Source: Opitutia bacterium
GTDB taxonomy: Bacteria; Verrucomicrobiota; Verrucomicrobiia; Opitutales; Opitutaceae
Length of the DNA stretch: 64,000 nucleotides
Assembly (NCBI GenBank): GCA_947472765.1
Contig: CANJCM010000016.1
Location: 1-64,000, forward strand
Direction: 5' to 3'
Position numbers and translations under genes: made by a program. Positions 1 through 64,000 of this stretch are shown here, piece after piece (the stretch's first letter is position 1; every line of letters starts with the position of its first letter). The notes beneath the pieces were generated by a model. The model ran no database searches and had not been told where the DNA came from. It saw only the letters and a list, made by a program, of their open reading frames with translations.

Positions 1-381
1 GGTGGCACGGGTCTCCCGACCCGTGTGCCGTCGGGATTGTCGACCGCTTCGAGCGCCTCCCCAGCCACGGGTCGGGAGACCCGTGCCACGCGGCCCGTGA
101 CCTTCACCATCCGCGAAGCCTCATCCTGGCCGCGCACCGCCAACACGACCGTCCTCGTCCATCCGCAGACCGCGGAGATCCTGCAACGCACCGGCTACGA
201 AGAACTGCCCGCGGCCCAGCAGGTTCGCGCCTGGACACGCTACCTCCATACCGGCGAAGCGCTCGGTTGGGGCGGCCAGTTGATCGCGGGGCTCGCGTGC
301 TTGGGAGGCTGCGTTCTCGTCTGGACCGGCTTCACGCTGGCGGCGCGACGATTCAGCGGGCTCGTTCGCGGGCGAGATTGA
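1..381 (+). CDS. PepSY-associated transmembrane protein, C-terminal end (partial)
   Basis: The frame is open from the left edge of the window to the TGA at 379-381, so the start lies outside. From about base 97 the product has the C-terminal pattern of PepSY-TM (iron-regulated, siderophore-linked) membrane proteins: a beta-strand segment (TVLVHPQTAEIL), then RYLHTGEALGWGGQ with the conserved HTGE, then one hydrophobic helix (LIAGLACLGGCVLVWTGF) ending in a positively charged AARRF. Family members are inner-membrane proteins often found near ferric-siderophore uptake genes; that role is inferred. Bases 2-89 of the same frame are a nested inverted repeat that also occurs between genes at 26952-27028, so the palindrome appears to be translated in frame inside this protein. 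Without the upstream sequence it is unclear whether the gene is intact. Confidence 0.62.
   Translation, partial: GGTGLPTRVPSGLSTASSASPATGRETRATRPVTFTIREASSWPRTANTTVLVHPQTAEILQRTGYEELPAAQQVRAWTRYLHTGEALGWGGQLIAGLACLGGCVLVWTGFTLAARRFSGLVRGRD
2..89. repeat. Nested inverted repeat (family R1) inside the PepSY frame
   Basis: A perfect 24-bp inverted repeat (arms 2-25 and 66-89). Each arm is itself a hairpin of CACGGGTC and GACCCGTG around TCCC or GGGA. The second copy at 26952-27028 has the same architecture with CATGGGTC/GACCCATG, a change matched on both sides of the stem. The spacer between arms differs completely between the two copies. Confidence 0.8.
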
Positions 382-390
382 GCCGCCGCA

Positions 391-537
391 ACTTATTGAG
401 GCTCGCCCAATGGACTGACGCATATTGGCAGGACAATCCTCCCGCTGCTCACGCAGCGGGCCACGACTGAAACGTGGCCCTGCCCGTGAGGGCAGGGATT
501 CGAAACGTGCTGTCAGGTTTATAGACGATTCTCAACA
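391..537. repeat. 147-bp structured palindromic element, copy A
   Basis: Nearly identical to 38487-38633. In order it contains TATTGAGGCTCG at the left end, a CCAAT/ATTGG hairpin, CCCGCTGC-TCAC-GCAGCGGG (441-460), CCACG/CGTGG (461-477), CCCTGCCC-GTGA-GGGCAGGG (478-497), and a degenerate copy of the left end at about 526-537. It begins 9 bp after the stop codon of the PepSY gene. It encodes no protein and has no transposase. The rest of 382-734 holds a second repeat (560-618) and no gene. Confidence 0.8.
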
Positions 538-559
538 AGGGTAGCCGACACGACGTGGC

Positions 560-618
560 GGGCGCGCACGAGGCACGCCCCTACGAAAGGCTCGTCGGGG
601 CGGGGCTCGTCCACGCCC
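560..618. repeat. 60-bp repeat (family R4)
   Basis: Starts with a GGGCGCGC-ACGAG-GCACGCCC hairpin, then a conserved CCCTACGAAAGGC and GGGGCGGGGCTCGTCCACGC tail. The same element is at 22037-22096 (reverse) and 53032-53089 (forward), with a hairpin-only copy at 16341-16366. Confidence 0.75.
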
Positions 619-734
619 GATGGGCCGAATCTGCGCCAGGATTCGCGACCGAAAAACTCGCCATTCGCGGGGGCATTCGTTTTGTCGGCTCATCTGCGAC
701 GATCGCCAATTACGGCGAGCCGCAGCGGCCCCTC

Positions 735-1904
735 ATGCACCGCCCCTCTCTGATCGTCGCCGCGATCGTCGCGCTTCTGCCCGGTTCGTTGTCCGCGCAG
801 GCCGATCCCAAGCCGGCTCCCACCAAGGGCTACGCGGCTGTTCCGCCGGCCCGCCACGACGAGACGTCCTACGTCTTCGGCTGGGGCGAGCGACCGGTAT
901 CGATCGCGAATCCGCGGGGCGGCAGCTCCGAGGGCGCGCCGGTCACACTGGCACCGGGCCGTACTCTACCCTTGCCGGAAATCGCCTCCGCCAAGGATGC
1001 GTTCAACCGGGACCGCGCGGCGATTCTCGCCCTCGCGGGCGATTTTCGCGTGAGCTTTCACGAGATCGAGTCGCTCGGACTGGCGGCGAATTACGAGCCC
1101 CCGCGTTCGTATCATTCGTGGGCCACCGAGCGCGTGCAGGTCATCGAGGACACCGGCCGACGCATCAGTTTGCAGCACACGCTCGTGATGTTCTTTCGCC
1201 GCGAGAGCGGTGAGATTTCCGGACCGGCCCTGACCAAGCACTGGCGGCAGGATTGGACCTTCGAGGATGACGACATCCTCGTCTGGGAAGGCGGCGACGT
1301 TTGGGCCCGCCGTCGTCTCGACACCGCGGCCGCGGCCGGGACCTGGTCGCATGCCGTGTTCAACCTCGAAGACTCGCCTCGTTACGAAGCTTCCGGCCGC
1401 TGGGAGCACCGGGGCAACGTCTCGATGTGGAACAGCGAACGCGCCTGGCGTCCACTGCCGCGCCGCGAGCACAGCGTGCGGAGCGACTACGATGTCGTCG
1501 AAGGTGTGCACAACGTCGTCATCACGCCCACCGGCTGGGTCGAGGAGCGGAACATGTGGAAGCGCGCCACCGAGGGTGGCAAATCGACCGAACCACCGCG
1601 ATACGTGGCGCAGGAACTAGGCATCGACCGCTATGAGCGAATCACCTCACCCAGCCTCGACGCCGCGCACACCTACTGGTCGAAGGCGGCGCCCTATTGG
1701 GCGATTGTCCGGCAAGTCTGGCGTGAGGAGATGGCGCGCCGCGATCGATTCATGATCCGCGACGAATTCGAGGGAAAGATCAGCTACCAGTTCCACAACG
1801 AGTACGTTAAGAAACTGGAAGGCGGCGGCACGTTCGCGCCGGACGAGGCCGGGCGCTTTGTCCGCCGGGTCGTGGCTGGCTTCCTCGCTACTGACGGCAA
1901 GTGA
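735..1904 (+). CDS. DUF6607-like secreted protein
   Basis: A 389-residue secreted protein of unknown function. The frame is open further upstream, but the extra 60 codons read through repeat DNA (560-618). The ATG at 735 gives a clear signal peptide (MHRPSLIVAAIVALLPGSLSAQA), so that start was chosen. The body matches my memory of the DUF6607 family: a WATERVQVI segment near residue 130, a FNLEDSPRYEASGRWEH block near residue 220, then the linked RPLPRREHSVRSDYDVV and ITPTGWVEERN motifs. The C-terminal third is charged and probably helical. No Cys pairs or catalytic motif are obvious. Family members are usually exported, and the neighbouring PepSY gene hints at an envelope or metal-uptake context, but that is inference. 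No Shine-Dalgarno sequence is visible. Confidence 0.7.
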   Translation: MHRPSLIVAAIVALLPGSLSAQADPKPAPTKGYAAVPPARHDETSYVFGWGERPVSIANPRGGSSEGAPVTLAPGRTLPLPEIASAKDAFNRDRAAILALAGDFRVSFHEIESLGLAANYEPPRSYHSWATERVQVIEDTGRRISLQHTLVMFFRRESGEISGPALTKHWRQDWTFEDDDILVWEGGDVWARRRLDTAAAAGTWSHAVFNLEDSPRYEASGRWEHRGNVSMWNSERAWRPLPRREHSVRSDYDVVEGVHNVVITPTGWVEERNMWKRATEGGKSTEPPRYVAQELGIDRYERITSPSLDAAHTYWSKAAPYWAIVRQVWREEMARRDRFMIRDEFEGKISYQFHNEYVKKLEGGGTFAPDEAGRFVRRVVAGFLATDGK

Positions 1905-1983
1905 GCGCGTAGTGCTACGCAGTTGGGACTACGATTTTCCACCCACCACTTGTCCACGGGAGCGGTCCGACGGCCCGAAGACG

Positions 1984-2006
1984 TCACAATGTCATATACA
2001 TTGTGA
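1984..2006. promoter_or_regulatory. 23-bp palindrome, possible operator
   Basis: TCACAATGT and ACATTGTGA form perfect 9-bp arms around a 5-bp AT-rich centre, in an AT-rich stretch of an otherwise GC-rich gap. It lies about 215 bp before the lectin gene. TTGTGA at its right arm, followed 18 bp later by TTTTAC, could be a weak promoter. The rest of 1905-2220 shows no gene. Confidence 0.35.
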
Positions 2007-2220
2007 AATATCTGTAAGAGTGCCTTTTACTGCTCTAGGCCCGATTGCACATGGCCATTATTTCGTTGGCGCGCGGAGGTCTATTTGTCCATGACTTGCA
2101 TTCGCACTCACGAACCTCAGCGATGGTCTTACCCGTTCACCTACGTAGTTTCGCTCACGACTTGGGCTCTTTCTTCGCTTCGATCCGCACCGCCGGGCAG
2201 GTTCCTTCCGGTTCCGAACG

Positions 2221-3471
2221 ATGAACTGGCAAAGAGTCACTCGCTTCCTCGGGGTGCTGGCGGCCGGCCTGATCTGGCAGTCTGCCGGATTCGCACAGCC
2301 GATCCTTTTTCCGAATTTCAGCTCCACCGCCGGACTGACGCTCAATAGCTCCAGCACGACTACCAACTCGGTCTCCTCCGACGGCACGATCCTGCGCCTG
2401 GTCGGCACCACCACGGCCAGCCAAGCCGGCAGCGCGTTCACCAATTCGACAGTGAAGGTTACGACGGGCTTCAGCACCTCATTCAACTTTCGGCTCACCT
2501 CGCGGGGCGGGAGCAGCGACGGCATTGCCGCGGGCGCCGATGGCCTTGTCTTTGTGCTCCAACGCCAGGGCCCGACAGCCTTGGGCGGCACGGGCGAACT
2601 CCTGGGATACGGCGGGATCGGATCGAGCGTCGGCGTCGAGTTCGATACCTTCAAGAACTCGAACCGCGGCGATCCGAGCAGCAACCACTTGGGAGTGAAC
2701 ACCGGCGGCAGTGTCGAATCACTGGTCACCGCAAACGTCGCGCCCGACTTTGACAGCTCGGCCGCCAACGGCCCGAAGTGGACCGCTTGGGTCGACTACA
2801 ATGGGACGGTGCTCGAGGTGCGGGTATCCAACGACGGGATCCGGCCCACGTCCGCGCTACTTTCGCAGTCGATCAATCTCGCCACGACGCTCGGCGGCGA
2901 CTCCGCCTACCTCGGTTTCACTGCGGCGACGGGCGGAGCGGAGGCGAATCATGATTTGCTGACGTGGGCATTTTCCAACGCCTACGCCGCCACTGGCGTC
3001 ACCCTCTTTCAATGGAGCGGGACCGGCTCCTGGACCAACACCGCCAAATGGAATCCGGCCGTCGTTCCCGGCGCCGCCGACGTCGCCTACGTCGCCTCGG
3101 GGACCGCCACTGTCAGCAGCAACTCGACGCTGGGTTTGCTGAATTTCAGCGGTGGAACGCTCGACGGAACCGGCGCCCTCACCCTCGCCCAGAGCGGTTC
3201 AACCTGGAGCGGCGGCGACCTCAGCGGCCTCACCCTCAATGCGAACGGTTCGCTCGCAATCTCCACGAGCAGCGCCAAGCGAATTCTCGGCAGCGCACAT
3301 TTGAACCTCTCCGACGCCACCACCTGGTCCGAGGGAACCATTCAGACGGGTAGCGGCGCGGAGATCACGAACACCGGCGCTTTCACGACCTCGTTCGACG
3401 GCACCGTCACGAGCGACCCGTCCGGGACGCGTGGCACTTTCCGGAACCAGGGCAGCTTCACGAAGACCTAG
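2221..3471 (+). CDS. L-type lectin domain protein, N-terminal part of an amber-broken PEP-CTERM protein
   Basis: A 416-residue product ending at an amber codon (TAG, 3469-3471). It has a signal peptide (MNWQRVTRFLGVLAAGLIWQSAGFAQ). Residues about 28-250 look like a legume/L-type lectin beta-sandwich: GADGLVFVLQ, then GSSVGVEFDTFKNS with the Ca-site-like Asp, SSNHLGVNTGG, and the closing YLGFTAATGG...HDLLTWAFS. After residue 260 it enters WSGTGSW-type beta-helix repeats like those in the next genes. The repeat pattern and reading frame continue straight past the TAG to 5382, so this is best read as the first part of one gene of 1054 codons carrying one nonsense change. If translated alone it would be a secreted lectin without a C-terminal sorting signal. 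Carbohydrate binding is inferred from the fold. Confidence 0.72.
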   Translation: MNWQRVTRFLGVLAAGLIWQSAGFAQPILFPNFSSTAGLTLNSSSTTTNSVSSDGTILRLVGTTTASQAGSAFTNSTVKVTTGFSTSFNFRLTSRGGSSDGIAAGADGLVFVLQRQGPTALGGTGELLGYGGIGSSVGVEFDTFKNSNRGDPSSNHLGVNTGGSVESLVTANVAPDFDSSAANGPKWTAWVDYNGTVLEVRVSNDGIRPTSALLSQSINLATTLGGDSAYLGFTAATGGAEANHDLLTWAFSNAYAATGVTLFQWSGTGSWTNTAKWNPAVVPGAADVAYVASGTATVSSNSTLGLLNFSGGTLDGTGALTLAQSGSTWSGGDLSGLTLNANGSLAISTSSAKRILGSAHLNLSDATTWSEGTIQTGSGAEITNTGAFTTSFDGTVTSDPSGTRGTFRNQGSFTKT

Positions 3472-3531
3472 GCCTCCACCGGCACCACCGAGATCCAGAC
3501 GGCCTTCGAGAACGTCGCGGCCGGCGCGACG

Positions 3532-5382
3532 GTGCTGGTTTCGGGCGGGACGCTCCGGCTCAGCGGCGGCGGCTCGAGCAGCAAGGCCATCGACCTCACC
3601 TCGGCCTCCAAACTGCAGATTACCGGTAACAATTTCGCCTTCACCAGCGGTGCAATAAATAGCGGCGCGACTGGTGGCATCGAGGTCACCGGCGTCACGG
3701 CAGACTTCAGCGGCACAACCGGCACGGCCAACCTTTCGGTCAGCGGTTCGGGGACGCTGAATTTTTCCGGCCCGCACTCGACCACGGGTAAACTGAAGCT
3801 TGGCGCGGGCACGATCCAGGGCGCAGGCCAGGTCGCGGTCGGCGCGTTCGACTTCGATGCCGGCAGCCTCAACGGCAAGGTCCGCTCCACGGGCACCACG
3901 GCTATCTCCAGCGACGCCAAGTCGATTAACGGCGGCGACCTCACCCTCGCCGGGACGACCACCTGGGACGGCTCGACCATCGCCACCGGCAACGGCGCGA
4001 AGCTGACCAACGAGGGCAGCGGCACCTTCAACGCCGGCGATGGCTCCATCACGCATACCGGTGGCACGCGGGGCACGTTCACGAACGCCGGCCAGTTCAA
4101 CAAGAACAGCGGCACGGGCAGCACCGTGGTCGACACCTTCTTCGAGAATTCCGGCCGCGTCAGCGTCTCGACCGGCAAGCTGAAGCTCTCCCAGGGCGCG
4201 GTAAATGCCGAGAACTCCCGCCTCGAAGTCGCCGCGGGTGCGGAATTGGAATTCAACGGCGACGTCACGCTGCCCGCCAAATCCGAGCTCAAGGGCAACG
4301 GCAAGGCCCGGTTCCTCGGCGCGGGCTTCACCCTGCTGGTCAACGCGCTCGTCGAGGTGGCCCGCTTCGATTTCGACGGCGGCACGCTGACGGGCTCGAA
4401 CCGTTTCAGCGGCATCCTCAACTGGAACGACGGCAGTTTGAATTCAGCCGGCACCACCACGATCGAGCACGGCGGTGTCCTGAACCTGAATCAAATCTCG
4501 TCGCACGAATTCAACGGCCGCAGCCTCGTCAACGAAGGCACGGTCAATTGGTTCACCGGCGACATTCGCGCCGGCAGCGGCAGCACCTTCACCAACGAGG
4601 CCGTCTTCAATGACCTCAACGGGGGCACCAAGACCATCCTCGCCCCGGGCGGCTTCGGCGGGACGTTCACCTTCACCAACAACGGTCTCTACAAGAAGAC
4701 CACGGGCGGCACGACCACCATCGAGATTTCCTTCGTGAACAATGGCACGATGGAAATCGCGGCCGGCTCGGTCGTGTTCGCGGGGACGTTCACGAATCAC
4801 GGCGGCGTCCAGATGAAGAACGGCGCCAGCGCCAACTTTTCCGCGCCGCTCAACTTCACCGCCAGCCAGCCGCTGTCCGGCACCGGCGTCATCGACGCCC
4901 CGCAAGTCACCGCCGCCGGGCTGGTTTCGCCGGGCACATCGCCGGGCATGCTGACAGTCACGGGCAATCTCACGCTCCTTGGCACGAGCGAACTGCTGAT
5001 CGAACTCGCCGGCCCGACCCAGGGCACGCAGTACGACTTCATGAGCGTCGGCGGCGCCGCCGAGCTCGGAGGCAGCCAGCTCAAACTCACCCTGTTGAAC
5101 GGATTTGGCGCGAGCATCCTGCCGACCGACACGTTCACCGTCCTGACCGCGGGAACGACGCTCAGCGGCACCTTCAGCAACGTCGGCAACGGCCAGCGCC
5201 TTTTCATGGTGGATGGCGTCGGATCATTTCAGGTGAACTACGGCCTCGGCAGCGCGTTTTCCGCGACCAGCGTCGTGCTCTCGAATTTCTCACCCGTGCC
5301 GGAGCCGTCGACCTACGCGTTGCTGGTCATCGGAACGTTGCTGATCGGCTGGCACCTCCATCGCCGTTCCCCCCGGGGTTGA
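3532..5382 (+). CDS. PEP-CTERM beta-repeat protein, C-terminal part of the amber-broken gene
   Basis: Same frame as 2221-3471, and coding really resumes at 3472, right after the TAG. The GTG at 3532 is only the first formal start and would lack a signal peptide. The product is Gly/Thr/Ser/Asn-rich, with autotransporter-like passenger repeats (GGTLRLSGGGSS, FTNEAVFNDLNGG, SHEFNGRSLVNEGTVNW). It then has a conserved closing module (VSPGTSPGMLTVTGNLTLLGTSELLIEL ... YDFMSVGG ... FTVLTAGTTLSGTFSNV) and a PEP-CTERM tail, VPEPSTYALLVIGTLLIGW followed by HLHRR. PEP-CTERM tails are recognised by exosortase in organisms that make exopolysaccharide. Comparing FTKT-stop-ASTGTTEIQTAFEN with the later FNKNSGTGSTVVDTFFEN suggests the lost codon was Ser (TCG to TAG). 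It is probably a pseudogene half unless the amber is suppressed or is a sequencing error. Confidence 0.68.
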   Translation: MLVSGGTLRLSGGGSSSKAIDLTSASKLQITGNNFAFTSGAINSGATGGIEVTGVTADFSGTTGTANLSVSGSGTLNFSGPHSTTGKLKLGAGTIQGAGQVAVGAFDFDAGSLNGKVRSTGTTAISSDAKSINGGDLTLAGTTTWDGSTIATGNGAKLTNEGSGTFNAGDGSITHTGGTRGTFTNAGQFNKNSGTGSTVVDTFFENSGRVSVSTGKLKLSQGAVNAENSRLEVAAGAELEFNGDVTLPAKSELKGNGKARFLGAGFTLLVNALVEVARFDFDGGTLTGSNRFSGILNWNDGSLNSAGTTTIEHGGVLNLNQISSHEFNGRSLVNEGTVNWFTGDIRAGSGSTFTNEAVFNDLNGGTKTILAPGGFGGTFTFTNNGLYKKTTGGTTTIEISFVNNGTMEIAAGSVVFAGTFTNHGGVQMKNGASANFSAPLNFTASQPLSGTGVIDAPQVTAAGLVSPGTSPGMLTVTGNLTLLGTSELLIELAGPTQGTQYDFMSVGGAAELGGSQLKLTLLNGFGASILPTDTFTVLTAGTTLSGTFSNVGNGQRLFMVDGVGSFQVNYGLGSAFSATSVVLSNFSPVPEPSTYALLVIGTLLIGWHLHRRSPRG

Positions 5383-5533
5383 ACGTCGGGCCGCTGCTCG
5401 CCGGCGGGCCGCTTCGCGAAGGAAGAACTCGGCGCGGCCACCGACCTTCGCGTCTCTTCGCTTTCCTGGCGGCTTAACCCTTGCCCGATCCGGATCCACT
5501 CGCGCCTCGACCGCCACATTCTTGCAAAAACGG

Positions 5534-5563
5534 TTGAGGCAGGCGTTCGGGTTGGCCTAGATA
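5534..5563 (+). promoter_or_regulatory. Possible promoter of the giant PEP-CTERM gene
   Basis: TTGAGG (5534-5539) and TAGATA (5558-5563) are separated by 18 bp and lie just upstream of the GTG start at 5584. The leader is short. The match is by eye and modest. Confidence 0.3.
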
Positions 5564-5583
5564 GGTAGGTTTACTTACCATCT

Positions 5584-8500
5584 GTGAGTTATTTTTTCCG
5601 ATTATTTCCGGTCCGTGCCGTCTTCTTGAGCCTGTTCGCGGCGGGACTGGGGAGCCTCGCCCAGGCTCAGTTCACGTGGACGAGCGGAGCGATCCCCAAG
5701 GCCAGTTTTGCATCGGGCGAGACGCTGACGATCAGCACGACCGCCGATCACGACTTCAACGGACAGGCGATTACCAATGCGGGCACCGTCACTTGGACGG
5801 GGGGCAGTCTTCGCGCCGGCAACGGCGGGACGTTCACCAATGCCTCGGGCGGAATCTTGGACGACGCGTCGTCGGGGACGTTCGGCAACTCCGGTATCGG
5901 CGGCGCGACGATGACGTTTACGAACGCGAGCGGCGCCACGTACAATCTCTCCGTTGGCAAAACCATTCCCGTCAGTTTCACGAACGACGGCACGCTGAAC
6001 GTCACCGCCGGAACCGTCCAATTTTCCGGCGGCGGATCGAGCGCCGGTGCGATCAATGCCACGACGTCGGGCGTAATCGTCCGGTTCACGAACAGCTTTT
6101 CCGTCCCCGATGCCAGCAAGCTCGCCGGCCCGGGGGTCTTCGAGCTGACCAACGGCACGCTTACTCTCGCCGGCACCTTGAATGCGCCGACATTCAACCA
6201 GACGGGAGGCACACTCGCCGGCACCCTTTCGATTCCGAATACGTTCAACTGGTCGGGCGGCAACTGGAACGCTCCGGGCACGACCACCATCGCCAGCACG
6301 GGGACACTCAATCTCACCACGACGGCGAGCCACAACTTCGACGGCCATGCCATCATCAATGACGGCACGGTCCAGTGGGGCGGGGGCAACTTTGTCGCTG
6401 GCAACGGCGGCACCGTGACCAACAACGCCAACTTCAGTGCCACCGCCGCCGGCACCTTCGGCAATTCCGGAGTCGGCGGTGCGAACCCGGTTTTCACCAA
6501 CACCGCCACGGCCACGTTCACGAAGAGCGGCCCGGGAACCCAGACGACGTTCAATGTCCCGTTCAACAACGACGGTGCGGTCGGCGTTCAGTCCGGCACC
6601 CTCGCGCTGAACGGCGGTGGCACGTCCGCCGCCTCCGGCTCCTTTGCGGTCAGCGCGGGCGCCACGCTCAATTTCGGCAGTGGCACCTATGCCGTCGCCA
6701 ACGGGACCTCCTTCTCCGGCGCCGGCACGTTTGGCCTGATTGGCGGCACGCTCTCCATCGCTTCGGGCAGCGCGCCGATGTCCAACCTCACCGTCTCGGG
6801 CGGCACGCTCTCCGGTGCCGGCGCCGCCAGCATCGGCACGCTCACCCACTCCAACGGCACCCTCGCCCTCCAGGCATTGACTCTGACCGGCCCCGGCTCG
6901 ACCTGGACCGGCGGCAACTGGAATGGCTCCGCCGGCTCGACAGCCACAATCGATACAGGAGCAGTCCTCGGCATCTCCTACGTCAGCGACCACCACTATT
7001 ACGACTACCGGCTTGTCACCAACAGCGGCACCGTCAACTGGTCCAGCGGCTACATCCGGGGCGGCCACGGCGGCGGGTTCATCAACAACGCCACCTGGAA
7101 TGACTCGAACGCCGCCAGCGTCGCGTTCGACAACTACTACGGCGGAACCGCGCCCACGTTCACCAACAGCGGCACCGGCACTTATACCAAGACCGGCGCG
7201 GGCAGCGTGGCCTTCAACACTCCCTTTAACAACGACAACGACGTGGTGGTCTCGGCCGGTACGCTCTCGCTCAACGGCGGCGGCGCCACGAGCGGTACCG
7301 GCACGTTCGCCGTCGGATCCGGCGCCACGATCAACTTCGGCGGCGGCACCTCCACTCTCGCCAGCGGAACAGCCTTCAGCGGTTCCGGCACGGTTGGGTT
7401 GAGCGGAGGCACCCTCGCGATCGCCGCCGACAACGCGACGATCTCCAATCTCACGGTCAACGGTGGCACCCTCACGGGCGCAGGCTCCGCCACCATCGGC
7501 AATCTCGCGATCTCCAGCGGCTCCCTGGGCCTGAGCTCCTTTACTCTCACCGGTACGGGCTCGACGTGGACCGGCGGCAACTGGAACGGCGCCGCGGGCT
7601 CCACGGCTTCGATCGCGGCCGGTGCCGTCCTCGGGATTTCCTACGTCAGCGACCACCACTACTTCGACTCCCGTCTCGTCACCAATGACGGCACTGTCAA
7701 CTGGTCCAGCGGTTACATTCGCGGCGGCCACGGCGGCGGGTTCGTCAACAACGCGAGCTGGTTCGACTCGAACACCGGCACCGTTGCCTTCGATAATTAC
7801 TACGGCGGCACCGCGCCCACCTTCACCAACACCACCACCGGCACCTATACCAAGAGCGGGGCTGGCACGGTCTACTTCTACGGACCGTTCAGCAACGCCG
7901 GCAGCGTGCAGGTCCAGGCGGGCACCCTCGTCCTGAACGGCGGCGGCAACAACGCCACCGCGGGCGGCATCACGACTGCGCCGGGCGCGACCGTCCAGTT
8001 CGCATCTGACTTCACCGTGGCTGATGGAGCCGGACTGAACGGATCCGGAACCTTTGTTCTCTCGGGAGGCACGTTGACCATCGGCGGCAACGTGAACGGC
8101 TCCATCTTCCAGCAGACGGGCGGCACGCTGGGCGGTTCGCCCACCCTCACCGGCACGTTCAATTGGTCGGCTGGCAACTGGAACGGCCAGCCCGGCATCC
8201 CCGTCACCACCATCGCGAGCGGCGCGACGCTCAATCTGGCCGGCACAGGCAGCAAGGACTTCAACCAGCGGGCGATTGTGAACGAGGGGACCGTGAACTG
8301 GACGCCGAGCTACCTCCGCGCGGGCCAGGGCGCGTCCTTCACCAATGCCGCCGGCGGTACGTTCAACGATCTGAACAGCGCGAACTACACCGTGTACAAT
8401 CCGTTCGGCGGCACCTTCGCCTTCACGAACAACGGCACCTATGTCCGGAATGTCAGTGGCACGACCTACTTCGACACGACCTTCAACAACCACGGCACGG

Positions 8501-11500
8501 TCAACCTGCAGCAGGGCGACATGCAAATCCGCCAGGGCGGCACGATGGGAGCCACGAGTGTCGTCAACGCCTCGGCCGGCACCACCTTCTACTTCACGAA
8601 CGACTACACTCTCGCCGATGGCTCCGTGCTGAATGGTCCCGGCACGTTCTACCAGACGGGCGGCATCCTCACCTTCGCCAACCTGCGCTCCGGAAATTTC
8701 AATTGGTACTCCGGCAATTGGAATGGCACCGGCAACTCGGGCATCGCCCACGGTTCGGTCGTGAATCTCGTTTCCGCCAACGTGAAGGACCTCAACAGCC
8801 GCGCCGTCACCAATCACGGAGTAGTCAACTGGCAGGCCGGCCACATCCGCTCCGGCCAGGGCGGGACCTTCACTAACGCCGCCGACGGCGTCTTCAACGA
8901 TTCAAACACCTCCGGCTACACGATTCACAACGGCTACGGCGGTTCCTTCGAATTCACGAACGACGGCACCTACAATCGCAATGCCGCCGGCACCACGTCC
9001 TACCTCGACACCGTCTTCAACAATCGCGGGGCGGTGAATGTCCTCGCCGGCGATCTCCAGCTCCGCGGCGGCGGCACCATGTCCGCCAGCGGCACCATCG
9101 CCGCCGCCACCGGCACGAACGTCTACTTCACCAACAGCTATACCATCGCCGACGGGGCGTCCCTGAGCGGCGCCGGCAGTTTCTGGCTGACGAACGGCAC
9201 CCTGACCCTGAACGGCTCCATCGGCGTCGGCACGTTCTACCAGACCAGCGGCACGCTCGCCGGAAACAACACGTTGAACGGCGCCTTCAACTGGAGCAGC
9301 GGCTACTGGAACGCCCCGGGCGCCGGCTACACGACCACGATTGCCCCGGGTGCCACGCTGATGCTCGCGACGAGTGGCAACAAGGACTTCGACTCCCGGG
9401 CAATCGTCAACCAGGGCACCGCGACCTGGACCTCCGGCTACCTCCGCGGCGGCCACGGCTCGAGCTTCACCAACGCCACCGGTGCCACGTTCATCGACCA
9501 GAACGTTTCCGGCTACTCGGTGCACAACGCCTATGGCAGCAACGTGGGCGACAACCCGGTCGCCTTCACGAATAACGGCACCTACGTGCGCAATGTCGGC
9601 GGCGTCACGTATTTCGATGTCCTGTTCAACAACCACGGAACCCTGAACCTCCAGCAGGGCGACATGCAGCTCCGCCAGGGCGGCACGATGGGCGCGACCA
9701 GCACCGTCAACGGTTCCGTCGGCACGAATCTCTATTTCACGAGCGACTACACCCTCGAGGACGGCGCCAGGTTCGTGGGGGCCGGCAATTTCATGCAGAC
9801 TGGAGGACGGCTCACCGTGAACGGCAATCTGAAGGCAACCGCGTTCAACTGGTACGCCGGCAACTGGAATGCGACGACGAACGTGACCACGACGATCGAC
9901 GCGACCTCCGTCCTCAATCTCGTCTCGAGCAACAGCAAGGACTTCGACTACCGCAGTATCACGAATAACGGCGTGACCAACTGGAGCTCCGGCTATGTCC
10001 GCGCGGGTCACGGCAGCGTGTTCACCAATGGCATCGGCGGCGTGTTCAACGACCAGAACTCCCCCGGTTACAGCTTCCACAATCTCTTCGGCGGCTCGTT
10101 CACCTTCGTCAACGACGGCACCTACAACCGGGCCGTCGGGGGCGTCACCTACTTCGACACGACGTTCGACAACAACGGCACGATCAATCTCTCGCAGGGC
10201 GAGATGCGCCTGCGCCAGGGCGGCACGATGGGCGCGACCAGCATCGTCAACGCCTCCGCCGGCACGAACTTCTACCTCGAGTCCGACTACACGCTGCTCC
10301 CCGGCGCCCGGTTCAATGGCACCGGCAACATCATGCAGATCGCGGGTCAGCTCACGTTCTCGAACCTGAAAGCTTCGACCTTCAACTGGTACAGCGGCAA
10401 CTGGCGTGGCACCGGCAGCTCGGCGATCGACAGCACCACCGTGCTGAATCTCGTGTCGGGCGCGAACAAGGATTTTTACCAGCGTAACGTCACGAACCAC
10501 GGCGTCACCAACTGGTACTCGGGCTACGTGGTCGGCGGTGACGGCAGCGTGTTCACCAATGCGGCCGACGGCACGTTCAACGACCTCAATTCGCCGGGCT
10601 ACACGGTCAACAATCCCTTCGGCGGCAGCTTCACCTTCGTCAACGACGGCACGTACGTCCGCAACGTCGGCGGCACGACGGGGATAGACATTCCCTTCAA
10701 CAACCACGGCACGATCAACCTGCAACAGGGCGTGCTGCAGCTCCGCCAGGGCGGGACGATGTCGGCCACGAGCATCGTCAACACCTCGGCTGGCGCGAAT
10801 TTCTATCTCACGAACAACTATACGATCCTCGATGGCGCGCAATTCACCGGCGCCGGCGCGGTCTGGCAGACCGGCGGCACGCTCTCGGTCGAGAAACTCC
10901 GGGCGTCGAACTTCAATTGGGACGGCGGCAACTGGAACAGCGCCGACAACTCGGGAGTGACTTCCATCATCGCCGCCGGCTCGAACCTCAATCTCACCTC
11001 GGGCAGCAACAAGGATTTCAACGGTCGCGTCATCGAGAACCAGGGCACGATGACCTGGAACTCGGGCTACATTCGCGGCAGCAACGGCAGCCAGATTATC
11101 AACTCCGGCACCTTCAACGACGCGAACAGCCCCGGTTACACGATCCACAATCCCGTCGGCGGCACGTTCACGATCAGCAACAGCGGCACCTACCACCGTA
11201 ATGTCGGCGGCACGACGCAGGTGCAGGTTCCGTTCAGCAACACGGGGACCGTGCGGTCGTCCGGCGGCGGCACCCTCGCCTTCACCAGCACGTTCACCAA
11301 CACCGGCGGCACGCTCGCCGTGTCGGGCGGCAATCTCTCGTTCTCGAACCCGCTCAACGTCGGCACCGGCACCGTCAGCGGCTCCGGCACCATCACCGCT
11401 TCGACGGTCACCGCCGGCGGCGCAGTCACGCCGGGCAATCCGACCGGGCTGCTCACGATTAGCGGCCACCTCACGCTGCTCTCCACGGCCCAGTCCGCCT

Positions 11501-14500
11501 TCGAAATTGGCGGCACCACGCGGGGCACCGACTACGACGCCATCAATGTCACCGGCAACGCCGCGCTCGCCGGTTCGCTCGGGGTCGCGTTCGTCAATGG
11601 CGCCTATGCCAGCCTGACCGGCAGCGAAAGCTTCACGCTCCTCAACGCCACCGCCGTCAGCGGCGCCTTCAGCAACGTCGCCACCGGCACCCGCTTCAAT
11701 TCGGCGGATGGCGTCGGCTCCTTCCTCCTCACCGTCGCCGGCACCAATATCACGCTCTCGAATTTCATCCTGAGCCCGACCACCTACATCTGGAGCGGCG
11801 GCGACCTCAGCACGGCGGGCAACGTCACGCCCACCTTGCTCGTGAATCGAACCGTCGACGCCGGCACGAGTCTCGCGATCGCCACCTCCGCCGACCACGA
11901 CTTCAATGGCCAGGTCCTGACCAACAACGGCCGGATCGACTGGAGCGGCGGACGAATCCGGGGCGGTGATGGCAGCGTCCTAGTCAACAATGCGACCTTC
12001 AATGATGTGGTGACGACTGCCACGGACGTGAACGCCGAATTGGCCGATCACCGGAGCAGCTTCACGAATGCCTTGGGGGGCACCTACACGAAGTCCGGCA
12101 ACGTCACGACCCGCTTCCTCGTCCCCTTTAATAACAGCGGTGCGATCCAGATCCTCGCCGGCCTGCTCGAGCTGGCCGGCGGCGGCCTCAACAGCGGCAC
12201 CGGCGCCATCCAAACTTCGGCGGGAGCCGTGACGCTGTTCAGCAACAACTATTCGCTCGCCGACGGCTCGCTCCTGACCGGGGCCGGAGAGTATCAGCTC
12301 ACCGGCGGCACCCTCGTCGCGAGCGGCACCGTCACCGTCAGCACGCTGACTCTTTCCGGGGGCGCGCTGGACGGCAGCCAGACTTTCGTGAATTCCCTGC
12401 TGAATTGGAGCGGCTCCTCCTGGAACACGGGCGGCGCCACCACCACCATCGGCACCGGCAGCCGGCTCGTGCTGACCGGCGGCGATCACGACTACAACCG
12501 GCGGGCCATCGTGAATCAGGGCATCGTCGACTGGAACGCCGGCCGGCTGCGCAGCGGCGACGGCGGCAGCTTCACCAATCAGGCCACCTTCAACGACAAG
12601 GTTTCCATCGACACGGACGCGAACAATGATCTGGCCGATCATTCGACCTCGTTCACGAATGCCCTTGGAGCCACCTACCTCAAGACGGGCAACGCCGTCA
12701 CCCGCTTCCTCGGCGTGCCGTTCTACAATAATGGCACGGTGGCCGTGCAGGCTGGAACGCTCCAGTTCCACGGCGGCGGCCTCAACAGCGGCACCGGCGC
12801 CATCCAAACGGCGGCGGGAGCCGTCACGCTGTTCAGCAACAACTATTCGCTCGCCGACGGCTCGCTCCTGACCGGTGCCGGTGAGTATCGCCTCACCGGC
12901 GGCACGCTCGTCGCGAACGGCATCGTCACCGTCAGCACGCTGAATCTCTCCGGTGGCGCGCTGGCGGGCAGCCAGACCTTCTCGAATTCGCTGCTGAATT
13001 GGAGCAGCGGCGCCTGGAACGCGGGCGGCGCCGACACGACCACCATCGGTGGCGGCAGCCGGCTTGTACTCTCGGTCAGCGATCATGACTACAACCGGCG
13101 GGCCATCGTGAACCTGGGCATCGTCGACTGGAACGCCGGCCGGTTGCGCAGCGGCGACGGCGGCAGCTTCACCAATCGAGGCACCTTCAACGACAATGTT
13201 TCCACCGACACGGACGCGAACAACGATCTGGCCGATCATTCGACCTCGTTCACGAACGCCCTCGGGGCCACCTACCTCAAGACGGGCAACGCCGTCACGC
13301 GCTTCCTCGGCGTGCCGTTCTACAATGACGGTACCGTGGCCGTGCAGGCTGGAACTCTCCAGTTCCACGGCGGCGGGTCGCTTTCCGGCACCGGCCGCTT
13401 CGACGTCTCCACGGGCAGCCACGTCCTTTTTTCCAACAGTTACAACCTGCAGGCCGGAGCGACGCTCGCGGGATCGGGAGACTATCAAGCCGCGGGTGGC
13501 CTGCTCTCGGTCTCCGGCCTGGTCCACGTCCAGAATCTAAATCTGGCCGGCGCCCAACTGGGCGGCACCCACACTTTCGACGGCACGCTCACCTGGAGCG
13601 CGGGCAATTTTAATGGCAGCGGTACGACCACGATCGCCGCCGGCAGCACGCTGACAATTTCCGGGGGCTCGGACCACGATTTCAACCAGCGCCGGATCAC
13701 GAACGACGGAACGGTGAATTGGACCGGGGGCCGGCTTCGTTCCGGGGATAGCGGCTCGATCCTGAATAACGGCACGTGGAACGATACCGCGTCGTCCAAC
13801 GTCAACGCCGACCTCGCGGACCATCAGGCGTCGTTCACGAACAGCGGGAATTACAACAAGACGGCGGCGGGAATCACGACCTTCCAGGTTCCGTTCACCA
13901 ACACCAACGGGATCGTGCTCGTCTCGGCCGGTACGCTGCGCTTCAGCAACGGCTTCTCGCAATCGGCCGGCACCGTCACCGTCGCCCAAGGCGCGGCGGT
14001 CCAGTTCGACGGCGGGGTCGATCTCGCCGGCGGTTCAATCGGTGGCTCGGGCACCGTCGTGGCGGACGTCACCAACCGCGGCCTGCTCTCACCGGGCAGT
14101 TCGCCCGGCCAGCTCAACATCACCGGCAATCTCACGCTCACCTCCACCAGTTCGCTGCTGATCGAACTCGGCGGCACCTCGGCGGGCACCAACTACGATC
14201 TCCTCGCCGTCTCCGGTGACGCGAACCTGAACGGCGTGCTCCAGCTCAATTTCGTCAACGGCTTCTCCGGCCTGATCAGCTCGGGCAACACGTTCACGGT
14301 CCTGACCTCGACCAACCTGATCGGCGCGTTTGCCAACGTGCCGGTGACGGGCTCGCGTCTCACGACGCTCGATGGCTTCGGATCCTTCCAGGTGAACTTC
14401 GGCGCCAGCAGCATCTTCGCGACGAATGCCGTCGTGCTCTCGAATTTCGCCGCCGTCCCCGAGCCCTCGACCTGGGCGCTGTTGATCGCGGGCGTGGTCC

Positions 14501-14532
14501 TCGTCGCGTTTCAAGTCCGCCGGCGGAAGTGA
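5584..14532 (+). CDS. Giant 14-repeat PEP-CTERM surface protein (2982 residues)
   Basis: A very large secreted protein. A GTG start gives a signal peptide (VFLSLFAAGLGSLAQA, cleavage after about residue 28). The body is Gly/Thr/Asn/Ser-rich beta-helix sequence with a signature of the form DHDFNxRAIxNxGTVxWxSG followed by RxGxGGxFTN. It recurs 14 times, at about residues 53, 249, 469, 689, 889, 1066, 1266, 1450, 1628, 1809, 2103, 2300, 2499 and 2697, so units are mostly 180-220 residues. A closing module (GLLTISGHLTLLSTAQSAF, TDYDAINVTG, ESFTLLNATAVSGAFSNV) occurs once internally at about 1930-2060 and again at about 2810-2955. The first copy is followed by YIWSGGDLS, a fresh N-terminal-like segment, which suggests a fusion of two ancestral proteins. 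It ends in PEP-CTERM: VPEPSTWALLIAGVVLVAF (V2958) and VRRRK. Likely an exosortase-processed surface or adhesion protein; substrate unknown. Paralogue of the gene just upstream. Confidence 0.85.
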   Translation: MSYFFRLFPVRAVFLSLFAAGLGSLAQAQFTWTSGAIPKASFASGETLTISTTADHDFNGQAITNAGTVTWTGGSLRAGNGGTFTNASGGILDDASSGTFGNSGIGGATMTFTNASGATYNLSVGKTIPVSFTNDGTLNVTAGTVQFSGGGSSAGAINATTSGVIVRFTNSFSVPDASKLAGPGVFELTNGTLTLAGTLNAPTFNQTGGTLAGTLSIPNTFNWSGGNWNAPGTTTIASTGTLNLTTTASHNFDGHAIINDGTVQWGGGNFVAGNGGTVTNNANFSATAAGTFGNSGVGGANPVFTNTATATFTKSGPGTQTTFNVPFNNDGAVGVQSGTLALNGGGTSAASGSFAVSAGATLNFGSGTYAVANGTSFSGAGTFGLIGGTLSIASGSAPMSNLTVSGGTLSGAGAASIGTLTHSNGTLALQALTLTGPGSTWTGGNWNGSAGSTATIDTGAVLGISYVSDHHYYDYRLVTNSGTVNWSSGYIRGGHGGGFINNATWNDSNAASVAFDNYYGGTAPTFTNSGTGTYTKTGAGSVAFNTPFNNDNDVVVSAGTLSLNGGGATSGTGTFAVGSGATINFGGGTSTLASGTAFSGSGTVGLSGGTLAIAADNATISNLTVNGGTLTGAGSATIGNLAISSGSLGLSSFTLTGTGSTWTGGNWNGAAGSTASIAAGAVLGISYVSDHHYFDSRLVTNDGTVNWSSGYIRGGHGGGFVNNASWFDSNTGTVAFDNYYGGTAPTFTNTTTGTYTKSGAGTVYFYGPFSNAGSVQVQAGTLVLNGGGNNATAGGITTAPGATVQFASDFTVADGAGLNGSGTFVLSGGTLTIGGNVNGSIFQQTGGTLGGSPTLTGTFNWSAGNWNGQPGIPVTTIASGATLNLAGTGSKDFNQRAIVNEGTVNWTPSYLRAGQGASFTNAAGGTFNDLNSANYTVYNPFGGTFAFTNNGTYVRNVSGTTYFDTTFNNHGTVNLQQGDMQIRQGGTMGATSVVNASAGTTFYFTNDYTLADGSVLNGPGTFYQTGGILTFANLRSGNFNWYSGNWNGTGNSGIAHGSVVNLVSANVKDLNSRAVTNHGVVNWQAGHIRSGQGGTFTNAADGVFNDSNTSGYTIHNGYGGSFEFTNDGTYNRNAAGTTSYLDTVFNNRGAVNVLAGDLQLRGGGTMSASGTIAAATGTNVYFTNSYTIADGASLSGAGSFWLTNGTLTLNGSIGVGTFYQTSGTLAGNNTLNGAFNWSSGYWNAPGAGYTTTIAPGATLMLATSGNKDFDSRAIVNQGTATWTSGYLRGGHGSSFTNATGATFIDQNVSGYSVHNAYGSNVGDNPVAFTNNGTYVRNVGGVTYFDVLFNNHGTLNLQQGDMQLRQGGTMGATSTVNGSVGTNLYFTSDYTLEDGARFVGAGNFMQTGGRLTVNGNLKATAFNWYAGNWNATTNVTTTIDATSVLNLVSSNSKDFDYRSITNNGVTNWSSGYVRAGHGSVFTNGIGGVFNDQNSPGYSFHNLFGGSFTFVNDGTYNRAVGGVTYFDTTFDNNGTINLSQGEMRLRQGGTMGATSIVNASAGTNFYLESDYTLLPGARFNGTGNIMQIAGQLTFSNLKASTFNWYSGNWRGTGSSAIDSTTVLNLVSGANKDFYQRNVTNHGVTNWYSGYVVGGDGSVFTNAADGTFNDLNSPGYTVNNPFGGSFTFVNDGTYVRNVGGTTGIDIPFNNHGTINLQQGVLQLRQGGTMSATSIVNTSAGANFYLTNNYTILDGAQFTGAGAVWQTGGTLSVEKLRASNFNWDGGNWNSADNSGVTSIIAAGSNLNLTSGSNKDFNGRVIENQGTMTWNSGYIRGSNGSQIINSGTFNDANSPGYTIHNPVGGTFTISNSGTYHRNVGGTTQVQVPFSNTGTVRSSGGGTLAFTSTFTNTGGTLAVSGGNLSFSNPLNVGTGTVSGSGTITASTVTAGGAVTPGNPTGLLTISGHLTLLSTAQSAFEIGGTTRGTDYDAINVTGNAALAGSLGVAFVNGAYASLTGSESFTLLNATAVSGAFSNVATGTRFNSADGVGSFLLTVAGTNITLSNFILSPTTYIWSGGDLSTAGNVTPTLLVNRTVDAGTSLAIATSADHDFNGQVLTNNGRIDWSGGRIRGGDGSVLVNNATFNDVVTTATDVNAELADHRSSFTNALGGTYTKSGNVTTRFLVPFNNSGAIQILAGLLELAGGGLNSGTGAIQTSAGAVTLFSNNYSLADGSLLTGAGEYQLTGGTLVASGTVTVSTLTLSGGALDGSQTFVNSLLNWSGSSWNTGGATTTIGTGSRLVLTGGDHDYNRRAIVNQGIVDWNAGRLRSGDGGSFTNQATFNDKVSIDTDANNDLADHSTSFTNALGATYLKTGNAVTRFLGVPFYNNGTVAVQAGTLQFHGGGLNSGTGAIQTAAGAVTLFSNNYSLADGSLLTGAGEYRLTGGTLVANGIVTVSTLNLSGGALAGSQTFSNSLLNWSSGAWNAGGADTTTIGGGSRLVLSVSDHDYNRRAIVNLGIVDWNAGRLRSGDGGSFTNRGTFNDNVSTDTDANNDLADHSTSFTNALGATYLKTGNAVTRFLGVPFYNDGTVAVQAGTLQFHGGGSLSGTGRFDVSTGSHVLFSNSYNLQAGATLAGSGDYQAAGGLLSVSGLVHVQNLNLAGAQLGGTHTFDGTLTWSAGNFNGSGTTTIAAGSTLTISGGSDHDFNQRRITNDGTVNWTGGRLRSGDSGSILNNGTWNDTASSNVNADLADHQASFTNSGNYNKTAAGITTFQVPFTNTNGIVLVSAGTLRFSNGFSQSAGTVTVAQGAAVQFDGGVDLAGGSIGGSGTVVADVTNRGLLSPGSSPGQLNITGNLTLTSTSSLLIELGGTSAGTNYDLLAVSGDANLNGVLQLNFVNGFSGLISSGNTFTVLTSTNLIGAFANVPVTGSRLTTLDGFGSFQVNFGASSIFATNAVVLSNFAAVPEPSTWALLIAGVVLVAFQVRRRK
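12187..13378 (+). repeat. Near-identical tandem DNA repeat inside the giant gene (period about 594-597 bp)
   Basis: The stretch from 12611 to about 12780 recurs at 13208-13378 (offset 597 bp) with only scattered, mostly third-position differences. The stretch from 12187 recurs at 12781 (offset 594 bp). Both offsets are multiples of three, so copy number could change without breaking the frame. Their similarity points to recent duplication compared with the older, diverged N-terminal units. Confidence 0.8.
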
Positions 14533-14539
14533 TGTTCCA

Positions 14540-14615
14540 GTAGCGCCGGTCTCTGACCGGCGAAGGGCGTACCGTGGGCCGGAAGGGATTTCGCCGGTCA
14601 GAGACGCGGCGCTAC
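14540..14615. repeat. Inverted repeat (family R3)
   Basis: GTAGCGCCGGTCTCTGACC at the left pairs with GGTCAGAGACGCGGCGCTAC at the right. A second copy is at 18072-18147 and a one-armed fragment at about 41028-41053. It lies 8 bp after the giant gene's stop codon. Confidence 0.75.
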
Positions 14616-14681
14616 TCACATGACAGCGGGCGCACCTCACACCGCCTGCGCCAGCCACACCCCGGCGCTATGCGCCACCGT

Positions 14682-14755
14682 CTCGAAGAGGGGACCTTTC
14701 GAATCTCTGGTCGCAGGTCCCCTCTTCGAGAGGGGTGCCCGTCAGGGCGGGGGGT
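14682..14755. repeat. Inverted repeat (family R7)
   Basis: CTCGAAGAGGGGACC (14682-14696) and GGTCCCCTCTTCGAG (14716-14730) are exact complements, followed by GAGGGGTGCCCGTCAGGGCGG. The same core is at 31415-31448 and, more degenerate and reversed, at about 43466-43492. The whole gap 14533-14957 holds only this and the R3 element plus unassigned GC-rich sequence. Confidence 0.65.
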
Positions 14756-14957
14756 GGAGTTCGCCGGATGGCACCAACCCAATCCCCGATGTCGTCCATT
14801 GGATGACAACGGGCATTGGGTGTCGGTGGGTTGAGGTCGCGCGCTCCCACCCCTCGGTCCGCCAGCGCCAAAGTCTAGAAGCGTGGCGTCACGGTGCCGC
14901 GGCCCACTTCGCGCTGGTTTTTCGCAGCGGGGTTTCGCTACCTTGGGGTTCCATTTC

Positions 14958-16286
14958 ATGAAAAAGTCCCGGTCGCATTTCCCCCGCATCAAGACCATCG
15001 CCTACGAGGGCCCCCAGAGCGCGAACCCGCTCGCGTTCCGTCACTACAATCCGGACGAGGTCATCGACGGCCGCACGATGTCCGAGCATCTCCGCTTCTC
15101 GATCGCCTACTGGCATTCGTTCCGCGGCACGGGCGGCGATCCGTTCGGCCCCGGGACGATCGTGCGTCCGTGGGAGAAAGGCTCCGATCCCGTCTCGATT
15201 GCAAAGACGCGGATGGATGCGGCCTTTGAGTTCTTCCAGAAGATCCGCGCGCCGTTCTGGGCGTTCCACGATCGTGACATCGCCCCCGAGGGTCGCACGC
15301 TCGCCGAGTCGAACCGCCACCTCGACAAGATCGTCGACCACGCGCGCGACCTCCAGCGCGCCACCGGCGTGAAGCTGCTCTGGGGCACGGCGAATCTGTT
15401 CTCGAATCCGCGCTACATGTGCGGCGCCGCCACGAATCCCGACGCCCACGTTTTCGCCTACGCCGCCGCGCAGGTGAAGAAAGCCCTCGAAGCCACGCAC
15501 CGGCTCGGCGGCGAGGGCTACGTCTTCTGGGGCGGACGCGAAGGCTACGAGACGCTGCTCAACACCAACCTCAAGCGGGAGCAGGAACACCTCGCGACGT
15601 TCCTCCACCTCGCGGTGGATCACGCGAAGGCGATCGGCTTCAAGGGCCAGTTCCTGATCGAGCCGAAGCCGATGGAGCCGACGAAGCACCAGTACGACTT
15701 CGACGTCGCCAGCGGCATCGCGTTCCTGCGGACGCACGGCCTCGAGAAATATTTCAAGTTCAACGTCGAGACCAACCACGCCACCCTCGCGGGCCACACC
15801 TTCCAGCACGAGATCGAGGTCGCGATCGCGCATGACATGCTCGGCTCGATCGATGCCAACAGCGGCGATCCGCTGCTCGGCTGGGACACCGATCAATTCA
15901 ACACCGACGTCCGGGAACTCACCCTCGCGATGATTCCGATCCTCCGGTCGGGCGGGCTTGGTCGCGGCGGTTTCAACTTCGATGCGAAGCTCCGCCGGCC
16001 TTCGACAGACCTCGAGGATCTCTTCCTCGCCCACATCGGCGGCATGGATGCCTACGCCCTCGCCTTCAAGGTTGCCCGGCGCGTGCTCGCCGACGGCAAG
16101 CTCGATGGCTTCGTCGCGAATCGCTACGCGAGCTACGATTCCGGCTTCGGCCGCGACATCGAGAAGGGCCGCACCAGCTTCGCCGAGTTGAACAAGCTCG
16201 TCCTGAACAAGCTCGGCGAACCGAAGCTGCGTTCCGGCAAGCAGGAGTATCTCGAGAATCTGGTGATGAGCTACCTGCACGGCTGA
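14958..16286 (+). CDS. xylA: Xylose isomerase
   Basis: Converts D-xylose to D-xylulose (EC 5.3.1.5) in the cytosol; this is the TIM-barrel, divalent-metal enzyme. At 442 residues it has the usual length of the group II enzyme of Enterobacteria. The ATG at 14958 ([19 protein letters not shown]) was chosen over the longer open frame because group II enzymes start this way. Visible features are [12 protein letters not shown] with catalytic His104 and Asp107, the metal-ligand segment [51 protein letters not shown] with Asp ligands, and [11 protein letters not shown]. No xylulokinase or xylose transporter lies beside it, although an FGGY kinase is about 9 kb downstream. A 9-bp-stem hairpin follows the stop codon. 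Confidence 0.96.
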
Positions 16287-16307
16287 GTTCGCGCCGGCGG
16301 CGCGAAC
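16287..16307 (+). terminator. Hairpin directly after xylA
   Basis: GTTCGCGCC-GGC-GGCGCGAAC, a perfect 9-bp stem starting at the base after the stop codon. There is no T-run, so it is either a factor-assisted terminator or an mRNA 3'-end stabiliser. Confidence 0.45.
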
Positions 16308-16340
16308 TCTGGGTTACTCCGGCTCGTTCCTGAGCCGTTT

Positions 16341-16366
16341 CGTAGGGGCGCGCCTCGTGCGCGCCC
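16341..16366. repeat. R4 hairpin fragment
   Basis: CGTAG followed by GGGCGCGC-CTCGT-GCGCGCCC. This is the hairpin part of the 60-bp R4 element, in reverse orientation and without its tail. Confidence 0.65.
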
Positions 16367-16413
16367 TGGCTACGCTTCCGCCTCTTTTTCCCCGGCACCC
16401 TGCCACCCCGCTC

Positions 16414-17349
16414 ATGTCAGTTTTCCCGATGCTACTTTCGTCATTCCTCCGTCCTGCCGGCCTTTTCCTGGTGTCGTCGCTGACGCTGCTCGGCCAGCCC
16501 GCCGGGAAATCCATGAGCATGCAGGCGCGGGTCCTGCGGATGACCGAGTTTCTCGAAACGATCCTGCCCGGCACGCTCGGCGCGAAGAACGTCACCCTCC
16601 ACTTCACGCCGAAGTTCAGCGACTTTCGCGACGAGCAATACACCCGCTACCCCGTCGAGGTGCGCTACGGCGTGAACGATCGCCTGGACCTCTCCGCCGG
16701 CATCGTTCCCTTCGCTCCGAATCCGTTTCGCTCCGGCTCCGGCGTCGACCATCGCTGGGGCCTGGGCGAGTTCCGGTTCGGTGGTCGCTACGACATCGGT
16801 TCCCTCGGCTTCTTTGATGACACGACCATCGGGCTCGAGAATCGCATCCCGCTCGGCAAGCCACCCATCGGCTTGAACGATCATTACACCCACGTGAAGC
16901 CATTCCTAGCCCTCGCGCGAACGCTGAAGATTTGGCCGGACACGACCTTCTACACGAATTTGAGCTATGACCGCAGCGTGATCCTCACGCGTCGCGACCC
17001 CCCGCCGCCTACGGTCATACGCCGCCACGTCATCGATGTCTGGCCGGGCATGCTCTTCAAGCCGTCCGAACTGGGCTACTTCGCGGAGTATCGCTTCAGC
17101 CACATCACCGAGCCCCTCGACTGGCACTACGGACACGAACTTCGTTTCGGCACGATTTGGGATGTCCCAATCGAGAGCTCCGAAAAGTGGAAGCTGCCCG
17201 GGAAATGGCAGGTGGAACTGGCCTATCGAATCACCCACGAGGAAGGCTACGACTCGAACCACGGCATCTTCGCCCGCGTCAACTGGCGGACCACCCTCCG
17301 CGAAGTGCTGGATCCCAGCTCGAAGCCTGCGACCGCACGGCGGCGGTGA
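16414..17349 (+). CDS. Outer-membrane beta-barrel-like protein, unknown function
   Basis: A 311-residue protein. The ATG at 16414 gives a signal peptide (MLLSSFLRPAGLFLVSSLTLLGQPAG); the formally longer frame starts inside repeat DNA. The mature part has many alternating, aromatic-flanked beta strands: NVTLHFTPKFSDFRDE, YPVEVRYGVNDRLDLSAGIVP, HRWGLGEFRFGGRYD, DTTFYTNLSYDRSV, GYFAEYRFSHIT, HELRFGTIWDV, KWQVELAYRITHE. It closes with FARVNWRTTLREV rather than a terminal Phe. This is the look of an outer-membrane barrel of 10-14 strands. No known family can be named with confidence. It stands alone between repeat clusters, so there is no operon context. Confidence 0.7.
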   Translation: MSVFPMLLSSFLRPAGLFLVSSLTLLGQPAGKSMSMQARVLRMTEFLETILPGTLGAKNVTLHFTPKFSDFRDEQYTRYPVEVRYGVNDRLDLSAGIVPFAPNPFRSGSGVDHRWGLGEFRFGGRYDIGSLGFFDDTTIGLENRIPLGKPPIGLNDHYTHVKPFLALARTLKIWPDTTFYTNLSYDRSVILTRRDPPPPTVIRRHVIDVWPGMLFKPSELGYFAEYRFSHITEPLDWHYGHELRFGTIWDVPIESSEKWKLPGKWQVELAYRITHEEGYDSNHGIFARVNWRTTLREVLDPSSKPATARRR

Positions 17350-17368
17350 ACCGGCCCGGCCCGCGCGA

Positions 17369-17393
17369 GTTTGTCATCTAACAGATGACAAAC
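17369..17393. repeat. Perfect hairpin (family R9)
   Basis: GTTTGTCATCT-AAC-AGATGACAAAC, an 11-bp stem. Related hairpins are at 24002-24024 and 24057-24077, with a half-site at about 24111. Confidence 0.75.
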
Positions 17394-17495
17394 AGTCCGC
17401 GGGGACTCGTCGGTATGTAACACTGTGGGCACGGAGTAGCGTTCGCCGCCTGAGCTCAGTCTCATCCTGACCATCCTGTCCAAAGATCGGCGTAG

Positions 17496-17560
17496 CCCTG
17501 CCCGTGAGGGCAGGGATCTCATTTCTTCACTCAAGTTCATCCCGCCGCTCACGCAGCGGG
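17496..17560. repeat. Paired hairpins with complementary loops (family R2)
   Basis: CCCTGCCC-GTGA-GGGCAGGG (17496-17515) and CCCGCCGC-TCAC-GCAGCGGG (17541-17560, one C-A mismatch), 25 bp apart. The loops GTGA and TCAC are complementary. The gap 17350-17658 otherwise holds the R9 hairpin and no gene. Confidence 0.75.
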
Positions 17561-17658
17561 CCACAAAGAATTCGTCGGAGTCCAGGAACGGGTCCCTTCA
17601 CGCGTGTTCCGTCGAAGTGCTTGCGAACCGGACGGGGACGTACACCTCTAACCGATCG

Positions 17659-18075
17659 ATGAAAGCGTTTGCGCCCTTGCTCGTCCTTCTCGCGCTGGTC
17701 TCGGGCTGCGCCTCGGGCTCGACGCGCCAGGTCGTTTCGCTCGACGCGTTCCGGCACATCTACGTCGAACAGCGCCAATCGGACAACAACCGCGTCGATC
17801 AGATGATCGTCGCCGAACTCCAGCGACTCGGTCGCACCGCCTCTTCGGGGCCGATGACCATGATGCCCGACAACACCGACGCGATTGTGACCTACAACGA
17901 TCGCTGGGAGTGGGATTTTAAGACCTACCTGATTGAACTCACGATCGAGGTCCACACCGCGAAGACGCGGAAGAAACTCGCCGACGGCCGCTATCACCAG
18001 CCGACGCTCAAGACGAAGCCGGCCGCTGCGGTCGTGTCGGAATTGCTGGTGCCGCTTTTCGGATCCGGGAAGTAG
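17659..18075 (+). CDS. Small lipoprotein, DUF4136-like
   Basis: A 138-residue lipoprotein. The ATG at 17659 gives MKAFAPLLVLLALVSGCASG with a clear lipobox (LVSGC), so it should be lipidated and anchored in the outer or inner membrane. The start at 17617 would bury the signal sequence. The mature part (FRHIYVEQRQSDNNRVDQMIVAEL ... AIVTYNDRWEWDFKTYLIELTIEVH) resembles small lipoproteins of the DUF4136 or LptE-like kind, with strands following an N-terminal helix; this is a weak resemblance. The stop codon TAG (18073-18075) is formed by the first bases of the R3 palindrome at 18072, so the repeat appears to supply the end of the gene. Confidence 0.7.
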   Translation: MKAFAPLLVLLALVSGCASGSTRQVVSLDAFRHIYVEQRQSDNNRVDQMIVAELQRLGRTASSGPMTMMPDNTDAIVTYNDRWEWDFKTYLIELTIEVHTAKTRKKLADGRYHQPTLKTKPAAAVVSELLVPLFGSGK

Positions 18076-18147
18076 CGCCGGTCTCTGACCGGCGAAATAC
18101 CATCCCGCCGATCATTACGAAGTTCGCCGGTCGGAGACCGGCGCTAC
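18072..18147. repeat. Inverted repeat (family R3) overlapping a stop codon
   Basis: GTAGCGCCGGTCTCTGACCGG at the left and CCGGTCGGAGACCGGCGCTAC at the right. The TAG in the left end is the stop codon of the preceding lipoprotein. The element lies between convergent genes. Confidence 0.78.
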
Positions 18148-18174
18148 TCCCACACGCCTCGTGTCCTGCCGGCC

Positions 18175-18933
18175 TCAGGGTTCGCCGCCGTCCCCACCGC
18201 CGCGCCCACCCTTGCCTTTGCCGCGTCCCCCGCGTCCTTCCCCGGGCGGCGGTTCCTCGAAATGGAGCGTGGTCGTGCCCTCGACGTACACGGCCTTACC
18301 CTTCTTCTTCGGCGGTTCGAAGGTCAGTTGGGAAGCGGCCGCGATCGCCGGCAGAATCAAGTGCGGTGACGCCGGCTCCGTTTCGAACTGCGGGTTCACG
18401 ACATTTCCCTCGGGGGTGACGACAAAATTGACCTTCAGGTCCTGTTTGATTCCCGACTTCGCCAACGAGGGTGGATAGGCCGGCCGCACCGTGCCCTTCG
18501 GCTTCAGCTTGCCGTATTCCTTCGCCGTCATCGCGGGCTCGGGCAGCACCATGTATACTTTCCGCTTCGCCATCGCGTTAATCTTTTGATCGAACGGCGC
18601 GCGAAACTTGAACGGGATCTCGACGTGTATTTCGACGGGCGCACCGTCGACGGTCGCTGGTTGGAATTTCCATTGGTCGATCACCGCCATCGCCTCCACG
18701 CCAAACGCGGGATCGTCCGCGGCCTTGAGCACGGGTTCCGCGACGGAACCGTCCGCCTTCACGAGCACATCGATCGCCACGTCGCCATTACGCCCGGAAT
18801 CGGTCAGGGCCGCGGGATACTTGGGCGAGGGAAACGTCAGCGGCTTCGGTGGCGTCTTCTCGGCGAAGGCGGCCGGCGCGAACAGCACGGCGGCAGTGAG
18901 GGACAGAACGGACCAGACGGCATGAGGCTTCAT
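18175..18933 (-). CDS. Secreted protein with two TonB C-terminal-type domains
   Basis: A 252-residue protein with a cleavable-looking signal (MKPHAVWSVLSLTAAVLFAPAAFA) instead of the usual TonB membrane anchor and Pro-rich spacer. It has two consecutive TonB_C-like domains. The first is about residues 33-112 (PKYPAALTDSGRNGDVAIDVLVKADGSV ... AMAVIDQWKFQPATVDG). The second is about residues 145-225 (VRPAYPPSLAKSGIKQDLKVNFVVTPEGNV ... PAIAAASQLTFEPPKKKG). The tail is a low-complexity GEGRGGRGKGKGGRGGG stretch. Single-domain members transfer energy to outer-membrane receptors. Without an anchor this one may instead be periplasmic or a peptidoglycan/receptor adaptor (inference). It is convergent with the lipoprotein gene. 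Confidence 0.75.
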   Translation of the reverse strand: MKPHAVWSVLSLTAAVLFAPAAFAEKTPPKPLTFPSPKYPAALTDSGRNGDVAIDVLVKADGSVAEPVLKAADDPAFGVEAMAVIDQWKFQPATVDGAPVEIHVEIPFKFRAPFDQKINAMAKRKVYMVLPEPAMTAKEYGKLKPKGTVRPAYPPSLAKSGIKQDLKVNFVVTPEGNVVNPQFETEPASPHLILPAIAAASQLTFEPPKKKGKAVYVEGTTTLHFEEPPPGEGRGGRGKGKGGRGGGDGGEP

Positions 18934-19051
18934 GGGGAGGGCGTGCTATCCCTAATCGGCGACGCGGAATCGTGTCACTCCTTAACCCGCGGCCGCCCGG
19001 GCCTACGCCAACAGAGTTGCCCTGCTTCCCTCCCTCGCCAGTCTCGCCGCC

Positions 19052-20569
19052 ATGAGTTCAGACCCGCGGAACGGCCCCGTTCCGATCGAGACCGAGATCG
19101 TAATGCCGGTTCATCCGCAACTGCTCGGTCATCCCCGCCCGCTCTTCGTCCTATTCTTCGCCGAGTTGTGGGAGCGCTTCTCCTACTACGGCATGCGGGC
19201 GCTGCTGACCCTCTACATGGTCGCCCCGCTCGCCGCCGGCGGACTCAACCTGCCGACCTCCAAGGCGTCGCTGATCTACGGCACCTACACGAGTTCGGTC
19301 TACATGCTCTCGATCCCCGGCGGCACCGTGGCGGACACCTTGATCGGATCGCGCCTCGCCGTCCTGCTCGGTGGCATCGTGATCGCCTGCGGGCATTTCT
19401 CGATGGCCGTGCCAAGCGACGCCACTTTCTACCTCGGCCTCGTGTTGATCGTCCTCGGCACCGGACTGCTCAAGCCGAACATCAGCGCGATGGTCGGCCA
19501 GTTGTACGCGCCGGCTGACACCCGCCGTGACGCCGGCTTTTCGATCTTCTACATGGGGATCAATCTCGGCGCGTTCGTCGCACCAGTGGTGACGGGCTTC
19601 CTCGCGCAGCACAGCGCGTTCAAGACGCTGCTCACGCGCTGGGGCTTTGATCCGAATCATTCCTGGCACTGGGGCTTCGGTGCGGCGGGCGTGGGTATGG
19701 TCCTCGGACTGATCGTCTTCGTGGTCTTCGGTGACGCCTTGAAAAAGATCGGGCCGGCGCCGGTGCGACCGCCGGGCGCCTGGAAGAAACCGGCGCTCGC
19801 GTTTTTCGGCACTCTCGGGCTCGCCGCCGTGGTCTGGCTCTCCGATCAGGTCGCGTTCACCTGGCTGCGGTGGCTCTTCATCCTCGTGCCGATTGGCGTG
19901 ATGTTCTGGTTCGGTCGCTCGCCGATCGCCGAGGTGCGGCGCTTCGGGGCGATTTTCTTTTTCTTCATCGGCGCCTTCATCTTCTGGGCGCTCTTCGAGC
20001 AGGCGGGCACCTCGCTCAACCTCTTCGCCGATCGCTTCACCGCCACGCACGTCGGCGGCATCGAGGTACCCTCCTCCTGGTATCAGGCCGCCAATCCCAT
20101 TTTCGTGATCGTGCTCGCGCCGCTGTTCGCGCTGCTCTGGACCCGGCTCGGCGACCGCCAGCCGTCGAGTCCGATGAAGTTCACCCTCGGACTCTTCTTC
20201 CTCGCGCTGGCCTTCAGCCTGATGATCCCCGCCGCCAAACTCGCGGTCGCCGGCCGCGTGAGTCCGCTCTGGCTGCTCGGGCTCTACTTCCTCCAAACCA
20301 TCGGTGAGATGTGCCTCAGTCCGGTCGGCTTGAGCACGTTCACGAAGCTTTCGCCGCGTCACCTCGTCGGCGCGATGCTCGGCATCTGGTACCTCGGCGC
20401 CGCGTTCGGCAACAAGTTCGCCGGCGTGCTCGCGGCGAATTTCGGCGAGGGCAACGCCCAAAACCTCGACCGCTTCTTCGGTCAGCAGTCGCTTGCCGTG
20501 TTCGTGATCGCCGGCCTCTTCCTCGCCCTCGTCCCCTGGGTCCGCCGCCGGATGGGTGGCGTGCGATAA
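19052..20569 (+). CDS. POT/PTR2 family proton-coupled peptide transporter
   Basis: Imports di- and tripeptides with protons across the inner membrane. It is 505 residues with about 14 hydrophobic helices, as in bacterial POT proteins. Family marks are ELWERFSYYGMRALLTLYMV near residue 40 (the ExxERFxYYG proton-coupling motif of TM1, here ELWERFSYYG), GGTVADTLIGSR (loop 2-3), and the PTR2 signature GTGLLKPNISAMVGQLY followed by RRDAGFSIFYMGINLGAF. The later FWALFEQAGTSLNLFADR matches the TM7 region. The start ATG at 19052 has no Shine-Dalgarno sequence. It is a single gene divergent from the TonB_C protein with a 118-bp gap. Confidence 0.93.
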   Translation: MSSDPRNGPVPIETEIVMPVHPQLLGHPRPLFVLFFAELWERFSYYGMRALLTLYMVAPLAAGGLNLPTSKASLIYGTYTSSVYMLSIPGGTVADTLIGSRLAVLLGGIVIACGHFSMAVPSDATFYLGLVLIVLGTGLLKPNISAMVGQLYAPADTRRDAGFSIFYMGINLGAFVAPVVTGFLAQHSAFKTLLTRWGFDPNHSWHWGFGAAGVGMVLGLIVFVVFGDALKKIGPAPVRPPGAWKKPALAFFGTLGLAAVVWLSDQVAFTWLRWLFILVPIGVMFWFGRSPIAEVRRFGAIFFFFIGAFIFWALFEQAGTSLNLFADRFTATHVGGIEVPSSWYQAANPIFVIVLAPLFALLWTRLGDRQPSSPMKFTLGLFFLALAFSLMIPAAKLAVAGRVSPLWLLGLYFLQTIGEMCLSPVGLSTFTKLSPRHLVGAMLGIWYLGAAFGNKFAGVLAANFGEGNAQNLDRFFGQQSLAVFVIAGLFLALVPWVRRRMGGVR

Positions 20570-20695
20570 GTGAAATCCCTGCGATCGTGGAGTTGAGCCT
20601 GAAACCAGGAAGCCAGGAAACCGGAGCCCAAACCCGTCCCCCATCCTCTCGCTCACGAGACCGTGGGAAGAGCTGAAAATAGAACCCAGTTTGTA

Positions 20696-20775
20696 ATTCT
20701 GAGCGCAGCGACAGGCTTGGTCATCCACCCGTGATGCTCTCTCGACGGCATGGATTCTTCGCTACGCTCAGAATG
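20696..20775. repeat. Inverted repeat (family R8)
   Basis: ATTCTGAGCGCAGCG on the left and CGCTACGCTCAGAAT on the right (14 of 15 pair), with ATGGATTCTT beside the right arm. The same words recur at 52971-52996 and 59503-59569. The gap 20570-20890 also holds a degenerate CCAGGAAGCCAGG word (about 20608) and no gene. Confidence 0.7.
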
Positions 20776-20890
20776 ACAGGATTGGAGGGCTGGTTTTGAG
20801 CATTCACCCACTCACTCGCGCCGGGCAGCCAGCCCACGCAGCCGATGCAGAACTTCTTCCTTCTTACTTCATCCTTCTTACTTTCCCCCG

Positions 20891-21670
20891 ATGCCTTCCT
20901 GGGACAGCCAGCAGTACCTCCGCTTCGCGCAGGAACGCACGCAGCCTTCGATCGACCTCACGGCCCGCATCGCGATCGATCCGCCGGCGCGAATCGTCGA
21001 CCTCGGCTGCGGACCGGGCAACAGCACCGCCGTCGTCGCGCAACGCTGGCCGTCCTCGGCGGTCACTGGCGTCGACACCTCCGCCGCGATGCTCGCCACC
21101 GCCCGAAAGGATTTTCCTACTCGCGAATGGATCCAGCACGACATCACCGCCTGGGCCGCGGCCACGCCTCCCGGCTCCTGGCCGCTCGTGTTCTCCAACG
21201 CCGCCTTCCAGTGGGTTCCTGATCACAGCACGCTTTTGCCGCGGCTGTTTGACGCGGTGGCACCGGGCGGAGCGCTTGCCTTCCAGGTGCCGCACACGCT
21301 GGAGATGCCGCATCATCGGCTGATCCACGAAGTGGCCAACTCCGCGACGTGGCGTTCCCGCTTTCTCCAGCCACCCGTGTCGTGGCACGTGGAGTCCGCG
21401 GGCTTCTATTACGATGCGCTCGCATCACGGGCCGCCCGGCTCGACCTCTGGTTCACGGATTACATCCACGTCCTCGACGGCCCCGCAGGCATCGTCGAGT
21501 GGTACCGCGGCACCGGCTTGCGCCCGTATCTTGATCTCTTGCCGGACGCCGCCGCGCGCGAGACCTACCTTCGCGATTATCTTACCGCTCTGACCCCACT
21601 TTATCCGCGTCAGGCCGACGGTCGCGTCTTGATGCCGTTCCGCCGTTTGTTCGTCATCGCCTATCGATAG
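20891..21670 (+). CDS. tam: Trans-aconitate 2-methyltransferase
   Basis: A SAM-dependent class I methyltransferase (EC 2.1.1.144) that methylates trans-aconitate, a spontaneous by-product that inhibits aconitase. At 259 residues it is close to E. coli Tam. Marks: N-terminal [23 protein letters not shown] (the WDxxxYLxFxxxRxxPxxDL pattern), SAM motif [17 protein letters not shown] at about residues 35-50, the acidic motif [13 protein letters not shown], and the family-specific [19 protein letters not shown] and [15 protein letters not shown] segments. The end [20 protein letters not shown] is also typical. The start ATG has only CCCCCG before it. The Gdx/SugE gene begins 22 bp downstream. Confidence 0.92.
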
Positions 21671-21692
21671 GGCCGGCACGCACTGTCGGCCA

Positions 21693-22010
21693 ATGCACTG
21701 GACGCTCCTCTTTCTCGCGGCCGCGCTCGAAATCGTCTGGGCGACCGGCCTCAAGTCCACCGACGGTTTCACGAAATTGTGGCCGAGCGTCGGAGTCGGT
21801 GCCGCGATGGCGGGCAGCATGGTCCTGCTTGCTCTGGCCGCGCGGGGACTCCCCATCGGCACGGCCTATGCCGTGTGGACCGGGATCGGCGCAGCCGGCA
21901 CCGCGATTGGTGGGATACTTTTCTTCCAGGAGAGCGCCTCCGCCGCCCGTCTGGTGTGCCTCGTGCTGATTATCTCGGGCGTCGCCGGCCTGAAGTTTTT
22001 GGCGAAGTGA
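21693..22010 (+). CDS. gdx: SMR-family guanidinium exporter (Gdx/SugE type)
   Basis: A 105-residue, four-helix small multidrug-resistance protein, the usual length. The essential membrane glutamate is Glu13 ([17 protein letters not shown]). The [17 protein letters not shown] segment marks the SugE/Gdx subtype, which exports guanidinium, rather than the EmrE/Qac drug exporters. [19 protein letters not shown] in TM3 and [18 protein letters not shown] in TM4 match the family. Members work as antiparallel homodimers in the inner membrane. Many are controlled by guanidine riboswitches, but only 22 bp separate this gene from tam, so no riboswitch fits. Co-transcription with tam is likely. Confidence 0.9.
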
Positions 22011-22036
22011 GCAAGGCGCGGTGGGGAAGCCGAGTT

Positions 22037-22096
22037 GGGCGTGGACGAACCCCGCCCCGACAGGGCCTTTCGTAGGGGCGCGCCTCGTGCGCGCCC
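22037..22096. repeat. 60-bp repeat (family R4), reverse orientation
   Basis: Reverse complement of the element at 560-618 with a few substitutions. The GGGCGCGC hairpin is at the right end. It sits between gdx and ggt. Confidence 0.75.
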
Positions 22097-22180
22097 GATC
22101 ACCTGCGGGCCGCCGGTACGCGGCTAATTTGCGCAAAGTCCCCTCGCAAAAGCGCCACCTCTGGGCACTGTTACCCCCCC

Positions 22181-23878
22181 ATGAATGCCGCGCTTAACTG
22201 GGTAATCCTTTCCTGCTGCGCAGGGCTGGCTCCACTGTTCGCCGAGAACAACGGGTTCCCTGATTTCGGCCGGAACTACGGTCGATCGATGGTGATCAGC
22301 CAGCAGGGCATCGCCGCCACCAGCCACCCGCTCGCCTCCTCGGACGCCGCCCAGATCCTTGCCCACGGAGGCTCCGCCGCCGACGCTGCCATCGCCGCCA
22401 ACGCCGTGCTCGCCGTGGTCGAGCCGATGAAGAACGGCCTCGGCGGCGATTTGTTCATGCTCTATTGGGATGCCGCGACGGGAAAACTCAGCGGGGTCAA
22501 CGCGTCGGGTGCGAGTCCGGGCGCGCTGACGCCCCAGTTCCTCGCCGACAAGGGCGTCAAGTCGATGCCCCAGGAAGGCATCCACAGCGTAACCATTCCC
22601 GGTGCGGTCGACGGCTGGGCCTTGGTGCATGCGCGCTTCGGCCGTCTCCCTTGGCCCGATCTTTTTGCCGCCGCGATTCGCTACGCCGAGCAGGGCTTCG
22701 TCGTCACCGAGGCCATCAGCGAGTCCTGGAACGAACGCGAGAACCTGCGAAAGATCCGTGCCTATCCCGAAACCGCGCGCGTCTATCTTCCCGGCGGCCG
22801 GCCGCTCGCCCAAGGCGAACTCTTCCGCAATCCCGACATGGGTCGCGCCCTGCGCCACATCGCCACGCAGGGCCGGCAGGCCATGTACGAAGGCCCGATC
22901 GCCGCGGCGATCCTGAAGACCTCGCAGGGCTTCGGCGGCACGCTGACTGCGCCCGAGCTTTCCGCGTTCAACTCGGAGTGGGTTGACCCGGTGTCGATCG
23001 ATTACCGCGGCTGGAAGGTCTACGAACTGCCGCCCAACAGCCAGGGCATCGCCGCGCTTGAGATGCTGAACATCATGGAGGTCACGCCGGCGGCACCGCA
23101 GGGACCGTTCAGCCCCGCGGAAATGCACAAGCGGATCGAGGCCATGAAGCTCTCCTACTCCGACATCCGCCGCTACAACGCCGACCCGCGGACCTACGCC
23201 GCCCCGGTCTCGCGTTTGATTTCGAAGGAGTACGCCAGGCAACGGGCCGCCCTGATCGATCCGCAGCGCGCCAAGAAGGATGTCCCCCCCGGCCAGGCCA
23301 TCGGCAGCGACACCACCTACCTCGCAATCGTCGATCGGCAGGGCAACATCGCGAGCTGGATCCAGAGCCTGTATTCAGAGTTCGGGTCCGGCATCACGGT
23401 CGAGGGCATGGGCTTTCTGCTGCAGAATCGTGGCGGCGGGTTCACCCTCGAGGCCGGCCATCCCAACGTCCTCGCCGGCGGCAAGCGTCCTTTCCACACC
23501 ATCATCCCGGCCTTCATGGAGCGCGGCGACGTCCACATCGGCTTCGGCATCATGGGCGGCGCGAACCAGCCGCTCGCGCATGCGCAGTTCGTTTCCAACC
23601 TCGTCGACTATGGCATGAATCTGCAGGCCGCCCTCGAGGCCCCGCGGTTCACGAAGCGCAACTCCGAGGGCATCGACGTCTCAATCGAGAAACGCGTTCC
23701 CGCCGCGACGCTCGATCAACTTTCCGCCATGGGTCACGAAGTCCTGATTCGCCGCGAGTACACCCAGGAGATGGGCCGCGGGCAGGCGGTGCTGCGCAAC
23801 ACGGCGACCGGGTTGAACTCCGCCGCCTCCGACCCGCGCGCCGACGGCGCCGCCACGCCCGAGCCCGTCGTGCCGTAG
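22181..23878 (+). CDS. ggt: Gamma-glutamyltransferase
   Basis: A secreted N-terminal nucleophile hydrolase that cleaves the gamma-glutamyl bond of glutathione and related peptides (EC 2.3.2.2 / 3.4.19.13). It is 565 residues with a signal peptide (ALNWVILSCCAGLAPLFA). The precursor should self-cleave before Thr378 in GSDTTYLAIVDRQGNIASW, giving a large and a small subunit. Other family marks are GGSAADAAIAANAVLAVVEPMKNGLGGDLFM, TIPGAVDGWALVHARFG, and NRGGGFTLEAGHPNVLAGGKRPFHT. The small-subunit GFGIMGGANQPLAHAQFVSNLVDYGMNLQAALEAPRF block closes the catalytic pocket. The TTY in place of the commoner TTH at the cleavage site also occurs in Bacillus-type or GgtA-like members. A monocistronic location between repeat-filled gaps. 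Confidence 0.94.
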   Translation: MNAALNWVILSCCAGLAPLFAENNGFPDFGRNYGRSMVISQQGIAATSHPLASSDAAQILAHGGSAADAAIAANAVLAVVEPMKNGLGGDLFMLYWDAATGKLSGVNASGASPGALTPQFLADKGVKSMPQEGIHSVTIPGAVDGWALVHARFGRLPWPDLFAAAIRYAEQGFVVTEAISESWNERENLRKIRAYPETARVYLPGGRPLAQGELFRNPDMGRALRHIATQGRQAMYEGPIAAAILKTSQGFGGTLTAPELSAFNSEWVDPVSIDYRGWKVYELPPNSQGIAALEMLNIMEVTPAAPQGPFSPAEMHKRIEAMKLSYSDIRRYNADPRTYAAPVSRLISKEYARQRAALIDPQRAKKDVPPGQAIGSDTTYLAIVDRQGNIASWIQSLYSEFGSGITVEGMGFLLQNRGGGFTLEAGHPNVLAGGKRPFHTIIPAFMERGDVHIGFGIMGGANQPLAHAQFVSNLVDYGMNLQAALEAPRFTKRNSEGIDVSIEKRVPAATLDQLSAMGHEVLIRREYTQEMGRGQAVLRNTATGLNSAASDPRADGAATPEPVVP

Positions 23879-24001
23879 CCGGAGGACGGAACCCGGAGGA
23901 TGGAGCGCCGAGGCCGGAGGACAGAGGGCGGACGGCGGAGGGCGGAGGGCGGAGGCCGCCATTGTGAAATTCTCGCGTCCCGGCGTCCCACAAGAAGTCC
24001 C

Positions 24002-24077
24002 GTTGTCATTTATCAGATGACAACCCAGCCCGCTCCCGCAGTGGAAACCGAGCTGCTTGTCATCTGTTAGATGACAA
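24002..24077. repeat. Two hairpins (family R9)
   Basis: GTTGTCAT/ATGACAAC (24002-24024) and TTGTCATCT-GTT-AGATGACAA (24057-24077), about 32 bp apart, with a further half-site GTCATCTAACA at about 24111. They belong with the perfect hairpin at 17369-17393. The gap 23879-24427 also begins with a purine-rich tandem of GGAGG/GGCGGA words (23880-23960). Confidence 0.7.
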
Positions 24078-24154
24078 ACTCACCCGCCGCCGCTCGTCGA
24101 TCGCCCGCTTGGTCATCTAACACCTGAATTCCGAAGTCGGGCGGCTCGAAGTAG

Positions 24155-24222
24155 CCCTGCCCGTGAGGGCAGGGACTTCTTGAACACTTCGCACCATACC
24201 ATCCCGCTGCTCACGCAGCGGG
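24155..24222. repeat. Paired hairpins with complementary loops (family R2)
   Basis: CCCTGCCC-GTGA-GGGCAGGG (24155-24174) and CCCGCTGC-TCAC-GCAGCGGG (24203-24222). Both stems are perfect and the loops are complementary. Confidence 0.78.
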
Positions 24223-24311
24223 CTACAAAGCCAATTTCGGAGTCCAAGTAATCGATGACTTCGACGCCACGCGTTTGGCGCCAGATTCGGACGCGGTGCG
24301 CCCACGCCCAC

Positions 24312-24363
24312 TTGAACGTTCCGCGTTGAACGTTCGGCGTTGAGCGTTCGGCGTTGAGCGTTG
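24312..24363. repeat. Tandem GTTGAGCGTTCG repeat
   Basis: Four tandem copies of a 12-nt unit (GTTGAACGTTCC, GTTGAACGTTCG, GTTGAGCGTTCG, GTTGAGCGTTGC) in front of the TIM-barrel gene. A related, more palindromic cluster is at 41076-41180. Confidence 0.7.
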
Positions 24364-24427
24364 CCCGGGATTGCCCGGCGTTCGCCCTTGCGGGTCCGGT
24401 CGTCGTCGGGCAGCAACGGCGTTCTTC

Positions 24428-25276
24428 ATGAGCACCCCGCCAACCTTCGAACTCGGCATTCTCAACAAGGGCTATTTCGACGGCGGCGATGGCGGCCCAC
24501 TACGTTACACCCCGGAGCAGATGGCGCAGACCTGCGCCGAGATGGAACTCGATCTCGAGATCACGGTTCGCTCCAACGGTCACATCAAACCGGAGCGCGC
24601 GCCCGACGAGTTGCCGCCGATGGCCGAAGCGCTCACGAAGAAGGGCCGCAAGCTGCTCTGCCTCGCGCTCGACACCGTCCGCCCCGACGAACCGCACTGG
24701 CAGAACACCGTCCTCACGGCCAAGAAGCTCGGCCTGAAACAATATCGGCACCGCGGGTTCAAGTATGCGCCCGGCCAGCCGCTCAAGCCGCAGGTCGCCA
24801 ACTTTCACGCGATGGCGCGTGAGTTTGCCGACTTCAACCGGCAGGTCGGCATCCAGGCGGTTTACCAGATTCACTGCGGCCGCGAGATGGCCGGCGGCGC
24901 TGCGTGGGACCTCGACATGATTCTCGGCGACATCGATCCCCAGTGGTTCGCGATCGCGTTCGATGTCCGCCACGTGATGGTCGAACAGGGTCTGTCGTGG
25001 CCCAACGCAGTCGAACTGCTCGGACCGCGGATCGCCGCGCTCTGCATCAAGAGCTTTAAGTGGGACGGAAAGAAGGCCGTCGATGTCCCGCTCGGCCAGG
25101 GCAACGTCGATCAGGAGATCGTAAAGCAGGTTGTCGCCGCGCATGGCGGACCTTTGCCGACGTTCGTCCACCTCGAGCATCGCCCCGCGGTCCCGGTGCC
25201 GTTCGCGCAACGCGCCGAAATCGTCGAAGCCTTCCGCGCCGACGCGCGGGTCCTCCGCAGCTGGCTCGGGATTTGA
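24428..25276 (+). CDS. Sugar phosphate isomerase/epimerase-like TIM-barrel protein
   Basis: A 282-residue protein of the xylose isomerase-like TIM-barrel (AP_endonuc_2) superfamily. The ATG at 24428 (MSTPPTFELGILNKGYF) was preferred to a start 57 bp upstream in repeat DNA. The core barrel segments are LDLEITVRSNGH, GRKLLCLALDTVR, LGLKQYRHRGFKY, FADFNRQVGIQAVYQIHCG, DPQWFAIAFDVRHVM, and FVHLEHRP, with His/Glu/Asp positions suited to a metal site. The specific substrate is not evident. A FGGY carbohydrate kinase starts 151 bp downstream on the same strand, so the pair probably isomerises then phosphorylates an unidentified sugar. The gap between them holds a 73-bp inverted repeat. Confidence 0.78.
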   Translation: MSTPPTFELGILNKGYFDGGDGGPLRYTPEQMAQTCAEMELDLEITVRSNGHIKPERAPDELPPMAEALTKKGRKLLCLALDTVRPDEPHWQNTVLTAKKLGLKQYRHRGFKYAPGQPLKPQVANFHAMAREFADFNRQVGIQAVYQIHCGREMAGGAAWDLDMILGDIDPQWFAIAFDVRHVMVEQGLSWPNAVELLGPRIAALCIKSFKWDGKKAVDVPLGQGNVDQEIVKQVVAAHGGPLPTFVHLEHRPAVPVPFAQRAEIVEAFRADARVLRSWLGI

Positions 25277-25294
25277 GCGGATCTCGATCCGTTG

Positions 25295-25367
25295 AACCAC
25301 CGAGACGCCGAGGCACGGAGAATATCCCCGTGCCGGTTTGCCTCGGTGCCTCCGTGTCTCGGTGGTT
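25295..25367. repeat. Inverted repeat AACCACCGAGAC type (family R10)
   Basis: The left arm, AACCACCGAGACGCCGAGGC, is imperfectly complementary to the right arm, GCCTCCGTGTCTCGGTGGTT. Fragments of the same words are at 29923-29960 and 53128-53155. It separates the isomerase and kinase genes. Confidence 0.65.
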
Positions 25368-25426
25368 AGTTTGCGGACTGGAACCGAACATTGCCACGCT
25401 GGCCGCCGGGCCGGTATGGGTTCGCG

Positions 25427-26740
25427 ATGTCTCTCATTCTCGGTCTCGACATCGGATCGTCCTCGGTGATCGCCGGACTGCTCCGCGGTCCAAAGGTCGT
25501 CGCCGAATCGCCACGCGCCTTCTTCAAGTCGAAGCACTCGGGCTCCGCCGTCGAGGTCGATCCCGCCACGCTGCTGGCCGCCGTGCGCACCGCGATTGCG
25601 GGACTCGGGCCGCGCGTCCGCCAGGTTGACTCGATCGTCTTCGCCACGATGGGCCCGGCCTGGGTCGCGATGGATCGTCAGGGTCGGCCGCTCACCGCCA
25701 TCATCACGCATCAAGACCGCCGCAGCATCGTCGAGGCGCGCGAACTCGAAGCGCGGCTCGGCAAGGATCGCCATCTCGCGCTCTGTGGCTGCCGGCCGTT
25801 TCCCGGCGGCATCAGTTCCACCTCGTGGGCGTGGTACCGGCGGCACCACCCTTCGGCGCTGCGCCGCGCCGATCTCGTCGGGCACCTGAATACTTTCCTG
25901 CATCGCCAACTCACCGGCGCCCGAGTCATCGATCCGTCGAACGCGTCCTTCACCGGCTTGTTCGACACGATGACGCTCTCCGGCTGGAACGCCGAACTCT
26001 GCGCCAACCTCGGCATCGATTCGCGGCTGCTGCCCGAAGTGCTCGATGCCGATGTCATCGCCGGAACCATCACTTCCGCGGCCGCGATGGAGTACGGACT
26101 CCGGGCCGGTACGCCGGTCATGACCGGACTCATGGATGGCAGCGCGGGCATGTTGTTCACGGGCGCCGCGGTCGGCCAGTTGTTCAATGTCGTCGGCTCG
26201 ACCGACGTGCTCGCGCTCTGCACCGATCGGCCGAAGCCCCACGAACGCCTGCTCACCCGCGCCCTCGGTGTGGGCGGAAAGTGGCTGCAGGTTAGCACGC
26301 TCGCCGCGATGGCCTCATCGATTTACTGGGCCCGTGATCAGTTTTTCCCCGAGATGCCCGTCGCCGACTTCCAGGCGGAATTCCGCCGGCTCAGTCGCGT
26401 CGGCGCCAAGGCCGCAGGCTCCGTCGTCTTCGAACCCTACATGGCCGGCGAGCGCACGAGCCTGGAGCAACGTCAGGGCGCGTTCACGGGTCTGACGCTC
26501 GCGTCGACCCGGACCAATCTGCTGTCCGCCATCATCGAAGGTCTCACCCGCGCGAGCGCCGATCGTCTGCCGCTGCTCGAAGCGACGGGCACGAAGTTGC
26601 TCCGCACCGTCGCCGTGTCCGGCGGCTCGGACCGGCTGGATCAACTCATGCACCGCGACTGGCGCGGGCCTTGGAAATACCGCGCCGTGACCGACGCGAC
26701 CATGCGTGGGCTCGGACTGCTGACGCCGCGGGAACGGTGA
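25427..26740 (+). CDS. FGGY-family carbohydrate kinase
   Basis: A 437-residue sugar kinase with two actin-like ATPase domains. The ATG at 25427 starts MSLILGLDIGSSSVIAG, the phosphate-1 loop LDIGSSS; the extra upstream residues are not family-like. The FGGY_N part runs to about residue 225 (DSIVFATMGPAWVAMDRQGRPLTAIITHQDRRS, then WNAELCANLGIDSRLLPEVLDADVIAGTIT). FGGY_C follows with PVMTGLMDGSAGMLFTGAA and GQLFNVVGSTDVLAL. The closing VFEPYMAGERTSLEQRQGAFTGLTLA and TVAVSGGSDRLDQL are as in xylulokinase/ribulokinase relatives. At under 450 residues it is shorter than typical XylB. The substrate is probably the product of the TIM-barrel isomerase immediately upstream. Confidence 0.85.
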   Translation: MSLILGLDIGSSSVIAGLLRGPKVVAESPRAFFKSKHSGSAVEVDPATLLAAVRTAIAGLGPRVRQVDSIVFATMGPAWVAMDRQGRPLTAIITHQDRRSIVEARELEARLGKDRHLALCGCRPFPGGISSTSWAWYRRHHPSALRRADLVGHLNTFLHRQLTGARVIDPSNASFTGLFDTMTLSGWNAELCANLGIDSRLLPEVLDADVIAGTITSAAAMEYGLRAGTPVMTGLMDGSAGMLFTGAAVGQLFNVVGSTDVLALCTDRPKPHERLLTRALGVGGKWLQVSTLAAMASSIYWARDQFFPEMPVADFQAEFRRLSRVGAKAAGSVVFEPYMAGERTSLEQRQGAFTGLTLASTRTNLLSAIIEGLTRASADRLPLLEATGTKLLRTVAVSGGSDRLDQLMHRDWRGPWKYRAVTDATMRGLGLLTPRER

Positions 26741-26749
26741 AAGATTTTT

Positions 26750-26774
26750 GATTTTGGATTCTCGATTTTCGATT
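26750..26774 (+). repeat. 25-bp AT-rich direct repeat (family R11)
   Basis: Identical over 25 bp to 36691-36715. Both copies are on the same strand and start about 10 bp after a stop codon (FGGY kinase here, livF there). T-rich with GATTTT and CGATTTT words. The rest of the gap 26741-27095 holds CGCAGAGGGCGCAGAGG (about 26861), a GGACAGGATGGGCAGGATG word (about 26910) and the R1 element. Confidence 0.75.
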
Positions 26775-26951
26775 TCGTGTCGGCGGGGTCTGCAAGTGTC
26801 CCATCGTGGCGGCGAGCGTAAGCGAGTGGTGGATCGCCGTGGGGTGATCGATCGGGAACGCAGAGGGCGCAGAGGTTAAGAGAGGACGCAGAGCTCGGTC
26901 TGGATTTGGACAGGATGGGCAGGATGCCGGGACCAGCGCACGGTCCTCGGT

Positions 26952-27028
26952 GTGGCATGGGTCTCCTGACCCATGTAGAACCTGACGGGCATCCGATCCG
27001 ATTTCATGGGTCGGGAGACCCATGCCAC
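26952..27028. repeat. Nested inverted repeat (family R1), intergenic copy
   Basis: Arms of 24 bp (26952-26975 and 27005-27028) pair at 23 of 24 positions. Each arm is itself the hairpin CATGGGTC/GACCCATG. Compared with the copy at 2-89, C-G pairs have become T-A pairs on both sides, so the fold is kept. Confidence 0.8.
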
Positions 27029-27095
27029 TTCCAAGCCAGGTCCGAGTCGCATTTTTGAACTTCACACTTCGGCAGCCGCGGCGCGGACTGGACAC

Positions 27096-27713
27096 ATGCC
27101 GACGCGCGCCTGGTTCCCGACGTACATTTACTGCGAGCCCTTGCAGAAGGCGGGGATCCCGCGGCTCAACACCGATCTCGCGGACGAATGCCGGCGGCTG
27201 CGCGATTTCGACGCCGCGGGCCGGCGCTGGTCCGCGAAGAATTATCCGGGCGGCTACACGAGTTACGCGTCGATGAACGAGCTCCATCGCTTCTCGAGCA
27301 CGTTCGCCGCCCTCGAGAAAAAGCTCACGCGGCACGTCCGGACCTTTGCGCGCCAGCTCGACATGGATCTCCGTGGTCACTCCATCCGGCTCACGGATTT
27401 GTGGGTCAACATCATGCCGGAAACGGCCGCCCATTCGCTGCACCTGCATCCGCTGTCCTTCATGAGCGGCACCTATTACGTCGTCACGCCGAAGGATTGC
27501 CCCGGGCTGAAATTCGAGGATCCGCGACTCAGCAAGTTCATGGCCGCCCCGCCGAAAGTCTCCGCCGCCCGCCGCGAGAACCGGCCCCACGTCACCTACC
27601 CCGCCGAGGCCGGCAACGTGATTCTCTTCGAAAGCTGGCTGCGTCACGAAGTCCCCGCGAACCGCGTGCCCGAGGAACGAATCAGCATCAGCTTTAACTA
27701 TAACTGGAGCTGA
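27096..27713 (+). CDS. TIGR02466-family putative 2-oxoglutarate/Fe(II) oxygenase
   Basis: A 205-residue protein of the TIGR02466 family, placed in the 2OG-Fe(II) oxygenase superfamily and often seen in phage and marine bacterial genomes. The ATG at 27096 (MPTRAWFPTYIYCEPLQ) matches the family's FPTxIxxxxL beginning. Features: NYPGGYTSYASMNELHRFSSTFAALE, the conserved LTDLWVNIMPETAAHSLHLHPLSFMSGTYYV with candidate metal ligands His-x-His, the insert LKFEDPRLSKFM, and NVILFESWLRHEVPANRVPEERISISFNYNW with the distal His and the 2OG-binding Arg. The substrate is unknown. A single gene with no phage genes nearby. Confidence 0.82.
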   Translation: MPTRAWFPTYIYCEPLQKAGIPRLNTDLADECRRLRDFDAAGRRWSAKNYPGGYTSYASMNELHRFSSTFAALEKKLTRHVRTFARQLDMDLRGHSIRLTDLWVNIMPETAAHSLHLHPLSFMSGTYYVVTPKDCPGLKFEDPRLSKFMAAPPKVSAARRENRPHVTYPAEAGNVILFESWLRHEVPANRVPEERISISFNYNWS

Positions 27714-27807
27714 GCCGTCCGGGCGGCGACCGCTCCGCCCCTGGTTGGACCGCTGTGCACCGCACTGACAGGAAACTTTGTCCCCGAACCCGCGTCCGAC
27801 CCGTCCC

Positions 27808-28512
27808 ATGAGATCCACTGTCGTTTTCCTCCGCGCCGCCCTGGCTCTGGGTCTGGCCGCCGCCGTGGGCGGTTGCGCCAGCGACAACTGGGCGCCGGGC
27901 CGCGAGCCCGAACGCAAAGGTCCGCCGCGCGCCCCCGTCCCCGACATGGCGGGCGAAGCGCAGTTCTTCAGCGGCCGGATCGAAACGGAGCTCTCGCTCG
28001 GTCGCAGTGGATTTCCCCCGCGTGAGACCGCCCGGCGCGACAATCGCCGCCGCGATCCATCATCCGGTCCCTTCCAGCCCGACCAGAGCGTCGATGCGCG
28101 CATGGGGGGCGGACGACGCGGCGCCGGCCGGCCAGCCGGCCCACCTTCGGATCCGCGGGAAGGCCCTCGGGCGGCGCGCGGCACCGGCGCGGCCCCGATG
28201 CGCGCGGCGGGCGAAGCCCCCGTCCAATTGCGGCTGCGCCTCACCAATCACGGTGCGGAGCCCGTCGAAGTGGAGGTGACCGATTTCGATTCCCGCGTGG
28301 GCAACTTCGTCGTGCAACCGCGCCGCATCGTCGTCGGCGCGGGCGAATCCGTGGAAGCCGAACCGATGACCTCGGAACTCGGCGTCGACGCCGCGGAGAT
28401 TCCGGTAAGCGTCGGACTGCGGGTCAACGGCGAGCGCGAGAAACAGACGGTCGTCCTGCGCGTGACGCCGTTCCCCGCCGCCGCTTCGACCGCGCCGATC
28501 GCTGCCCCATGA
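27808..28512 (+). CDS. Lipoprotein of unknown function
   Basis: A 234-residue lipoprotein. The ATG at 27808 gives MRSTVVFLRAALALGLAAAVGGCASD with lipobox VGGC. A central, low-complexity Arg/Gly/Pro-rich linker (residues about 65-130) joins to a beta-sandwich-like C-terminal domain: VQLRLRLTNHGAEPVEVEVTDFDSRVGNFVVQPRRIVVGAGESVEAEPM and a final TVVLRVTPF. That domain resembles a small immunoglobulin-like or NEW-type fold, but I recognise no named family. Its stop codon overlaps the ATG of thpR by 4 bp (ATGA), so the two are translationally coupled. Confidence 0.7.
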   Translation: MRSTVVFLRAALALGLAAAVGGCASDNWAPGREPERKGPPRAPVPDMAGEAQFFSGRIETELSLGRSGFPPRETARRDNRRRDPSSGPFQPDQSVDARMGGGRRGAGRPAGPPSDPREGPRAARGTGAAPMRAAGEAPVQLRLRLTNHGAEPVEVEVTDFDSRVGNFVVQPRRIVVGAGESVEAEPMTSELGVDAAEIPVSVGLRVNGEREKQTVVLRVTPFPAAASTAPIAAP

Positions 28513-29093
28513 GTGAACCCGCTTCCGGGTCGGTGCCAGGCGAGAGCGGCACCGAGCGACTGTTTGTCGCGCTCACGCTCCCCGCCCCCGTGCGATCCGC
28601 GCTCGCCGCGCTGCCGACGCCGATGGTCGGGGTAAATTGGGCCCGTCCGGAGCAGTTTCATGTCACGCTCCGCTTCCTCGGCGACGTCACCGCCGGGCAA
28701 CGGCCGCGCATCATCGAACGTCTGAACGCGGTGCGCGTGATGTCCTTCGTGCTGCCCGTCGAGGGACTGGGCACCTTTCCGCCACCGGGCCGGCCGCCGC
28801 GGGTCATCTGGGTGGGAACCGGTTCGGGCCATCCGCGGCTCTTCCAGTTGCGCCAGCGGGTCGACGACGCACTGCTGTCGGCCGGTTTGGATCTCGATGT
28901 GCGCACCTTTCATCCGCACGTCACGCTCGCCCGCTGCACCGAGAACGCCGGACCAGCCGTGTCCGAGTGGTGTAGCGCCCGGCGGGATTTCATCGCGCCG
29001 CCGTTTCGCGTCGGGAGCTTCGAGCTTTATGCCAGTGAGCTCCGACCAACCGGATCGGTCTATTCGCAGCGGCACTCGTTTCCGCTCCAATAA
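28509..29093 (+). CDS. thpR: RNA 2',3'-cyclic phosphodiesterase (2'-5' RNA ligase family)
   Basis: A 194-residue 2H phosphoesterase that hydrolyses RNA 2',3'-cyclic phosphodiester ends to 2'-phosphomonoesters; older assays found reversible 2'-5' tRNA half ligation. The two catalytic HxT motifs are visible: FHVTLRFLGDV near residue 49 and FHPHVTLARC near residue 138. Also typical are the N-terminal TERLFVALTLP and the GLGTFPPPGRPPRVIWVG loop. Slightly longer than E. coli ThpR (176). The start ATG overlaps the previous lipoprotein stop codon. A hairpin that acts as a terminator on the opposite strand follows directly. Confidence 0.92.
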   Translation: MSEPASGSVPGESGTERLFVALTLPAPVRSALAALPTPMVGVNWARPEQFHVTLRFLGDVTAGQRPRIIERLNAVRVMSFVLPVEGLGTFPPPGRPPRVIWVGTGSGHPRLFQLRQRVDDALLSAGLDLDVRTFHPHVTLARCTENAGPAVSEWCSARRDFIAPPFRVGSFELYASELRPTGSVYSQRHSFPLQ

Positions 29094-29117
29094 AAAACCC
29101 GGCACCGCAGTGCCGGG
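29091..29117 (-). terminator. Rho-independent terminator for the glycine-zipper gene
   Basis: CCCGGCAC-CGCA-GTGCCGGG (29098-29117), an 8-bp perfect stem. On the minus strand it is followed by TTTTTTATT. It serves the convergent minus-strand gene 29202-29789 and overlaps the end of thpR. Between it and that gene lies a GTCGG/CCGAC palindrome (29128-29203) of the R14 type. Confidence 0.8.
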
Positions 29118-29201
29118 CTGAGATTCTTGATCCGTCGGGCTGGCGCTCGTCGGCCGGCGGTTGGCTCTTTGAGGCCCGTCGGCGAGCGACGGCCCTACAA
29201 C

Positions 29202-29789
29202 TTAGTGCCGGCCGTGACCGCGCGGGCCGCCGTACCGGTATCCGGGCCGGTAGCTCGGGCCGTAGTAACGGGGGCCCGAGTAATAGCCGAAGCCGACCGA
29301 GATGGCGGGCTGCGCCTCGACGTACACCACGCGCGGCGGCGCCGGAACGTAGACCACCTGCGGAGCCTGCTCGACGTAGACGACCTGCTGCTGCGGGGCC
29401 GGGTACGAATACACCGTGGGCGCGTTCGGAACGGTCGGCGCATTCGGCACCGTCGGAGCCTGCACGACCACCTGGCCGGGTTGGCTATAAATCACCTGGC
29501 CGGGCTGCGTGTAAACCGGCTGGCCCTGGCCGTAGACCACCGGCGGCGGAGTCGTCTGGTAAACGCGTTGCTGCGCGTTCACCGCGGATCCAACCACGGC
29601 TCCGGCCACGGCACCGATTGCGATGCCCTCGGCCCAGTGATCGCCATTGTGCCCGCCGATCAAGCCGCCGGCGATGGCACCGAGAACCGCGCCCGTAGCC
29701 GTCTGCGGACGATACATTTGCGCATGGGCCGTGCCGCTGGTGCCGGTCACTGCCACTGCGAGCGAAGCTGCGAGAAGGAGTGTTTTCAT
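29202..29789 (-). CDS. Glycine-zipper outer-membrane-type protein
   Basis: A 195-residue exported protein with signal peptide MKTLLLAASLAVAVTGTSGTAHAQ. Residues about 30-70 form a glycine zipper (GAVLGAIAGGLIGGHNGDHWAEGIAIGAVAGAVVGSAV) as in YMGG/OmpA-like or Rickettsia 17-kDa antigen proteins, which insert into membranes. The rest is low complexity: repeated QPVYTQPGQVIYSQPGQVVVQ, a direct TVPNAPTVPNAPTV repeat, a run of VVYVE-type strands, and a Tyr/Gly/Arg tail (YYGPSYRPGYRYGGPRG). Likely an envelope protein; no enzyme motif. It ends at a strong intrinsic terminator. Confidence 0.78.
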   Translation of the reverse strand: MKTLLLAASLAVAVTGTSGTAHAQMYRPQTATGAVLGAIAGGLIGGHNGDHWAEGIAIGAVAGAVVGSAVNAQQRVYQTTPPPVVYGQGQPVYTQPGQVIYSQPGQVVVQAPTVPNAPTVPNAPTVYSYPAPQQQVVYVEQAPQVVYVPAPPRVVYVEAQPAISVGFGYYSGPRYYGPSYRPGYRYGGPRGHGRH

Positions 29790-30000
29790 TGCGAGGATAA
29801 GACGCGGACGTGGGGGTCACTATTCATTCTAATTCAAAAAATGTGCGACCCGCCGGGACCGGCCTTGGTTCCGGGAGAGTCCGTGGATATCCGTCCGGCA
29901 AGGAGCACAGATAGAATGACAGTTTAACCACCAAGACACCGGGACATCGAGACGAGCCCCTGACCTCCTGACGACAAACTCGGGGCGGACCCCGAGTCAT

Positions 30001-30166
30001 TTAACCACGAAGGAACGAAGTGCATTCAGCGTGGCCCTGTCCGTGAGGACAGGGACTTCCCCACCGCTGCGCGTAATGCCGTCCCTGCCCTCACGGGCAG
30101 GGCTACGCCAAACCAATGGACTCCGAATTCAGGCACTTCGTGATCTTCGTGCCTTCGTGGTTAAAC
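30001..30166. repeat. Composite repeat: outer TTAACCACGAAGG inverted repeat enclosing R2 hairpins
   Basis: The left arm TTAACCACGAAGGAACG (30001-) pairs with CTTCGTGCCTTCGTGGTTAA at the right (ends about 30166). Inside are CCCTGTCC-GTGA-GGACAGGG (30035-30054) and CCCTGCCC-TCAC-GGGCAGGG (30083-30102). The first stem has a T-A pair where other copies have C-G. The gap 29790-30185 also contains a TTAACCACCAAGACACCGGG word at about 29926 and no gene. Confidence 0.75.
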
Positions 30167-30185
30167 CGGCATGGGTCTGCCCCGC

Positions 30186-31298
30186 TCAACGCAGCCGCGC
30201 GAAGAACCAGGCCGCGAGCGTCGCCATCCAGGCATGCGGCAGCCAGGCGGCCACCACGGGCTCGACGATTTGCTTGGTCGCGAGCGACGAGGCGAAGTTG
30301 GTGAACAGATAGTAGAGAACGAAGAGTCCGATCGACTTCGAGACGCCGACGGCGGGATTCACCCGGACACCGGTGATCGCGAACGGGATCGCGATCGCGA
30401 TCACGATCAACGGCCCGATGGTGTCGGCGATCAGGCCGTAATACCGCACCGCATAAGTGACGACCTTCGGGCTGCGCTCGCTCTCGAGGTAGGCAATCGA
30501 TTCGCGCAACTCGTGGAGCGACAGGTCAGCCGCGCGCCGGTCGATGAGCAGCATGCGCTCCGGGTCCTCGCGGTAATTCGCGGCAAATTTCTGCGTGAAC
30601 GGCTTGGAGGCCACGAGTTCGCCCGTCTCCACGAGGTAGGTCAGCTCGCGACCGTCCTTGAACACCCAGCCCCGCCCGACGGGATCGTACCACGCCTCCG
30701 CGGCGACGAGCCGCGTCCGTTCGCGGCGGGAGGCATCGATTTCGGACACCGACACACCGTACGCGCGGTCGTTGAAGCGGCTGTAACGATTGAAGAACCA
30801 GAGCCGCCCCTCGGCGCGATTGTCGAAGGCCACGCTGTAAACGAGGCCCACGCGATCCTTGCGGGTGGTCTTCGACTCGTACCGGAATCTCAAATCGTCG
30901 AAGAGCGCCTCCGACGTCTCGACCGACCAGGGCACGACCTCGGTGTTGAGCCACCAGGTCAGCCCGCAGCAGAAAAACCCCACGACCCAGATGGGCGCGG
31001 TGAGCCGGAAGAAGCCGAGGCCGGCGTTCCGCATCGCGGTGAATTCGTTCGCGCGATGCAGCTTGCCGAGCGTGTAAAGCAGCGAGAGCAGCAAGGCGAT
31101 CGGCAGCACGACCGCGAGGAAGCTCGGAATCGTGATCGCGATGTACTGGGCGATTTCCCAGAGGTTCGCGTCGATTTCCCGCAGGTCCTGGAACTTGTCG
31201 TAGAGCACCTGAATCAGCAGGAGTCCGCTCATCGTCGCCAGCACCAGGCCGAGAAATTGCAGCCATTCCCGGAGCAGATGCCGATCAAACGTGTTCAC
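30186..31298 (-). CDS. LptF/LptG-family (YjgP/YjgQ) LPS export permease
   Basis: A 370-residue inner-membrane protein of the LptBFGC lipopolysaccharide transporter family, which extracts LPS towards the periplasmic bridge. The GTG at 31298 begins VNTFDRHLLREWLQFLGLVLATMSGLLLIQVLYD, the family's N-terminal amphipathic helix and TM1; the open frame further upstream runs through repeat DNA. Six helices are visible: three N-terminal, a large periplasmic beta-jellyroll domain (about residues 125-275, WFFNRYSRFNDRAYGVSVSEID), then three C-terminal (YYGLIADTIGPLIVIAIAIPFAI and following). Whether it is LptF or LptG cannot be told. It is divergent from livK, with a 247-bp repeat-filled gap. Confidence 0.88.
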   Translation of the reverse strand: MNTFDRHLLREWLQFLGLVLATMSGLLLIQVLYDKFQDLREIDANLWEIAQYIAITIPSFLAVVLPIALLLSLLYTLGKLHRANEFTAMRNAGLGFFRLTAPIWVVGFFCCGLTWWLNTEVVPWSVETSEALFDDLRFRYESKTTRKDRVGLVYSVAFDNRAEGRLWFFNRYSRFNDRAYGVSVSEIDASRRERTRLVAAEAWYDPVGRGWVFKDGRELTYLVETGELVASKPFTQKFAANYREDPERMLLIDRRAADLSLHELRESIAYLESERSPKVVTYAVRYYGLIADTIGPLIVIAIAIPFAITGVRVNPAVGVSKSIGLFVLYYLFTNFASSLATKQIVEPVVAAWLPHAWMATLAAWFFARLR

Positions 31299-31351
31299 GC
31301 CCCCAGCAAAGGCGGTTTCCGCAGGCCGGGAAGCTATTTCAGGGAATGCGA

Positions 31352-31478
31352 GGGAATGCGCTGCGCGCATTCCCAACTTCGACGGGGACCGCAGATAGAG
31401 GGACGTGGCTTGGGTCCCCTCTCGAGAGGGGTGCCCGCCGGGCGGGGTGTGTCGGGGAATGCGCAACGCGCATTCCCC
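31352..31478. repeat. Hairpin cluster in the lptF/G-livK divergent gap
   Basis: GGGAATGCG-CTGCG-CGCATTCCC (31352-31374), CCCCTCTC-GAGAGGGG (31416-31431, R7 type) followed by GTGCCCGCCGGGCGGGG, and GGGGAATGCG-CAACG-CGCATTCCCC (31454-31478). The first and third are the same hairpin family. They take up most of the DNA where both genes' promoters should be. Confidence 0.75.
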
Positions 31479-31545
31479 TTCCTTGGGGGTTGAAAACACG
31501 GGGCGGCCTTTGTTCTCTCGCCCGGTTCAGGCCACCTTCCTCCCC

Positions 31546-32709
31546 ATGATGCATAAGCTTTCCCGGCGCTCTGTTCTTGCCCTCCTCGCGGTCTGCTCGC
31601 TCGGCCTCGGCTCGTGTTCGAAGCCGGCCGCCCCGGCCGGTTCGGCGGGCGACACGATCAAGGTCGGCGAATTCGCCTCGCTCACCGGCAAGGAAGCCGC
31701 GTTCGGCCAGTCATCGCACAAGGGCACGGTGCTCGCGATCGAGGAACTCAACGCCGCCGGCGGCGTGCTTGGGCGCAAGCTCGAGCTCGTGTCCGAGGAC
31801 AACCAGTCCAAGCCCGGCGAATCCGCGACGATCGTGAAGAAGCTCATTTCCCGCGACAAGGTCGTCGCCCTCCTCGGCGAGGTCGCCTCCAGCCGCTCGC
31901 TCGAGGCCGCGCCGATTTGCCAGGCCGCGCGCATCCCGATGATTTCGCCGTCCTCGACCAACCCGGCGGTAACGGAGACCGGCGACTACATCTTCCGCGT
32001 CTGCTTCATCGATCCGTTCCAAGGCGTCGTCATGGCCAAGTTCGCCAAGGACACGCTCAAGATCCGCAAGGTCGCGGTGCTCACGTCGGTGTCGTCGGCC
32101 TACAGCGTCGGCCTCGCGAAATACTTCACCGAGCGGTTCGCCAAGGACGGCGGAACGATCGCGCTCGAGCAGAAATATTCCGAGGGCGACAAGGACTTCA
32201 AAGCTCAGCTCACCGCGATCAAGGCCGCGGGCGTCGAAGGTATTTTCGTGCCGGGCTACTACACCGAGGCCGCACTGATCTGCAAACAGGCGCGCGACCT
32301 CGGGCTGAACATTCCGCTCTTCGGCGGCGACGGCTGGGAAGCGCCGCAGCTCATCGAGATCGGCGGCGCGGCGGTCGAGGGCTGCTACTACTCGACGCAT
32401 TACTCGCCTGAGAACCAGAGCCCGGCGGTCACAAATTTCGTCCAGAAGTTCAAGCAGCGCTGGAACGGCGAAACGCCGGACGCGATGGCGGCCCTCGCCT
32501 ACGATTCCGCCTCCGTGCTCGCCGATGCGATCAAGCGTGCCGGCTCGACGGAAGGCGCGAAGGTTCGCGCGGCCCTCGCCGCGACGAAGGATTTCGCCGC
32601 GGTCTCCGGCAACACCACCCTCGACGCCCAGCGCAACGCCACCAAGTCCGCCGTCGTCGTGACGATCAAGGGCGGCGCGTTCAAGTTCGTCGAGACGGTG
32701 GCGCCGTAA
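31546..32709 (+). CDS. livK: Branched-chain amino-acid ABC transporter, substrate-binding lipoprotein
   Basis: The solute receptor of a HAAT-family importer (Peripla_BP_6). It is 387 residues. ATGs at 31546 and 31549 both give a lipoprotein signal MHKLSRRSVLALLAVCSLGLGSC with lipobox GLGSC. The mature protein starts with DTIKVGEFASLTGKEAAFGQSSHKG, the family's ligand-cleft strand. It continues with GGVLGRKLELVSEDNQSKP, VVALLGEVASSRSLEAAPICQAARIPMISPSSTNPAVTE, and VEGIFVPGYYTEAALICKQARDLGLNIPLFGGDGW. It is first of the liv operon: livH, livM, livG and livF follow on the same strand, but a 563-bp cassette with a foreign-looking ORF separates it from livH. The upstream promoter region is filled with hairpins. 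Confidence 0.92.
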   Translation: MMHKLSRRSVLALLAVCSLGLGSCSKPAAPAGSAGDTIKVGEFASLTGKEAAFGQSSHKGTVLAIEELNAAGGVLGRKLELVSEDNQSKPGESATIVKKLISRDKVVALLGEVASSRSLEAAPICQAARIPMISPSSTNPAVTETGDYIFRVCFIDPFQGVVMAKFAKDTLKIRKVAVLTSVSSAYSVGLAKYFTERFAKDGGTIALEQKYSEGDKDFKAQLTAIKAAGVEGIFVPGYYTEAALICKQARDLGLNIPLFGGDGWEAPQLIEIGGAAVEGCYYSTHYSPENQSPAVTNFVQKFKQRWNGETPDAMAALAYDSASVLADAIKRAGSTEGAKVRAALAATKDFAAVSGNTTLDAQRNATKSAVVVTIKGGAFKFVETVAP

Positions 32710-32711
32710 GG

Positions 32712-33274
32712 CTTAGTTGAGAGATGAGAGTTGAGGGTTGCTGGTAGTTGAGAGATGAGAGATGAGGGTTGAGAGAAGCAGCCAGACCCCGGTTTCCGGG
32801 GCAGGTCGGGATTGAGAGCCACCCTGCGGCGACTTTCTCTTGCGGCGTGTTCAACTTCGAAAGGCTCGAGGTTTGGCAGAAGGCCGTCGCGTTTGCAGGG
32901 CTCGTCTACGGGCGAACCCGGGCGTTTCCGGCCGAAGAACGTTTCGGACTTACCATCCAACTCCGGCGAGCGGCTACGTCGGTCGCGTCCAACATCGCCG
33001 AGGGTTCATCGCGATCCCCCGGGGACTTCGCCAAGTTTCTCGGGTACGCATCCGGCTCCCTCTATGAAGTGGTCACCCAGATGAAAATTGCCCACCACGA
33101 GGACTTTCTCGCCAAGGCAGATTACGACCACATGTATGGACAAGCGGAGGAAATCAGCCGAATGCTCAGCGGCTTGCGGAAATCGCTGCGCCCTTAAAGG
33201 CTCTGACACCTCGACTTTCAGCTGACGGCATAAGGAGTTCGCTCTCAACCCTCAGCTCTCAACTCTCAACTAAG
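32712..33274 (+). mobile_element. Putative IVS-like cassette with terminal inverted repeats
   Basis: Bounded by 29-nt inverted repeats (32712-32740 and 33246-33274; 27 of 29 positions complementary) made of AGTTGAGAG-type units, with further partial copies inside (32746-32775) and outside (33275-33291). It carries one ORF for a four-helix-bundle protein. It begins 2 bp after the livK stop codon and ends 18 bp before the livH start. A solo copy of the right end lies at 38821-38856, before htpG. There is no transposase or obvious target-site duplication. Designation as mobile is inference. Confidence 0.6.
32847..33197 (+). CDS. Four-helix-bundle protein (S23/IVS-encoded family, TIGR02436)
   Basis: A 116-residue protein of the family encoded by intervening sequences of bacterial 23S rRNA (S23, PF05635) and related to Avd of diversity-generating retroelements. 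The GTG at 32847 starts VFNFERLEVWQKAVAF, matching the family's FxxLxVWQKA beginning; a start at 32769 would translate repeat DNA. Other marks are FPAEERFGLTIQLRRAATSVASNIAEGSSR (the IxRAxxSIxxNIAEG motif), FLGYASGSLYEVVTQMKIAH, and the C-terminal helix EEISRMLSGLRKSL. Members form pentameric barrels that can bind nucleic acid. It lies between livK and livH on the same strand inside inverted repeats, with no retroelement reverse transcriptase nearby. Confidence 0.88.
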   Translation: MFNFERLEVWQKAVAFAGLVYGRTRAFPAEERFGLTIQLRRAATSVASNIAEGSSRSPGDFAKFLGYASGSLYEVVTQMKIAHHEDFLAKADYDHMYGQAEEISRMLSGLRKSLRP

Positions 33275-33292
33275 CTCAACTCTCAACTAAGA

Positions 33293-34183
33293 TTGTCCGA
33301 ATTCCTCCAGCAGCTCCTTAACGGCCTTTCCCTCGGTGCCATCTATGCGCTCATCGCGCTGGGTTACACGATGGTCTACGGCGTGCTGCGGTTCATCAAT
33401 TTCGCGCACGCGGATGTCTTCATGGTGGGTTCGTTCATCGGCTACTATGTCGGACAGCGCCTCCCCCCCGGCACGATTTGGGGCGGGCTCATTGTCCTCG
33501 CGGTGTCGATGGCGGGATGCGCGATGCTCGGCATGCTGATCGAGCGGCTCGCCTACCGGCGGCTGCGGGGCGGTCCCACTCTCAATGTCCTAATCACGGC
33601 CATCGGCGTTTCGCTGCTGCTGGAATATTCGGGCCAGGTCTTCTTCGGCGCCGCGCCGCGCACCTTTCCGGCCGTGTTTCCCGTCCGCACTTTCCATCTC
33701 GGACCGGTCGTCGTCTCCACCAACCAGTTGATCGTGATCGTGGTGGCGGTGCTGCTGATGCTCGCGCTCGAATTTGTCGTCTATCGGACAAAAATGGGCA
33801 CCGCGATGCGCGCCGTCTCGCTGAACCCGCGGGCCGCCCAGCTCGTCGGCATCAACAACGACATCGTGATCTCGTTCACGTTCGGGCTCGGCTCGGCCCT
33901 CGCCGCGGCCGGTGGCATTCTCTACGCGCTCAACTACCCGTCCATCGACCCCATGATGGGCGTCATGCCCGGGCTGAAGGCGTTCGTCGCGGCGATCCTT
34001 GGCGGCATCGGCAACATCCCGGGGGCGGCCCTTGGCGGACTGATTCTCGGCACGGTCGAGACCTTCGTCGGCGGCAGCCAGTGGTCGACCTACAAGGACG
34101 CGATCGCGTTCGCGATCCTCATCATCATCCTGCTCTTCCGGCCCGCCGGGCTGCTGGGCAAGTTCACGATCGAGAAGGTCTGA
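33293..34183 (+). CDS. livH: Branched-chain amino-acid ABC transporter permease LivH
   Basis: An inner-membrane permease of the HAAT importer, 296 residues with about eight helices, the usual size. It begins at a TTG (33293) just after repeat DNA; no ATG is suitably placed, and LQQLLNGLSLGAIYALIALGYTMVYGVL is the normal family N-terminus. Family marks: FINFAHADVFMVGSFIGYY near residue 32 and the conserved cytoplasmic loop GTAMRAVSLNPRAAQLVGINNDIVISFTFGLGSALAAAGGILYAL, then GLKAFVAAILGGIGNIPGAALGGLILG. No Shine-Dalgarno sequence precedes the TTG because the cassette repeat (ACTCTCAACTAAG) abuts it. The insertion may have removed the native site. Confidence 0.92.
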   Translation: MSEFLQQLLNGLSLGAIYALIALGYTMVYGVLRFINFAHADVFMVGSFIGYYVGQRLPPGTIWGGLIVLAVSMAGCAMLGMLIERLAYRRLRGGPTLNVLITAIGVSLLLEYSGQVFFGAAPRTFPAVFPVRTFHLGPVVVSTNQLIVIVVAVLLMLALEFVVYRTKMGTAMRAVSLNPRAAQLVGINNDIVISFTFGLGSALAAAGGILYALNYPSIDPMMGVMPGLKAFVAAILGGIGNIPGAALGGLILGTVETFVGGSQWSTYKDAIAFAILIIILLFRPAGLLGKFTIEKV

Positions 34184-34184
34184 G

Positions 34185-35138
34185 ATGCCGAAGCCCCACC
34201 TGTTCCTGCTCCTCGCTTGTGCCGCGGCGTTCGGAATCTCGCGCTTCTCCGCTTCCATCGATCCCTACTACCTCGACGTCCTGATCGGGATCGGGATCAA
34301 CGTGATCCTCGCGGTGTCGCTCAACCTGGTGAACGGCTACACCGGCCAGTTCTCCCTCGGGCACGCCGGCTTCATGTCGGTCGGGGCCTACGCCGCCGCC
34401 GCCGTCAGCCTGTTCGTCGCGCCGAAGCTCCTCGGCGCCGGCGGGGGTTCCGCGACGACGCAGGGAGGGATGTTCCTCCTCGCCCTCCTCGCCGGCGGAC
34501 TCGGCGCGGCGCTCGCGGGTCTCGTCGTCGGCGTGCCTTCGCTGCGGCTGAAGGGCGACTACCTCGCGCTCGTGACGCTCGGCTTCGGCGAAATCATCCG
34601 GGTCACATTCCAGAACGTTGAATTCCTCGGGGGCGCCCTCGGGCTCAACGGCATTCCGCCGCGCACGGACATCTTCTGGGTGCTCAGCCTCGTCGCCCTC
34701 TCGATCTTCGTGGTCACCTGCCTCGTGCATTCGACGTATGGACGCGGCTTCCTCGCCACCCACGACGACGAAATCGCCAGCGAGGCCGTCGGCCTCGACA
34801 CCACGCGGTACAAGATCGTCGCGTTCGTCGTGGCCGCCTTCTTCGCCGGCGTCGCGGGCGGACTCTACGGGCACTTCAAGCTCACGATCACGCCGACGGG
34901 CTTCGACTTCACCAAGAGCATCGAGATTGTCGTCATGGTCATCCTCGGCGGCATGGGCAACACGCTCGGGGTCGTCCTCGCCGCGGTTTTGCTCACGCTG
35001 CTGCCCGAGTTGCTCCGGCCGATCGCCGAGTACCGGATGATCCTGTATTCGCTGCTGCTGATCGCCCTGATGCTCGCGCGGCCGCAGGGGTTGTTCACGT
35101 TCACCCTGCGGCGGAAGAGCAATCCGCCCGCCGCCTGA
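34185..35138 (+). CDS. livM: Branched-chain amino-acid ABC transporter permease LivM
   Basis: Second permease of the transporter, 317 residues, about nine helices. It starts 1 bp after livH (TGA-G-ATG), with GAGAAGG in the livH end acting as a plausible Shine-Dalgarno. Typical segments: NVILAVSLNLVNGYTGQFSLGHAGFMSVGAYAAA near residue 40, LRLKGDYLALVTLGFGEIIRVTF, and the EAA-like loop GRGFLATHDDEIASEAVGLDTTRYKIVAFVVAAFFAGVAGGLYGHF. FTKSIEIVVMVILGGMGNTLGVVLAAVLLTLLPE completes the family pattern. A Gly/Ala-rich insert (APKLLGAGGGSATTQGGM) lies in one external loop. It dimerises with LivH and is driven by LivG/LivF. Confidence 0.93.
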   Translation: MPKPHLFLLLACAAAFGISRFSASIDPYYLDVLIGIGINVILAVSLNLVNGYTGQFSLGHAGFMSVGAYAAAAVSLFVAPKLLGAGGGSATTQGGMFLLALLAGGLGAALAGLVVGVPSLRLKGDYLALVTLGFGEIIRVTFQNVEFLGGALGLNGIPPRTDIFWVLSLVALSIFVVTCLVHSTYGRGFLATHDDEIASEAVGLDTTRYKIVAFVVAAFFAGVAGGLYGHFKLTITPTGFDFTKSIEIVVMVILGGMGNTLGVVLAAVLLTLLPELLRPIAEYRMILYSLLLIALMLARPQGLFTFTLRRKSNPPAA

Positions 35139-35147
35139 GTCGCGACG

Positions 35148-35969
35148 ATGTCCACGCCGCTGCTGCAACTCGACAAGGTCACGATCCGCTTCGGCGGCCT
35201 GACCGCCGTCAACTCGGTCGAGTTCGCGGTCAATCCGGGGGAGCTCTGCGGACTCATCGGCCCCAACGGCGCGGGCAAGACCACCGTCTTCAATCTCATC
35301 ACGGGCGTCTATCAGCCGACGAGCGGCCGCGTCGCTTTCGCCGGTCGCGACCTCGCCGGCCTGCGCGTCAACTCCATCGTAGCCCTCGGCATTGCCCGCA
35401 CGTTTCAGAACATCCGCCTCTTCGGGTCGCTGTCGGTCTTCGATAATGTCCGCGTCGCCTGCAACCTGCACCGCGGCACGAGCGCAGTGCAGTCGCTGAT
35501 CCGGCTCGGACGTTTCCAGGCCGACGAGGCCGCGATCACGCGCCGCGCCGAGGAGCTCCTGGAGATTTTCAACCTGCGCCGTTTCCGCGACGTCCCCGCC
35601 CGGAGCCTGCCGTATGGCGAGCAGCGCCGCCTCGAGATCGTCCGTGGCCTCGCCACCAAGCCGCGGTTGCTTCTGCTCGACGAACCGGCCGCGGGCATGA
35701 ATCCGACCGAGAAGATCGAACTCGTCCGGCTCATCCAGCAGATCAAGCAGCAGTTCGATCTGTCCGTCCTGCTCGTGGAGCACTCGATGCGCGTCGTGAT
35801 GAGCTGCTGCGAGCGGATCGCGGTGCTCGATTACGGCGTTAAGATCGCCGAGGGCACGCCGGCAGAGATTCAGTCCAACCCGAAGGTGATCGAGGCCTAC
35901 CTCGGCGAGGAACACACCCCGATCACCGGCCAGGGCACGCCGCCCGCGGATCGAACCTCCGGCGCCTGA
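35148..35969 (+). CDS. livG: Branched-chain amino-acid ABC transporter ATPase LivG
   Basis: A cytoplasmic ATPase subunit of the HAAT transporter, 273 residues. The Walker A is GPNGAGKTT (about residues 38-46). The signature is the family-typical degenerate LPYGEQRRLEIVRGLA, and Walker B is LLLLDEPAAGMNP. The switch His is in LLVEHSMRVVM. The insert FQNIRLFGSLSVFDNVRVACNL is the LivG-type Q-loop region, and the C-terminal IAEGTPAEIQSNPKVIEAYLGEE is the LivG/BCA tail. The start is 9 bp after livM. A 14-residue Pro/Thr-rich tail extends beyond the usual end. Confidence 0.94.
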   Translation: MSTPLLQLDKVTIRFGGLTAVNSVEFAVNPGELCGLIGPNGAGKTTVFNLITGVYQPTSGRVAFAGRDLAGLRVNSIVALGIARTFQNIRLFGSLSVFDNVRVACNLHRGTSAVQSLIRLGRFQADEAAITRRAEELLEIFNLRRFRDVPARSLPYGEQRRLEIVRGLATKPRLLLLDEPAAGMNPTEKIELVRLIQQIKQQFDLSVLLVEHSMRVVMSCCERIAVLDYGVKIAEGTPAEIQSNPKVIEAYLGEEHTPITGQGTPPADRTSGA

Positions 35970-35972
35970 CCC

Positions 35973-36680
35973 ATGCTCCAGGTCAAAGATCTTCACGTGG
36001 CCTACGGCGCCATCGCCGCCTTGAGCGGGATTTCATTCGAAATTCCGCGTGGCGCGATCGTCACACTGATCGGCGGCAACGGCGCCGGCAAGACCACGAC
36101 CCTGCGCGCGATCTCCGGCCTGATCCGGGCGCGTTCCGGCAGCGTCAATTTCCTCGGCGAGGACATCACCGCCCTGCCCGCGCATCAGATCGTGGCCCGC
36201 GGACTGTGTCATGTGCCCGAAGGTCGGATGATTTTCTCCAACCTCACCGTGGACGAGAACCTCGTGATGGGAGCGTACCTCCAGCGCGACCACGCGTTGA
36301 ACGCGAAGAATCGCGAGTACGTCTTCAGTATTTTCCCGCGCCTCAAGGAACGCCTGCGCCAGTCGGCCGGCACGCTCTCCGGCGGCGAACAGCAGATGCT
36401 CGCGATCGGTCGCGCGCTGATGGGCAACCCGAAGTTCCTCATGCTGGATGAGCCGTCCCTCGGGATCGCGCCACGGCTGATCACGACCATCTTCGAGAAG
36501 ATCGTGGAGATTAACCGCGATCAAGGGATCACGATTCTCCTCGTCGAACAGAACGCCAATCTCGCCCTCGAAGTCTCGACCTCGGCCTACGTGCTCGAAA
36601 CCGGCCGGATCGTGATGTCCGGCGACAGCCAGAAGCTTCGGGCCGATCCCCAGCTCAAGGCGACGTACCTCGGCGGGTGA
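35973..36680 (+). CDS. livF: Branched-chain amino-acid ABC transporter ATPase LivF
   Basis: The second ATPase of the transporter, 235 residues, exactly the family size. Walker A is GGNGAGKTTT, the Q-loop region is GLCHVPEGRMIFSNLTVDENL, the signature is LSGGEQQMLAIGRAL, Walker B is FLMLDEPSLGIAP, and the H-loop is ILLVEQNANLALE (Gln in place of His at the switch position, usual for LivF). The start is 3 bp after livG's stop codon. It is last in the operon and is followed by 472 bp without a gene. Forms a heterodimer with LivG. Confidence 0.95.
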   Translation: MLQVKDLHVAYGAIAALSGISFEIPRGAIVTLIGGNGAGKTTTLRAISGLIRARSGSVNFLGEDITALPAHQIVARGLCHVPEGRMIFSNLTVDENLVMGAYLQRDHALNAKNREYVFSIFPRLKERLRQSAGTLSGGEQQMLAIGRALMGNPKFLMLDEPSLGIAPRLITTIFEKIVEINRDQGITILLVEQNANLALEVSTSAYVLETGRIVMSGDSQKLRADPQLKATYLGG

Positions 36681-36690
36681 GTGGATTTTC

Positions 36691-36715
36691 GATTTTGGAT
36701 TCTCGATTTTCGATT
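36691..36715 (+). repeat. 25-bp AT-rich direct repeat (family R11)
   Basis: Identical to 26750-26774, again about 10 bp after a stop codon on the same strand. The rest of the 36681-37152 gap has AAGCCAGGAAAGCCGG (about 36900) and its near-complement ATTCCTGGCTTC (about 36995), a CTCTGCGCCCTCCGCG word (about 37047), and no gene. Confidence 0.75.
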
Positions 36716-37152
36716 GAGGAACGGCGGGACCAGAGGGTGGCGCGACCCTGAGACGGAAGCAGCAGGAGATGAGTCGGCGCAGAATCTGAAGCCCGGATGC
36801 CCATGGGCGTGTTCGTTCTCATTCTCTTTCTCTCAGGATTTCGTGCCTTCAAACTCAATCGCTTCGGCTGACGAAATGACCCGATCGGGGCTGAGCCGGA
36901 AGCCAGGAAAGCCGGAATCGGACCAAGGCGGTGAAGTGCAGAAATCAGAGCAATCGATCACTCGCACGCTTTATGCACCGGGATTGATTCCTGGATTCCT
37001 GGCTTCGGGCTCATCACTTCGGCTTTGTCGCCCGCCGCGGCCCGACCTCTGCGCCCTCCGCGTCCTCTGCGTTCGAAAATCAGGGAATTAGTCGACTCCG
37101 TCTCCCCTTCTCGACTTTAGCCAGAGCGTGGGCTTCCTTCGGGGATTCGTAA

Positions 37153-38475
37153 ATGCATGAAGCCCTGACCATCGCCTTCGAGCTGTTCGTCATCTTCGTG
37201 CTCGTTGCGGCCAACGGGTTTTTCGTCGCCGCGGAGTTTGCGCTCGTAAAGGTCCGGGCGAGCCAGTTGCGCCCGATGGCCAAGACCGGGGGCTGGCGCG
37301 TGAAGTTCGCGCTGCGGGCGACCGAGCACCTCGATGCCGCGCTCTCTGCGACCCAACTCGGCATCACGCTCGCGAGCCTCGGCCTGGGCTGGCTGGGCGA
37401 GCCGTTCATCGCCCACCGCATCGAACCGCTGCTCGCGCGGTTCGGCGTCACCGACCCGGGCACGATCTCCTCCGTCGCGTTCGCGATCGCCTTCACCTTG
37501 ATCACTTTCGCGCACATCGTCCTCGGCGAGCTCGCCCCGAAGTCGCTCGCCATCCAGCGCCCGAAGTCGGTTTCGATCAATGCGGCCGCGCCGCTGATGC
37601 TGTTCTACTGGATCTTTTTTCCGTTCATCTGGTTTCTCAACGGCACCGCCAACCGGCTGCTCCGGGCCTTCGGCCTCGATCCCGCCGGCGAGGGCGAACA
37701 CGCCTTCAGCTCCGAGGAACTCGAGCACGTGTTCAGCCAGGCGCGGCACTCCCATCCCGGTGACGCCCTGATCAACCGGCTGATGGTCCGCGCGGTGCGG
37801 CTGCGCTCCACCACCGCCCAACAGGTCATGCGACCGCGGGAACAGGTCGTCGCGCTCTGGTGCGACCGGCCGCTCGCCGAAAACCTGCGCATCGCACAGA
37901 CGAGTGGCTTCAGCCGGTTTCCGGTCTGCGAGGGCACCCTCGACAACGTGAAGGGCATGCTGCTCGTCCGCGAGTGGCTCTGGCAAATCCACGCCCTCGG
38001 GGCGGACGCCTCGTTCGATCCCCTGATTCGCCCGGCGCTCACGTTCACGTTGAAGACCCCGGTCCACACGATGATCGAGCTCTTCCGCACTTCCCGCAGC
38101 CATCTGGCTGCGGTCGTGGATGCGGACGAGAAGCTGGCGGGGATCGTGACCTTCGAGGACGTGCTGGAGGAGATCGTCGGCGACATTCGCGACGAGTTCG
38201 ATCTCGGGCGCGGTCCGGTCTTCGAGCACAGCGATACCGCGATCGTGGTGACTGGTCTTTTCAGCATGCGGGAACTCCAGGCCGAGACCGGTTGGGCCTT
38301 CGAGTGGCAGCCGCGCGAATCCGTCGCCACCTGGGCCGAGCGGCATCGCGGCCAGCCGTTGCGCCGCGGCGAGTCGTTCCGGGTCGGCGAGTACACGGTC
38401 ACGGTGCTCGAAGTCACCGCCGAGCGGCCCCGCCGTCTCAAGATCGAGCGCCAGCCCGTCGCGCCCACCGCCTAG
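37153..38475 (+). CDS. CNNM/CorC-family membrane protein (DUF21, CBS pair, HlyC/CorC domain)
   Basis: A 440-residue inner-membrane protein of the HlyC/CorC (CNNM) family, linked to magnesium or cobalt efflux. Order: DUF21 transmembrane domain, about residues 5-195 (LVAANGFFVAAEFALVKVRASQL, then AALSATQLGITLASLGLGWLGEP and FAHIVLGELAPKSLAIQRP). A CBS pair follows at about 210-335 (VMRPREQVVALWCDRPLAENLRIAQTSGFSRFPVCEG, then HLAAVVDADEKLAGIVTFEDVLEEIVGDI). A C-terminal CorC/HlyC domain ends it at about 350-435 (FSMRELQAETGWAFE ... GEYTVTVLEVTAERPRRLKIER). The old name hemolysin is misleading. The stop codon is followed after 11 bp by the second 147-bp structured element. Confidence 0.9.
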   Translation: MHEALTIAFELFVIFVLVAANGFFVAAEFALVKVRASQLRPMAKTGGWRVKFALRATEHLDAALSATQLGITLASLGLGWLGEPFIAHRIEPLLARFGVTDPGTISSVAFAIAFTLITFAHIVLGELAPKSLAIQRPKSVSINAAAPLMLFYWIFFPFIWFLNGTANRLLRAFGLDPAGEGEHAFSSEELEHVFSQARHSHPGDALINRLMVRAVRLRSTTAQQVMRPREQVVALWCDRPLAENLRIAQTSGFSRFPVCEGTLDNVKGMLLVREWLWQIHALGADASFDPLIRPALTFTLKTPVHTMIELFRTSRSHLAAVVDADEKLAGIVTFEDVLEEIVGDIRDEFDLGRGPVFEHSDTAIVVTGLFSMRELQAETGWAFEWQPRESVATWAERHRGQPLRRGESFRVGEYTVTVLEVTAERPRRLKIERQPVAPTA

Positions 38476-38486
38476 CAGCCTGTCGG

Positions 38487-38633
38487 ACTTATTGAGGCTC
38501 GCCCAATGGAATGCCCCATATTGGCAGGCCAATCCTCCCGCTGCTCACGCAGCGGGCCACGACTGAAACGTGGCCCTGCCCGTGAGGGCAGGGATTCGAA
38601 ACGTGATGTCAGGCTGATAGACGAGCCTCAATA
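38487..38633. repeat. 147-bp structured palindromic element, copy B
   Basis: Matches copy A (391-537) at most positions. Here the terminal stem is intact: TATTGAGGCTCG (38490-38501) and CGAGCCTCAATA (38622-38633) are exact complements. Inside are CCAAT/ATTGG, CCCGCTGC-TCAC-GCAGCGGG (38537-38556), CCACG/CGTGG, and CCCTGCCC-GTGA-GGGCAGGG (38574-38593). Together this would fold as a multi-branch junction of four hairpins on one closing stem. It begins 11 bp after the CNNM gene's stop codon. Confidence 0.8.
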
Positions 38634-38689
38634 GGAAGACCGATGGTTGGGGAAAGAATGCGCTACCGACGGCCGACACGCTGCTAAAT

Positions 38690-38710
38690 GAAAATGCCTG
38701 GGGCATTTTC
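38690..38710. terminator. Possible intrinsic terminator
   Basis: GAAAATGCC-TGG-GGCATTTTC, a 9-bp perfect stem with A-rich left and T-rich right flanks. It lies 215 bp after the CNNM gene and before htpG, and could end transcription from either side. The stem carries its own T-run instead of being followed by one. Confidence 0.4.
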
Positions 38711-38762
38711 GGCAATCTGGCACGCGCCACCGAGTTTTGCGTCGCGTCTTAATCCGCCCGAC

Positions 38763-38789
38763 TTGATTTTTATCGTTCGGCGGTAAACT
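38763..38789 (+). promoter_or_regulatory. Possible htpG promoter
   Basis: TTGATT (38763) and TAAACT (38784-38789) with 15 bp between, in the most AT-rich part of the gap before htpG. The spacing is short, so confidence is low. No heat-shock CIRCE element is visible. Confidence 0.28.
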
Positions 38790-38820
38790 ACCCGCCTCCG
38801 GCCCCGCCGCCCTCAGCTAG

Positions 38821-38856
38821 CATCTCTCAACTCTCAGCCCTCAACTCTCAACTCAG
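38821..38856. repeat. Solo copy of the liv-cassette end repeat
   Basis: CATCTCTCAACTCTCAGCCC followed by TCAACTCTCAACTCAG. It matches the right terminal repeat of the 32712-33274 cassette, in the same orientation, and ends 14 bp before the htpG start. There is no ORF with it. Confidence 0.7.
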
Positions 38857-38870
38857 TCCCGCCCGCACCC

Positions 38871-40712
38871 ATGTCCACGTCCACGCCGCAGAAATTCGAA
38901 TTCCAAGCCGAGATCAAGCAGCTGCTCGATATCGTCATCCACTCGCTCTACACCGAGAAGGAAATCTTCCTCCGCGAGCTCGTGTCCAACGCCTCGGATG
39001 CGCTCGAAAAGCTCCGGCACCAGCAGCTCACCGAGCCGGCGGTCTTCGACGACAAGCTCGAGCTCGAGATCAACGTCACGACCGACGACAAGGCGAAGAC
39101 GATCACGATTCAGGACTTCGGCATCGGCATGACCCGCGAGGAGCTGGTCAAGAATCTCGGCACGATCGCGCACTCGGGCTCGAAGGCCTTTCTCAAGGCC
39201 CTCGGCGAGGGCGCGCAGAAAAATTCCAACCTCATCGGCCAGTTCGGCGTGGGCTTCTACTCCGCTTTCATGGTGGCCAAGAGCGTCAAGGTCTACACCC
39301 ACTCCTGGCGCGCCGAGGAAGCCGGACTCGTCTGGGAGAGCGACGGCTCCGGCAGCTACACCATTGAGGAGTCCGAGGGCCTTCACCGCGGGGCCAAGAT
39401 CGTGATCGAGCTGAAGGACGACTGCGCCGACTACGCCTCCGACTGGAAGGCCAAGGAAATCCTCGAGCGGTACAGCGCGTTCGTGTCGTTCCCGATTTCG
39501 CTCAACGGCAAGCGCGTCAACACCGTCCAGGCCCTCTGGCTGCGCGGCAAGTCCGAGGTCAAGGAGGAGGAGTACACCGAGTTCTACAAGTTCCAGGCCC
39601 ACGCCTTCGACGAACCGCAACTGCGCCTGCACTTCAGCGCCGATGCGCCGCTTTCGATTCACGCGCTGCTTTTCGTCCCGAAGGAAAACACCGAGAAGCT
39701 CGGCCTCTCCCGCCTCGAGCCGTCGGTGTCGCTCTATTGCCGCAAGGTCCTGATCGACGCCAAGCCGAAGGACCTGCTGCCGGAGTGGCTGCGCTTCCTC
39801 AAGGGCGTCGTCGACAGCGAGGACATCCCGCTGAACATCTCGCGCGAGACGATGCAGGACAAGGCCCTGATCGAGAAACTGAACCGGGTCATCACGAAGC
39901 GGTTTCTCAAGTTCCTCGAGGAGGAGGCCAAGAACCGGACCGACGCCTACCATGAGTTCTACCGCGAGTTCGGCTTCTTCCTGAAGGAAGGCGCCGCGCT
40001 CGACTTCACCCACAAGGATCAACTCGTGAAGCTGCTGCGCTTCGAGTCGTCGCTGACCGAGAAGGGCAAGTTCACCTCGCTCGCCGACTACGTCACGCGG
40101 ATGGGCTCCGAGCAGAAGGAAATTTATTACCTCGTCGGACCGAACCGCGCCTCGATCGAGGCCGGCCCGTATCTCGAAGGCTTCAAGGCCCGCAATCTCG
40201 AGGTGCTGTTCTGCTACGAGGCCGTGGACGAGTACGTGATGAACAACGTCCGTGAGTTCGACAGCAAGAAGCTGACCGCCGCGGATCACGCCGATGTGAA
40301 GCTTTCCGACCTGCCGGCCCAGGAGGGCGCGCTCGCCGCGGCGGACACCGAGACGCTGGTGAAGTGGCTCAAGGAAGCCCTCGGCGCCCGCGTGGCCGAG
40401 GTAAAGTCGAGCGACCGGCTCGTCGACTCGCCCGTGCTCGCGTTGAACGCCGACAAATTCATGTCACCCCACATGCGCCGCATGATGAAGGCGATGAACA
40501 AGGAAGGCGCTGACAGCCCGCTGCGGGTGAATCTCGAGATCAACCCGCGTCATGCCGTGATCAAGCGACTCTTCGCGACGCACACCAGCGCACCGGAACG
40601 CGCGCAGCTCGTCGCGGAACAACTCCTCGACAACGCGCTCATCTCCGCCGGCCTGCTCGAAGACACGACCGCCATGGTCGCACGGCTGAACAAGCTGCTT
40701 GAGACGGTGTAA
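38871..40712 (+). CDS. htpG: Chaperone protein HtpG (bacterial Hsp90)
   Basis: A homodimeric cytosolic ATP-dependent chaperone, 613 residues. GHKL ATPase domain at about residues 5-230: EIFLRELVSNASDALEKLR with the catalytic Glu and the Mg-binding Asn, QDFGIGMTREELVKNLGTIAHSGS, and IGQFGVGFYSAFMVA. The middle domain includes LRLHFSADAPLSIHALLFVP and LYCRKVLIDAKPKDLLPEWLRFLKGVVDSEDIPLNISRE. The C-terminal dimerisation domain includes DSPVLALNADKFMSPHMRRMMKA. There is no Shine-Dalgarno sequence; a repeat (38821-38856) ends just before the start. A strong hairpin follows the gene. Confidence 0.97.
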   Translation: MSTSTPQKFEFQAEIKQLLDIVIHSLYTEKEIFLRELVSNASDALEKLRHQQLTEPAVFDDKLELEINVTTDDKAKTITIQDFGIGMTREELVKNLGTIAHSGSKAFLKALGEGAQKNSNLIGQFGVGFYSAFMVAKSVKVYTHSWRAEEAGLVWESDGSGSYTIEESEGLHRGAKIVIELKDDCADYASDWKAKEILERYSAFVSFPISLNGKRVNTVQALWLRGKSEVKEEEYTEFYKFQAHAFDEPQLRLHFSADAPLSIHALLFVPKENTEKLGLSRLEPSVSLYCRKVLIDAKPKDLLPEWLRFLKGVVDSEDIPLNISRETMQDKALIEKLNRVITKRFLKFLEEEAKNRTDAYHEFYREFGFFLKEGAALDFTHKDQLVKLLRFESSLTEKGKFTSLADYVTRMGSEQKEIYYLVGPNRASIEAGPYLEGFKARNLEVLFCYEAVDEYVMNNVREFDSKKLTAADHADVKLSDLPAQEGALAAADTETLVKWLKEALGARVAEVKSSDRLVDSPVLALNADKFMSPHMRRMMKAMNKEGADSPLRVNLEINPRHAVIKRLFATHTSAPERAQLVAEQLLDNALISAGLLEDTTAMVARLNKLLETV

Positions 40713-40713
40713 G

Positions 40714-40746
40714 CGGTTCGCGCCGCTCTTCGAGCAGCGCGAACCG
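40714..40746 (+). terminator. Hairpin directly after htpG
   Basis: CGGTTCGCGC and GCGCGAACCG form a 10-bp stem, with a further GCT/AGC pairing inside around CTTCG. It starts right after the stop codon, as at xylA, but has no T-run. Confidence 0.5.
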
Positions 40747-40817
40747 AGTGGAGCACGCGGGTGATGACACCCGCGCTCCATGGCTGGCGATCCGATCTTA
40801 GTTTTCCTTCCCGCGAA

Positions 40818-40990
40818 AGAGCCATCCATGGAGGGACGGTGCCCCCACCGTCCACGGTTGCATTGTGTCGAGCGGAACGTTCGCAGGGTCCCCTCTCGAG
40901 CCGGAGCGATGCAGTGGAACGAAATCGGCGGGTGTGGGCACCCGCCCTCCATGGTAGGCGGATTGTTCAGCCTTCCGTTAGCTCTCCTCT
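40818..40990. repeat. R5 repeat block downstream of htpG
   Basis: Contains CCATGGAGGGACGGTGCCCCC-ACCGTCCAC (about 40826-40857), then GTGGAACGAAATCGGCGGGT-GTGGGCACCCGCCCTCCA and AGGCGGATTGTTCAG. The same blocks occur in a different order at 43509-43629, on the other side of ppk1. Confidence 0.7.
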
Positions 40991-41075
40991 TTCGATCGCG
41001 GAATGTCGGGCCGGCTTTCCCAACGCCTTTCGCCGATCGGAGACCGGTGCTACTTTCAAACCTGCCCGTCGGCAC

Positions 41076-41180
41076 AACTTTCAACGCCCAAAATTCAACG
41101 CTGAACGCTCAAGGAGCCTTCCTCATTGCCCACCTGCGGGACATGGAGCGTTCAACTTTCAACGTTGAAAGTTCAGCGTT
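41076..41180. repeat. Imperfect palindrome of AACTTTCAACG / GAACGCTCAA words
   Basis: AACTTTCAACG ... AACGCTGAACGCTC on the left is complementary in blocks to GAGCGTTC-AACTTTCAACGTT-GAAAGTTCAGCGTT on the right. Related to the GTTGAGCGTTCG tandem at 24312. It fills the end of the 40713-41212 gap before ppk1, with a one-armed R3 fragment at about 41028. Confidence 0.6.
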
Positions 41181-41212
41181 AGCGCCAGCGCGAAGAGCCA
41201 CCTACCCGAACC

Positions 41213-43315
41213 TCACCCCTCCCCCGCCGCGTCCCGCGCCCGCCGGCCGGCTTCCACCATGAAGTGGGCTTGTGCGGAGAACGCGCCGGCCCCGGCCTGC
41301 TTCGCCGCCGGGGTGTAGCTCCCGTTGGGTTGCAGCAGGTGCGTGTTCGCGGTGTCCCGCAGTTCGGTCGGAAACAGTTCCTCCATCACCCAGCGGCGGA
41401 GCTTCGGATCGAGAATGGGAAACAGCACCTCGACCCGGCGGAAGAAATTCCGCGGCATCCAGTCGGCGCTGCCCGCAAGGATGTCCGGTTTGCCCGCGGA
41501 ATTTTCAAAGTAGAAAACCCGCGCATGCTCGAGGAACCGGCCGACGAGGCTGCGCACGCGGATGTTCTCGCTCAGGCCGGGCACGCCGGGAACCAGGCAG
41601 CAGGTGCCGCGCACGATCAGGTCGACCCGCACTCCGGCCTGCGACGCCTCGTAAAGCGCCTCGATGGTACCGCGATCCACGAGCGCATTCATCTTGGCGA
41701 TGATCCGCGCCGGACGTCCGCGCAGCGCCTGCTTCCGCTCCCGGGCGATGAGCGCGAGCAGCCGCCGGTGCAGATCGAACGGCGCGACCAGCAGGTGGCG
41801 GAAATGGGGCGAACGCCCGAAGCCCGTCAGCGTGTTGAAGAGCTGGGCCACGTCGCGCGTGATCGGGACCCGGACCGTGAAGTAACTGAGGTCGGTGTAA
41901 ACGCGCGCCGTCCGGGGATTGTAGTTGCCGGTGCCGAGATGCGCGTAGTGCACCATCCGACGTCCCTCGCGCCGGACGACGAGGCACATCTTGCAGTGGG
42001 TCTTGTGCCCGATGAGTCCGTACACGACGTGCACGCCGGCCTCCTCGAGCTGCCGCGCCCACTGAATGTTGTTCGCCTCGTCGAACCTCGCCTTGAGTTC
42101 CACCAGCGCCGTCACCTGCTTGCCGTTCTGGGAGGCCTCGATCAACGCGCGGACGAGCGGCGAATCGCCACTCGTGCGGTAGAACGTCTGCTTAAGCGCC
42201 ACGACCTGCGGATCGCGGGCGGCCTGCTCCACGAAGTCGACCACGGCGCTGAACGCATCGTAGGGATGGTGCAGCAGCACGTCCTGCCGGCGGATCGTCT
42301 CGAAAATTGCCGCCGGGTCGCGGAGGGGCGACGCGTTGACCGGCGTGAACGGCGGATACTTGAGATCGGGCCGCGGCAGATCCGCGAGGCCCTGGAGTCG
42401 CACGGGGTTGATCGGCCCCTTGAGCCTGAAGACGTACTCGCGCGGCAGCGCCAGGTGCCGGCACAGCGTTTCAAAAAGGTCGGGATCGATCCCTTCCTCG
42501 ACCTCGAGCCGCACGGCGGCGCCGCGGCGGAGATTGCGGAGCTCCTCCTCGATCTGCTTCAGCAGGTTCGCGGACTCCTCCTCGTCGATGTAGAGGTCGC
42601 TGTTGCGCGTGACGCGGAAGGCATGCGCGCCCGTCAACCGGTAGCCGGGAAACAATTCCCCCGCGCAAAGCTTGATGATTTCGCTGAGCAGGATGGTCCG
42701 CTCGGGGCCGCGGCCGCCCGGCGCGATGCTGATGAGTCGCGGCAGGATCCGCGGGACCGGCAGGATGGCGACAGACTTCTCGACGACAGCCGTGGCCGGA
42801 TTGTCGAGGGAGACGACGATGTTCAGGGTCTTGTTGCCCAGCTGGGGAAACGGATGCGCCTGATCGAGGGCCAGCGGCGTGAGCACCGGATAAACCTGCT
42901 CCCGAAAATAGGCCCGCACCCATGCCAGTTCGCGCGGCGTGAGATCCGCGGCTAACTTGAAGTGAATCTTCTCCGCCGCCAGCGCCGGTAGCAGGTGATC
43001 CGCCCAGCAGCGGTACTGCTCCTCGAGCAGCGCATCGACAACGGCGCGAATCCGGCGGAGTTGCTCGCGCGGCTCGAGTCCATCGGGCCCCGGCTCCGCC
43101 ACGCCGGAGTCGACCTGCTGCATCAGGCCGGCGACGCGAATCTCAAAGAATTCGTCGAGGTTGTTGGCCACGATCGCGAGAAACCGGACCCGCTCCAGCA
43201 GCGGATGGCGGTCGCTTTGCGCCTGGCCCAGGACCCGGCGGTTGAACGCCAGCCACGACAGCTCCCGATTAAAATAGGCCGGCTGGGGTAGAGGCTGGGA
43301 GCGGCGGGACGGCAT
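41213..43315 (-). CDS. ppk1: Polyphosphate kinase 1
   Basis: Makes long-chain polyphosphate from ATP (EC 2.7.4.1); 700 residues, the usual length. Domain order is standard. PPK_N (YFNRELSWLAFNRRVLGQA, near residue 13) is followed by the PPK middle domain with the LARANNLDEFFEIRVAG-like segment. Two phospholipase-D-like catalytic domains follow. The first carries HKTHCKMCLVVRREGRRMVHYAHLGTGNYNPRTARVYTDLSYFT with the phosphorylated-His candidate. The second ends with RVFYFENSAGKPDILAGSADWMPRNFFRRVEVLFPI. A variable Ala-rich tail follows. It is convergent with htpG and has no exopolyphosphatase beside it. Confidence 0.96.
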   Translation of the reverse strand: MPSRRSQPLPQPAYFNRELSWLAFNRRVLGQAQSDRHPLLERVRFLAIVANNLDEFFEIRVAGLMQQVDSGVAEPGPDGLEPREQLRRIRAVVDALLEEQYRCWADHLLPALAAEKIHFKLAADLTPRELAWVRAYFREQVYPVLTPLALDQAHPFPQLGNKTLNIVVSLDNPATAVVEKSVAILPVPRILPRLISIAPGGRGPERTILLSEIIKLCAGELFPGYRLTGAHAFRVTRNSDLYIDEEESANLLKQIEEELRNLRRGAAVRLEVEEGIDPDLFETLCRHLALPREYVFRLKGPINPVRLQGLADLPRPDLKYPPFTPVNASPLRDPAAIFETIRRQDVLLHHPYDAFSAVVDFVEQAARDPQVVALKQTFYRTSGDSPLVRALIEASQNGKQVTALVELKARFDEANNIQWARQLEEAGVHVVYGLIGHKTHCKMCLVVRREGRRMVHYAHLGTGNYNPRTARVYTDLSYFTVRVPITRDVAQLFNTLTGFGRSPHFRHLLVAPFDLHRRLLALIARERKQALRGRPARIIAKMNALVDRGTIEALYEASQAGVRVDLIVRGTCCLVPGVPGLSENIRVRSLVGRFLEHARVFYFENSAGKPDILAGSADWMPRNFFRRVEVLFPILDPKLRRWVMEELFPTELRDTANTHLLQPNGSYTPAAKQAGAGAFSAQAHFMVEAGRRARDAAGEG

Positions 43316-43465
43316 GAAGCGGAGACGCGGGTGGAAAGGATGAGGCTAGGTCGGCCGCCGCGAAAACGAAGGCTTTTCTCGGAGACGACACGCAAACGTA
43401 ACTTGAACTGCAACAGACCCAAGTGCGGAGGCGAAAAGTCGGGCGAGGGCAAAGTGAACCAACCC

Positions 43466-43632
43466 ACCCCGCCCTGCGGGCACCCCGCTCGAGTCGGAAC
43501 GATGTAGTGGAACGAAATCGGCGGGTGTGGGCACCCGCCCTCCAGGGCAGGCGGATTGTTCAGACTTCAGTTCGGTCTCCTCTCAAAGAGCAATCCATGG
43601 AGGGACGGTGCCCCCACCGTCCACGGATGCCT
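43466..43632. repeat. R7 and R5 repeat block upstream of ppk1
   Basis: Begins CACCCCGCCCTGCGGGCACCCCGCTCGAG (R7, reversed), then the R5 words GTGGAACGAAATCGGCGGGT-GTGGGCACCCGCCCTCCA, AGGCGGATTGTTCAG, and CCATGGAGGGACGGTGCCCCCACCGTCCAC. It is the same set of blocks as at 40818-40990, in a different order. Confidence 0.7.
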
Positions 43633-43661
43633 AACGTGCGACGGAACGTCCACGGATCGGT

Positions 43662-43766
43662 GTAGGGCCGGGGGTTCCCTCCGTTTGGCCGTGAGCTTGC
43701 CGAACGGGCTAGTCGCCGGGCCACGGCTCTCATTCGAGAACCGGCCGGCGACCCGGGGCCGCCTAC
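43662..43766. repeat. R14 repeat (reversed copy of 52138-52268)
   Basis: TAGGGCCGGGGGTTCCCTCCGTTTGGCCGTGAGCTTGCCGAAC is, with a few changes, the reverse complement of the middle of 52138-52268. It lies between ppk1 and the aldehyde dehydrogenase gene; the gap 43316-43762 has no gene. Confidence 0.65.
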
Positions 43767-45127
43767 CCTTCCCACACCGTCTTCACATTCATGAAGGCCC
43801 GCGCGCCCCACGGTCCGAGTTCGCGGCCGAAGCCGCTCTGTTTCACGCCGCCGAACGGCAGCTCGGGCATGGACCGGACGAAGTCGTTCACAAAGACGCA
43901 GCCGGACTCGATCTGCGACGCAATCGCCCGCGCCTTCTGCGGATCGCGGGTGAAGAGATTCGCGCCGAGGCCGTAGGAGGTGTCGTTCGCGACGCGAACC
44001 GCCTCCGCTTCGTTGCGCACGGCAATCATCGACGCGACCGGGCCGAATACTTCCTCCTCGTAGCCGGCCATGCCCGGCACCACGCCGGAGAGCACGGTGG
44101 GTGGATAAAAGAAGCCCGGGCCCGCGGGCATTTTCCCGCCGAGCCGCACCTTCGCGCCCCGGCGAATCATAGCGCGAACCTGTCCGTCCAATTTGGCCCG
44201 CAAGTCGACACGAGCCAGGGGCCCGACCTCGACCGCCGGATCCATGGGATCGCCCACGCGCCGCGCCGCCATCCGCGCGATGAATTTCTCCTCGAATTCG
44301 CGCAGGACGGACCGGACCACGATGAAGCGCTTCGCGCAGACGCAGCTCTGGCCCGAGTTGAAGAGTCGCGATGCCGCGCAGGCTTCCGCCGCGCGATCGA
44401 GATCCGCGTCGGCCAGCACGATCGCCGGATCGCTCCCGCCGAGTTCGAGCACGACCGGCTTAAGCGCGGCGCCCGCCTGCTCCGCCACGGTCCGACCGGC
44501 CAGCGTGCTGCCCGTGAGCGTCACCGCGGCGACTCGCGGATCCCGGATCAATCCCGGGACGGGTCCAATCCCGATCCGCAGCGCCTGAAAGACACCGGTT
44601 GGAAATCCCGCGCGCCGGAAAACGCCTTCCAAGGCGATGGCGCAACCGGGGACATTCGGCGCATGTTTCAGCAGCAGGACGTTGCCGCCAATCAACACGG
44701 GGACCGCGGCGCGAATCACCTGCCAGAACGGAAAATTCCACGGCATGATCGCCAGCACCACGCCGAGCGGCTCGAACACCACCCGACCCGGGGCCGGCGC
44801 ACCCGCGGGCTTTTCGTCCGCCAGCAACATCGCGCCGTTCCTCGCGTAATACTCGCAGAGCACCGCGCACTTCTCGATCTCCGCGCGCGATTGCGTGATC
44901 GGCTTGCCCATCTCCGCGGTCGCCAGCGCCGCCAGGAGATCGATCTGGCGACGCAATTCCGCGGCGAGAGCGAGCAGATGACCCGCCCGCTCCGACAGCT
45001 CGCGCCGGCGCCAGGCCCGCTGCGCGCGATGCGCCCGTGCGACGGCGCGTTCGATCTCCGGGCCGCGATGTTCCGGATGTACAGAGATCGGCTTTCCAGT
45101 GGCGGGATTCGTGGCGATCAAGGGCAT
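43763..45127 (-). CDS. NAD(P)-dependent aldehyde dehydrogenase (succinate-semialdehyde type)
   Basis: A 454-residue ALDH, closest in look to succinate-semialdehyde dehydrogenase (GabD/Sad) proteins. The ATG at 45127 (MPLIATNPATGKPI) is the family-typical start; the 127 extra upstream codons are out-of-frame overlap with the next gene. Marks: PWNFPFWQVIRAAVPVLIGGNVLLLKHAPN (nucleotide site), TLTGSTLAGRTVAEQAGAALKPVVLELGGSDPAIVL with the catalytic Glu, FNSGQSCVCAKRFIV with the nucleophilic Cys, and EEEVFGPVASMI. It is the last gene of the minus-strand sugar-acid cluster with dgoD. It could oxidise a semialdehyde or glyceraldehyde released in that pathway; the substrate is not provable from sequence. 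Confidence 0.85.
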   Translation of the reverse strand: MPLIATNPATGKPISVHPEHRGPEIERAVARAHRAQRAWRRRELSERAGHLLALAAELRRQIDLLAALATAEMGKPITQSRAEIEKCAVLCEYYARNGAMLLADEKPAGAPAPGRVVFEPLGVVLAIMPWNFPFWQVIRAAVPVLIGGNVLLLKHAPNVPGCAIALEGVFRRAGFPTGVFQALRIGIGPVPGLIRDPRVAAVTLTGSTLAGRTVAEQAGAALKPVVLELGGSDPAIVLADADLDRAAEACAASRLFNSGQSCVCAKRFIVVRSVLREFEEKFIARMAARRVGDPMDPAVEVGPLARVDLRAKLDGQVRAMIRRGAKVRLGGKMPAGPGFFYPPTVLSGVVPGMAGYEEEVFGPVASMIAVRNEAEAVRVANDTSYGLGANLFTRDPQKARAIASQIESGCVFVNDFVRSMPELPFGGVKQSGFGRELGPWGARAFMNVKTVWEG

Positions 45128-45147
45128 GGTTAAAGTGTCGCCGCGCG

Positions 45148-46104
45148 TCAGTGCGCGACCCCTTCGTTCACCGGCGTCAACGGCCTTCGGCCCTGCAGCA
45201 CCGCCGCGATATTCGCCGCGGCATGCAACCGGCCGGTTCGCCGGCTCTCGAGCGTTCCGCCCCCGAGATGGGGCGTCATGACGACCTGTTTCATTCCGAG
45301 CAGCGCCGGATGCACCGCGGGTTCGTCCTCGAAGACATCGAGGCCTGCTCCGTAAAGATGCCCGCTCTGCAGCGCCGCCACGAGGGCCGCCTCCTCCACC
45401 ACCTTGCCGCGGCCCACATTGATCAGGATGGCGCCCGGCTTCATCCGCGAGATCCGCGGCGCATCGAAAAGCCGCAGCGAGTCCGCGTTCAGCGGCAGGC
45501 AAAGACACACGACATCCGCCTCACTCACGAGCGCGTCGAGCGCGCGATAGCCCGGCTCCTGCGTCGGCCGTCGCGTATGGTGGATCACCCGCATACCGAA
45601 AGCCTCGGCCCGCCGCCCGACCGCCCGGCCAATCTGCCCATAACCCACCAGGCCCAGCGTTCGACCGCCCAACTGCGGACCATCCCAGCGCCCGGGTTGA
45701 AACTTCGACCACGTGCCGGAGCGCACAAACGCGTCCGCTTCCACGATCCGCCGCGACACCGCGAGCATCAGGCCGAGCGCGCAGTCCGCCGTCGCATCCA
45801 CGAACGCATGCGGGACATTCGTCGCCCAGATGCCGCGGCGGCTGAGCGCCGCGAGATCGAGATTGTCCGTGCCGAGCGACATGTTCGCCACGACCCGCAA
45901 CTGCGGCGCCCGCGCCAGCAGCTCCTCGTCCACCCGCAACTCCGCCTGATTGAGAATCCCCGCCAGCGTCGGCGCGAGTTGCAGGACCTCCGCCCGCGTC
46001 ATCAGTTCGCCGTCCGCGGGCCCGAGAATAATTTCCGCGACCTCGGCCAGGGGCGCGAGATGATCGCGCGGCACGAGGTTCGTGCAGAGGACAAGGGGTT
46101 TCAT
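45148..46104 (-). CDS. D-isomer-specific 2-hydroxyacid dehydrogenase
   Basis: A 318-residue NAD(H)-dependent dehydrogenase of the SerA/glyoxylate-hydroxypyruvate reductase type. The ATG at 46104 (MKPLVLCTNLVPRDHL) gives the proper length. Catalytic domain: NMSLGTDNLDLAALSRRGIWATNVPHAF. Rossmann domain: GRTLGLVGYGQIGRAVGRRAEAFGMRV with the GxGxxG motif. The catalytic residues are in NVGRGKVVEEAALVAAL (Arg), DVFEDEP (Glu) and TPHLGGGTLESR (His). Its start codon overlaps the dgoD stop codon as TGATG, indicating translational coupling. It may act on hydroxypyruvate, glyoxylate or a sugar-derived 2-ketoacid (inference). Confidence 0.87.
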   Translation of the reverse strand: MKPLVLCTNLVPRDHLAPLAEVAEIILGPADGELMTRAEVLQLAPTLAGILNQAELRVDEELLARAPQLRVVANMSLGTDNLDLAALSRRGIWATNVPHAFVDATADCALGLMLAVSRRIVEADAFVRSGTWSKFQPGRWDGPQLGGRTLGLVGYGQIGRAVGRRAEAFGMRVIHHTRRPTQEPGYRALDALVSEADVVCLCLPLNADSLRLFDAPRISRMKPGAILINVGRGKVVEEAALVAALQSGHLYGAGLDVFEDEPAVHPALLGMKQVVMTPHLGGGTLESRRTGRLHAAANIAAVLQGRRPLTPVNEGVAH

Positions 46105-47222
46105 CACCACTCCGCAAACGATCCGTCCGGCAGCCGGAACTGCGGCGCGCGCCAGTCGCCCGCGAAAATTCTTCCCTGCAACAGATCCTCGTCGATTTCG
46201 ATCCCGAGGCCCGGGGCCGTCGGCACCGCGACATGGCCGTCCACGACCTGAAACGGTTGCTTCAACAGGCCCTCGCCGAGCGTGAGATGTTCCTGAATCA
46301 GGAAATTCGGCGTGCACGCGGCGAGTTGCAGGCTCGCCGCCAGCGCGATCGGGCCCAGCGGGCAATGCGGGGCGATCGCGATATTGCGGGACTCCGCCAT
46401 CGCCGCGATTTTCCGCGCCTCCCAGATTCCGCCGCAGTGCGAGAGGTCCGGTTGCACGACCGCAACGGCCCGTTGCTCGATCAATTCCTGAAACTGCCAG
46501 CGCGTGAACAACCGCTCGCCCGCCGCGATTGGAATCGTGGTGCGACCCGCCAGGTCCTTCAGCGCCGCGGTGTCGCCAGGCAGCACGGGTTCCTCGAGGA
46601 AGAAGGGCTGGAAGGGCTCGAGGGCCTGCGCCAGCCGTGGCGCCATCGCCGGTGACACGCGGCCGTGAAAATCGAGCGCGAGATCCACGCTGCGGCCAAT
46701 CTTCTCCCGCACGCCCGCCACCAGCGCGACCACCCGGTCCACGACCGCCGGCGTCTCGATCGCCTGCATTGCCGGCACCGGCACCAGTTTGTAGGCCGAG
46801 AACTCCCGCGCCGCCACGCTGCGCTGCACGTTCTCCACGTAATCGCCCGTCGGCTCGCCGCCGCTCCAGCCATACATCCGGATTCGATCGCGCACCCGGC
46901 CGCCGAGCAATTGATGCACCGGTACGTTCAGGCTCCGACCAAGAATGTCCCACAGCGCCTGCTCGATTCCCGAGAGCGCACTCGTGAGCACCGGGCCGCC
47001 CCGATAAAATCCGCCGCGGTGCAGGGTCTGCCAGTGATGCTCGATGCGCCGCGGATCCTGGCCGATGAGTTCGCGCATCATCTCGCGCACCGCCGTTTCG
47101 ACCGTCTGCGCGCGGCCTTCCAACGTCGGCTCGCCCCAGCCCACGATGCCGGCATCGGTCTCGATCTTCAGGCAGAGCCAGCGCGGGCGGACGTGATAAG
47201 TCTGAAATCCGGTGATCTTCAT
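46104..47222 (-). CDS. dgoD: D-galactonate dehydratase
   Basis: An enolase-superfamily enzyme that converts D-galactonate to 2-dehydro-3-deoxy-D-galactonate (EC 4.2.1.6). It is 372 residues and closely resembles E. coli DgoD throughout. The start is the ATG at 47222 (MKITGFQTYHVRPRWLCLKIETD) rather than a TTG three codons earlier. Key segments: HRGGFYRGGPVLTSALSGIEQALWDI, LALDFHGRVSPAMAPRLAQAL (metal Asp, catalytic His), FFLEEPVLPGD (Glu), PIAAGERLFTRWQF (Glu), QPDLSHCGGIWEARKIAAMAE, and IAPHCPLGPIALAASLQLA (catalytic His). The preceding kdgK-like gene ends 9 bp upstream. The pair probably performs the first two steps of galactonate catabolism. Confidence 0.93.
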   Translation of the reverse strand: MKITGFQTYHVRPRWLCLKIETDAGIVGWGEPTLEGRAQTVETAVREMMRELIGQDPRRIEHHWQTLHRGGFYRGGPVLTSALSGIEQALWDILGRSLNVPVHQLLGGRVRDRIRMYGWSGGEPTGDYVENVQRSVAAREFSAYKLVPVPAMQAIETPAVVDRVVALVAGVREKIGRSVDLALDFHGRVSPAMAPRLAQALEPFQPFFLEEPVLPGDTAALKDLAGRTTIPIAAGERLFTRWQFQELIEQRAVAVVQPDLSHCGGIWEARKIAAMAESRNIAIAPHCPLGPIALAASLQLAACTPNFLIQEHLTLGEGLLKQPFQVVDGHVAVPTAPGLGIEIDEDLLQGRIFAGDWRAPQFRLPDGSFAEW

Positions 47223-47231
47223 GCGTCGCAA

Positions 47232-48251
47232 TCAGCGGTCGGCTTTGCGCTCCTGGGTCACAAACCGCTCAATCTCGGCCTTCGTCGGCAGTCCTTCCCA
47301 ATCGCCATCCGTCAAACACACCAGCGCTCCACACGCCGCGCCGCGAGCCAGACACTCCTCGATCGGACGCCCTTCCCGGATGCCCGAGAGAAAGCCGGCA
47401 TCGAAACCATCTCCGGCCCCGATCGGATCGATCTCCTCGCGAATCGGGAACGCCGGACAAAACACCTTCCCTTCCGGGCTGAACGACCAGACGCCCCGCA
47501 CGCCGAGTTTCAGGACGACGTGACGCGCGCCGCGTTCCTGCAACGCCCGGCCGATGTCATCGGGCGCCGTGAAGCCCGTGATAATCCGGCCCTCGTCGAC
47601 CGAGGTGAAGAAAAGGTCGAATTCCGCCAGCCGTGACCCGATCCACTTCGCCGCGTCCGCTTCCGACCAAAGCTTGCGCCGGTGGTTCACGTCGAACCAC
47701 ACCTTGATGCCCCGCGCCCGCGCCGCCGTGATCATCGCCGCCGCCGCCTCCGCCCCGGCCGTTCCGAGTGCGGGAGTAATCCCGGAAAGAAACATCGCGC
47801 CGACGCCCGCCCAGTCGCAGCTCCGCGCGAGCTCGGTCACCGCGTGGCCAAAGGCCGAGGTGTCCCGCCAATAATACACGCTGGGCTCGGTCCAGTGATT
47901 GCGATCGCGCAGCATCATTGCCGTGACGCGGGTCGGATCGATCCGGACGCCGGCCACGCCCACGCCTTCCGCCCGCAATTGCCGCAGGATGCGATCGCCG
48001 ACTGGATCGATCCCGACCGCGGAATGCCAGTCCACGGGACAGCCCAGCCGGGCGAGACCGATGGCCACATTCGACTCCGCTCCGGCAAAGGAAATTTCCG
48101 CCGTGGCACAGTCCCGCAGCCGCGCGCCCCGTGGATTGAGGACGAGTCCCAGGGTTTCACCGAAACAGAGGACGCGATCGCCGCTCGGAGTTGGGTTGGA
48201 ACCGGACGGGACCGGCAGAGGGGAAGAGGGGGCGCTGCCCATGGCGGGCAT
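47232..48251 (-). CDS. kdgK: PfkB-family 2-dehydro-3-deoxy-sugar-acid kinase
   Basis: A ribokinase-family kinase, 339 residues, that by context phosphorylates 2-dehydro-3-deoxy-galactonate or -gluconate. The ATG at 48251 (MPAMGSAPSSP) is the most likely start; an extra N-terminal 20 residues are low complexity before RVLCFGETLGLVLNP. Marks: the substrate-domain GAESNVAIGLARLGCPVDWHSAVGIDPVGDRILRQL, FDVNHRRKLW (a KDG-kinase-type strand), and the PfkB signature DPIGAGDGFDAGFLSGIREG with the catalytic Asp. E. coli DgoK belongs to a different family, so the substrate assignment rests on the neighbouring dgoD. No KDPG/KDPGal aldolase is in the window. It is divergent from tctC with a 98-bp gap. 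Confidence 0.82.
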   Translation of the reverse strand: MPAMGSAPSSPLPVPSGSNPTPSGDRVLCFGETLGLVLNPRGARLRDCATAEISFAGAESNVAIGLARLGCPVDWHSAVGIDPVGDRILRQLRAEGVGVAGVRIDPTRVTAMMLRDRNHWTEPSVYYWRDTSAFGHAVTELARSCDWAGVGAMFLSGITPALGTAGAEAAAAMITAARARGIKVWFDVNHRRKLWSEADAAKWIGSRLAEFDLFFTSVDEGRIITGFTAPDDIGRALQERGARHVVLKLGVRGVWSFSPEGKVFCPAFPIREEIDPIGAGDGFDAGFLSGIREGRPIEECLARGAACGALVCLTDGDWEGLPTKAEIERFVTQERKADR

Positions 48252-48288
48252 CGTGCGGGCGCCGTGTTCTGCTCCAAGGAAATTTTCC

Positions 48289-48311
48289 GGCGCGTCACGC
48301 GCCGCTTTTTT
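48289..48311 (+). terminator. Terminator-like hairpin in the tctC leader
   Basis: GGCGCG-TCA-CGCGCC followed by GCTTTTTT, a textbook intrinsic terminator reading towards tctC. It lies 39 bp before the tctC start, and a transcript starting between kdgK (48251) and it would have to read through. It may be a leader attenuator. Confidence 0.55.
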
Positions 48312-48349
48312 GTGGCCTACCAAGGATCGCACCGCACCATCGGCGCACC

Positions 48350-49309
48350 ATGACGTGGCGACCCCTCACTGCGCTGTTGTTTTTTCTGTCGGCCCATCTC
48401 GCTGGCGCCGCCGAATACCCCGTGCGCCCGATCACCTTCGTCGTGCCCTGGGGCGCGGGCGGAGGCACCGATTCGGTGGCCCGCATCATCGCGTCGATTC
48501 TCGAGCGCGATCTCGGCAAGCCCGTGAATGTCGTGAATCGCATCGGTGGCAGCGGCGTGGTCGGGCACCAGGCCATCGTGAGCGCCCGGCCCGACGGCTA
48601 CACGATCGGGATGATCACGTCGGAGATCGGGATGATGCATCACCAGGGCCTCACGACGCTCACCGGTGCCTCGTTCACGCCGTTGGGCCTCATCAACTAC
48701 GACCCAACCGCGATCCAGGTTCGCACCGATGCCCCGTACAAGGATTTCAAGGACTTCCTCGAGGTGCTGAAGGCGAATCCCGGCAAGCTCAAGGGCTCCG
48801 GCACGGCGCAGGGGGGAAGCTGGCACGTCTCGTTCACCGGCATTCTCAGCGAACTCAAGATCCCCACCAACGCCTTCGTCTGGGTGCCGAGTGCCAGCAA
48901 TGCCGCCGGCCTGCTCGACCTCGTCGCCGGCGGCGTGGACTTCGTCGCGGGCTCGCATCCGGAAGGCCGCTCGTTGATCGACGCCGGCAAGGTCCGCAGT
49001 CTCGTCATCTTCGACGACCAGCCGTCCGGCCTTTACCCGCATGTCCCCACCGGCGTCCAGACCGTCGGACTCCACTGGGAGATCGGCGCGTGGCGCGGGA
49101 TCGGAGCCCCAAAGAATCTCCCCAAGGAAATCGAGGCCCGGCTGCAGGCCGCCGTGAAGAAGGCCTACGACAGCAAGGAGTATCAGGATTTCATGAAGCA
49201 GCGCGGCTTCGGGCTCCGCTGGGCGGCACCGGCCGACTTCGCCAGGTACATGGAGACGGCGGACGCCCACCTCGGGCAGGTGATGAAGTCGATCGGCCTC
49301 ACCAAGTAA
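48350..49309 (+). CDS. tctC: Tripartite tricarboxylate-type transporter, substrate-binding protein TctC
   Basis: A periplasmic binding protein (Bug/TctC family), 319 residues with signal peptide MTWRPLTALLFFLSAHLAGAAE. Marks: YPVRPITFVVPWGAGGGTDSVARIIASILERDLGKPVNVVNRIGGSGVVG at the mature N-terminus, which shapes the carboxylate-binding loops, and PDGYTIGMITSEI. Also LKGSGTAQGGSWHV and AASNAAGLLDLVAGGVDFVAG-like segments (here SASNAAGLLDLVAGGVDFV). It is first of a tctCBA set and lies divergent from the galactonate genes, which suggests that the ligand is an aldonic or uronic acid. A hairpin with a T-run is in its leader. Confidence 0.92.
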   Translation: MTWRPLTALLFFLSAHLAGAAEYPVRPITFVVPWGAGGGTDSVARIIASILERDLGKPVNVVNRIGGSGVVGHQAIVSARPDGYTIGMITSEIGMMHHQGLTTLTGASFTPLGLINYDPTAIQVRTDAPYKDFKDFLEVLKANPGKLKGSGTAQGGSWHVSFTGILSELKIPTNAFVWVPSASNAAGLLDLVAGGVDFVAGSHPEGRSLIDAGKVRSLVIFDDQPSGLYPHVPTGVQTVGLHWEIGAWRGIGAPKNLPKEIEARLQAAVKKAYDSKEYQDFMKQRGFGLRWAAPADFARYMETADAHLGQVMKSIGLTK

Positions 49310-49378
49310 CTTCGCTCCGCTGCCGTGTCCTGCGACCATTCGTGCCGCCACCTCGCTCCGTTCTCCCGGGCCTGAGTC

Positions 49379-49849
49379 ATGCGACTTAACGACACTGTCT
49401 CCGGGGGTCTGCTACTCGCGCTTGGCACCGTGCTGGTCATCCACACGCGGTCGTTTCCCGCGTCGCCCGGACAGGAACTCGGCCCCGGGCTGTTCCCCGC
49501 GTTGGTGGGCGGAGGACTCGCGCTTTGCGGGCTGCGCTTCCTCTGGTGCGGTCTGCGGCAGCCGGGCGATCCCTGGCTCACGATGGAGGAGTGGGTGCGC
49601 CGCCCGCACATGGTGCGCAACTTCGCCGTGGTGATTGCCGATTTGATCTTCTACGCGCTGGTCGTCGATACCGTCGGATTCTTCCTGACGGCGGCGATTT
49701 TCCTCAGCGCGCTGTTCCTGACGTTCGGAGTGCGCCACCGCTGGATTCCCGTGCTTGCCGTGTGCGTGACGCTCGGAATGCACTTCGCGTTCTACACCAT
49801 CCTCCATGTCCCGCTGCCGTGGGGCTGGCTCGAAGGGATCGCCTGGTAA
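49379..49849 (+). CDS. tctB: Tripartite tricarboxylate transporter small membrane subunit TctB
   Basis: A 156-residue membrane protein with four predicted helices, the usual TctB plan. Marks are the N-terminal GGLLLALGTVLVIHTRSFP, then GPGLFPALVGGGLALCGLRFLW (the conserved LGPGLFPxxxG motif), two central helices after a charged loop (NFAVVIADLIFYALVVDTVGFFLTAAIFLSALFL), and the last TM (WIPVLAVCVTLGMHFAFYTILHVPLPWGW). Its stop codon overlaps the tctA start as TAATG, so the two are coupled. Sits between tctC and tctA. Confidence 0.9.
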   Translation: MRLNDTVSGGLLLALGTVLVIHTRSFPASPGQELGPGLFPALVGGGLALCGLRFLWCGLRQPGDPWLTMEEWVRRPHMVRNFAVVIADLIFYALVVDTVGFFLTAAIFLSALFLTFGVRHRWIPVLAVCVTLGMHFAFYTILHVPLPWGWLEGIAW

Positions 49850-51345
49850 TGGAACACGTGTGGCAGGCTTTCGAACTGGTGTTCACGCCCTACGTGCTCG
49901 GCGTGGTACTCGCGTCGGCGTTGTTCGGGCTCTTCGTCGGCTCCATCCCCGGCCTGACCGCGACGATGGCCACGGCCCTCCTCGTGCCGGTGACGTTCGT
50001 GATGGATCCGGTTCCCGCGATCGCGTGCATGGCCACGGCCACGGCAATGGCAATTTTCGCCGGTGACATTCCCGGCGCCCTGCTGCGCATCCCGGGCACC
50101 CCCGCGTCCGCGGCCTACTGCGACGAAGCCTATACGATGACCTGCAACGGTGAGGCCGAGAAGGTGCTCGGGGCCGGCCTCGTGTTCTCCGTCGTCGGAG
50201 GACTCTTCGGCGTGATCGTCCTCGTCACCACGGCACCCGCCCTCGCCGAGGTGGCGCTGAAATTCAGCTCGTTCGAATACTTCTGGCTCGTGCTGCTGGG
50301 CCTCACCTGCGCCGTGTTCATCTCGCCGGGCCGGCCGGCCAAGGGACTCGCCTCGTTGTTCTTCGGCCTGCTCATCTCGACGGTCGGCTTCGAGAATCCG
50401 GCCGCGTATCCCCGGTTCACGTTCGGCTCGGAGCAGTTGATGAGCGGCTTCCAACTCACGCCGGTGATGATCGGCATGTTCGCCCTGTCCGAGGTGATTC
50501 GGTACGCCGTCTCCAACGACACTCCCCTGCAGCCGATCAAGCAGGGCATCGGCCGGATCTTTCAAGGGCAGTGGGGGCTGATGAAGCAGTACAAGATGCC
50601 CGTCCTGCGCGGCAGCGTGCTCGGCACGATCGTCGGCGCCCTGCCCGGCACGGGCGCGGACATCGCGGCGTGGATTTCCTACGGGCTGTCGAAGCGGTTC
50701 TCCAAGACGCCCGAGAAATTCGGCAAGGGTCACATCGAGGGCATCATCGAGTCGGGCGCCGCCAACAACAGCGCCCTCGCCAGCGCCTGGATTCCCGCGC
50801 TCGTCTTCGGCATTCCCGGCGACTCGATCACCGCGATCGTCATCGGCGTGCTCTACCTGAAGGGCATGAATCCCGGCCCCACGATCTTCATCGAGAACCC
50901 GCAGAACATCTACGCCGTCTTCATCGTGTTCTTCCTCGCGAACCTCCTCATGATCCCGCTCGGCTGGATGGCGATCAAGACCGCGAAGAACGTGCTCCGC
51001 GTTCCCCGCAGCGTGCTGATGCCGATCATCCTGCTCTTCTGCGTCGTGGGTTCGTTCGCGATCAACAACTCGGTCTTCGACGTCGGCGTCATGCTGGCCT
51101 TCGGCCTGATCGCCTACGCGATGGAAGCGAACGATTTTCCGATCGCGCCCACCATCCTCGGCCTGGTGCTCGGCGGGATGCTCGAACAGAATTTCGTCAC
51201 CTCGATGATCAAGGCCGACGGCCACTTCAGCGCCTTCTTCGCGCGGCCGATCGCGGGCTCGCTCGGCGTTGCCACCCTGCTGGTGTGGTTCTCCCCGCTG
51301 TTCCTCGGCTGGTGGCGCCGCCGCCGGGCCGCGGCAGCAGCCTGA
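49849..51345 (+). CDS. tctA: Tripartite tricarboxylate transporter large permease TctA
   Basis: A 498-residue permease with about 12 helices, the main translocation subunit of a sodium- or proton-driven tctABC system. The ATG at 49849 overlaps the tctB stop codon. Typical blocks: FGLFVGSIPGLTATMATALLVPVTF (the SIPGLT motif, about residues 24-48), IFAGDIPGALLRIPGTPASAAYCDEAY with the conserved IPGTP, VLRGSVLGTIVGALPGTGADIAAWISYGLSKR (second ALPGTGAD pseudo-repeat), and GIIESGAANNSALASAWIPALVFGIPGDSITAIVIG. The tail is WWRRRRAAAAA. No sign of truncation. Confidence 0.95.
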   Translation: MEHVWQAFELVFTPYVLGVVLASALFGLFVGSIPGLTATMATALLVPVTFVMDPVPAIACMATATAMAIFAGDIPGALLRIPGTPASAAYCDEAYTMTCNGEAEKVLGAGLVFSVVGGLFGVIVLVTTAPALAEVALKFSSFEYFWLVLLGLTCAVFISPGRPAKGLASLFFGLLISTVGFENPAAYPRFTFGSEQLMSGFQLTPVMIGMFALSEVIRYAVSNDTPLQPIKQGIGRIFQGQWGLMKQYKMPVLRGSVLGTIVGALPGTGADIAAWISYGLSKRFSKTPEKFGKGHIEGIIESGAANNSALASAWIPALVFGIPGDSITAIVIGVLYLKGMNPGPTIFIENPQNIYAVFIVFFLANLLMIPLGWMAIKTAKNVLRVPRSVLMPIILLFCVVGSFAINNSVFDVGVMLAFGLIAYAMEANDFPIAPTILGLVLGGMLEQNFVTSMIKADGHFSAFFARPIAGSLGVATLLVWFSPLFLGWWRRRRAAAAA

Positions 51346-51364
51346 CCGCGCGGCCGGTGATGGG

Positions 51365-52066
51365 ATGCGAAGGATTCTGCCCGTGGCTTTTCTGGGAAAG
51401 TTCTCTTTTCGAGGCCGGGTGCTAATCGGTGCGGCCCTGCCGGCCTATGTGCTCTCCGTCGTGCTCTTCGCCCAGTCGTCGGACAGCGGGAGCCCGGGCT
51501 ATTACCAGCCGAAGCAGCCCGTGCCCCACAGCCACGCCCTGCATGTCGGCGAGCAGGGACTCGACTGCCGGTACTGTCACACCACGGTCGACACGTCCGA
51601 CCGGCCCCGCGCCTCCGATGCGGCCTGCTTGAAGTGCCATCAGTCCGCGAGCGATGACATTCCCGAATTTGCCGCGGTGCGGGTGGCGGCGACCGGTGGA
51701 CCCGCCGTGAACTGGGAGAAAGTGAACGAGGTTCCGGCGTGGATCACGTTCAACCACGCCCGCCACGTGGTCCGCGGCGTCTCCTGCCAGGCCTGCCATG
51801 GCCGCGTCGATCGGATGGAGGCGACCTACCAGGCGGAGTCGTTGAGCATGGACTGGTGCATGGACTGCCATCGCGATCCGTCGCCCCATCTGCGGCGGCC
51901 CGAGGATGTGACGCGGATGGACTTCAAACCTCCCGGGGGCATCCGCGCCTACGGCCACAAGGTCCGCAACGAACTCGCCATCAATCCGGACAACGGCTGC
52001 GTCTACTGCCACCGGCCCCGCAACGGCGCGACCACGCTCGATTCCCTCCTCGAGCCGAAGAAGTGA
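51365..52066 (+). CDS. Pentaheme cytochrome c, ActA-like (alternative complex III subunit type)
   Basis: A 233-residue periplasmic multiheme cytochrome with one N-terminal helix (VLIGAALPAYVLSVVLFA). Five CxxCH sites are visible, at residues 68-72, 88-92, 141-145, 165-169 and 212-216. The pattern YYQPKQPVPHSHALHVGEQGLDCRYCH, the central VNEVPAWITFNHARHVVRGVSCQACHGRVDRME and LSMDWCMDCHRDPSPHLR closely follow ActA, the pentaheme subunit of the quinol:cytochrome-c oxidoreductase ACIII. The usual actBCDEF genes are not beside it; a GlcG/HbpS-like gene and unrelated genes are. It may have been separated from an operon or work in another quinol-linked complex. It starts 20 bp after tctA. Confidence 0.85.
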   Translation: MRRILPVAFLGKFSFRGRVLIGAALPAYVLSVVLFAQSSDSGSPGYYQPKQPVPHSHALHVGEQGLDCRYCHTTVDTSDRPRASDAACLKCHQSASDDIPEFAAVRVAATGGPAVNWEKVNEVPAWITFNHARHVVRGVSCQACHGRVDRMEATYQAESLSMDWCMDCHRDPSPHLRRPEDVTRMDFKPPGGIRAYGHKVRNELAINPDNGCVYCHRPRNGATTLDSLLEPKK

Positions 52067-52137
52067 ATGACAGGAGGCAGCCGGTCTTTGGACAGGATGA
52101 CAGGATTCACAGGATGGGGATGGAACGATTCACTGTA

Positions 52138-52268
52138 GGGCCGGCGCTCGCCGCCGGGCCGCTTCGCGAATGAAACCCGCGGCCTGCCGACGAGCCGGTT
52201 CGGCAGGCTCACGGCCAAACGGAGGGAATCCCGGGCCCTGAGCCAGTCGAAGGGCGGCAGCCCTACAC
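52138..52268. repeat. R14 repeat block
   Basis: TAGGGCCGGCGCTCGCCGCC, GGGCCGCTTCGCGAA (also at about 5407-5421), then GGTTCGGCAGGCTCACGGCC-AAACGGAGGGAATCCCGGG, then a CAGCCCTACAC end. The middle is the reverse of 43670-43715. The gap 52067-52415 also has a GGACAGGATGACAGGATTCACAGG tandem at about 52088 and no gene. Confidence 0.65.
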
Positions 52269-52415
52269 CTTTCCCCGGCTTCCGGCTGAAATGTGCCGGG
52301 CTCGTGGCCCGATACCTTGCGGGAATTCGCACCCGCTTTCCAACTCGTAGGGATTGCCTTACCCGGCCTCTCCCTGAGTAATCGCCGGGCTGAATTTCAG
52401 CTTTCTCCTCCCAAT

Positions 52416-52895
52416 ATGAAAAATCATCTCCGCACCCTCGTCGTATCCGCCCTCTTCCTGCTGGGCGCTCTGAACATGTCCGCTCAAGTCCCCTCCAAGC
52501 CGTATCTGAATCTCGAACTCGCCAAGAAGATCGCCGCCAAGGCCGAGGCCGAGGCGATCAAAAACAAGTGGAATGTGGTCATCGCGATCCTCGATGACGG
52601 CGGCAACCTCGTCTTCCTGCAGCGCATGGACGGCACGCAGATTGGCAGCATCGAGGTCGCGCAAAAGAAGGGCTCCACCGCGATCAAGTTCAAGCGCCCG
52701 TCGAAGGTGTTCGAGGACGGTGTCGCCGGCGGACGCAATGTGCTGCTCGCGTTGCCCGGCGCTCTGCCGGTCGAAGGCGGCCTGCCGCTCGTCGTCGACA
52801 ACGTCTACATCGGCGCCATCGGTGTCAGCGGCGTGACCTCCGCCCAGGACGGCCAGATCGCCGCCGCCGGCGTGACCGCTCTCACGCAGCCGTAA
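52416..52895 (+). CDS. GlcG/HbpS-like heme-binding family protein
   Basis: A 159-residue secreted member of the GlcG/HbpS (DUF336) family. The ATG at 52416 gives a signal peptide (MKNHLRTLVVSALFLLGALNMSAQ). The mature protein has the family blocks LNLELAKKIAAKAEAEAIKNKWNVVIAILDDGGNLVFLQRMDGTQIGSIEVAQKKGSTAIKFKRPS and LALPGALPVEGGLPLVVDNVYIGAIGVSGVTSAQDGQIAAAGV. HbpS of Streptomyces binds heme and iron; other relatives are stress or detoxification enzymes of unclear function. It lies about 350 bp after the pentaheme cytochrome, on the same strand. A strong terminator follows directly. Confidence 0.88.
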   Translation: MKNHLRTLVVSALFLLGALNMSAQVPSKPYLNLELAKKIAAKAEAEAIKNKWNVVIAILDDGGNLVFLQRMDGTQIGSIEVAQKKGSTAIKFKRPSKVFEDGVAGGRNVLLALPGALPVEGGLPLVVDNVYIGAIGVSGVTSAQDGQIAAAGVTALTQP

Positions 52896-52920
52896 TTCGT
52901 CTCACAAATTCAGTCTTCCA

Positions 52921-52949
52921 GGCCGGCCCGCGACGGGCCGGCCTTTTTT
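52921..52949 (+). terminator. Rho-independent terminator
   Basis: GGCCGGCCCG-CGA-CGGGCCGGCC followed by TTTTTT: a 10-bp perfect GC stem and a T-run 26 bp after the GlcG/HbpS-like stop codon. The strongest intrinsic terminator in the window. Confidence 0.9.
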
Positions 52950-52970
52950 GTGATCACACCCACCCCTGTC

Positions 52971-53089
52971 ATTCTGAGCGCAGCGAAGAATCCATGCCTT
53001 TCGCACCTGACAAACCGGGGGAAGCCAGTGCGGGCGCGCACGAGGCGCGCCCGTACGCAAGCCATGTAGGGGCGGGGCTCGTCCACGCC
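52971..53089. repeat. R8 word followed by R4 element
   Basis: ATTCTGAGCGCAGCGAAGAA-TCCATG (52971-52996) is one arm of R8. R4 (53032-53089) has the GGGCGCGC hairpin and GGGGCGGGGCTCGTCCACGC tail. Further right are CTCGGTGCCTCGGTGACTCGGTGGTT (R10) and CATCCTGCCCATCCTGTC words. The gap 52896-53286 holds no gene. Confidence 0.7.
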
Positions 53090-53286
53090 TTCCGGCTATG
53101 CCAATTCTCAATTGGCTCCAGCGTCTTAATCTCGGTGCCTCGGTGACTCGGTGGTTCACCTCAGCGCTCGAGTCGGCTCCTCCATCCTGCCCATCCTGTC
53201 ATCCGGTCAAAAATTCAGCGGCCTTCTGTCTTGTCCGCACCGCCAATCGGATTGCATGCGTGCCGCCCCGGCCGCCAGATAGGCCG

Positions 53287-54498
53287 ATGTCACGAACGCC
53301 GGCCGCCGCCGTGCACTCCTCCGTTTCCTCCGAGGATACCGTCATCAAGGTGCTCATCGCCTTGAGCGTGTCGCATTTTCTCAACGACACGATTCAGGCC
53401 ATCCTGCCCGCGATCTATCCGATCCTGAAGGACACGTTCCGGCTGACGTTTGCCCAGGTCGGTTCCATCACCCTCGCCTACCAGACCACGGCGTCACTGC
53501 TGCAACCCATCGTCGGCGCCTACGCCGATCGCCGGCCCCAGCCCTATTCCCTGGCGGTCGGCATGGGCCTGACGCTCATCGGGCTCATCCTCCTTTCGCA
53601 GGCGGGAAGTTATCAGGCCATCCTCGTGGCCGCGGTCACCGTCGGGACTGGCTCCGCGATTTTTCACCCCGAGGCGTCGCGCCTCTCCCGGCTCGCGTCG
53701 GGAGGCCGGCACGGTTTTGCGCAGGCGCTGTTCCAGGTCGGCGGCAACTTCGGCACCTCGCTCGGACCGCTGCTCGCCGCCGCGATCGTCGTCCCGCGCG
53801 GCCAGGCCCACGTGCTCTGGTTCTCCGTCCTCGCCGTCGCCGGCATCGTCCTGCTCGCCCGCGTGGGCCAGTGGTATCAGGGCAACCTCACCCGCCAGCG
53901 GGGACGAAAACCCGCGCCGCACACCCATCTCCCTCTCCCGCGTCCGCAAGTCATCCGCGCCCTTGCCGTGCTCATCGCGCTCACGTTCTCGAAGCACATC
54001 TACCTGAGCAGCCTCACCAGCTACTACACATTCTACGTCATCCACAAATTCGGCCAGTCGGTGCAGGCCGCCCAGGTCACCCTCTTCATCTTTCTCTTCG
54101 CCGTCGCCGCCGGGACGATCATCGGCGGGCCGCTGGGCGACCGCTTCGGACGAAAATACGTCATCTGGCTGTCCATTCTCGGCGTCGCTCCGTTTGCACT
54201 GTTGCTGCCTTACGCGGGTCTGACCGGCACAATCATCCTCACCGTGATCATCGGCGTGGTCCTCTCTTCGGCCTTTCCCGCCATCGTCGTCTACGCGCAG
54301 GAACTCGTCCCCGGAAAAGTCGGCATGATCGCCGGGCTGTTCTTCGGCTTCGCCTTCGGCGTCGCGGGCGTCGGCTCCGCGCTGCTCGGCCAGATCGCCG
54401 ATCACCGCGGCATCGAGTACGTCTTCCAGGTCTGCAGCTACTTTCCGCTGATCGGCCTGCTCACCGTGTTCCTGCCGCAACTCGAACGCCGCCATTGA
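53287..54498 (+). CDS. MFS exporter, fosmidomycin-resistance (Fsr) family
   Basis: A 403-residue major-facilitator protein with about 12 helices. The ATG at 53287 (MSRTPAAAVHSSVSSED) was chosen; the open frame further upstream runs through repeats. Closest family is Fsr/RosA-like: VLIALSVSHFLNDTIQAILPAIYPILKDTFRLTFAQVGSITLAYQTTASLLQPIVGAYADRRPQPYSLAVG, then FHPEASRLSRLASGGRHGFAQALFQVGGNFGTSLGPLLAA. Later marks are IIGGPLGDRFGRKYVIW (the loop 8-9 MFS motif) and GLFFGFAFGVAGVGSALLGQIADHRG. E. coli Fsr exports fosmidomycin; the natural substrate here is unknown. Monocistronic. Confidence 0.88.
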   Translation: MSRTPAAAVHSSVSSEDTVIKVLIALSVSHFLNDTIQAILPAIYPILKDTFRLTFAQVGSITLAYQTTASLLQPIVGAYADRRPQPYSLAVGMGLTLIGLILLSQAGSYQAILVAAVTVGTGSAIFHPEASRLSRLASGGRHGFAQALFQVGGNFGTSLGPLLAAAIVVPRGQAHVLWFSVLAVAGIVLLARVGQWYQGNLTRQRGRKPAPHTHLPLPRPQVIRALAVLIALTFSKHIYLSSLTSYYTFYVIHKFGQSVQAAQVTLFIFLFAVAAGTIIGGPLGDRFGRKYVIWLSILGVAPFALLLPYAGLTGTIILTVIIGVVLSSAFPAIVVYAQELVPGKVGMIAGLFFGFAFGVAGVGSALLGQIADHRGIEYVFQVCSYFPLIGLLTVFLPQLERRH

Positions 54499-54567
54499 TC
54501 CTGGAGTGGGCCGCGGTGGACACCGCCGGCCACGGCCCTGCTGTCAGGTTTAACCCGGGACCTTTGT

Positions 54568-57477
54568 TCAACGACGGTCGGCCGGCGCCTGGCCTGCCGC
54601 GGGCCGGTATTTTTGCAGGACCGCGAGGAGGCGATCGAAATCGATCGGCTTGGTCAGGAAGGCGTTTGCGCCGACCTCGGCCATCCGCGCGGCATCCTGC
54701 GGCTGGGCGAAAGCCGTGAGCGCGATAATCGGCACCTTTGCGGTCGGCTCATGCCCGCGAATCATCCGGATCGCCTCCGGCCCCTCCAGGACGGGCATCT
54801 TCCAATCCATCAAAATCAGGTCGGGCAAATGCGACCGTGCCAGTGCCACGGCTTCCCCGCCATTGCTTGCTATCTGCGTGTCCATTCCCTCCAACTGGCA
54901 GAACTCAGCGAGTAGTTCGGCGTTCGGGGCATGATCCTCGGCAATCAGCACCAGGGGTTTCTCCCGCCGGGAGGACGACGGCGCCGCCGCCGTTGTCTGG
55001 ACCGGCTCAGGCGGCGCTGGCGGCACCTCGGGAACCTCAAACGCCGCCCGCGGCAGTTCGACGGTGAAGCAGGATCCCTCCCCGGGGATGCTGCGCACGG
55101 AAATCGATCCGCCGTGCGCTTCGACCAGTCGTCTAACCAGCGCGAGCCCGAGACCCGTCCCCGGCTCCGGCGAGGCATTTCCGACGGCTCCGCGCACGAA
55201 TGGCTCGAACACCCGCTCCTGCTCCGCGGCGCTCATGCCGCGACCGTTGTCCGAAACGAGAAACCTCAGGGATTTCGCGGGCCCGGCTTCGAGCGCCACT
55301 TCCAACCGGCCACCCGGCGGCGTAAACTTCACCGCGTTGCCGAGGAGATTCACGAGGATCTGCCGCAGCCGCTTGTAATCGCTGACGATGCGGGTGTCCT
55401 CGACCCCAATCCGAACTTCGAGCCGGTGCCCCTTGCCCGCGATCGCCGCCCCCAGAATCTCCACGCAGTCCCGGATGACCTTGGCGGCGTCGAGCCGGAC
55501 AGGGTTGAAATCCACCGTGCCGGATTCGACCTTCGCGAGATCGAGCACGTCCTCAATCAAGTCCCGCAACAACGCGCCGCTGGCGGTGATTTGCTGCAAC
55601 CGGCGCGCCTCGACCTCGCCCAGCGAAGCACCCTTTTCCCGCGTCAGCATCTGGACCGAGCCCAGAATCGTATTCAGCGGAGTCCGCAACTCATGGCTCA
55701 TGTGGGCGAGGAACTCCGACTTCACCCGACTCGCCTGCTCCGCGCGCTGGGTGGCCAGCTGGAAGTCCATCGTGCGGGCGGCCACCTGCCGCTCGAGATC
55801 CTGCGTCAGCTCCGTCAGAGCCTGATTGGCCTGGTCCCGCTGGCGGACGGCACGGCGCAATTCCTCGTTATAGTCGGCGAGGGTCTGGCCCAGCCCCATT
55901 AATTCCGCCGGCATTCCGGCCGGCGGCTCTTGACCGGCATCCTTCTCCCGGCGGGCTTCCGCCAGACTGAGAATATAATCGAACGGGGCGGTAATCTGCC
56001 GGGAGACCGCCCGGGTCACGATGATCGAGATCACCCAGGCCACCAGCGCCCAGATGGCGCCGATCATGTAGCCCTGAGAAATTCCCGAAAGCACCTTGTC
56101 CAGGGAGAGCTCGACCACCACATCCCAGTTCAAGCCCGGGACCGGCGCCAGCGACCGGAGGTACATGCGGTTCGGTTTACCATCCCGCGTCGGCACTTCC
56201 TGCGAAACCGCCTGGATGTCGCCCGGGGCGAAGCGCGTCGGCCCGACCAGCAGGCGCAGGCTATCCAGCGGGGCGTACCGCGCCGGGTCACCGGTCAGGA
56301 TCACCCGGCCTTCTCCGTCGACGATGTGGATTGTAAACGTGTCCGAGCGGCGGAGCAGCGAGTGCTCGCCCCGCGTCGTGTCATTGAGCAGGATCGAGGT
56401 CTCCACAACGCCGTTGAACTGCCCCCCCGGTCCCTTGATCGGCGCCGCGAGCGCAAAGATTTCATCGGCCCCGACCGATCGGCCCTTGAAGCCATTGCTG
56501 GTGAAAAACTGCCCCGACGCCCGCGGAACTTTGAAATACGCGCGGTCCGCGACACTGTTCCCAATTGACCTCGCGGGGTCGATACCCCGGCCATGCAATG
56601 TCCCGGCGGAAGCCACAACGGTGCCGGCGGCATCCGTCACGAGCAGCGTGGCAAACGCCGGATAGGCGCGGTGAAACTTCTCGATAATCGTCTGGGCGTC
56701 CCCGACGCCCCGAACCTCGATATCGGACGCCGCATCCAGGATGGCCCGACGCATGAATTCAAGATTGGAGGCCAGTTCCAGGGCCACGCTGTTCGCGGTC
56801 TCCCGGATGAGCCGCTCCTGTTCCTCCATGTAGCGCCGGTGCGCCAGATGACCGATGCTCAGCGCAAAAAAAAGCAGCGAGGCGATCACCACCGGGGCGT
56901 AGGTGGATACGAGCAGCTGCGTCAAACGGAGGGAACGCGGCGGCTGGACCACTGCGGCCAGCTGGACAAGACGCGGAATTCGCAGCATCACCATCGCCAT
57001 CAACAGCGCCAACAGGCTGTTGATCGGATATTTGAACACCACGAGCATTAGCGTCGGCTCCGGCAGCCGACCCACCTGCCGGGCGGCCCAGTACGCCAGC
57101 GGCAACCCAACCACCAGCCAGAACAGGAGGAAAGATTGGTAAGGCGAAAAGCGCCCGCGGGTGTAGAGACTCGAAAGGACTCCCGCCTCCGCGACCGCCA
57201 GCGTGAGCGAAAGCGGCTGCTCCCAGAGGTAGAGCGTGGGAAGGTAGGAGAGAAACGCGACCGCCATCGCCAGCGGTGTTCCGAGGGTGAAAGAGGCAAA
57301 GAGCGGCGCGATCGCCCCGACTGCGAAACCCACGCCAACGAAGGGCCGCAACTCGAAGCAATTGGCGGCGGCGCCAAAGGCGGCAAGTGTGAGCGCGGTC
57401 AGACACCGCCGCGGCGTCAATTCGACGCGCAACTCCGGACCGGCCGGCCATTGAAGCAGTGTGAGGGAATCAGCCAC
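54568..57477 (-). CDS. Hybrid sensor histidine kinase with MASE1-like and Cache sensor regions
   Basis: A 969-residue hybrid two-component kinase. Residues about 20-215 hold seven to eight helices resembling a MASE1 sensor. An extracytoplasmic Cache-type domain follows at about 235-480 (IIEKFHRAYPAFATLLVTDAAGTVVASAG, then AYFKVPRASGQFFTSNGFKGRSVGADEIFALAAPI). Next come a TM at about 485-510 and a coiled-coil/HAMP-like linker. HisKA has FLAHMSHELRTPLNTILGSVQML with phosphoacceptor His595. HATPase_c has the N box LVNLLGNAVKFTPPGGRLEV, DNGRGMS and GTGLGLALVRRLVEAHGG. A C-terminal receiver has LVLIAEDHAPN and DLILMDWKMP with phosphoacceptor Asp891. No separate response regulator is adjacent, so the output is unknown. 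A small pilin-like gene lies just upstream on the same strand. Confidence 0.9.
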   Translation of the reverse strand: MADSLTLLQWPAGPELRVELTPRRCLTALTLAAFGAAANCFELRPFVGVGFAVGAIAPLFASFTLGTPLAMAVAFLSYLPTLYLWEQPLSLTLAVAEAGVLSSLYTRGRFSPYQSFLLFWLVVGLPLAYWAARQVGRLPEPTLMLVVFKYPINSLLALLMAMVMLRIPRLVQLAAVVQPPRSLRLTQLLVSTYAPVVIASLLFFALSIGHLAHRRYMEEQERLIRETANSVALELASNLEFMRRAILDAASDIEVRGVGDAQTIIEKFHRAYPAFATLLVTDAAGTVVASAGTLHGRGIDPARSIGNSVADRAYFKVPRASGQFFTSNGFKGRSVGADEIFALAAPIKGPGGQFNGVVETSILLNDTTRGEHSLLRRSDTFTIHIVDGEGRVILTGDPARYAPLDSLRLLVGPTRFAPGDIQAVSQEVPTRDGKPNRMYLRSLAPVPGLNWDVVVELSLDKVLSGISQGYMIGAIWALVAWVISIIVTRAVSRQITAPFDYILSLAEARREKDAGQEPPAGMPAELMGLGQTLADYNEELRRAVRQRDQANQALTELTQDLERQVAARTMDFQLATQRAEQASRVKSEFLAHMSHELRTPLNTILGSVQMLTREKGASLGEVEARRLQQITASGALLRDLIEDVLDLAKVESGTVDFNPVRLDAAKVIRDCVEILGAAIAGKGHRLEVRIGVEDTRIVSDYKRLRQILVNLLGNAVKFTPPGGRLEVALEAGPAKSLRFLVSDNGRGMSAAEQERVFEPFVRGAVGNASPEPGTGLGLALVRRLVEAHGGSISVRSIPGEGSCFTVELPRAAFEVPEVPPAPPEPVQTTAAAPSSSRREKPLVLIAEDHAPNAELLAEFCQLEGMDTQIASNGGEAVALARSHLPDLILMDWKMPVLEGPEAIRMIRGHEPTAKVPIIALTAFAQPQDAARMAEVGANAFLTKPIDFDRLLAVLQKYRPAAGQAPADRR

Positions 57478-57528
57478 CTATGGCCACCGGTCTACGGAGG
57501 GCCAGGCGGTCCTTCAATTCCCATCGCA

Positions 57529-57891
57529 TCAAGGCGCGTAGGTAATAGTGCGGGCGCCGCCGATTCCCGTAATTGTAATCGCCGTGTCGGACGCGAAGGT
57601 GGCCGGGTAGGTTTCGGAGGCCACCACTTCAAGGCGCTTCACGTAGTTGGTCGACCCGACGAGATGCTCATAGGCCACCGTCGTGGCTCCCGTCGAAAGG
57701 TAATATTGGGCCGCCGCACTGGCCAGCGTCCGGGCATTGTGGAGGACGGCCGCGTCCTGTGACCGCACCCGAATCTTGCCGAACTGCGCCATGGACATGG
57801 ACGCAAGCAGGCCGATGATCACCACCACGATCATAATTTCCACGAGGGTAAACCCGACGCGAGTGGAGGCAGAGGGAGAACGAGGTAACAT
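57529..57891 (-). CDS. Type IV pilin/pseudopilin-like protein
   Basis: A 120-residue prepilin. The ATG at 57891 (MLPRSPSASTRVGFTLVE) gives a short leader, cleavage G^FTLVEIMIVVVIIGLLASMSMAQFG, and the conserved +5 Glu; this start was preferred to one 30 codons earlier. After the N-terminal helix is AAVLHNARTLASAAAQYYLSTGATTVAYEHLVG, which resembles the short type II secretion-like or minor pilins of Verrucomicrobiota and Planctomycetota. The C-terminal part is a small beta region ending AITITGIGGARTITYAP. No pilin assembly genes are nearby. It lies 51 bp upstream of the hybrid kinase gene on the same strand. Confidence 0.85.
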   Translation of the reverse strand: MLPRSPSASTRVGFTLVEIMIVVVIIGLLASMSMAQFGKIRVRSQDAAVLHNARTLASAAAQYYLSTGATTVAYEHLVGSTNYVKRLEVVASETYPATFASDTAITITGIGGARTITYAP

Positions 57892-58098
57892 GTGGACCAC
57901 GCCCGAACCGAAATATCTCCAGCTCAGACCGGACGAGTCAGACGCCCCCCTCTCCCGCCAGACAACGGATACCGGATCCAATTATCGGACCAAAGTCGCG
58001 CGCGCCGCTACGTAATCGCCCGGACGCGTCGAATGAGTTGACCCGCGCCTGCCGCCGCGGCCCGGGACAGCTGCGCGCTGGTTCGTGTCACTTCCCAC

Positions 58099-59448
58099 TC
58101 AGAGATCCGCCAGCCGGGTCGAGGCGTCGCCGAAGCGGTCGAGGTGCACGCCCATGCGATCCATCAACGAGAGGTGCAGGCTGCAGATCTTCCGGTTGTC
58201 GTCGCCCTGGTCGCCGTAATCGAGGACCCGTCCGGTCTTGAGCGTCCCGCCACCCCGACCCGCGAGAATGATCGGCAGCCGGTCCGCGCTGTGGGCGTCG
58301 CCATCGAGCAGACTCGAGGCACACATCAGGATCGAGTTGTCGAGCAGCGTACGCTCGCCCTCGTTGATCTCCTTCATCCGCTGCGTGAGGTAGGCGAATT
58401 GCGCGAGATGAAATTGGTTCGTCTTGAGGTACATCGCCTCCTTCTCCTCCGCCTTCCCGTTGTGCGTCAGATCGAGGTGCAGCGCGCCCCGCACGCCCTC
58501 GACGAACTTGAAGTTCATCTGCGAGAGGTCGTTGTTCAGCATCAGCGTCGCGATCCGGGTCTTGTCCATCTGGAAGGCCAGCACCGTCAGATCCAGCATC
58601 AGCCGCATGTGATCCGGCACATTCTGCGGCAGCTCGTTCTTCGGTCGCGGCAGGTTCGGCTGCGTCAACGTCGGCCGCCAGCCTTCGAGGCGTTCCTCGC
58701 GCGCCGCGTGCTCGATCCGCTTCTCGATGTCGCGAATCGACTCGAAGTACTCGTCGAGCTTCAGGCTGTCGTGACGGCTGATCTTCGGCCGCAGGCTCTG
58801 TGAGTCCGCCCGGACTTCATCGAGAATGCTGCGGTCCAGCCGCCGTCCGGTGCCGTCGCCAATCAGCCGATCGAAGGTGCGCGAGGGATAGACTTCCTTC
58901 GTGGCCGGCTTCGACGGTGTCGCCCACGAAACGCTCGATCCGTAGATCATCGAAACGCCGTCCTCGAGTCGCAGCTCGTTCGGCTCCACGCCGAGCACGA
59001 GGCTCGGGACCGGCGTGCGGCCGCCAATCTGGCTCGCGAGGACCTGATCCATCGAGGTGCCGACGCGAATCACCGCCGGGTCCAGGCTGACGGGCGCGCC
59101 GGACAGCAGGTTCATCCGCCCGAGGTGCGGACTGGTCGAGGCCAGCGCTGCCTGGCTGTAGAGGCCCTGCACGAAGATCAGGTCCTCGCGGTGCGGCAGC
59201 ATCGGCCGCGCCCCCGGGCCGAGTTCCATGTTCGCCCCCGAGCCCTTCGCCCACCAATGAATCGGCTCCACGCCATTCGAGAAATACACAATGCCCAGCC
59301 GCACCGGCGGCGTGTTGGACTTTGCGGTGGCCGCGGAAACGCGACTCACGAACGGCAGCGACTCCATCCAGGGCAGCGCGAGGGCGACGCCCATGCCCCG
59401 GAGAAAATGACGCCGCGACAAGAGCGAGGAGGACGAGCGAGGATTCAT
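58099..59448 (-). CDS. DUF1552 domain protein (Tat-exported)
   Basis: A 449-residue protein of the DUF1552 family, found almost only in Planctomycetota, Verrucomicrobiota and relatives. The ATG at 59448 gives a twin-arginine signal ([21 protein letters not shown], Arg12-Arg13). The frame upstream is repeat DNA. Family blocks: [92 protein letters not shown], and [27 protein letters not shown]. Function is unknown. It is nearly always paired with a PSCyt1/DUF1592 protein, as here, 282 bp upstream on the same strand. Inserted repeats separate the two genes. Confidence 0.93.
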
Positions 59449-59502
59449 GGGGTGCGCGGGGTCAGGAAACGAAAGCCGGGATGCGACCTGGAGCAAGACT
59501 GC

Positions 59503-59713
59503 GAGCCGCAGCGAAGAATCCACGCGGACAACTCGCTCGAAAGCATGGATTCTTCGCTGCGCTCAGAATGACAAAGAGGGGGTCGGGTTTTCAGACGATC
59601 TTGTGAAGGCAGGGACCTCGTCGTGATCGCTTCGCCGAAAGCGGTCCCGCTACCCACGCAACAGGCTACTTCGGTGCCGCTGGATTCGTGTCCATCTGTG
59701 TTCATCTGTGGTT
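59503..59713. repeat. R8 inverted repeat and ten-base-period repeat between the DUF1592 and DUF1552 genes
   Basis: GCAGCGAAGAATCCA (about 59508) and TGGATTCTTCGCTGC (about 59546-59560) are exact complements. Then at 59683-59713 comes a 31-bp stretch, in reverse orientation, of tandem ten-base units AACCACAGATG, AACACAGATG, GACACGAATC. No gene. Confidence 0.7.
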
Positions 59714-59730
59714 CTCCCGCCTGAATCCGG

Positions 59731-62700
59731 CTACGGCGCGGCGGCGACGCTCGCGTCCTCGCGGCCCTGACGGAACCGGAATTGGCGGCTGCTGACGATC
59801 TTCACGGCGAGGTCGGAGAACGTCGCCTTGCCGCCCTCCTTGGCGAGGTCGTCGAGCAGCGCCCGATCCGAGGCCAGCACCGTGCGGCCGAGGGCGTAGC
59901 CGATCATTTTTTTCGCGAGGGTCTTCATGACCTGCGCGTCCTTGCTCTCAAGATAGCGCAGCAGGCCGTCCGCCCCGACGATCGTCGACTTGTCCGCAAA
60001 CTCACCCGTGGTGTCCACCGCCGTACCGTCGTCGTAGGCCTGCCGCGGCCGGCCCACGGCATCGAAGGCCTCGAGGGGAAAGCCCAGCGGATCGATCCGC
60101 AGGTGGCAGTTCGCACACGTGGCGTTGCGTTTGTGCTCGGTGAGCCGCTCCCGGAGAGTCATTCCGCCGAACGCCTTCGGATCGGACGGCAGCGAACCCG
60201 CGTTCGCCGGCGGCGGCGGAGTCGGTGTCCCAAGAATCCGGCGGAGCACCCAGTCGCCGCGCTTCACGGGACTCGTCCGCAGCGGCGCCGAGGTCGTGGT
60301 CAGCACGGATCCGAGCCGCAACACGCCCCCACGATTAAACGCGTTCGCACCGTCCACCTTCACCACGCCTTCGGTTGAACCCACTTCCTTGGTCACACCA
60401 TAGAACTTCGCCAGCGGCTGGTTCAGGAAGGCGTAGTCCGCGTAGAGCATTTCCTTCAACGGGCGTTCCTGCCGGATGAGGTACTCGAAAGTCGACACCG
60501 CCTCGTCGTACATCGCGGTCCTCACCTCCTCGGTGAACTCCGGGAAGCGCGCGGTATCCACGCCGCGAAACTCATCGAAGTGATAAAACCCGAGCCATTG
60601 CCCGAAGAACTCCGTCGCCAGCCGCCGCGCCTTCGGATCCGCCGCCATGCGTTTCACCTGCCGCGCCAGCTGCGCGGGCTTCGACAACTCGCCCGCCGCG
60701 GCCGCCCGTCGCAGTTCCTCATCCGGAATCGATGACCAGAGGAAGAAACTCAGCCGGCTCGCGAGCTCCCAGTCGTTCAACGCCCGCTCCGATCGATCCG
60801 CGACCGTCTCGACGCGGTAAAGAAACTCCGGCGCCACGAGGATGCGCGCCAGTAGCGCGCGCACCGCGGCGTCGTGCTCCAGGCCCTGTTCCTTCCGGGC
60901 CCGGATGTAATAAGTCTTTAGCCGCGACTTCTCCGCCGCCGTCAGCGGGCGGCGCCACGCCCGGCTCGCGAACGCGACCGCGTCATCCAGGTGACCCGGC
61001 TCGGCCGCCTTCATGGCCTGCACGACTTCGTCGTAATGCGTGCGGAGCGGCGCGATGTACTTTCGCTGCTCCTCGGTCAACGCCGCCAAATCCGCCGGGG
61101 TGAGATCCTGGACGCGCGGGCTCTTCAATTTCAGCCCGTAATGCTCGGTCAGCATTCCGAGATACGCGTCGTGATAGAACCACGAGCCGAAGAGATCGTT
61201 CCACGCATGGTTGATCCGCGTCCGGTCGATGCCATCGACCATGTTCTCGGTGAAGAACTGATCCGTCCGCTGGTACTTCACGCGCAGGATAAACTGGTCG
61301 TGCTCGCTGCCGTTATAGGTGTTGTCGAAGGGGAGCGGCACGGGATCGCGATCCGCCGGATTCGCCTCGCCGTGGGAGTTCGGCGGCAGCAGCGCCGCGT
61401 ACTCGGCGATGCCCGCGCGAAAGGTGCGATACCCTTCACTCGCCGGATCACCGATCAGGACGCGCGTCGACGGGCCCGGCGGCGTGCCGACGGCCCGATC
61501 GGCCACCATGACTCGCACGACCGCATTTCGATCCTGGCCGAGCTCGACGTCGACCTGCAGCTCCGTCGTCACGCCCGGCGACGTCGGGGCCGGGATTTCA
61601 AAACCCACCGTGCCCGTCGCGGCGAAATCATCCGGGCCGACGACCGAGCCGTCGGGACTTGCGCCAAACGCGAGCGACGCGGCGACGTCCGCCGGCAGGA
61701 TCGCCCGCAACGGTTCCGTCGAGAGGATCGGTCCACCCGGGCCGCGGCCGCGCGGCGCCTGACCCGCAGCGCCACCCCGGCCGGCCGGAGGCGCGGCGCG
61801 GGTGATGACCCGCGGTTGCCGCCAGATCACCAGCGGCTTCACGCCCGGCAGGGGATTAACGCTCGCGAAGGTGAGAAAAACCTTCGTCGGGCCCGCGGGC
61901 TCCTTTGGCTCCGGCTCCGCCGCCGCGACCGCTCCCCGGATACGCCGCGGCGACAGCGCATAGGTGTAATGGTGCGTGCTCACGGCCTTGAGCGTCGAGT
62001 CGTCGAACTGAATCGGCGTCTCATCGCCCGCCCCGCCCGCTGCCAGATCGCCGCGGGCAAAGAACCAGCTCGGCCAGGTGGAAAGATATTTGTAGAGCTC
62101 CACCGACGCGGCGCGGGCCTGTTCCTGCGAGGTCTTGGCGTCCGCGGTCGGAGCGGGGAATTTCTTCCAACGCTCGATCATCTCGTTCGTCGGATACCCG
62201 GCGTTGGGCTTGTTCATCACCGCCCAGATGTGGTCGGCAAAGCGGCCCGTGATTCCGTTCTTCGCCGCGAGATCCCGCAGCGTCGCCTTCGGATCGCCGA
62301 GCGCCACCCGGTGCTTGAAATACCACGCCACGTAGAGCGCCTGGCCATAACGCTCGAGGCCGAACGGCCGCCCACCCTCGCCCGAGGCCACGCGGAAGCC
62401 CTTCGCATCGTAAAGCTGGTTGATTCGGTAGAGCGCCGACAACTCCAGTCCGGTGCGGCCCGGGTCCGTGAAAAAATCCAGCGGCCCCGACCCGATCACG
62501 GCGTGATCCGCGATCTCCTTCGCCACTTCGAGATACCGCTCGATGCTGGCATCCTGCATGAACTGGACATCGCCGAAGTTCGTGAAGCCTTCGCCGCCCA
62601 CCGAATCGCTCGACGCATCGATTCCCACCTTCAGCGGAATGCCGGTGAGATCCTCGATCGCGTACGCATACTCGCCGCTCGTCAGCCGCCGCACCGTCAC

Positions 62701-63087
62701 GCGCCCGGGCTCGCCGGCGTGCTGCCGTTCGTAGGCACCGAGAGTCGATCGCACCCATTGCGCGGCGGCGAGGCGTTCGGCATCGGCCGGAATCTCCTTC
62801 GCATCGGAGGGCGGCATCTGGGCCGTCTCGAGCATCTCGGCGACCTTTTCCCAGTGGTCCGATTGGACCCCGATCGACGGCTGCCCGATCATCTTCTCCA
62901 GGCTGATCCCCGCCTCCGGATCCTCCTTTCCGTGACATTCGAGGCAGTACTTCTGGAATAACGGCGGTGCCCCCAGGGTCGGGGCCTTGGGCAACGGAGA
63001 CGCGGCCCGGGCTGGCATCACGGCCAACACTGCCATCGCCAGGCCAACCGCGGAACGTGAAACGACACGAAGAGGGGTAAGCATCAC
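59731..63087 (-). CDS. PSCyt1/DUF1587/DUF1592/DUF1588/DUF1585 multidomain cytochrome-like protein
   Basis: A 1118-residue secreted protein of the Planctomycete-type PSD family. Signal peptide (SAVGLAMAVLAVMPARAA) is followed by a PSCyt1 domain with one heme site CLECH (residues 48-52). DUF1587 follows (RRLTSGEYAYAIEDLTGIPL). A long central stretch, about residues 330-600, is Pro/Gly/Arg-rich and unassigned (RAAPPAGRGGAAGQAPRGRG). After that come DUF1595 (FASRAWRRPLTAAEKSRLKTYY), DUF1592 (LARILVAPEFLYRVE ... LNDWELASRLSFFLWSS), DUF1588 (VLRLGSVLTTTSAPLRTSPVKRGDWVLRRILGTPTPPPP), and DUF1585. A second heme-like CANCH lies near residue 990. These genes are thought to work in extracytoplasmic oxidation of polymers, but their chemistry is unproven. 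Paired with DUF1552 downstream. Confidence 0.92.
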   Translation of the reverse strand: MMLTPLRVVSRSAVGLAMAVLAVMPARAASPLPKAPTLGAPPLFQKYCLECHGKEDPEAGISLEKMIGQPSIGVQSDHWEKVAEMLETAQMPPSDAKEIPADAERLAAAQWVRSTLGAYERQHAGEPGRVTVRRLTSGEYAYAIEDLTGIPLKVGIDASSDSVGGEGFTNFGDVQFMQDASIERYLEVAKEIADHAVIGSGPLDFFTDPGRTGLELSALYRINQLYDAKGFRVASGEGGRPFGLERYGQALYVAWYFKHRVALGDPKATLRDLAAKNGITGRFADHIWAVMNKPNAGYPTNEMIERWKKFPAPTADAKTSQEQARAASVELYKYLSTWPSWFFARGDLAAGGAGDETPIQFDDSTLKAVSTHHYTYALSPRRIRGAVAAAEPEPKEPAGPTKVFLTFASVNPLPGVKPLVIWRQPRVITRAAPPAGRGGAAGQAPRGRGPGGPILSTEPLRAILPADVAASLAFGASPDGSVVGPDDFAATGTVGFEIPAPTSPGVTTELQVDVELGQDRNAVVRVMVADRAVGTPPGPSTRVLIGDPASEGYRTFRAGIAEYAALLPPNSHGEANPADRDPVPLPFDNTYNGSEHDQFILRVKYQRTDQFFTENMVDGIDRTRINHAWNDLFGSWFYHDAYLGMLTEHYGLKLKSPRVQDLTPADLAALTEEQRKYIAPLRTHYDEVVQAMKAAEPGHLDDAVAFASRAWRRPLTAAEKSRLKTYYIRARKEQGLEHDAAVRALLARILVAPEFLYRVETVADRSERALNDWELASRLSFFLWSSIPDEELRRAAAAGELSKPAQLARQVKRMAADPKARRLATEFFGQWLGFYHFDEFRGVDTARFPEFTEEVRTAMYDEAVSTFEYLIRQERPLKEMLYADYAFLNQPLAKFYGVTKEVGSTEGVVKVDGANAFNRGGVLRLGSVLTTTSAPLRTSPVKRGDWVLRRILGTPTPPPPANAGSLPSDPKAFGGMTLRERLTEHKRNATCANCHLRIDPLGFPLEAFDAVGRPRQAYDDGTAVDTTGEFADKSTIVGADGLLRYLESKDAQVMKTLAKKMIGYALGRTVLASDRALLDDLAKEGGKATFSDLAVKIVSSRQFRFRQGREDASVAAAP

Positions 63088-63203
63088 CTAAGGGTTCTCA
63101 TTCTATGCGTCCCACGATTCCGGCTGTCGAGCGCCCGGGCACCCTGCGTTCAAGAAACAAGTGCACCCGCTCCGGTCCGGTGCCCGCCGGGCGGGGGTGC
63201 GGC

Positions 63204-64000
63204 TCAGTTGCTGAACTCGACGCTCCGGAGAAAGACGCGTTGCACGTTCAGGTTGCGGTCAAGCATGAGGATGTTTGCCAGTTTGCCCACGGCGAGGCTG
63301 CCGACGGTCTCCTCGATCCCGGTGCGTTCCGCGGGCGTCAGGCTGGCCATGCGCACGGAATGCGCGATGCCCGCGGAGGTCATCCGCACCATGTTCTGCA
63401 CCATCGAGTCGAGCCCGACGACGGAACTGGCGAGTGCCCCACCCTCGACCGAACCAACGCGACCGTCGCTCGTGAACCATTCACCATCCGCTTCCGGGCC
63501 GAACCGATAGCGCCCCGGCTGCATGTCCACGGCGCGATTGGCATCCGTCACCAGGCAGAGGTGCTTCGGACCCTTCATCACATAGGCAAACTCGAGCAGC
63601 TCCGGAGCAAGGTGACAGCCGTCCGCAATCACCTCGGTGCTCATATCCGGCCGCATCAGGACAAACTGTTCCATGCTGCCCTGGCTCGGCGTGCCGAAAC
63701 GGGCGCGAATGCTCGGCACCGAACTCATCGCGCACCAGAAGTGATCCACATGCCGCATGCCGGCGCGATACGCCCGTTCCATCTCGGCCCAGCTCGCATC
63801 CGAGTGTCCGCACGTCACGAAGCAGCCCCGGGCCACCGCCTCACGGTAGAACTCGGTCGCCCCCGGCAGCTCCGCGGCGCAGGTGGCGATCTTGATCAAC
63901 CCGACATCGAAGTGCGCCCGGTATTCCTCCGGATCCGGATCGCGCCGGCCGGACTTCAAATGGCACCCCACTTTCTCCTCGGCGAAGTACGGACCGTAAA
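63204..64000 (-). CDS. nagA: N-acetylglucosamine-6-phosphate deacetylase-like amidohydrolase (partial, cut by window end)
   Basis: The frame runs off the right edge, so only the C-terminal 264 codons are seen; a GTG at 63971 is internal (GPYFAEEKVGCHLK continues across it). This matches the middle and end of NagA, the metal-dependent (EC 3.5.1.25) cytosolic deacetylase of aminosugar recycling: GPYFAEEKVGCHL, FVTCGHSDASWAEMERAYRAGMRHVDHFWCAMSS (metal His), the substrate loop STEVIADGCHLAPELL, LCLVTDANRAVDMQPGRYRFG with the catalytic Asp, and GSLAVGKLANILMLD. Divergent amidohydrolases of other substrates share the pattern, so nagA is a probable rather than certain label. The 63088-63203 gap holds a GTGCCCGCCGGGCGGGG (R7) word. 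Confidence 0.8.
   Translation of the reverse strand, partial: YGPYFAEEKVGCHLKSGRRDPDPEEYRAHFDVGLIKIATCAAELPGATEFYREAVARGCFVTCGHSDASWAEMERAYRAGMRHVDHFWCAMSSVPSIRARFGTPSQGSMEQFVLMRPDMSTEVIADGCHLAPELLEFAYVMKGPKHLCLVTDANRAVDMQPGRYRFGPEADGEWFTSDGRVGSVEGGALASSVVGLDSMVQNMVRMTSAGIAHSVRMASLTPAERTGIEETVGSLAVGKLANILMLDRNLNVQRVFLRSVEFSN

Follow-up and report, generated by a model that had tools for sequence, protein, structure and literature searches.

The S23 cassette between livK and livH

In the 64-kb stretch of DNA analysed here (the window), livK and livH are separated by a cassette consisting of a single gene for a four-helix-bundle protein of the S23/TIGR02436 family and, on both sides of it, arrays of the heptamer GTTGAGA in inverted orientation (Table 1). 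The left outer arm and the right arm at 33246-33275 are 93% complementary over 30 nt in the repeat search, in agreement with the 29-nt inverted ends, 27 of 29 positions paired, that a first-pass annotation had described; those 29 nt correspond to about four heptamers. The left inner arm can pair with the right arm as well, over 47 nt at 85% (inverted repeat I1). On the left side the forward array spans 32717-32776 and the period-7 segment 32715-32773, and on the right side the period-7 segment covers 33244-33271. The annotation had delimited a unit of 563 bp, and the unit as such stands, but its borders are nearer 32711-33291 because further heptamer copies are present at 32745-32771 and 33275-33291. 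The spacings given for it, 2 bp from the livK stop codon and 18 bp to the livH TTG, hold, and its right-end repeat indeed also occurs alone elsewhere, as the last entry of Table 1.

Table 1. Features at and near the livK-livH junction (positions in the window).
Feature	Position	Strand	Basis or remark
livK-like periplasmic binding protein, upstream neighbour	31405-32709	+	Pfam PF13458 8.7e-71; stop TAA 32707-32709
Left outer arm, imperfect GTTGAGA heptamer array	32711-32740	+	Inverted repeat I4, 30 nt
Left inner arm, second array copy	32745-32776	+	Direct repeat D2, 96%
S23/TIGR02436 four-helix-bundle gene	32847-33197	+	Likely start GTG, 116 aa
Right arm, GTTGAGA array	33242-33275	-	Repeat search, array and period-7 scans
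Extra right-end copy, 17 nt	33275-33291	-	Direct repeat D1, identical to 33258-33274
livH, downstream neighbour	33293-34183	+	PF02653 5.5e-46; TTG start directly after cassette
Solo four-heptamer array, GTTGAGA family	38821-38854	-	Pattern match and period-7 scan

The GTG start of the S23 gene yields the N-terminus (M)FNFERLEVWQ that is typical of the family by family comparison; an alternative longer frame is possible from TTG 32769, a codon that falls inside the left array. The ends of the cassette pair in the minimum-energy RNA fold (calculated without a shuffle control), and the layout first proposed for it, a long potential stem whose loop contains an S23 ORF, as in the intervening sequences (IVSs) of 23S rRNA, is supported. 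The cassette does not lie inside a 23S rRNA gene, and the search for Rfam elements, self-splicing introns included, gave no match at gathering scores within the window. The cassette had also been said to leave livH without a Shine-Dalgarno sequence. As livH likewise lacks a clear one, judged by eye, in relatives with short gaps and no cassette, its absence cannot be put down to the cassette on this evidence, and that explanation was rejected. Arrays of other words are found in the window too. Four-heptamer arrays of GATTTTC, a word not seen at any examined S23 locus of this genome, lie at 26743-26775 and at 36684-36715, the latter beginning 4 nt downstream of an ORF that ends at 36680, and a GGAGGGC-like period-7 array lies at 23910-23958.

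The S23 protein

The S23 ORF scores above the curated cut-offs (S23/TIGR02436/PF05635), with 111.8 bits against 24 and 114.5 against 33.8 (PF05635 at 3.3e-33), which upholds its earlier assignment to the family. PF05635 is the sole Pfam domain found in it, and no Y1 transposase (RAYT) was found between the repeats. The AlphaFold2 model of 32838-33194 is a confident four-helix bundle (pLDDT 95.9) that matches XCC0516 (chain 2gsc) with a TM score of 0.92, BT_0352 with 0.77-0.79, and Avd (4dwl, 8ub7; also inside complexes of diversity-generating retroelements) with 0.76-0.81 at a Foldseek E of at least 0.05. The S23 protein family and the 23S IVS elements are known already, and the structure 2gsc has been public since 2006; to our knowledge no catalytic domain has been recognized in S23. 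In the available text of one study the family is without known function and S23p of X. campestris is a homopentameric toroid (PMC4990558). By analogy with the homologue XCC0516, the S23 protein of the window is expected to assemble its four-helix bundles into a five-fold ring, and S23 is probably a ring-forming nucleic-acid binder. The S23 genes at liv sites are under purifying selection, with a median pN/pS of 0.38 over 78 pairs.

Inverted heptamer arrays beside S23 genes in many phyla

Inverted heptamer arrays are found beside S23 genes in many phyla. Within the GTDB family of the window, a period-7 segment scoring at least 14 is present within 400 nt at 32 of 74 S23 loci, as compared to 0/74 distal windows and 0-1/74 loci at each of the other periods from 4 to 12. 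Of these 74 loci, 5 come from the own genome, the tool selected 30, and 39 were picked from the best-scoring matches listed; L100, a duplicate of L066, and the weak match L006 were left out. In a second set, formed by the best 80 of 580 confirmed hits among the matches listed and drawn from Pseudomonadota, Bacteroidota, Planctomycetota, Nitrospirota, Chloroflexota, Acidobacteriota, candidate phyla and others, a period-7 score of at least 11 is reached at 54/80 loci versus 12/80 distal windows, and other periods reach it at 13/80 loci at most (period 8). A scan of IMG/VR gave one S23 locus.

Upstream and downstream flanks of the same gene pair with each other. Among 151 loci, which are best-scoring hits and not a random sample (3 of 154 with flanks shorter than 120 nt were left out), the inverted pairing score is at least 12 for 111 cognate pairs, in contrast to 27 of 906 mismatched pairs, 23 of 151 pairs in direct orientation, and 2 of 140 control ORFs of like size at the same loci. 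Both arms of one cassette largely agree in their word, at 5.79 of 7 positions compared to 3.89 for random pairs (67 loci). The upstream arm contains more G than C in 68 of 73 arrays, and these arrays end at a median of 38 nt before the start of the HMM match, near the start codon. No array at a score of at least 11 was detected at 50 of the 154 loci.

Dispersed arrays in the genome of the window

The word of the cassette is dispersed over its own genome (G000), in which exact TCAACTCTCAACT occurs 55 times, compared to about 0.15 matches expected at even base use. The reversed control is uninformative here, TCAACTCTCAACT being the same backwards and GTTGAGA and GTTGAAA giving the same arrays in another phase; in one further 15-mer scan the reversed control gave 1 match in all. 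Of the six S23 matches above the cut-off in this genome, one is weak and the other five are strong, at E 5e-19 or better. Inverted period-7 flanks accompany each of the strong genes, with a different heptamer in every case, and these heptamers recur elsewhere in the genome. One scan of these flanks took the orientation of the contig as that of the gene, which leaves the pairing unaffected. The weak TIGR02436 match (L006, G000:C11:74597-74797; 27.8 bits, in a frame of 232 aa) has no heptamer arrays. Three consecutive copies of the pattern GAGTNNN match 56 times, including the words of the own S23 flanks (GAGTTTG, GAGTTAA, GAGTGGC, GAGTCAG, and GAGTTGA); as the reversed pattern matches 191 times, it is the identity of the words that matters and not the number of GAGTNNN matches. 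Most, not all, of the heptamer families in this genome could be matched to an S23 gene, and GAGTTCT and GAGTAGC are seen without one. The end repeats of the cassette are not rare; the genome contains several heptamer families, of which they represent one.

The commonest array span, 28 nt or four heptamers, accounts for 34 of 62 arrays in the own genome and the G003 loci taken together. In the same material, opposite-strand arrays less than 600 nt apart have the same order in 10 of 10 pairs, two of which are S23 cassettes. By crude gene calls, solo arrays are mostly intergenic (20/24 in the own genome, 14/24 in G003), and both neighbours are antisense to the intergenic array in 9/14 cases in G003; in the own genome solo arrays have no fixed orientation relative to the neighbouring genes. 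Arrays overlapping ORFs of the crude caller are always antisense to them because the GTTGAGA strand has TGA stops in every frame.

Agreement between S23 proteins and their heptamers

Close S23 relatives share their word. In the comparison of protein and heptamer, which is based on the 104 loci (out of 154) that show a clear array, proteins with an identity of at least 0.8 have 6.75 of 7 heptamer positions in common (40 pairs) and those with 0.7-0.8 have 6.06 of 7, and below 0.5 the agreement falls to 3.7-3.8, near the random value of 3.89; the Mantel correlation is 0.24 (p at most 0.001). For one locus, L002, the consensus routine gave the label ATGGGTG although its array is GTTGAGA. On the S23 tree, the GGAGTCA class (5/5) and the GTTGAAA class (6/6, support 0.285 only) group together, 9 members of the GTAGCGA class fall in a clade of 10, and AGTGGTT, CTGGGGG, and AGTTTGG are each common to two S23 proteins that are distant from each other. 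The neighbouring genes that the loci have in common place the GGAGTCA and TAAGC classes at one site each and the GTAGCGA class at three. Cassettes of one class being mostly at shared sites, much of the agreement between protein and heptamer is therefore due to common descent. Two facts go beyond descent, namely the five words within one genome and the word differences within the liv clade, which are accompanied by matching dispersed 15-mers.

As to the latter, the liv S23 cassettes belong to one clade, and both arms of each largely agree on GTTGAGA, GTTGAAA, or GAGCCCA. All seven carriers of a liv-type S23 with GTTGAGA (G097, with mixed units, counted among them) have more GTTGAGA than GTTGAAA 15-mers, and four of five GTTGAAA carriers have more GTTGAAA than GTTGAGA 15-mers, counts that include some of the cassettes' own arms. 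The exception is G096, whose gene has GTTGAAA, yet whose genome contains 7 GTTGAGA versus 2 GTTGAAA matches. GTTGAGA matches are also present in genomes without any S23 match (28 in G004, 7 in G062, and 6 in G065). For GTAGCGA, the exact 15-mer is missing from 4/12 carriers and present in 29/88 other genomes, carriers being those genomes whose S23 locus was read, so that hidden carriers may be among the others.

For X. campestris, 186 arrays of GGGAATC, mostly of four units and with 70 close pairs called convergent, are reported in the available text of PMC4692102. It was predicted beforehand that GGGAATC would flank S23 in Xanthomonas, and it was then found beside S23 in L138-L141 (three Xanthomonas and one Luteimonas). 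Doubled GGGAATC has 188, 86, 91, and 140 matches in these four genomes (overlaps counted) and 19 in Dokdonella, where the S23 word is GGGATTC; none is present in five further genomes with S23, and the reversed control gives 0 matches. Doubled AGTGGTT has 12 matches in three arrays in the genome of Thiohalocapsa, whose S23 uses this word, and none in nine other genomes; reversed AGTGGTT gives 23 matches, in three of the other genomes.

History of the liv sites

Of the 33 genomes that gave a match to livH, 30 were examined at the livK-livH region, and livK was found in 28. Twelve of these 28 relatives have an S23 gene in the gap between livK and livH, which then measures 440-583 nt and in each case contains a period-7 segment scoring at least 12. 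An S23 gene is missing in 15 relatives with gaps of -4 to 211 nt and in one with a gap of 480 nt, and none of the 14 scorable gaps without S23 has a period-7 segment scoring at least 12. The empty site that the first-pass annotation proposed to look for by livK-livH spacing is thus present in the 15 short-gap relatives; a one-off insertion is contradicted by the same S23 clade at livK-livH in many genera, with varying arm heptamer. Within the genus of the window, the cassette is present in G000 and in G054, each with another word, and absent from G006. One clade (0.999) unites the thirteen liv S23 genes fetched with L187, a cassette with GTTGAAA from a different MAG of the Verrucomicrobiia; the L187 locus ends 265 nt downstream and showed no livK or livH.

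The livH-livM junction varies as well. In G003 it contains an inverted array pair without S23 in a gap of 148 nt, compared to 10 nt in its congener G052, and in G054 a gap of 124 nt has GAGCT-type arms, compared to gaps of 1 and 18 nt in its congeners G000 and G006. Taken together, the filled and empty livK-livH sites and the variable livH-livM junction point to an S23 gene that is a long-term resident and to short units that come and go, and the livK-livH cassette itself is an old resident, with losses or gains. The correlation between S23 and LivH at livK-livH (Mantel r 0.12, p 0.18) was calculated over 10 genomes, has little power and does not serve as evidence of re-insertion. The livH-livM gaps of G043 and G031 contain inserts bounded by ACCACGGATTTCACGGATGAACACGGAT-like ends in inverted orientation, perhaps another dispersed repeat family. 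Between the livK stop codon and the left array, a short GC palindrome is present in G003, G052, G017, G023, G031, and G037 and was not seen in the window.

A proposed two-part system of S23 and heptamer arrays

In REPIN-RAYT systems, a vertically inherited gene maintains dispersed short repeats. We consider it fairly probable that the livK-livH cassette is the gene-bearing member of a system of this type, in which S23 takes the place of the transposase. The S23 ring would recognise a 7-nt word, GTTGAGA in this case, repeated about four times in a row, presumably reading the array as RNA or single-stranded DNA, and its binding sites would comprise the arms of the cassette together with the arrays, solo or paired, at other places in the genome. 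Such recognition could keep or spread the arrays, as RAYTs do for REPINs. Lineages of S23 would differ in their word, and the S23 gene would remain between the same two cistrons over long times, with short arrays and S23-free inverted pairs of the same word being gained and lost elsewhere. The polarity of the arms and their typical length fit a ring that reads a repeated word. Direct binding of the arrays, a role of S23 in copying or keeping them, and processing of a stem in the liv mRNA are all three steps that we infer. The likeness to REPIN-RAYT consists in a resident gene between inverted short repeats and in dispersed solo copies and paired hairpin copies; in contrast to RAYTs, the gene of the cassette encodes a four-helix bundle and not a Y1 transposase, and its repeats are tandem heptamers and not palindromes.

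The main rival is an RNA-level role of S23, be it autoregulation or stem processing, which may operate alongside the REPIN-RAYT-like system. S23 could, like TRAP, be a sequence-specific RNA-binding ring; it would recognise GAG-rich heptamer runs in mRNAs and regulate its own synthesis through the array before its start, with the dispersed intergenic arrays as its regulon and spreading passively. The position of the upstream arrays close to the start codon, the G-rich sense-side arms, the mostly intergenic solo arrays with their often antisense neighbours in G003, and the purifying selection on liv S23 genes all speak for such a regulator. However, solo arrays in the own genome have no fixed orientation to neighbouring genes, arrays are inverted at both ends of the gene, and sites that are short in congeners can contain inverted pairs lacking S23, observations suggestive of units that spread; as a replacement for the REPIN-RAYT-like system we consider the regulator unlikely. 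Somewhat less unlikely is an intervening sequence in which RNase III cuts the stem and frees the S23 mRNA from the liv transcript, a process that may also add to the REPIN-RAYT-like system. The cassette ends can pair in the RNA fold, and protein family and stem-loop layout are those of the 23S IVS of Coxiella (available text of PMC4990558), but the cassette lies outside rRNA, between livK and livH, and this reading would leave the dispersed copies of its word unexplained.

A retroelement, in which S23 would act like Avd together with a host reverse transcriptase to copy the arrays, is suggested by the fold match to Avd described above and is nevertheless very improbable. S23 of the cassette scores 19.5 bits with the Avd model, below its cut-off of 80, and no RVT_1 match was obtained in 11 of 16 S23 genomes searched, among them that of the window (G000, with no RVT_1 match in an assembly 95.9% complete) and the single-contig G003, G051, and G071, so that any mechanism requiring a host reverse transcriptase was discarded. 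That heptamer arrays are generic intergenic slippage repeats flanking S23 by chance is extremely improbable, even if they are widespread, occurring in some of the distal windows and in G004, G062, and G065, which are without S23 match. Cognate flanks pair far more often than mismatched flanks or those of control ORFs, on which ground chance or generic repeats were rejected as the main cause; period 7 stands alone in the family set, close pairs keep a fixed order, and more than half of the arrays measured span exactly 28 nt. The preferred explanation remains the REPIN-RAYT-like system.

Relation to known repeats

The IVS of the Coxiella 23S rRNA shares with the cassette the protein family and an ORF in the loop of paired ends. 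According to the available text of PMC4990558, RNase III was found to excise this IVS, and its ORF is preceded by two or three GACAGAT heptamers, which fits the pattern of the cassette; there the heptamers are treated as strain variation and the protein is suggested not to be made in vivo. In contrast to this IVS, the cassette is located in a protein operon, has arrays on both sides, and is accompanied by dispersed copies. Heptamer repeats described without a partner are further known as GGGGAYT in Nostoc (available text of PMC4692102) and as TAACTGA in Beggiatoaceae (available text of PMC4679880). Such orphan arrays are, as far as the available text goes, mostly intergenic, and those of Xanthomonas mostly have four units and form convergent close pairs, as here; the repeats are generally not associated with mobile elements (available text of PMC4692102). 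The main texts of PMC4692102 and PMC4679880 differ from the present case in making no mention of 'S23' or 'four helix', and our test of a link between S23 and published orphan heptamers covered Xanthomonas. No paper pairing S23 genes with their own heptamers was found among the listings examined in open-licence PubMed Central.

S23 lineages tied to their own heptamers provide a testable function both for the protein family and for repeats without a partner. As a broader proposal, which we regard as tentative and at somewhat less than an even chance, S23 proteins might constitute a bacteria-wide class of repeat-recognition rings, each lineage with its own word and about four words per site, that would drive the spread or upkeep of arrays, and one kind of system would embrace the repeats of Xanthomonas and perhaps also those known from Nostoc, Beggiatoaceae, and the Coxiella 23S IVS. 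If this is true, S23 would be the missing partner of the orphan heptamers and an evolvable, non-enzymatic nucleic-acid reader with a new kind of sequence recognition, and it would explain short repeats in intergenic DNA and at operon junctions of many phyla.

Arrays show a bias towards the leading strand of replication that is moderate in G003 (36/50) and strong in G004. We regard this bias as weak evidence since it is reported absent for the heptamer arrays of Xanthomonas (available text of PMC4692102) and since G004 is without S23 match. In G004, represented by a single contig of 4.7 Mb (G004:C1), 26 of 28 GTTGAGA matches lie on the G-rich strand according to a skew model with 20 sampled stretches.
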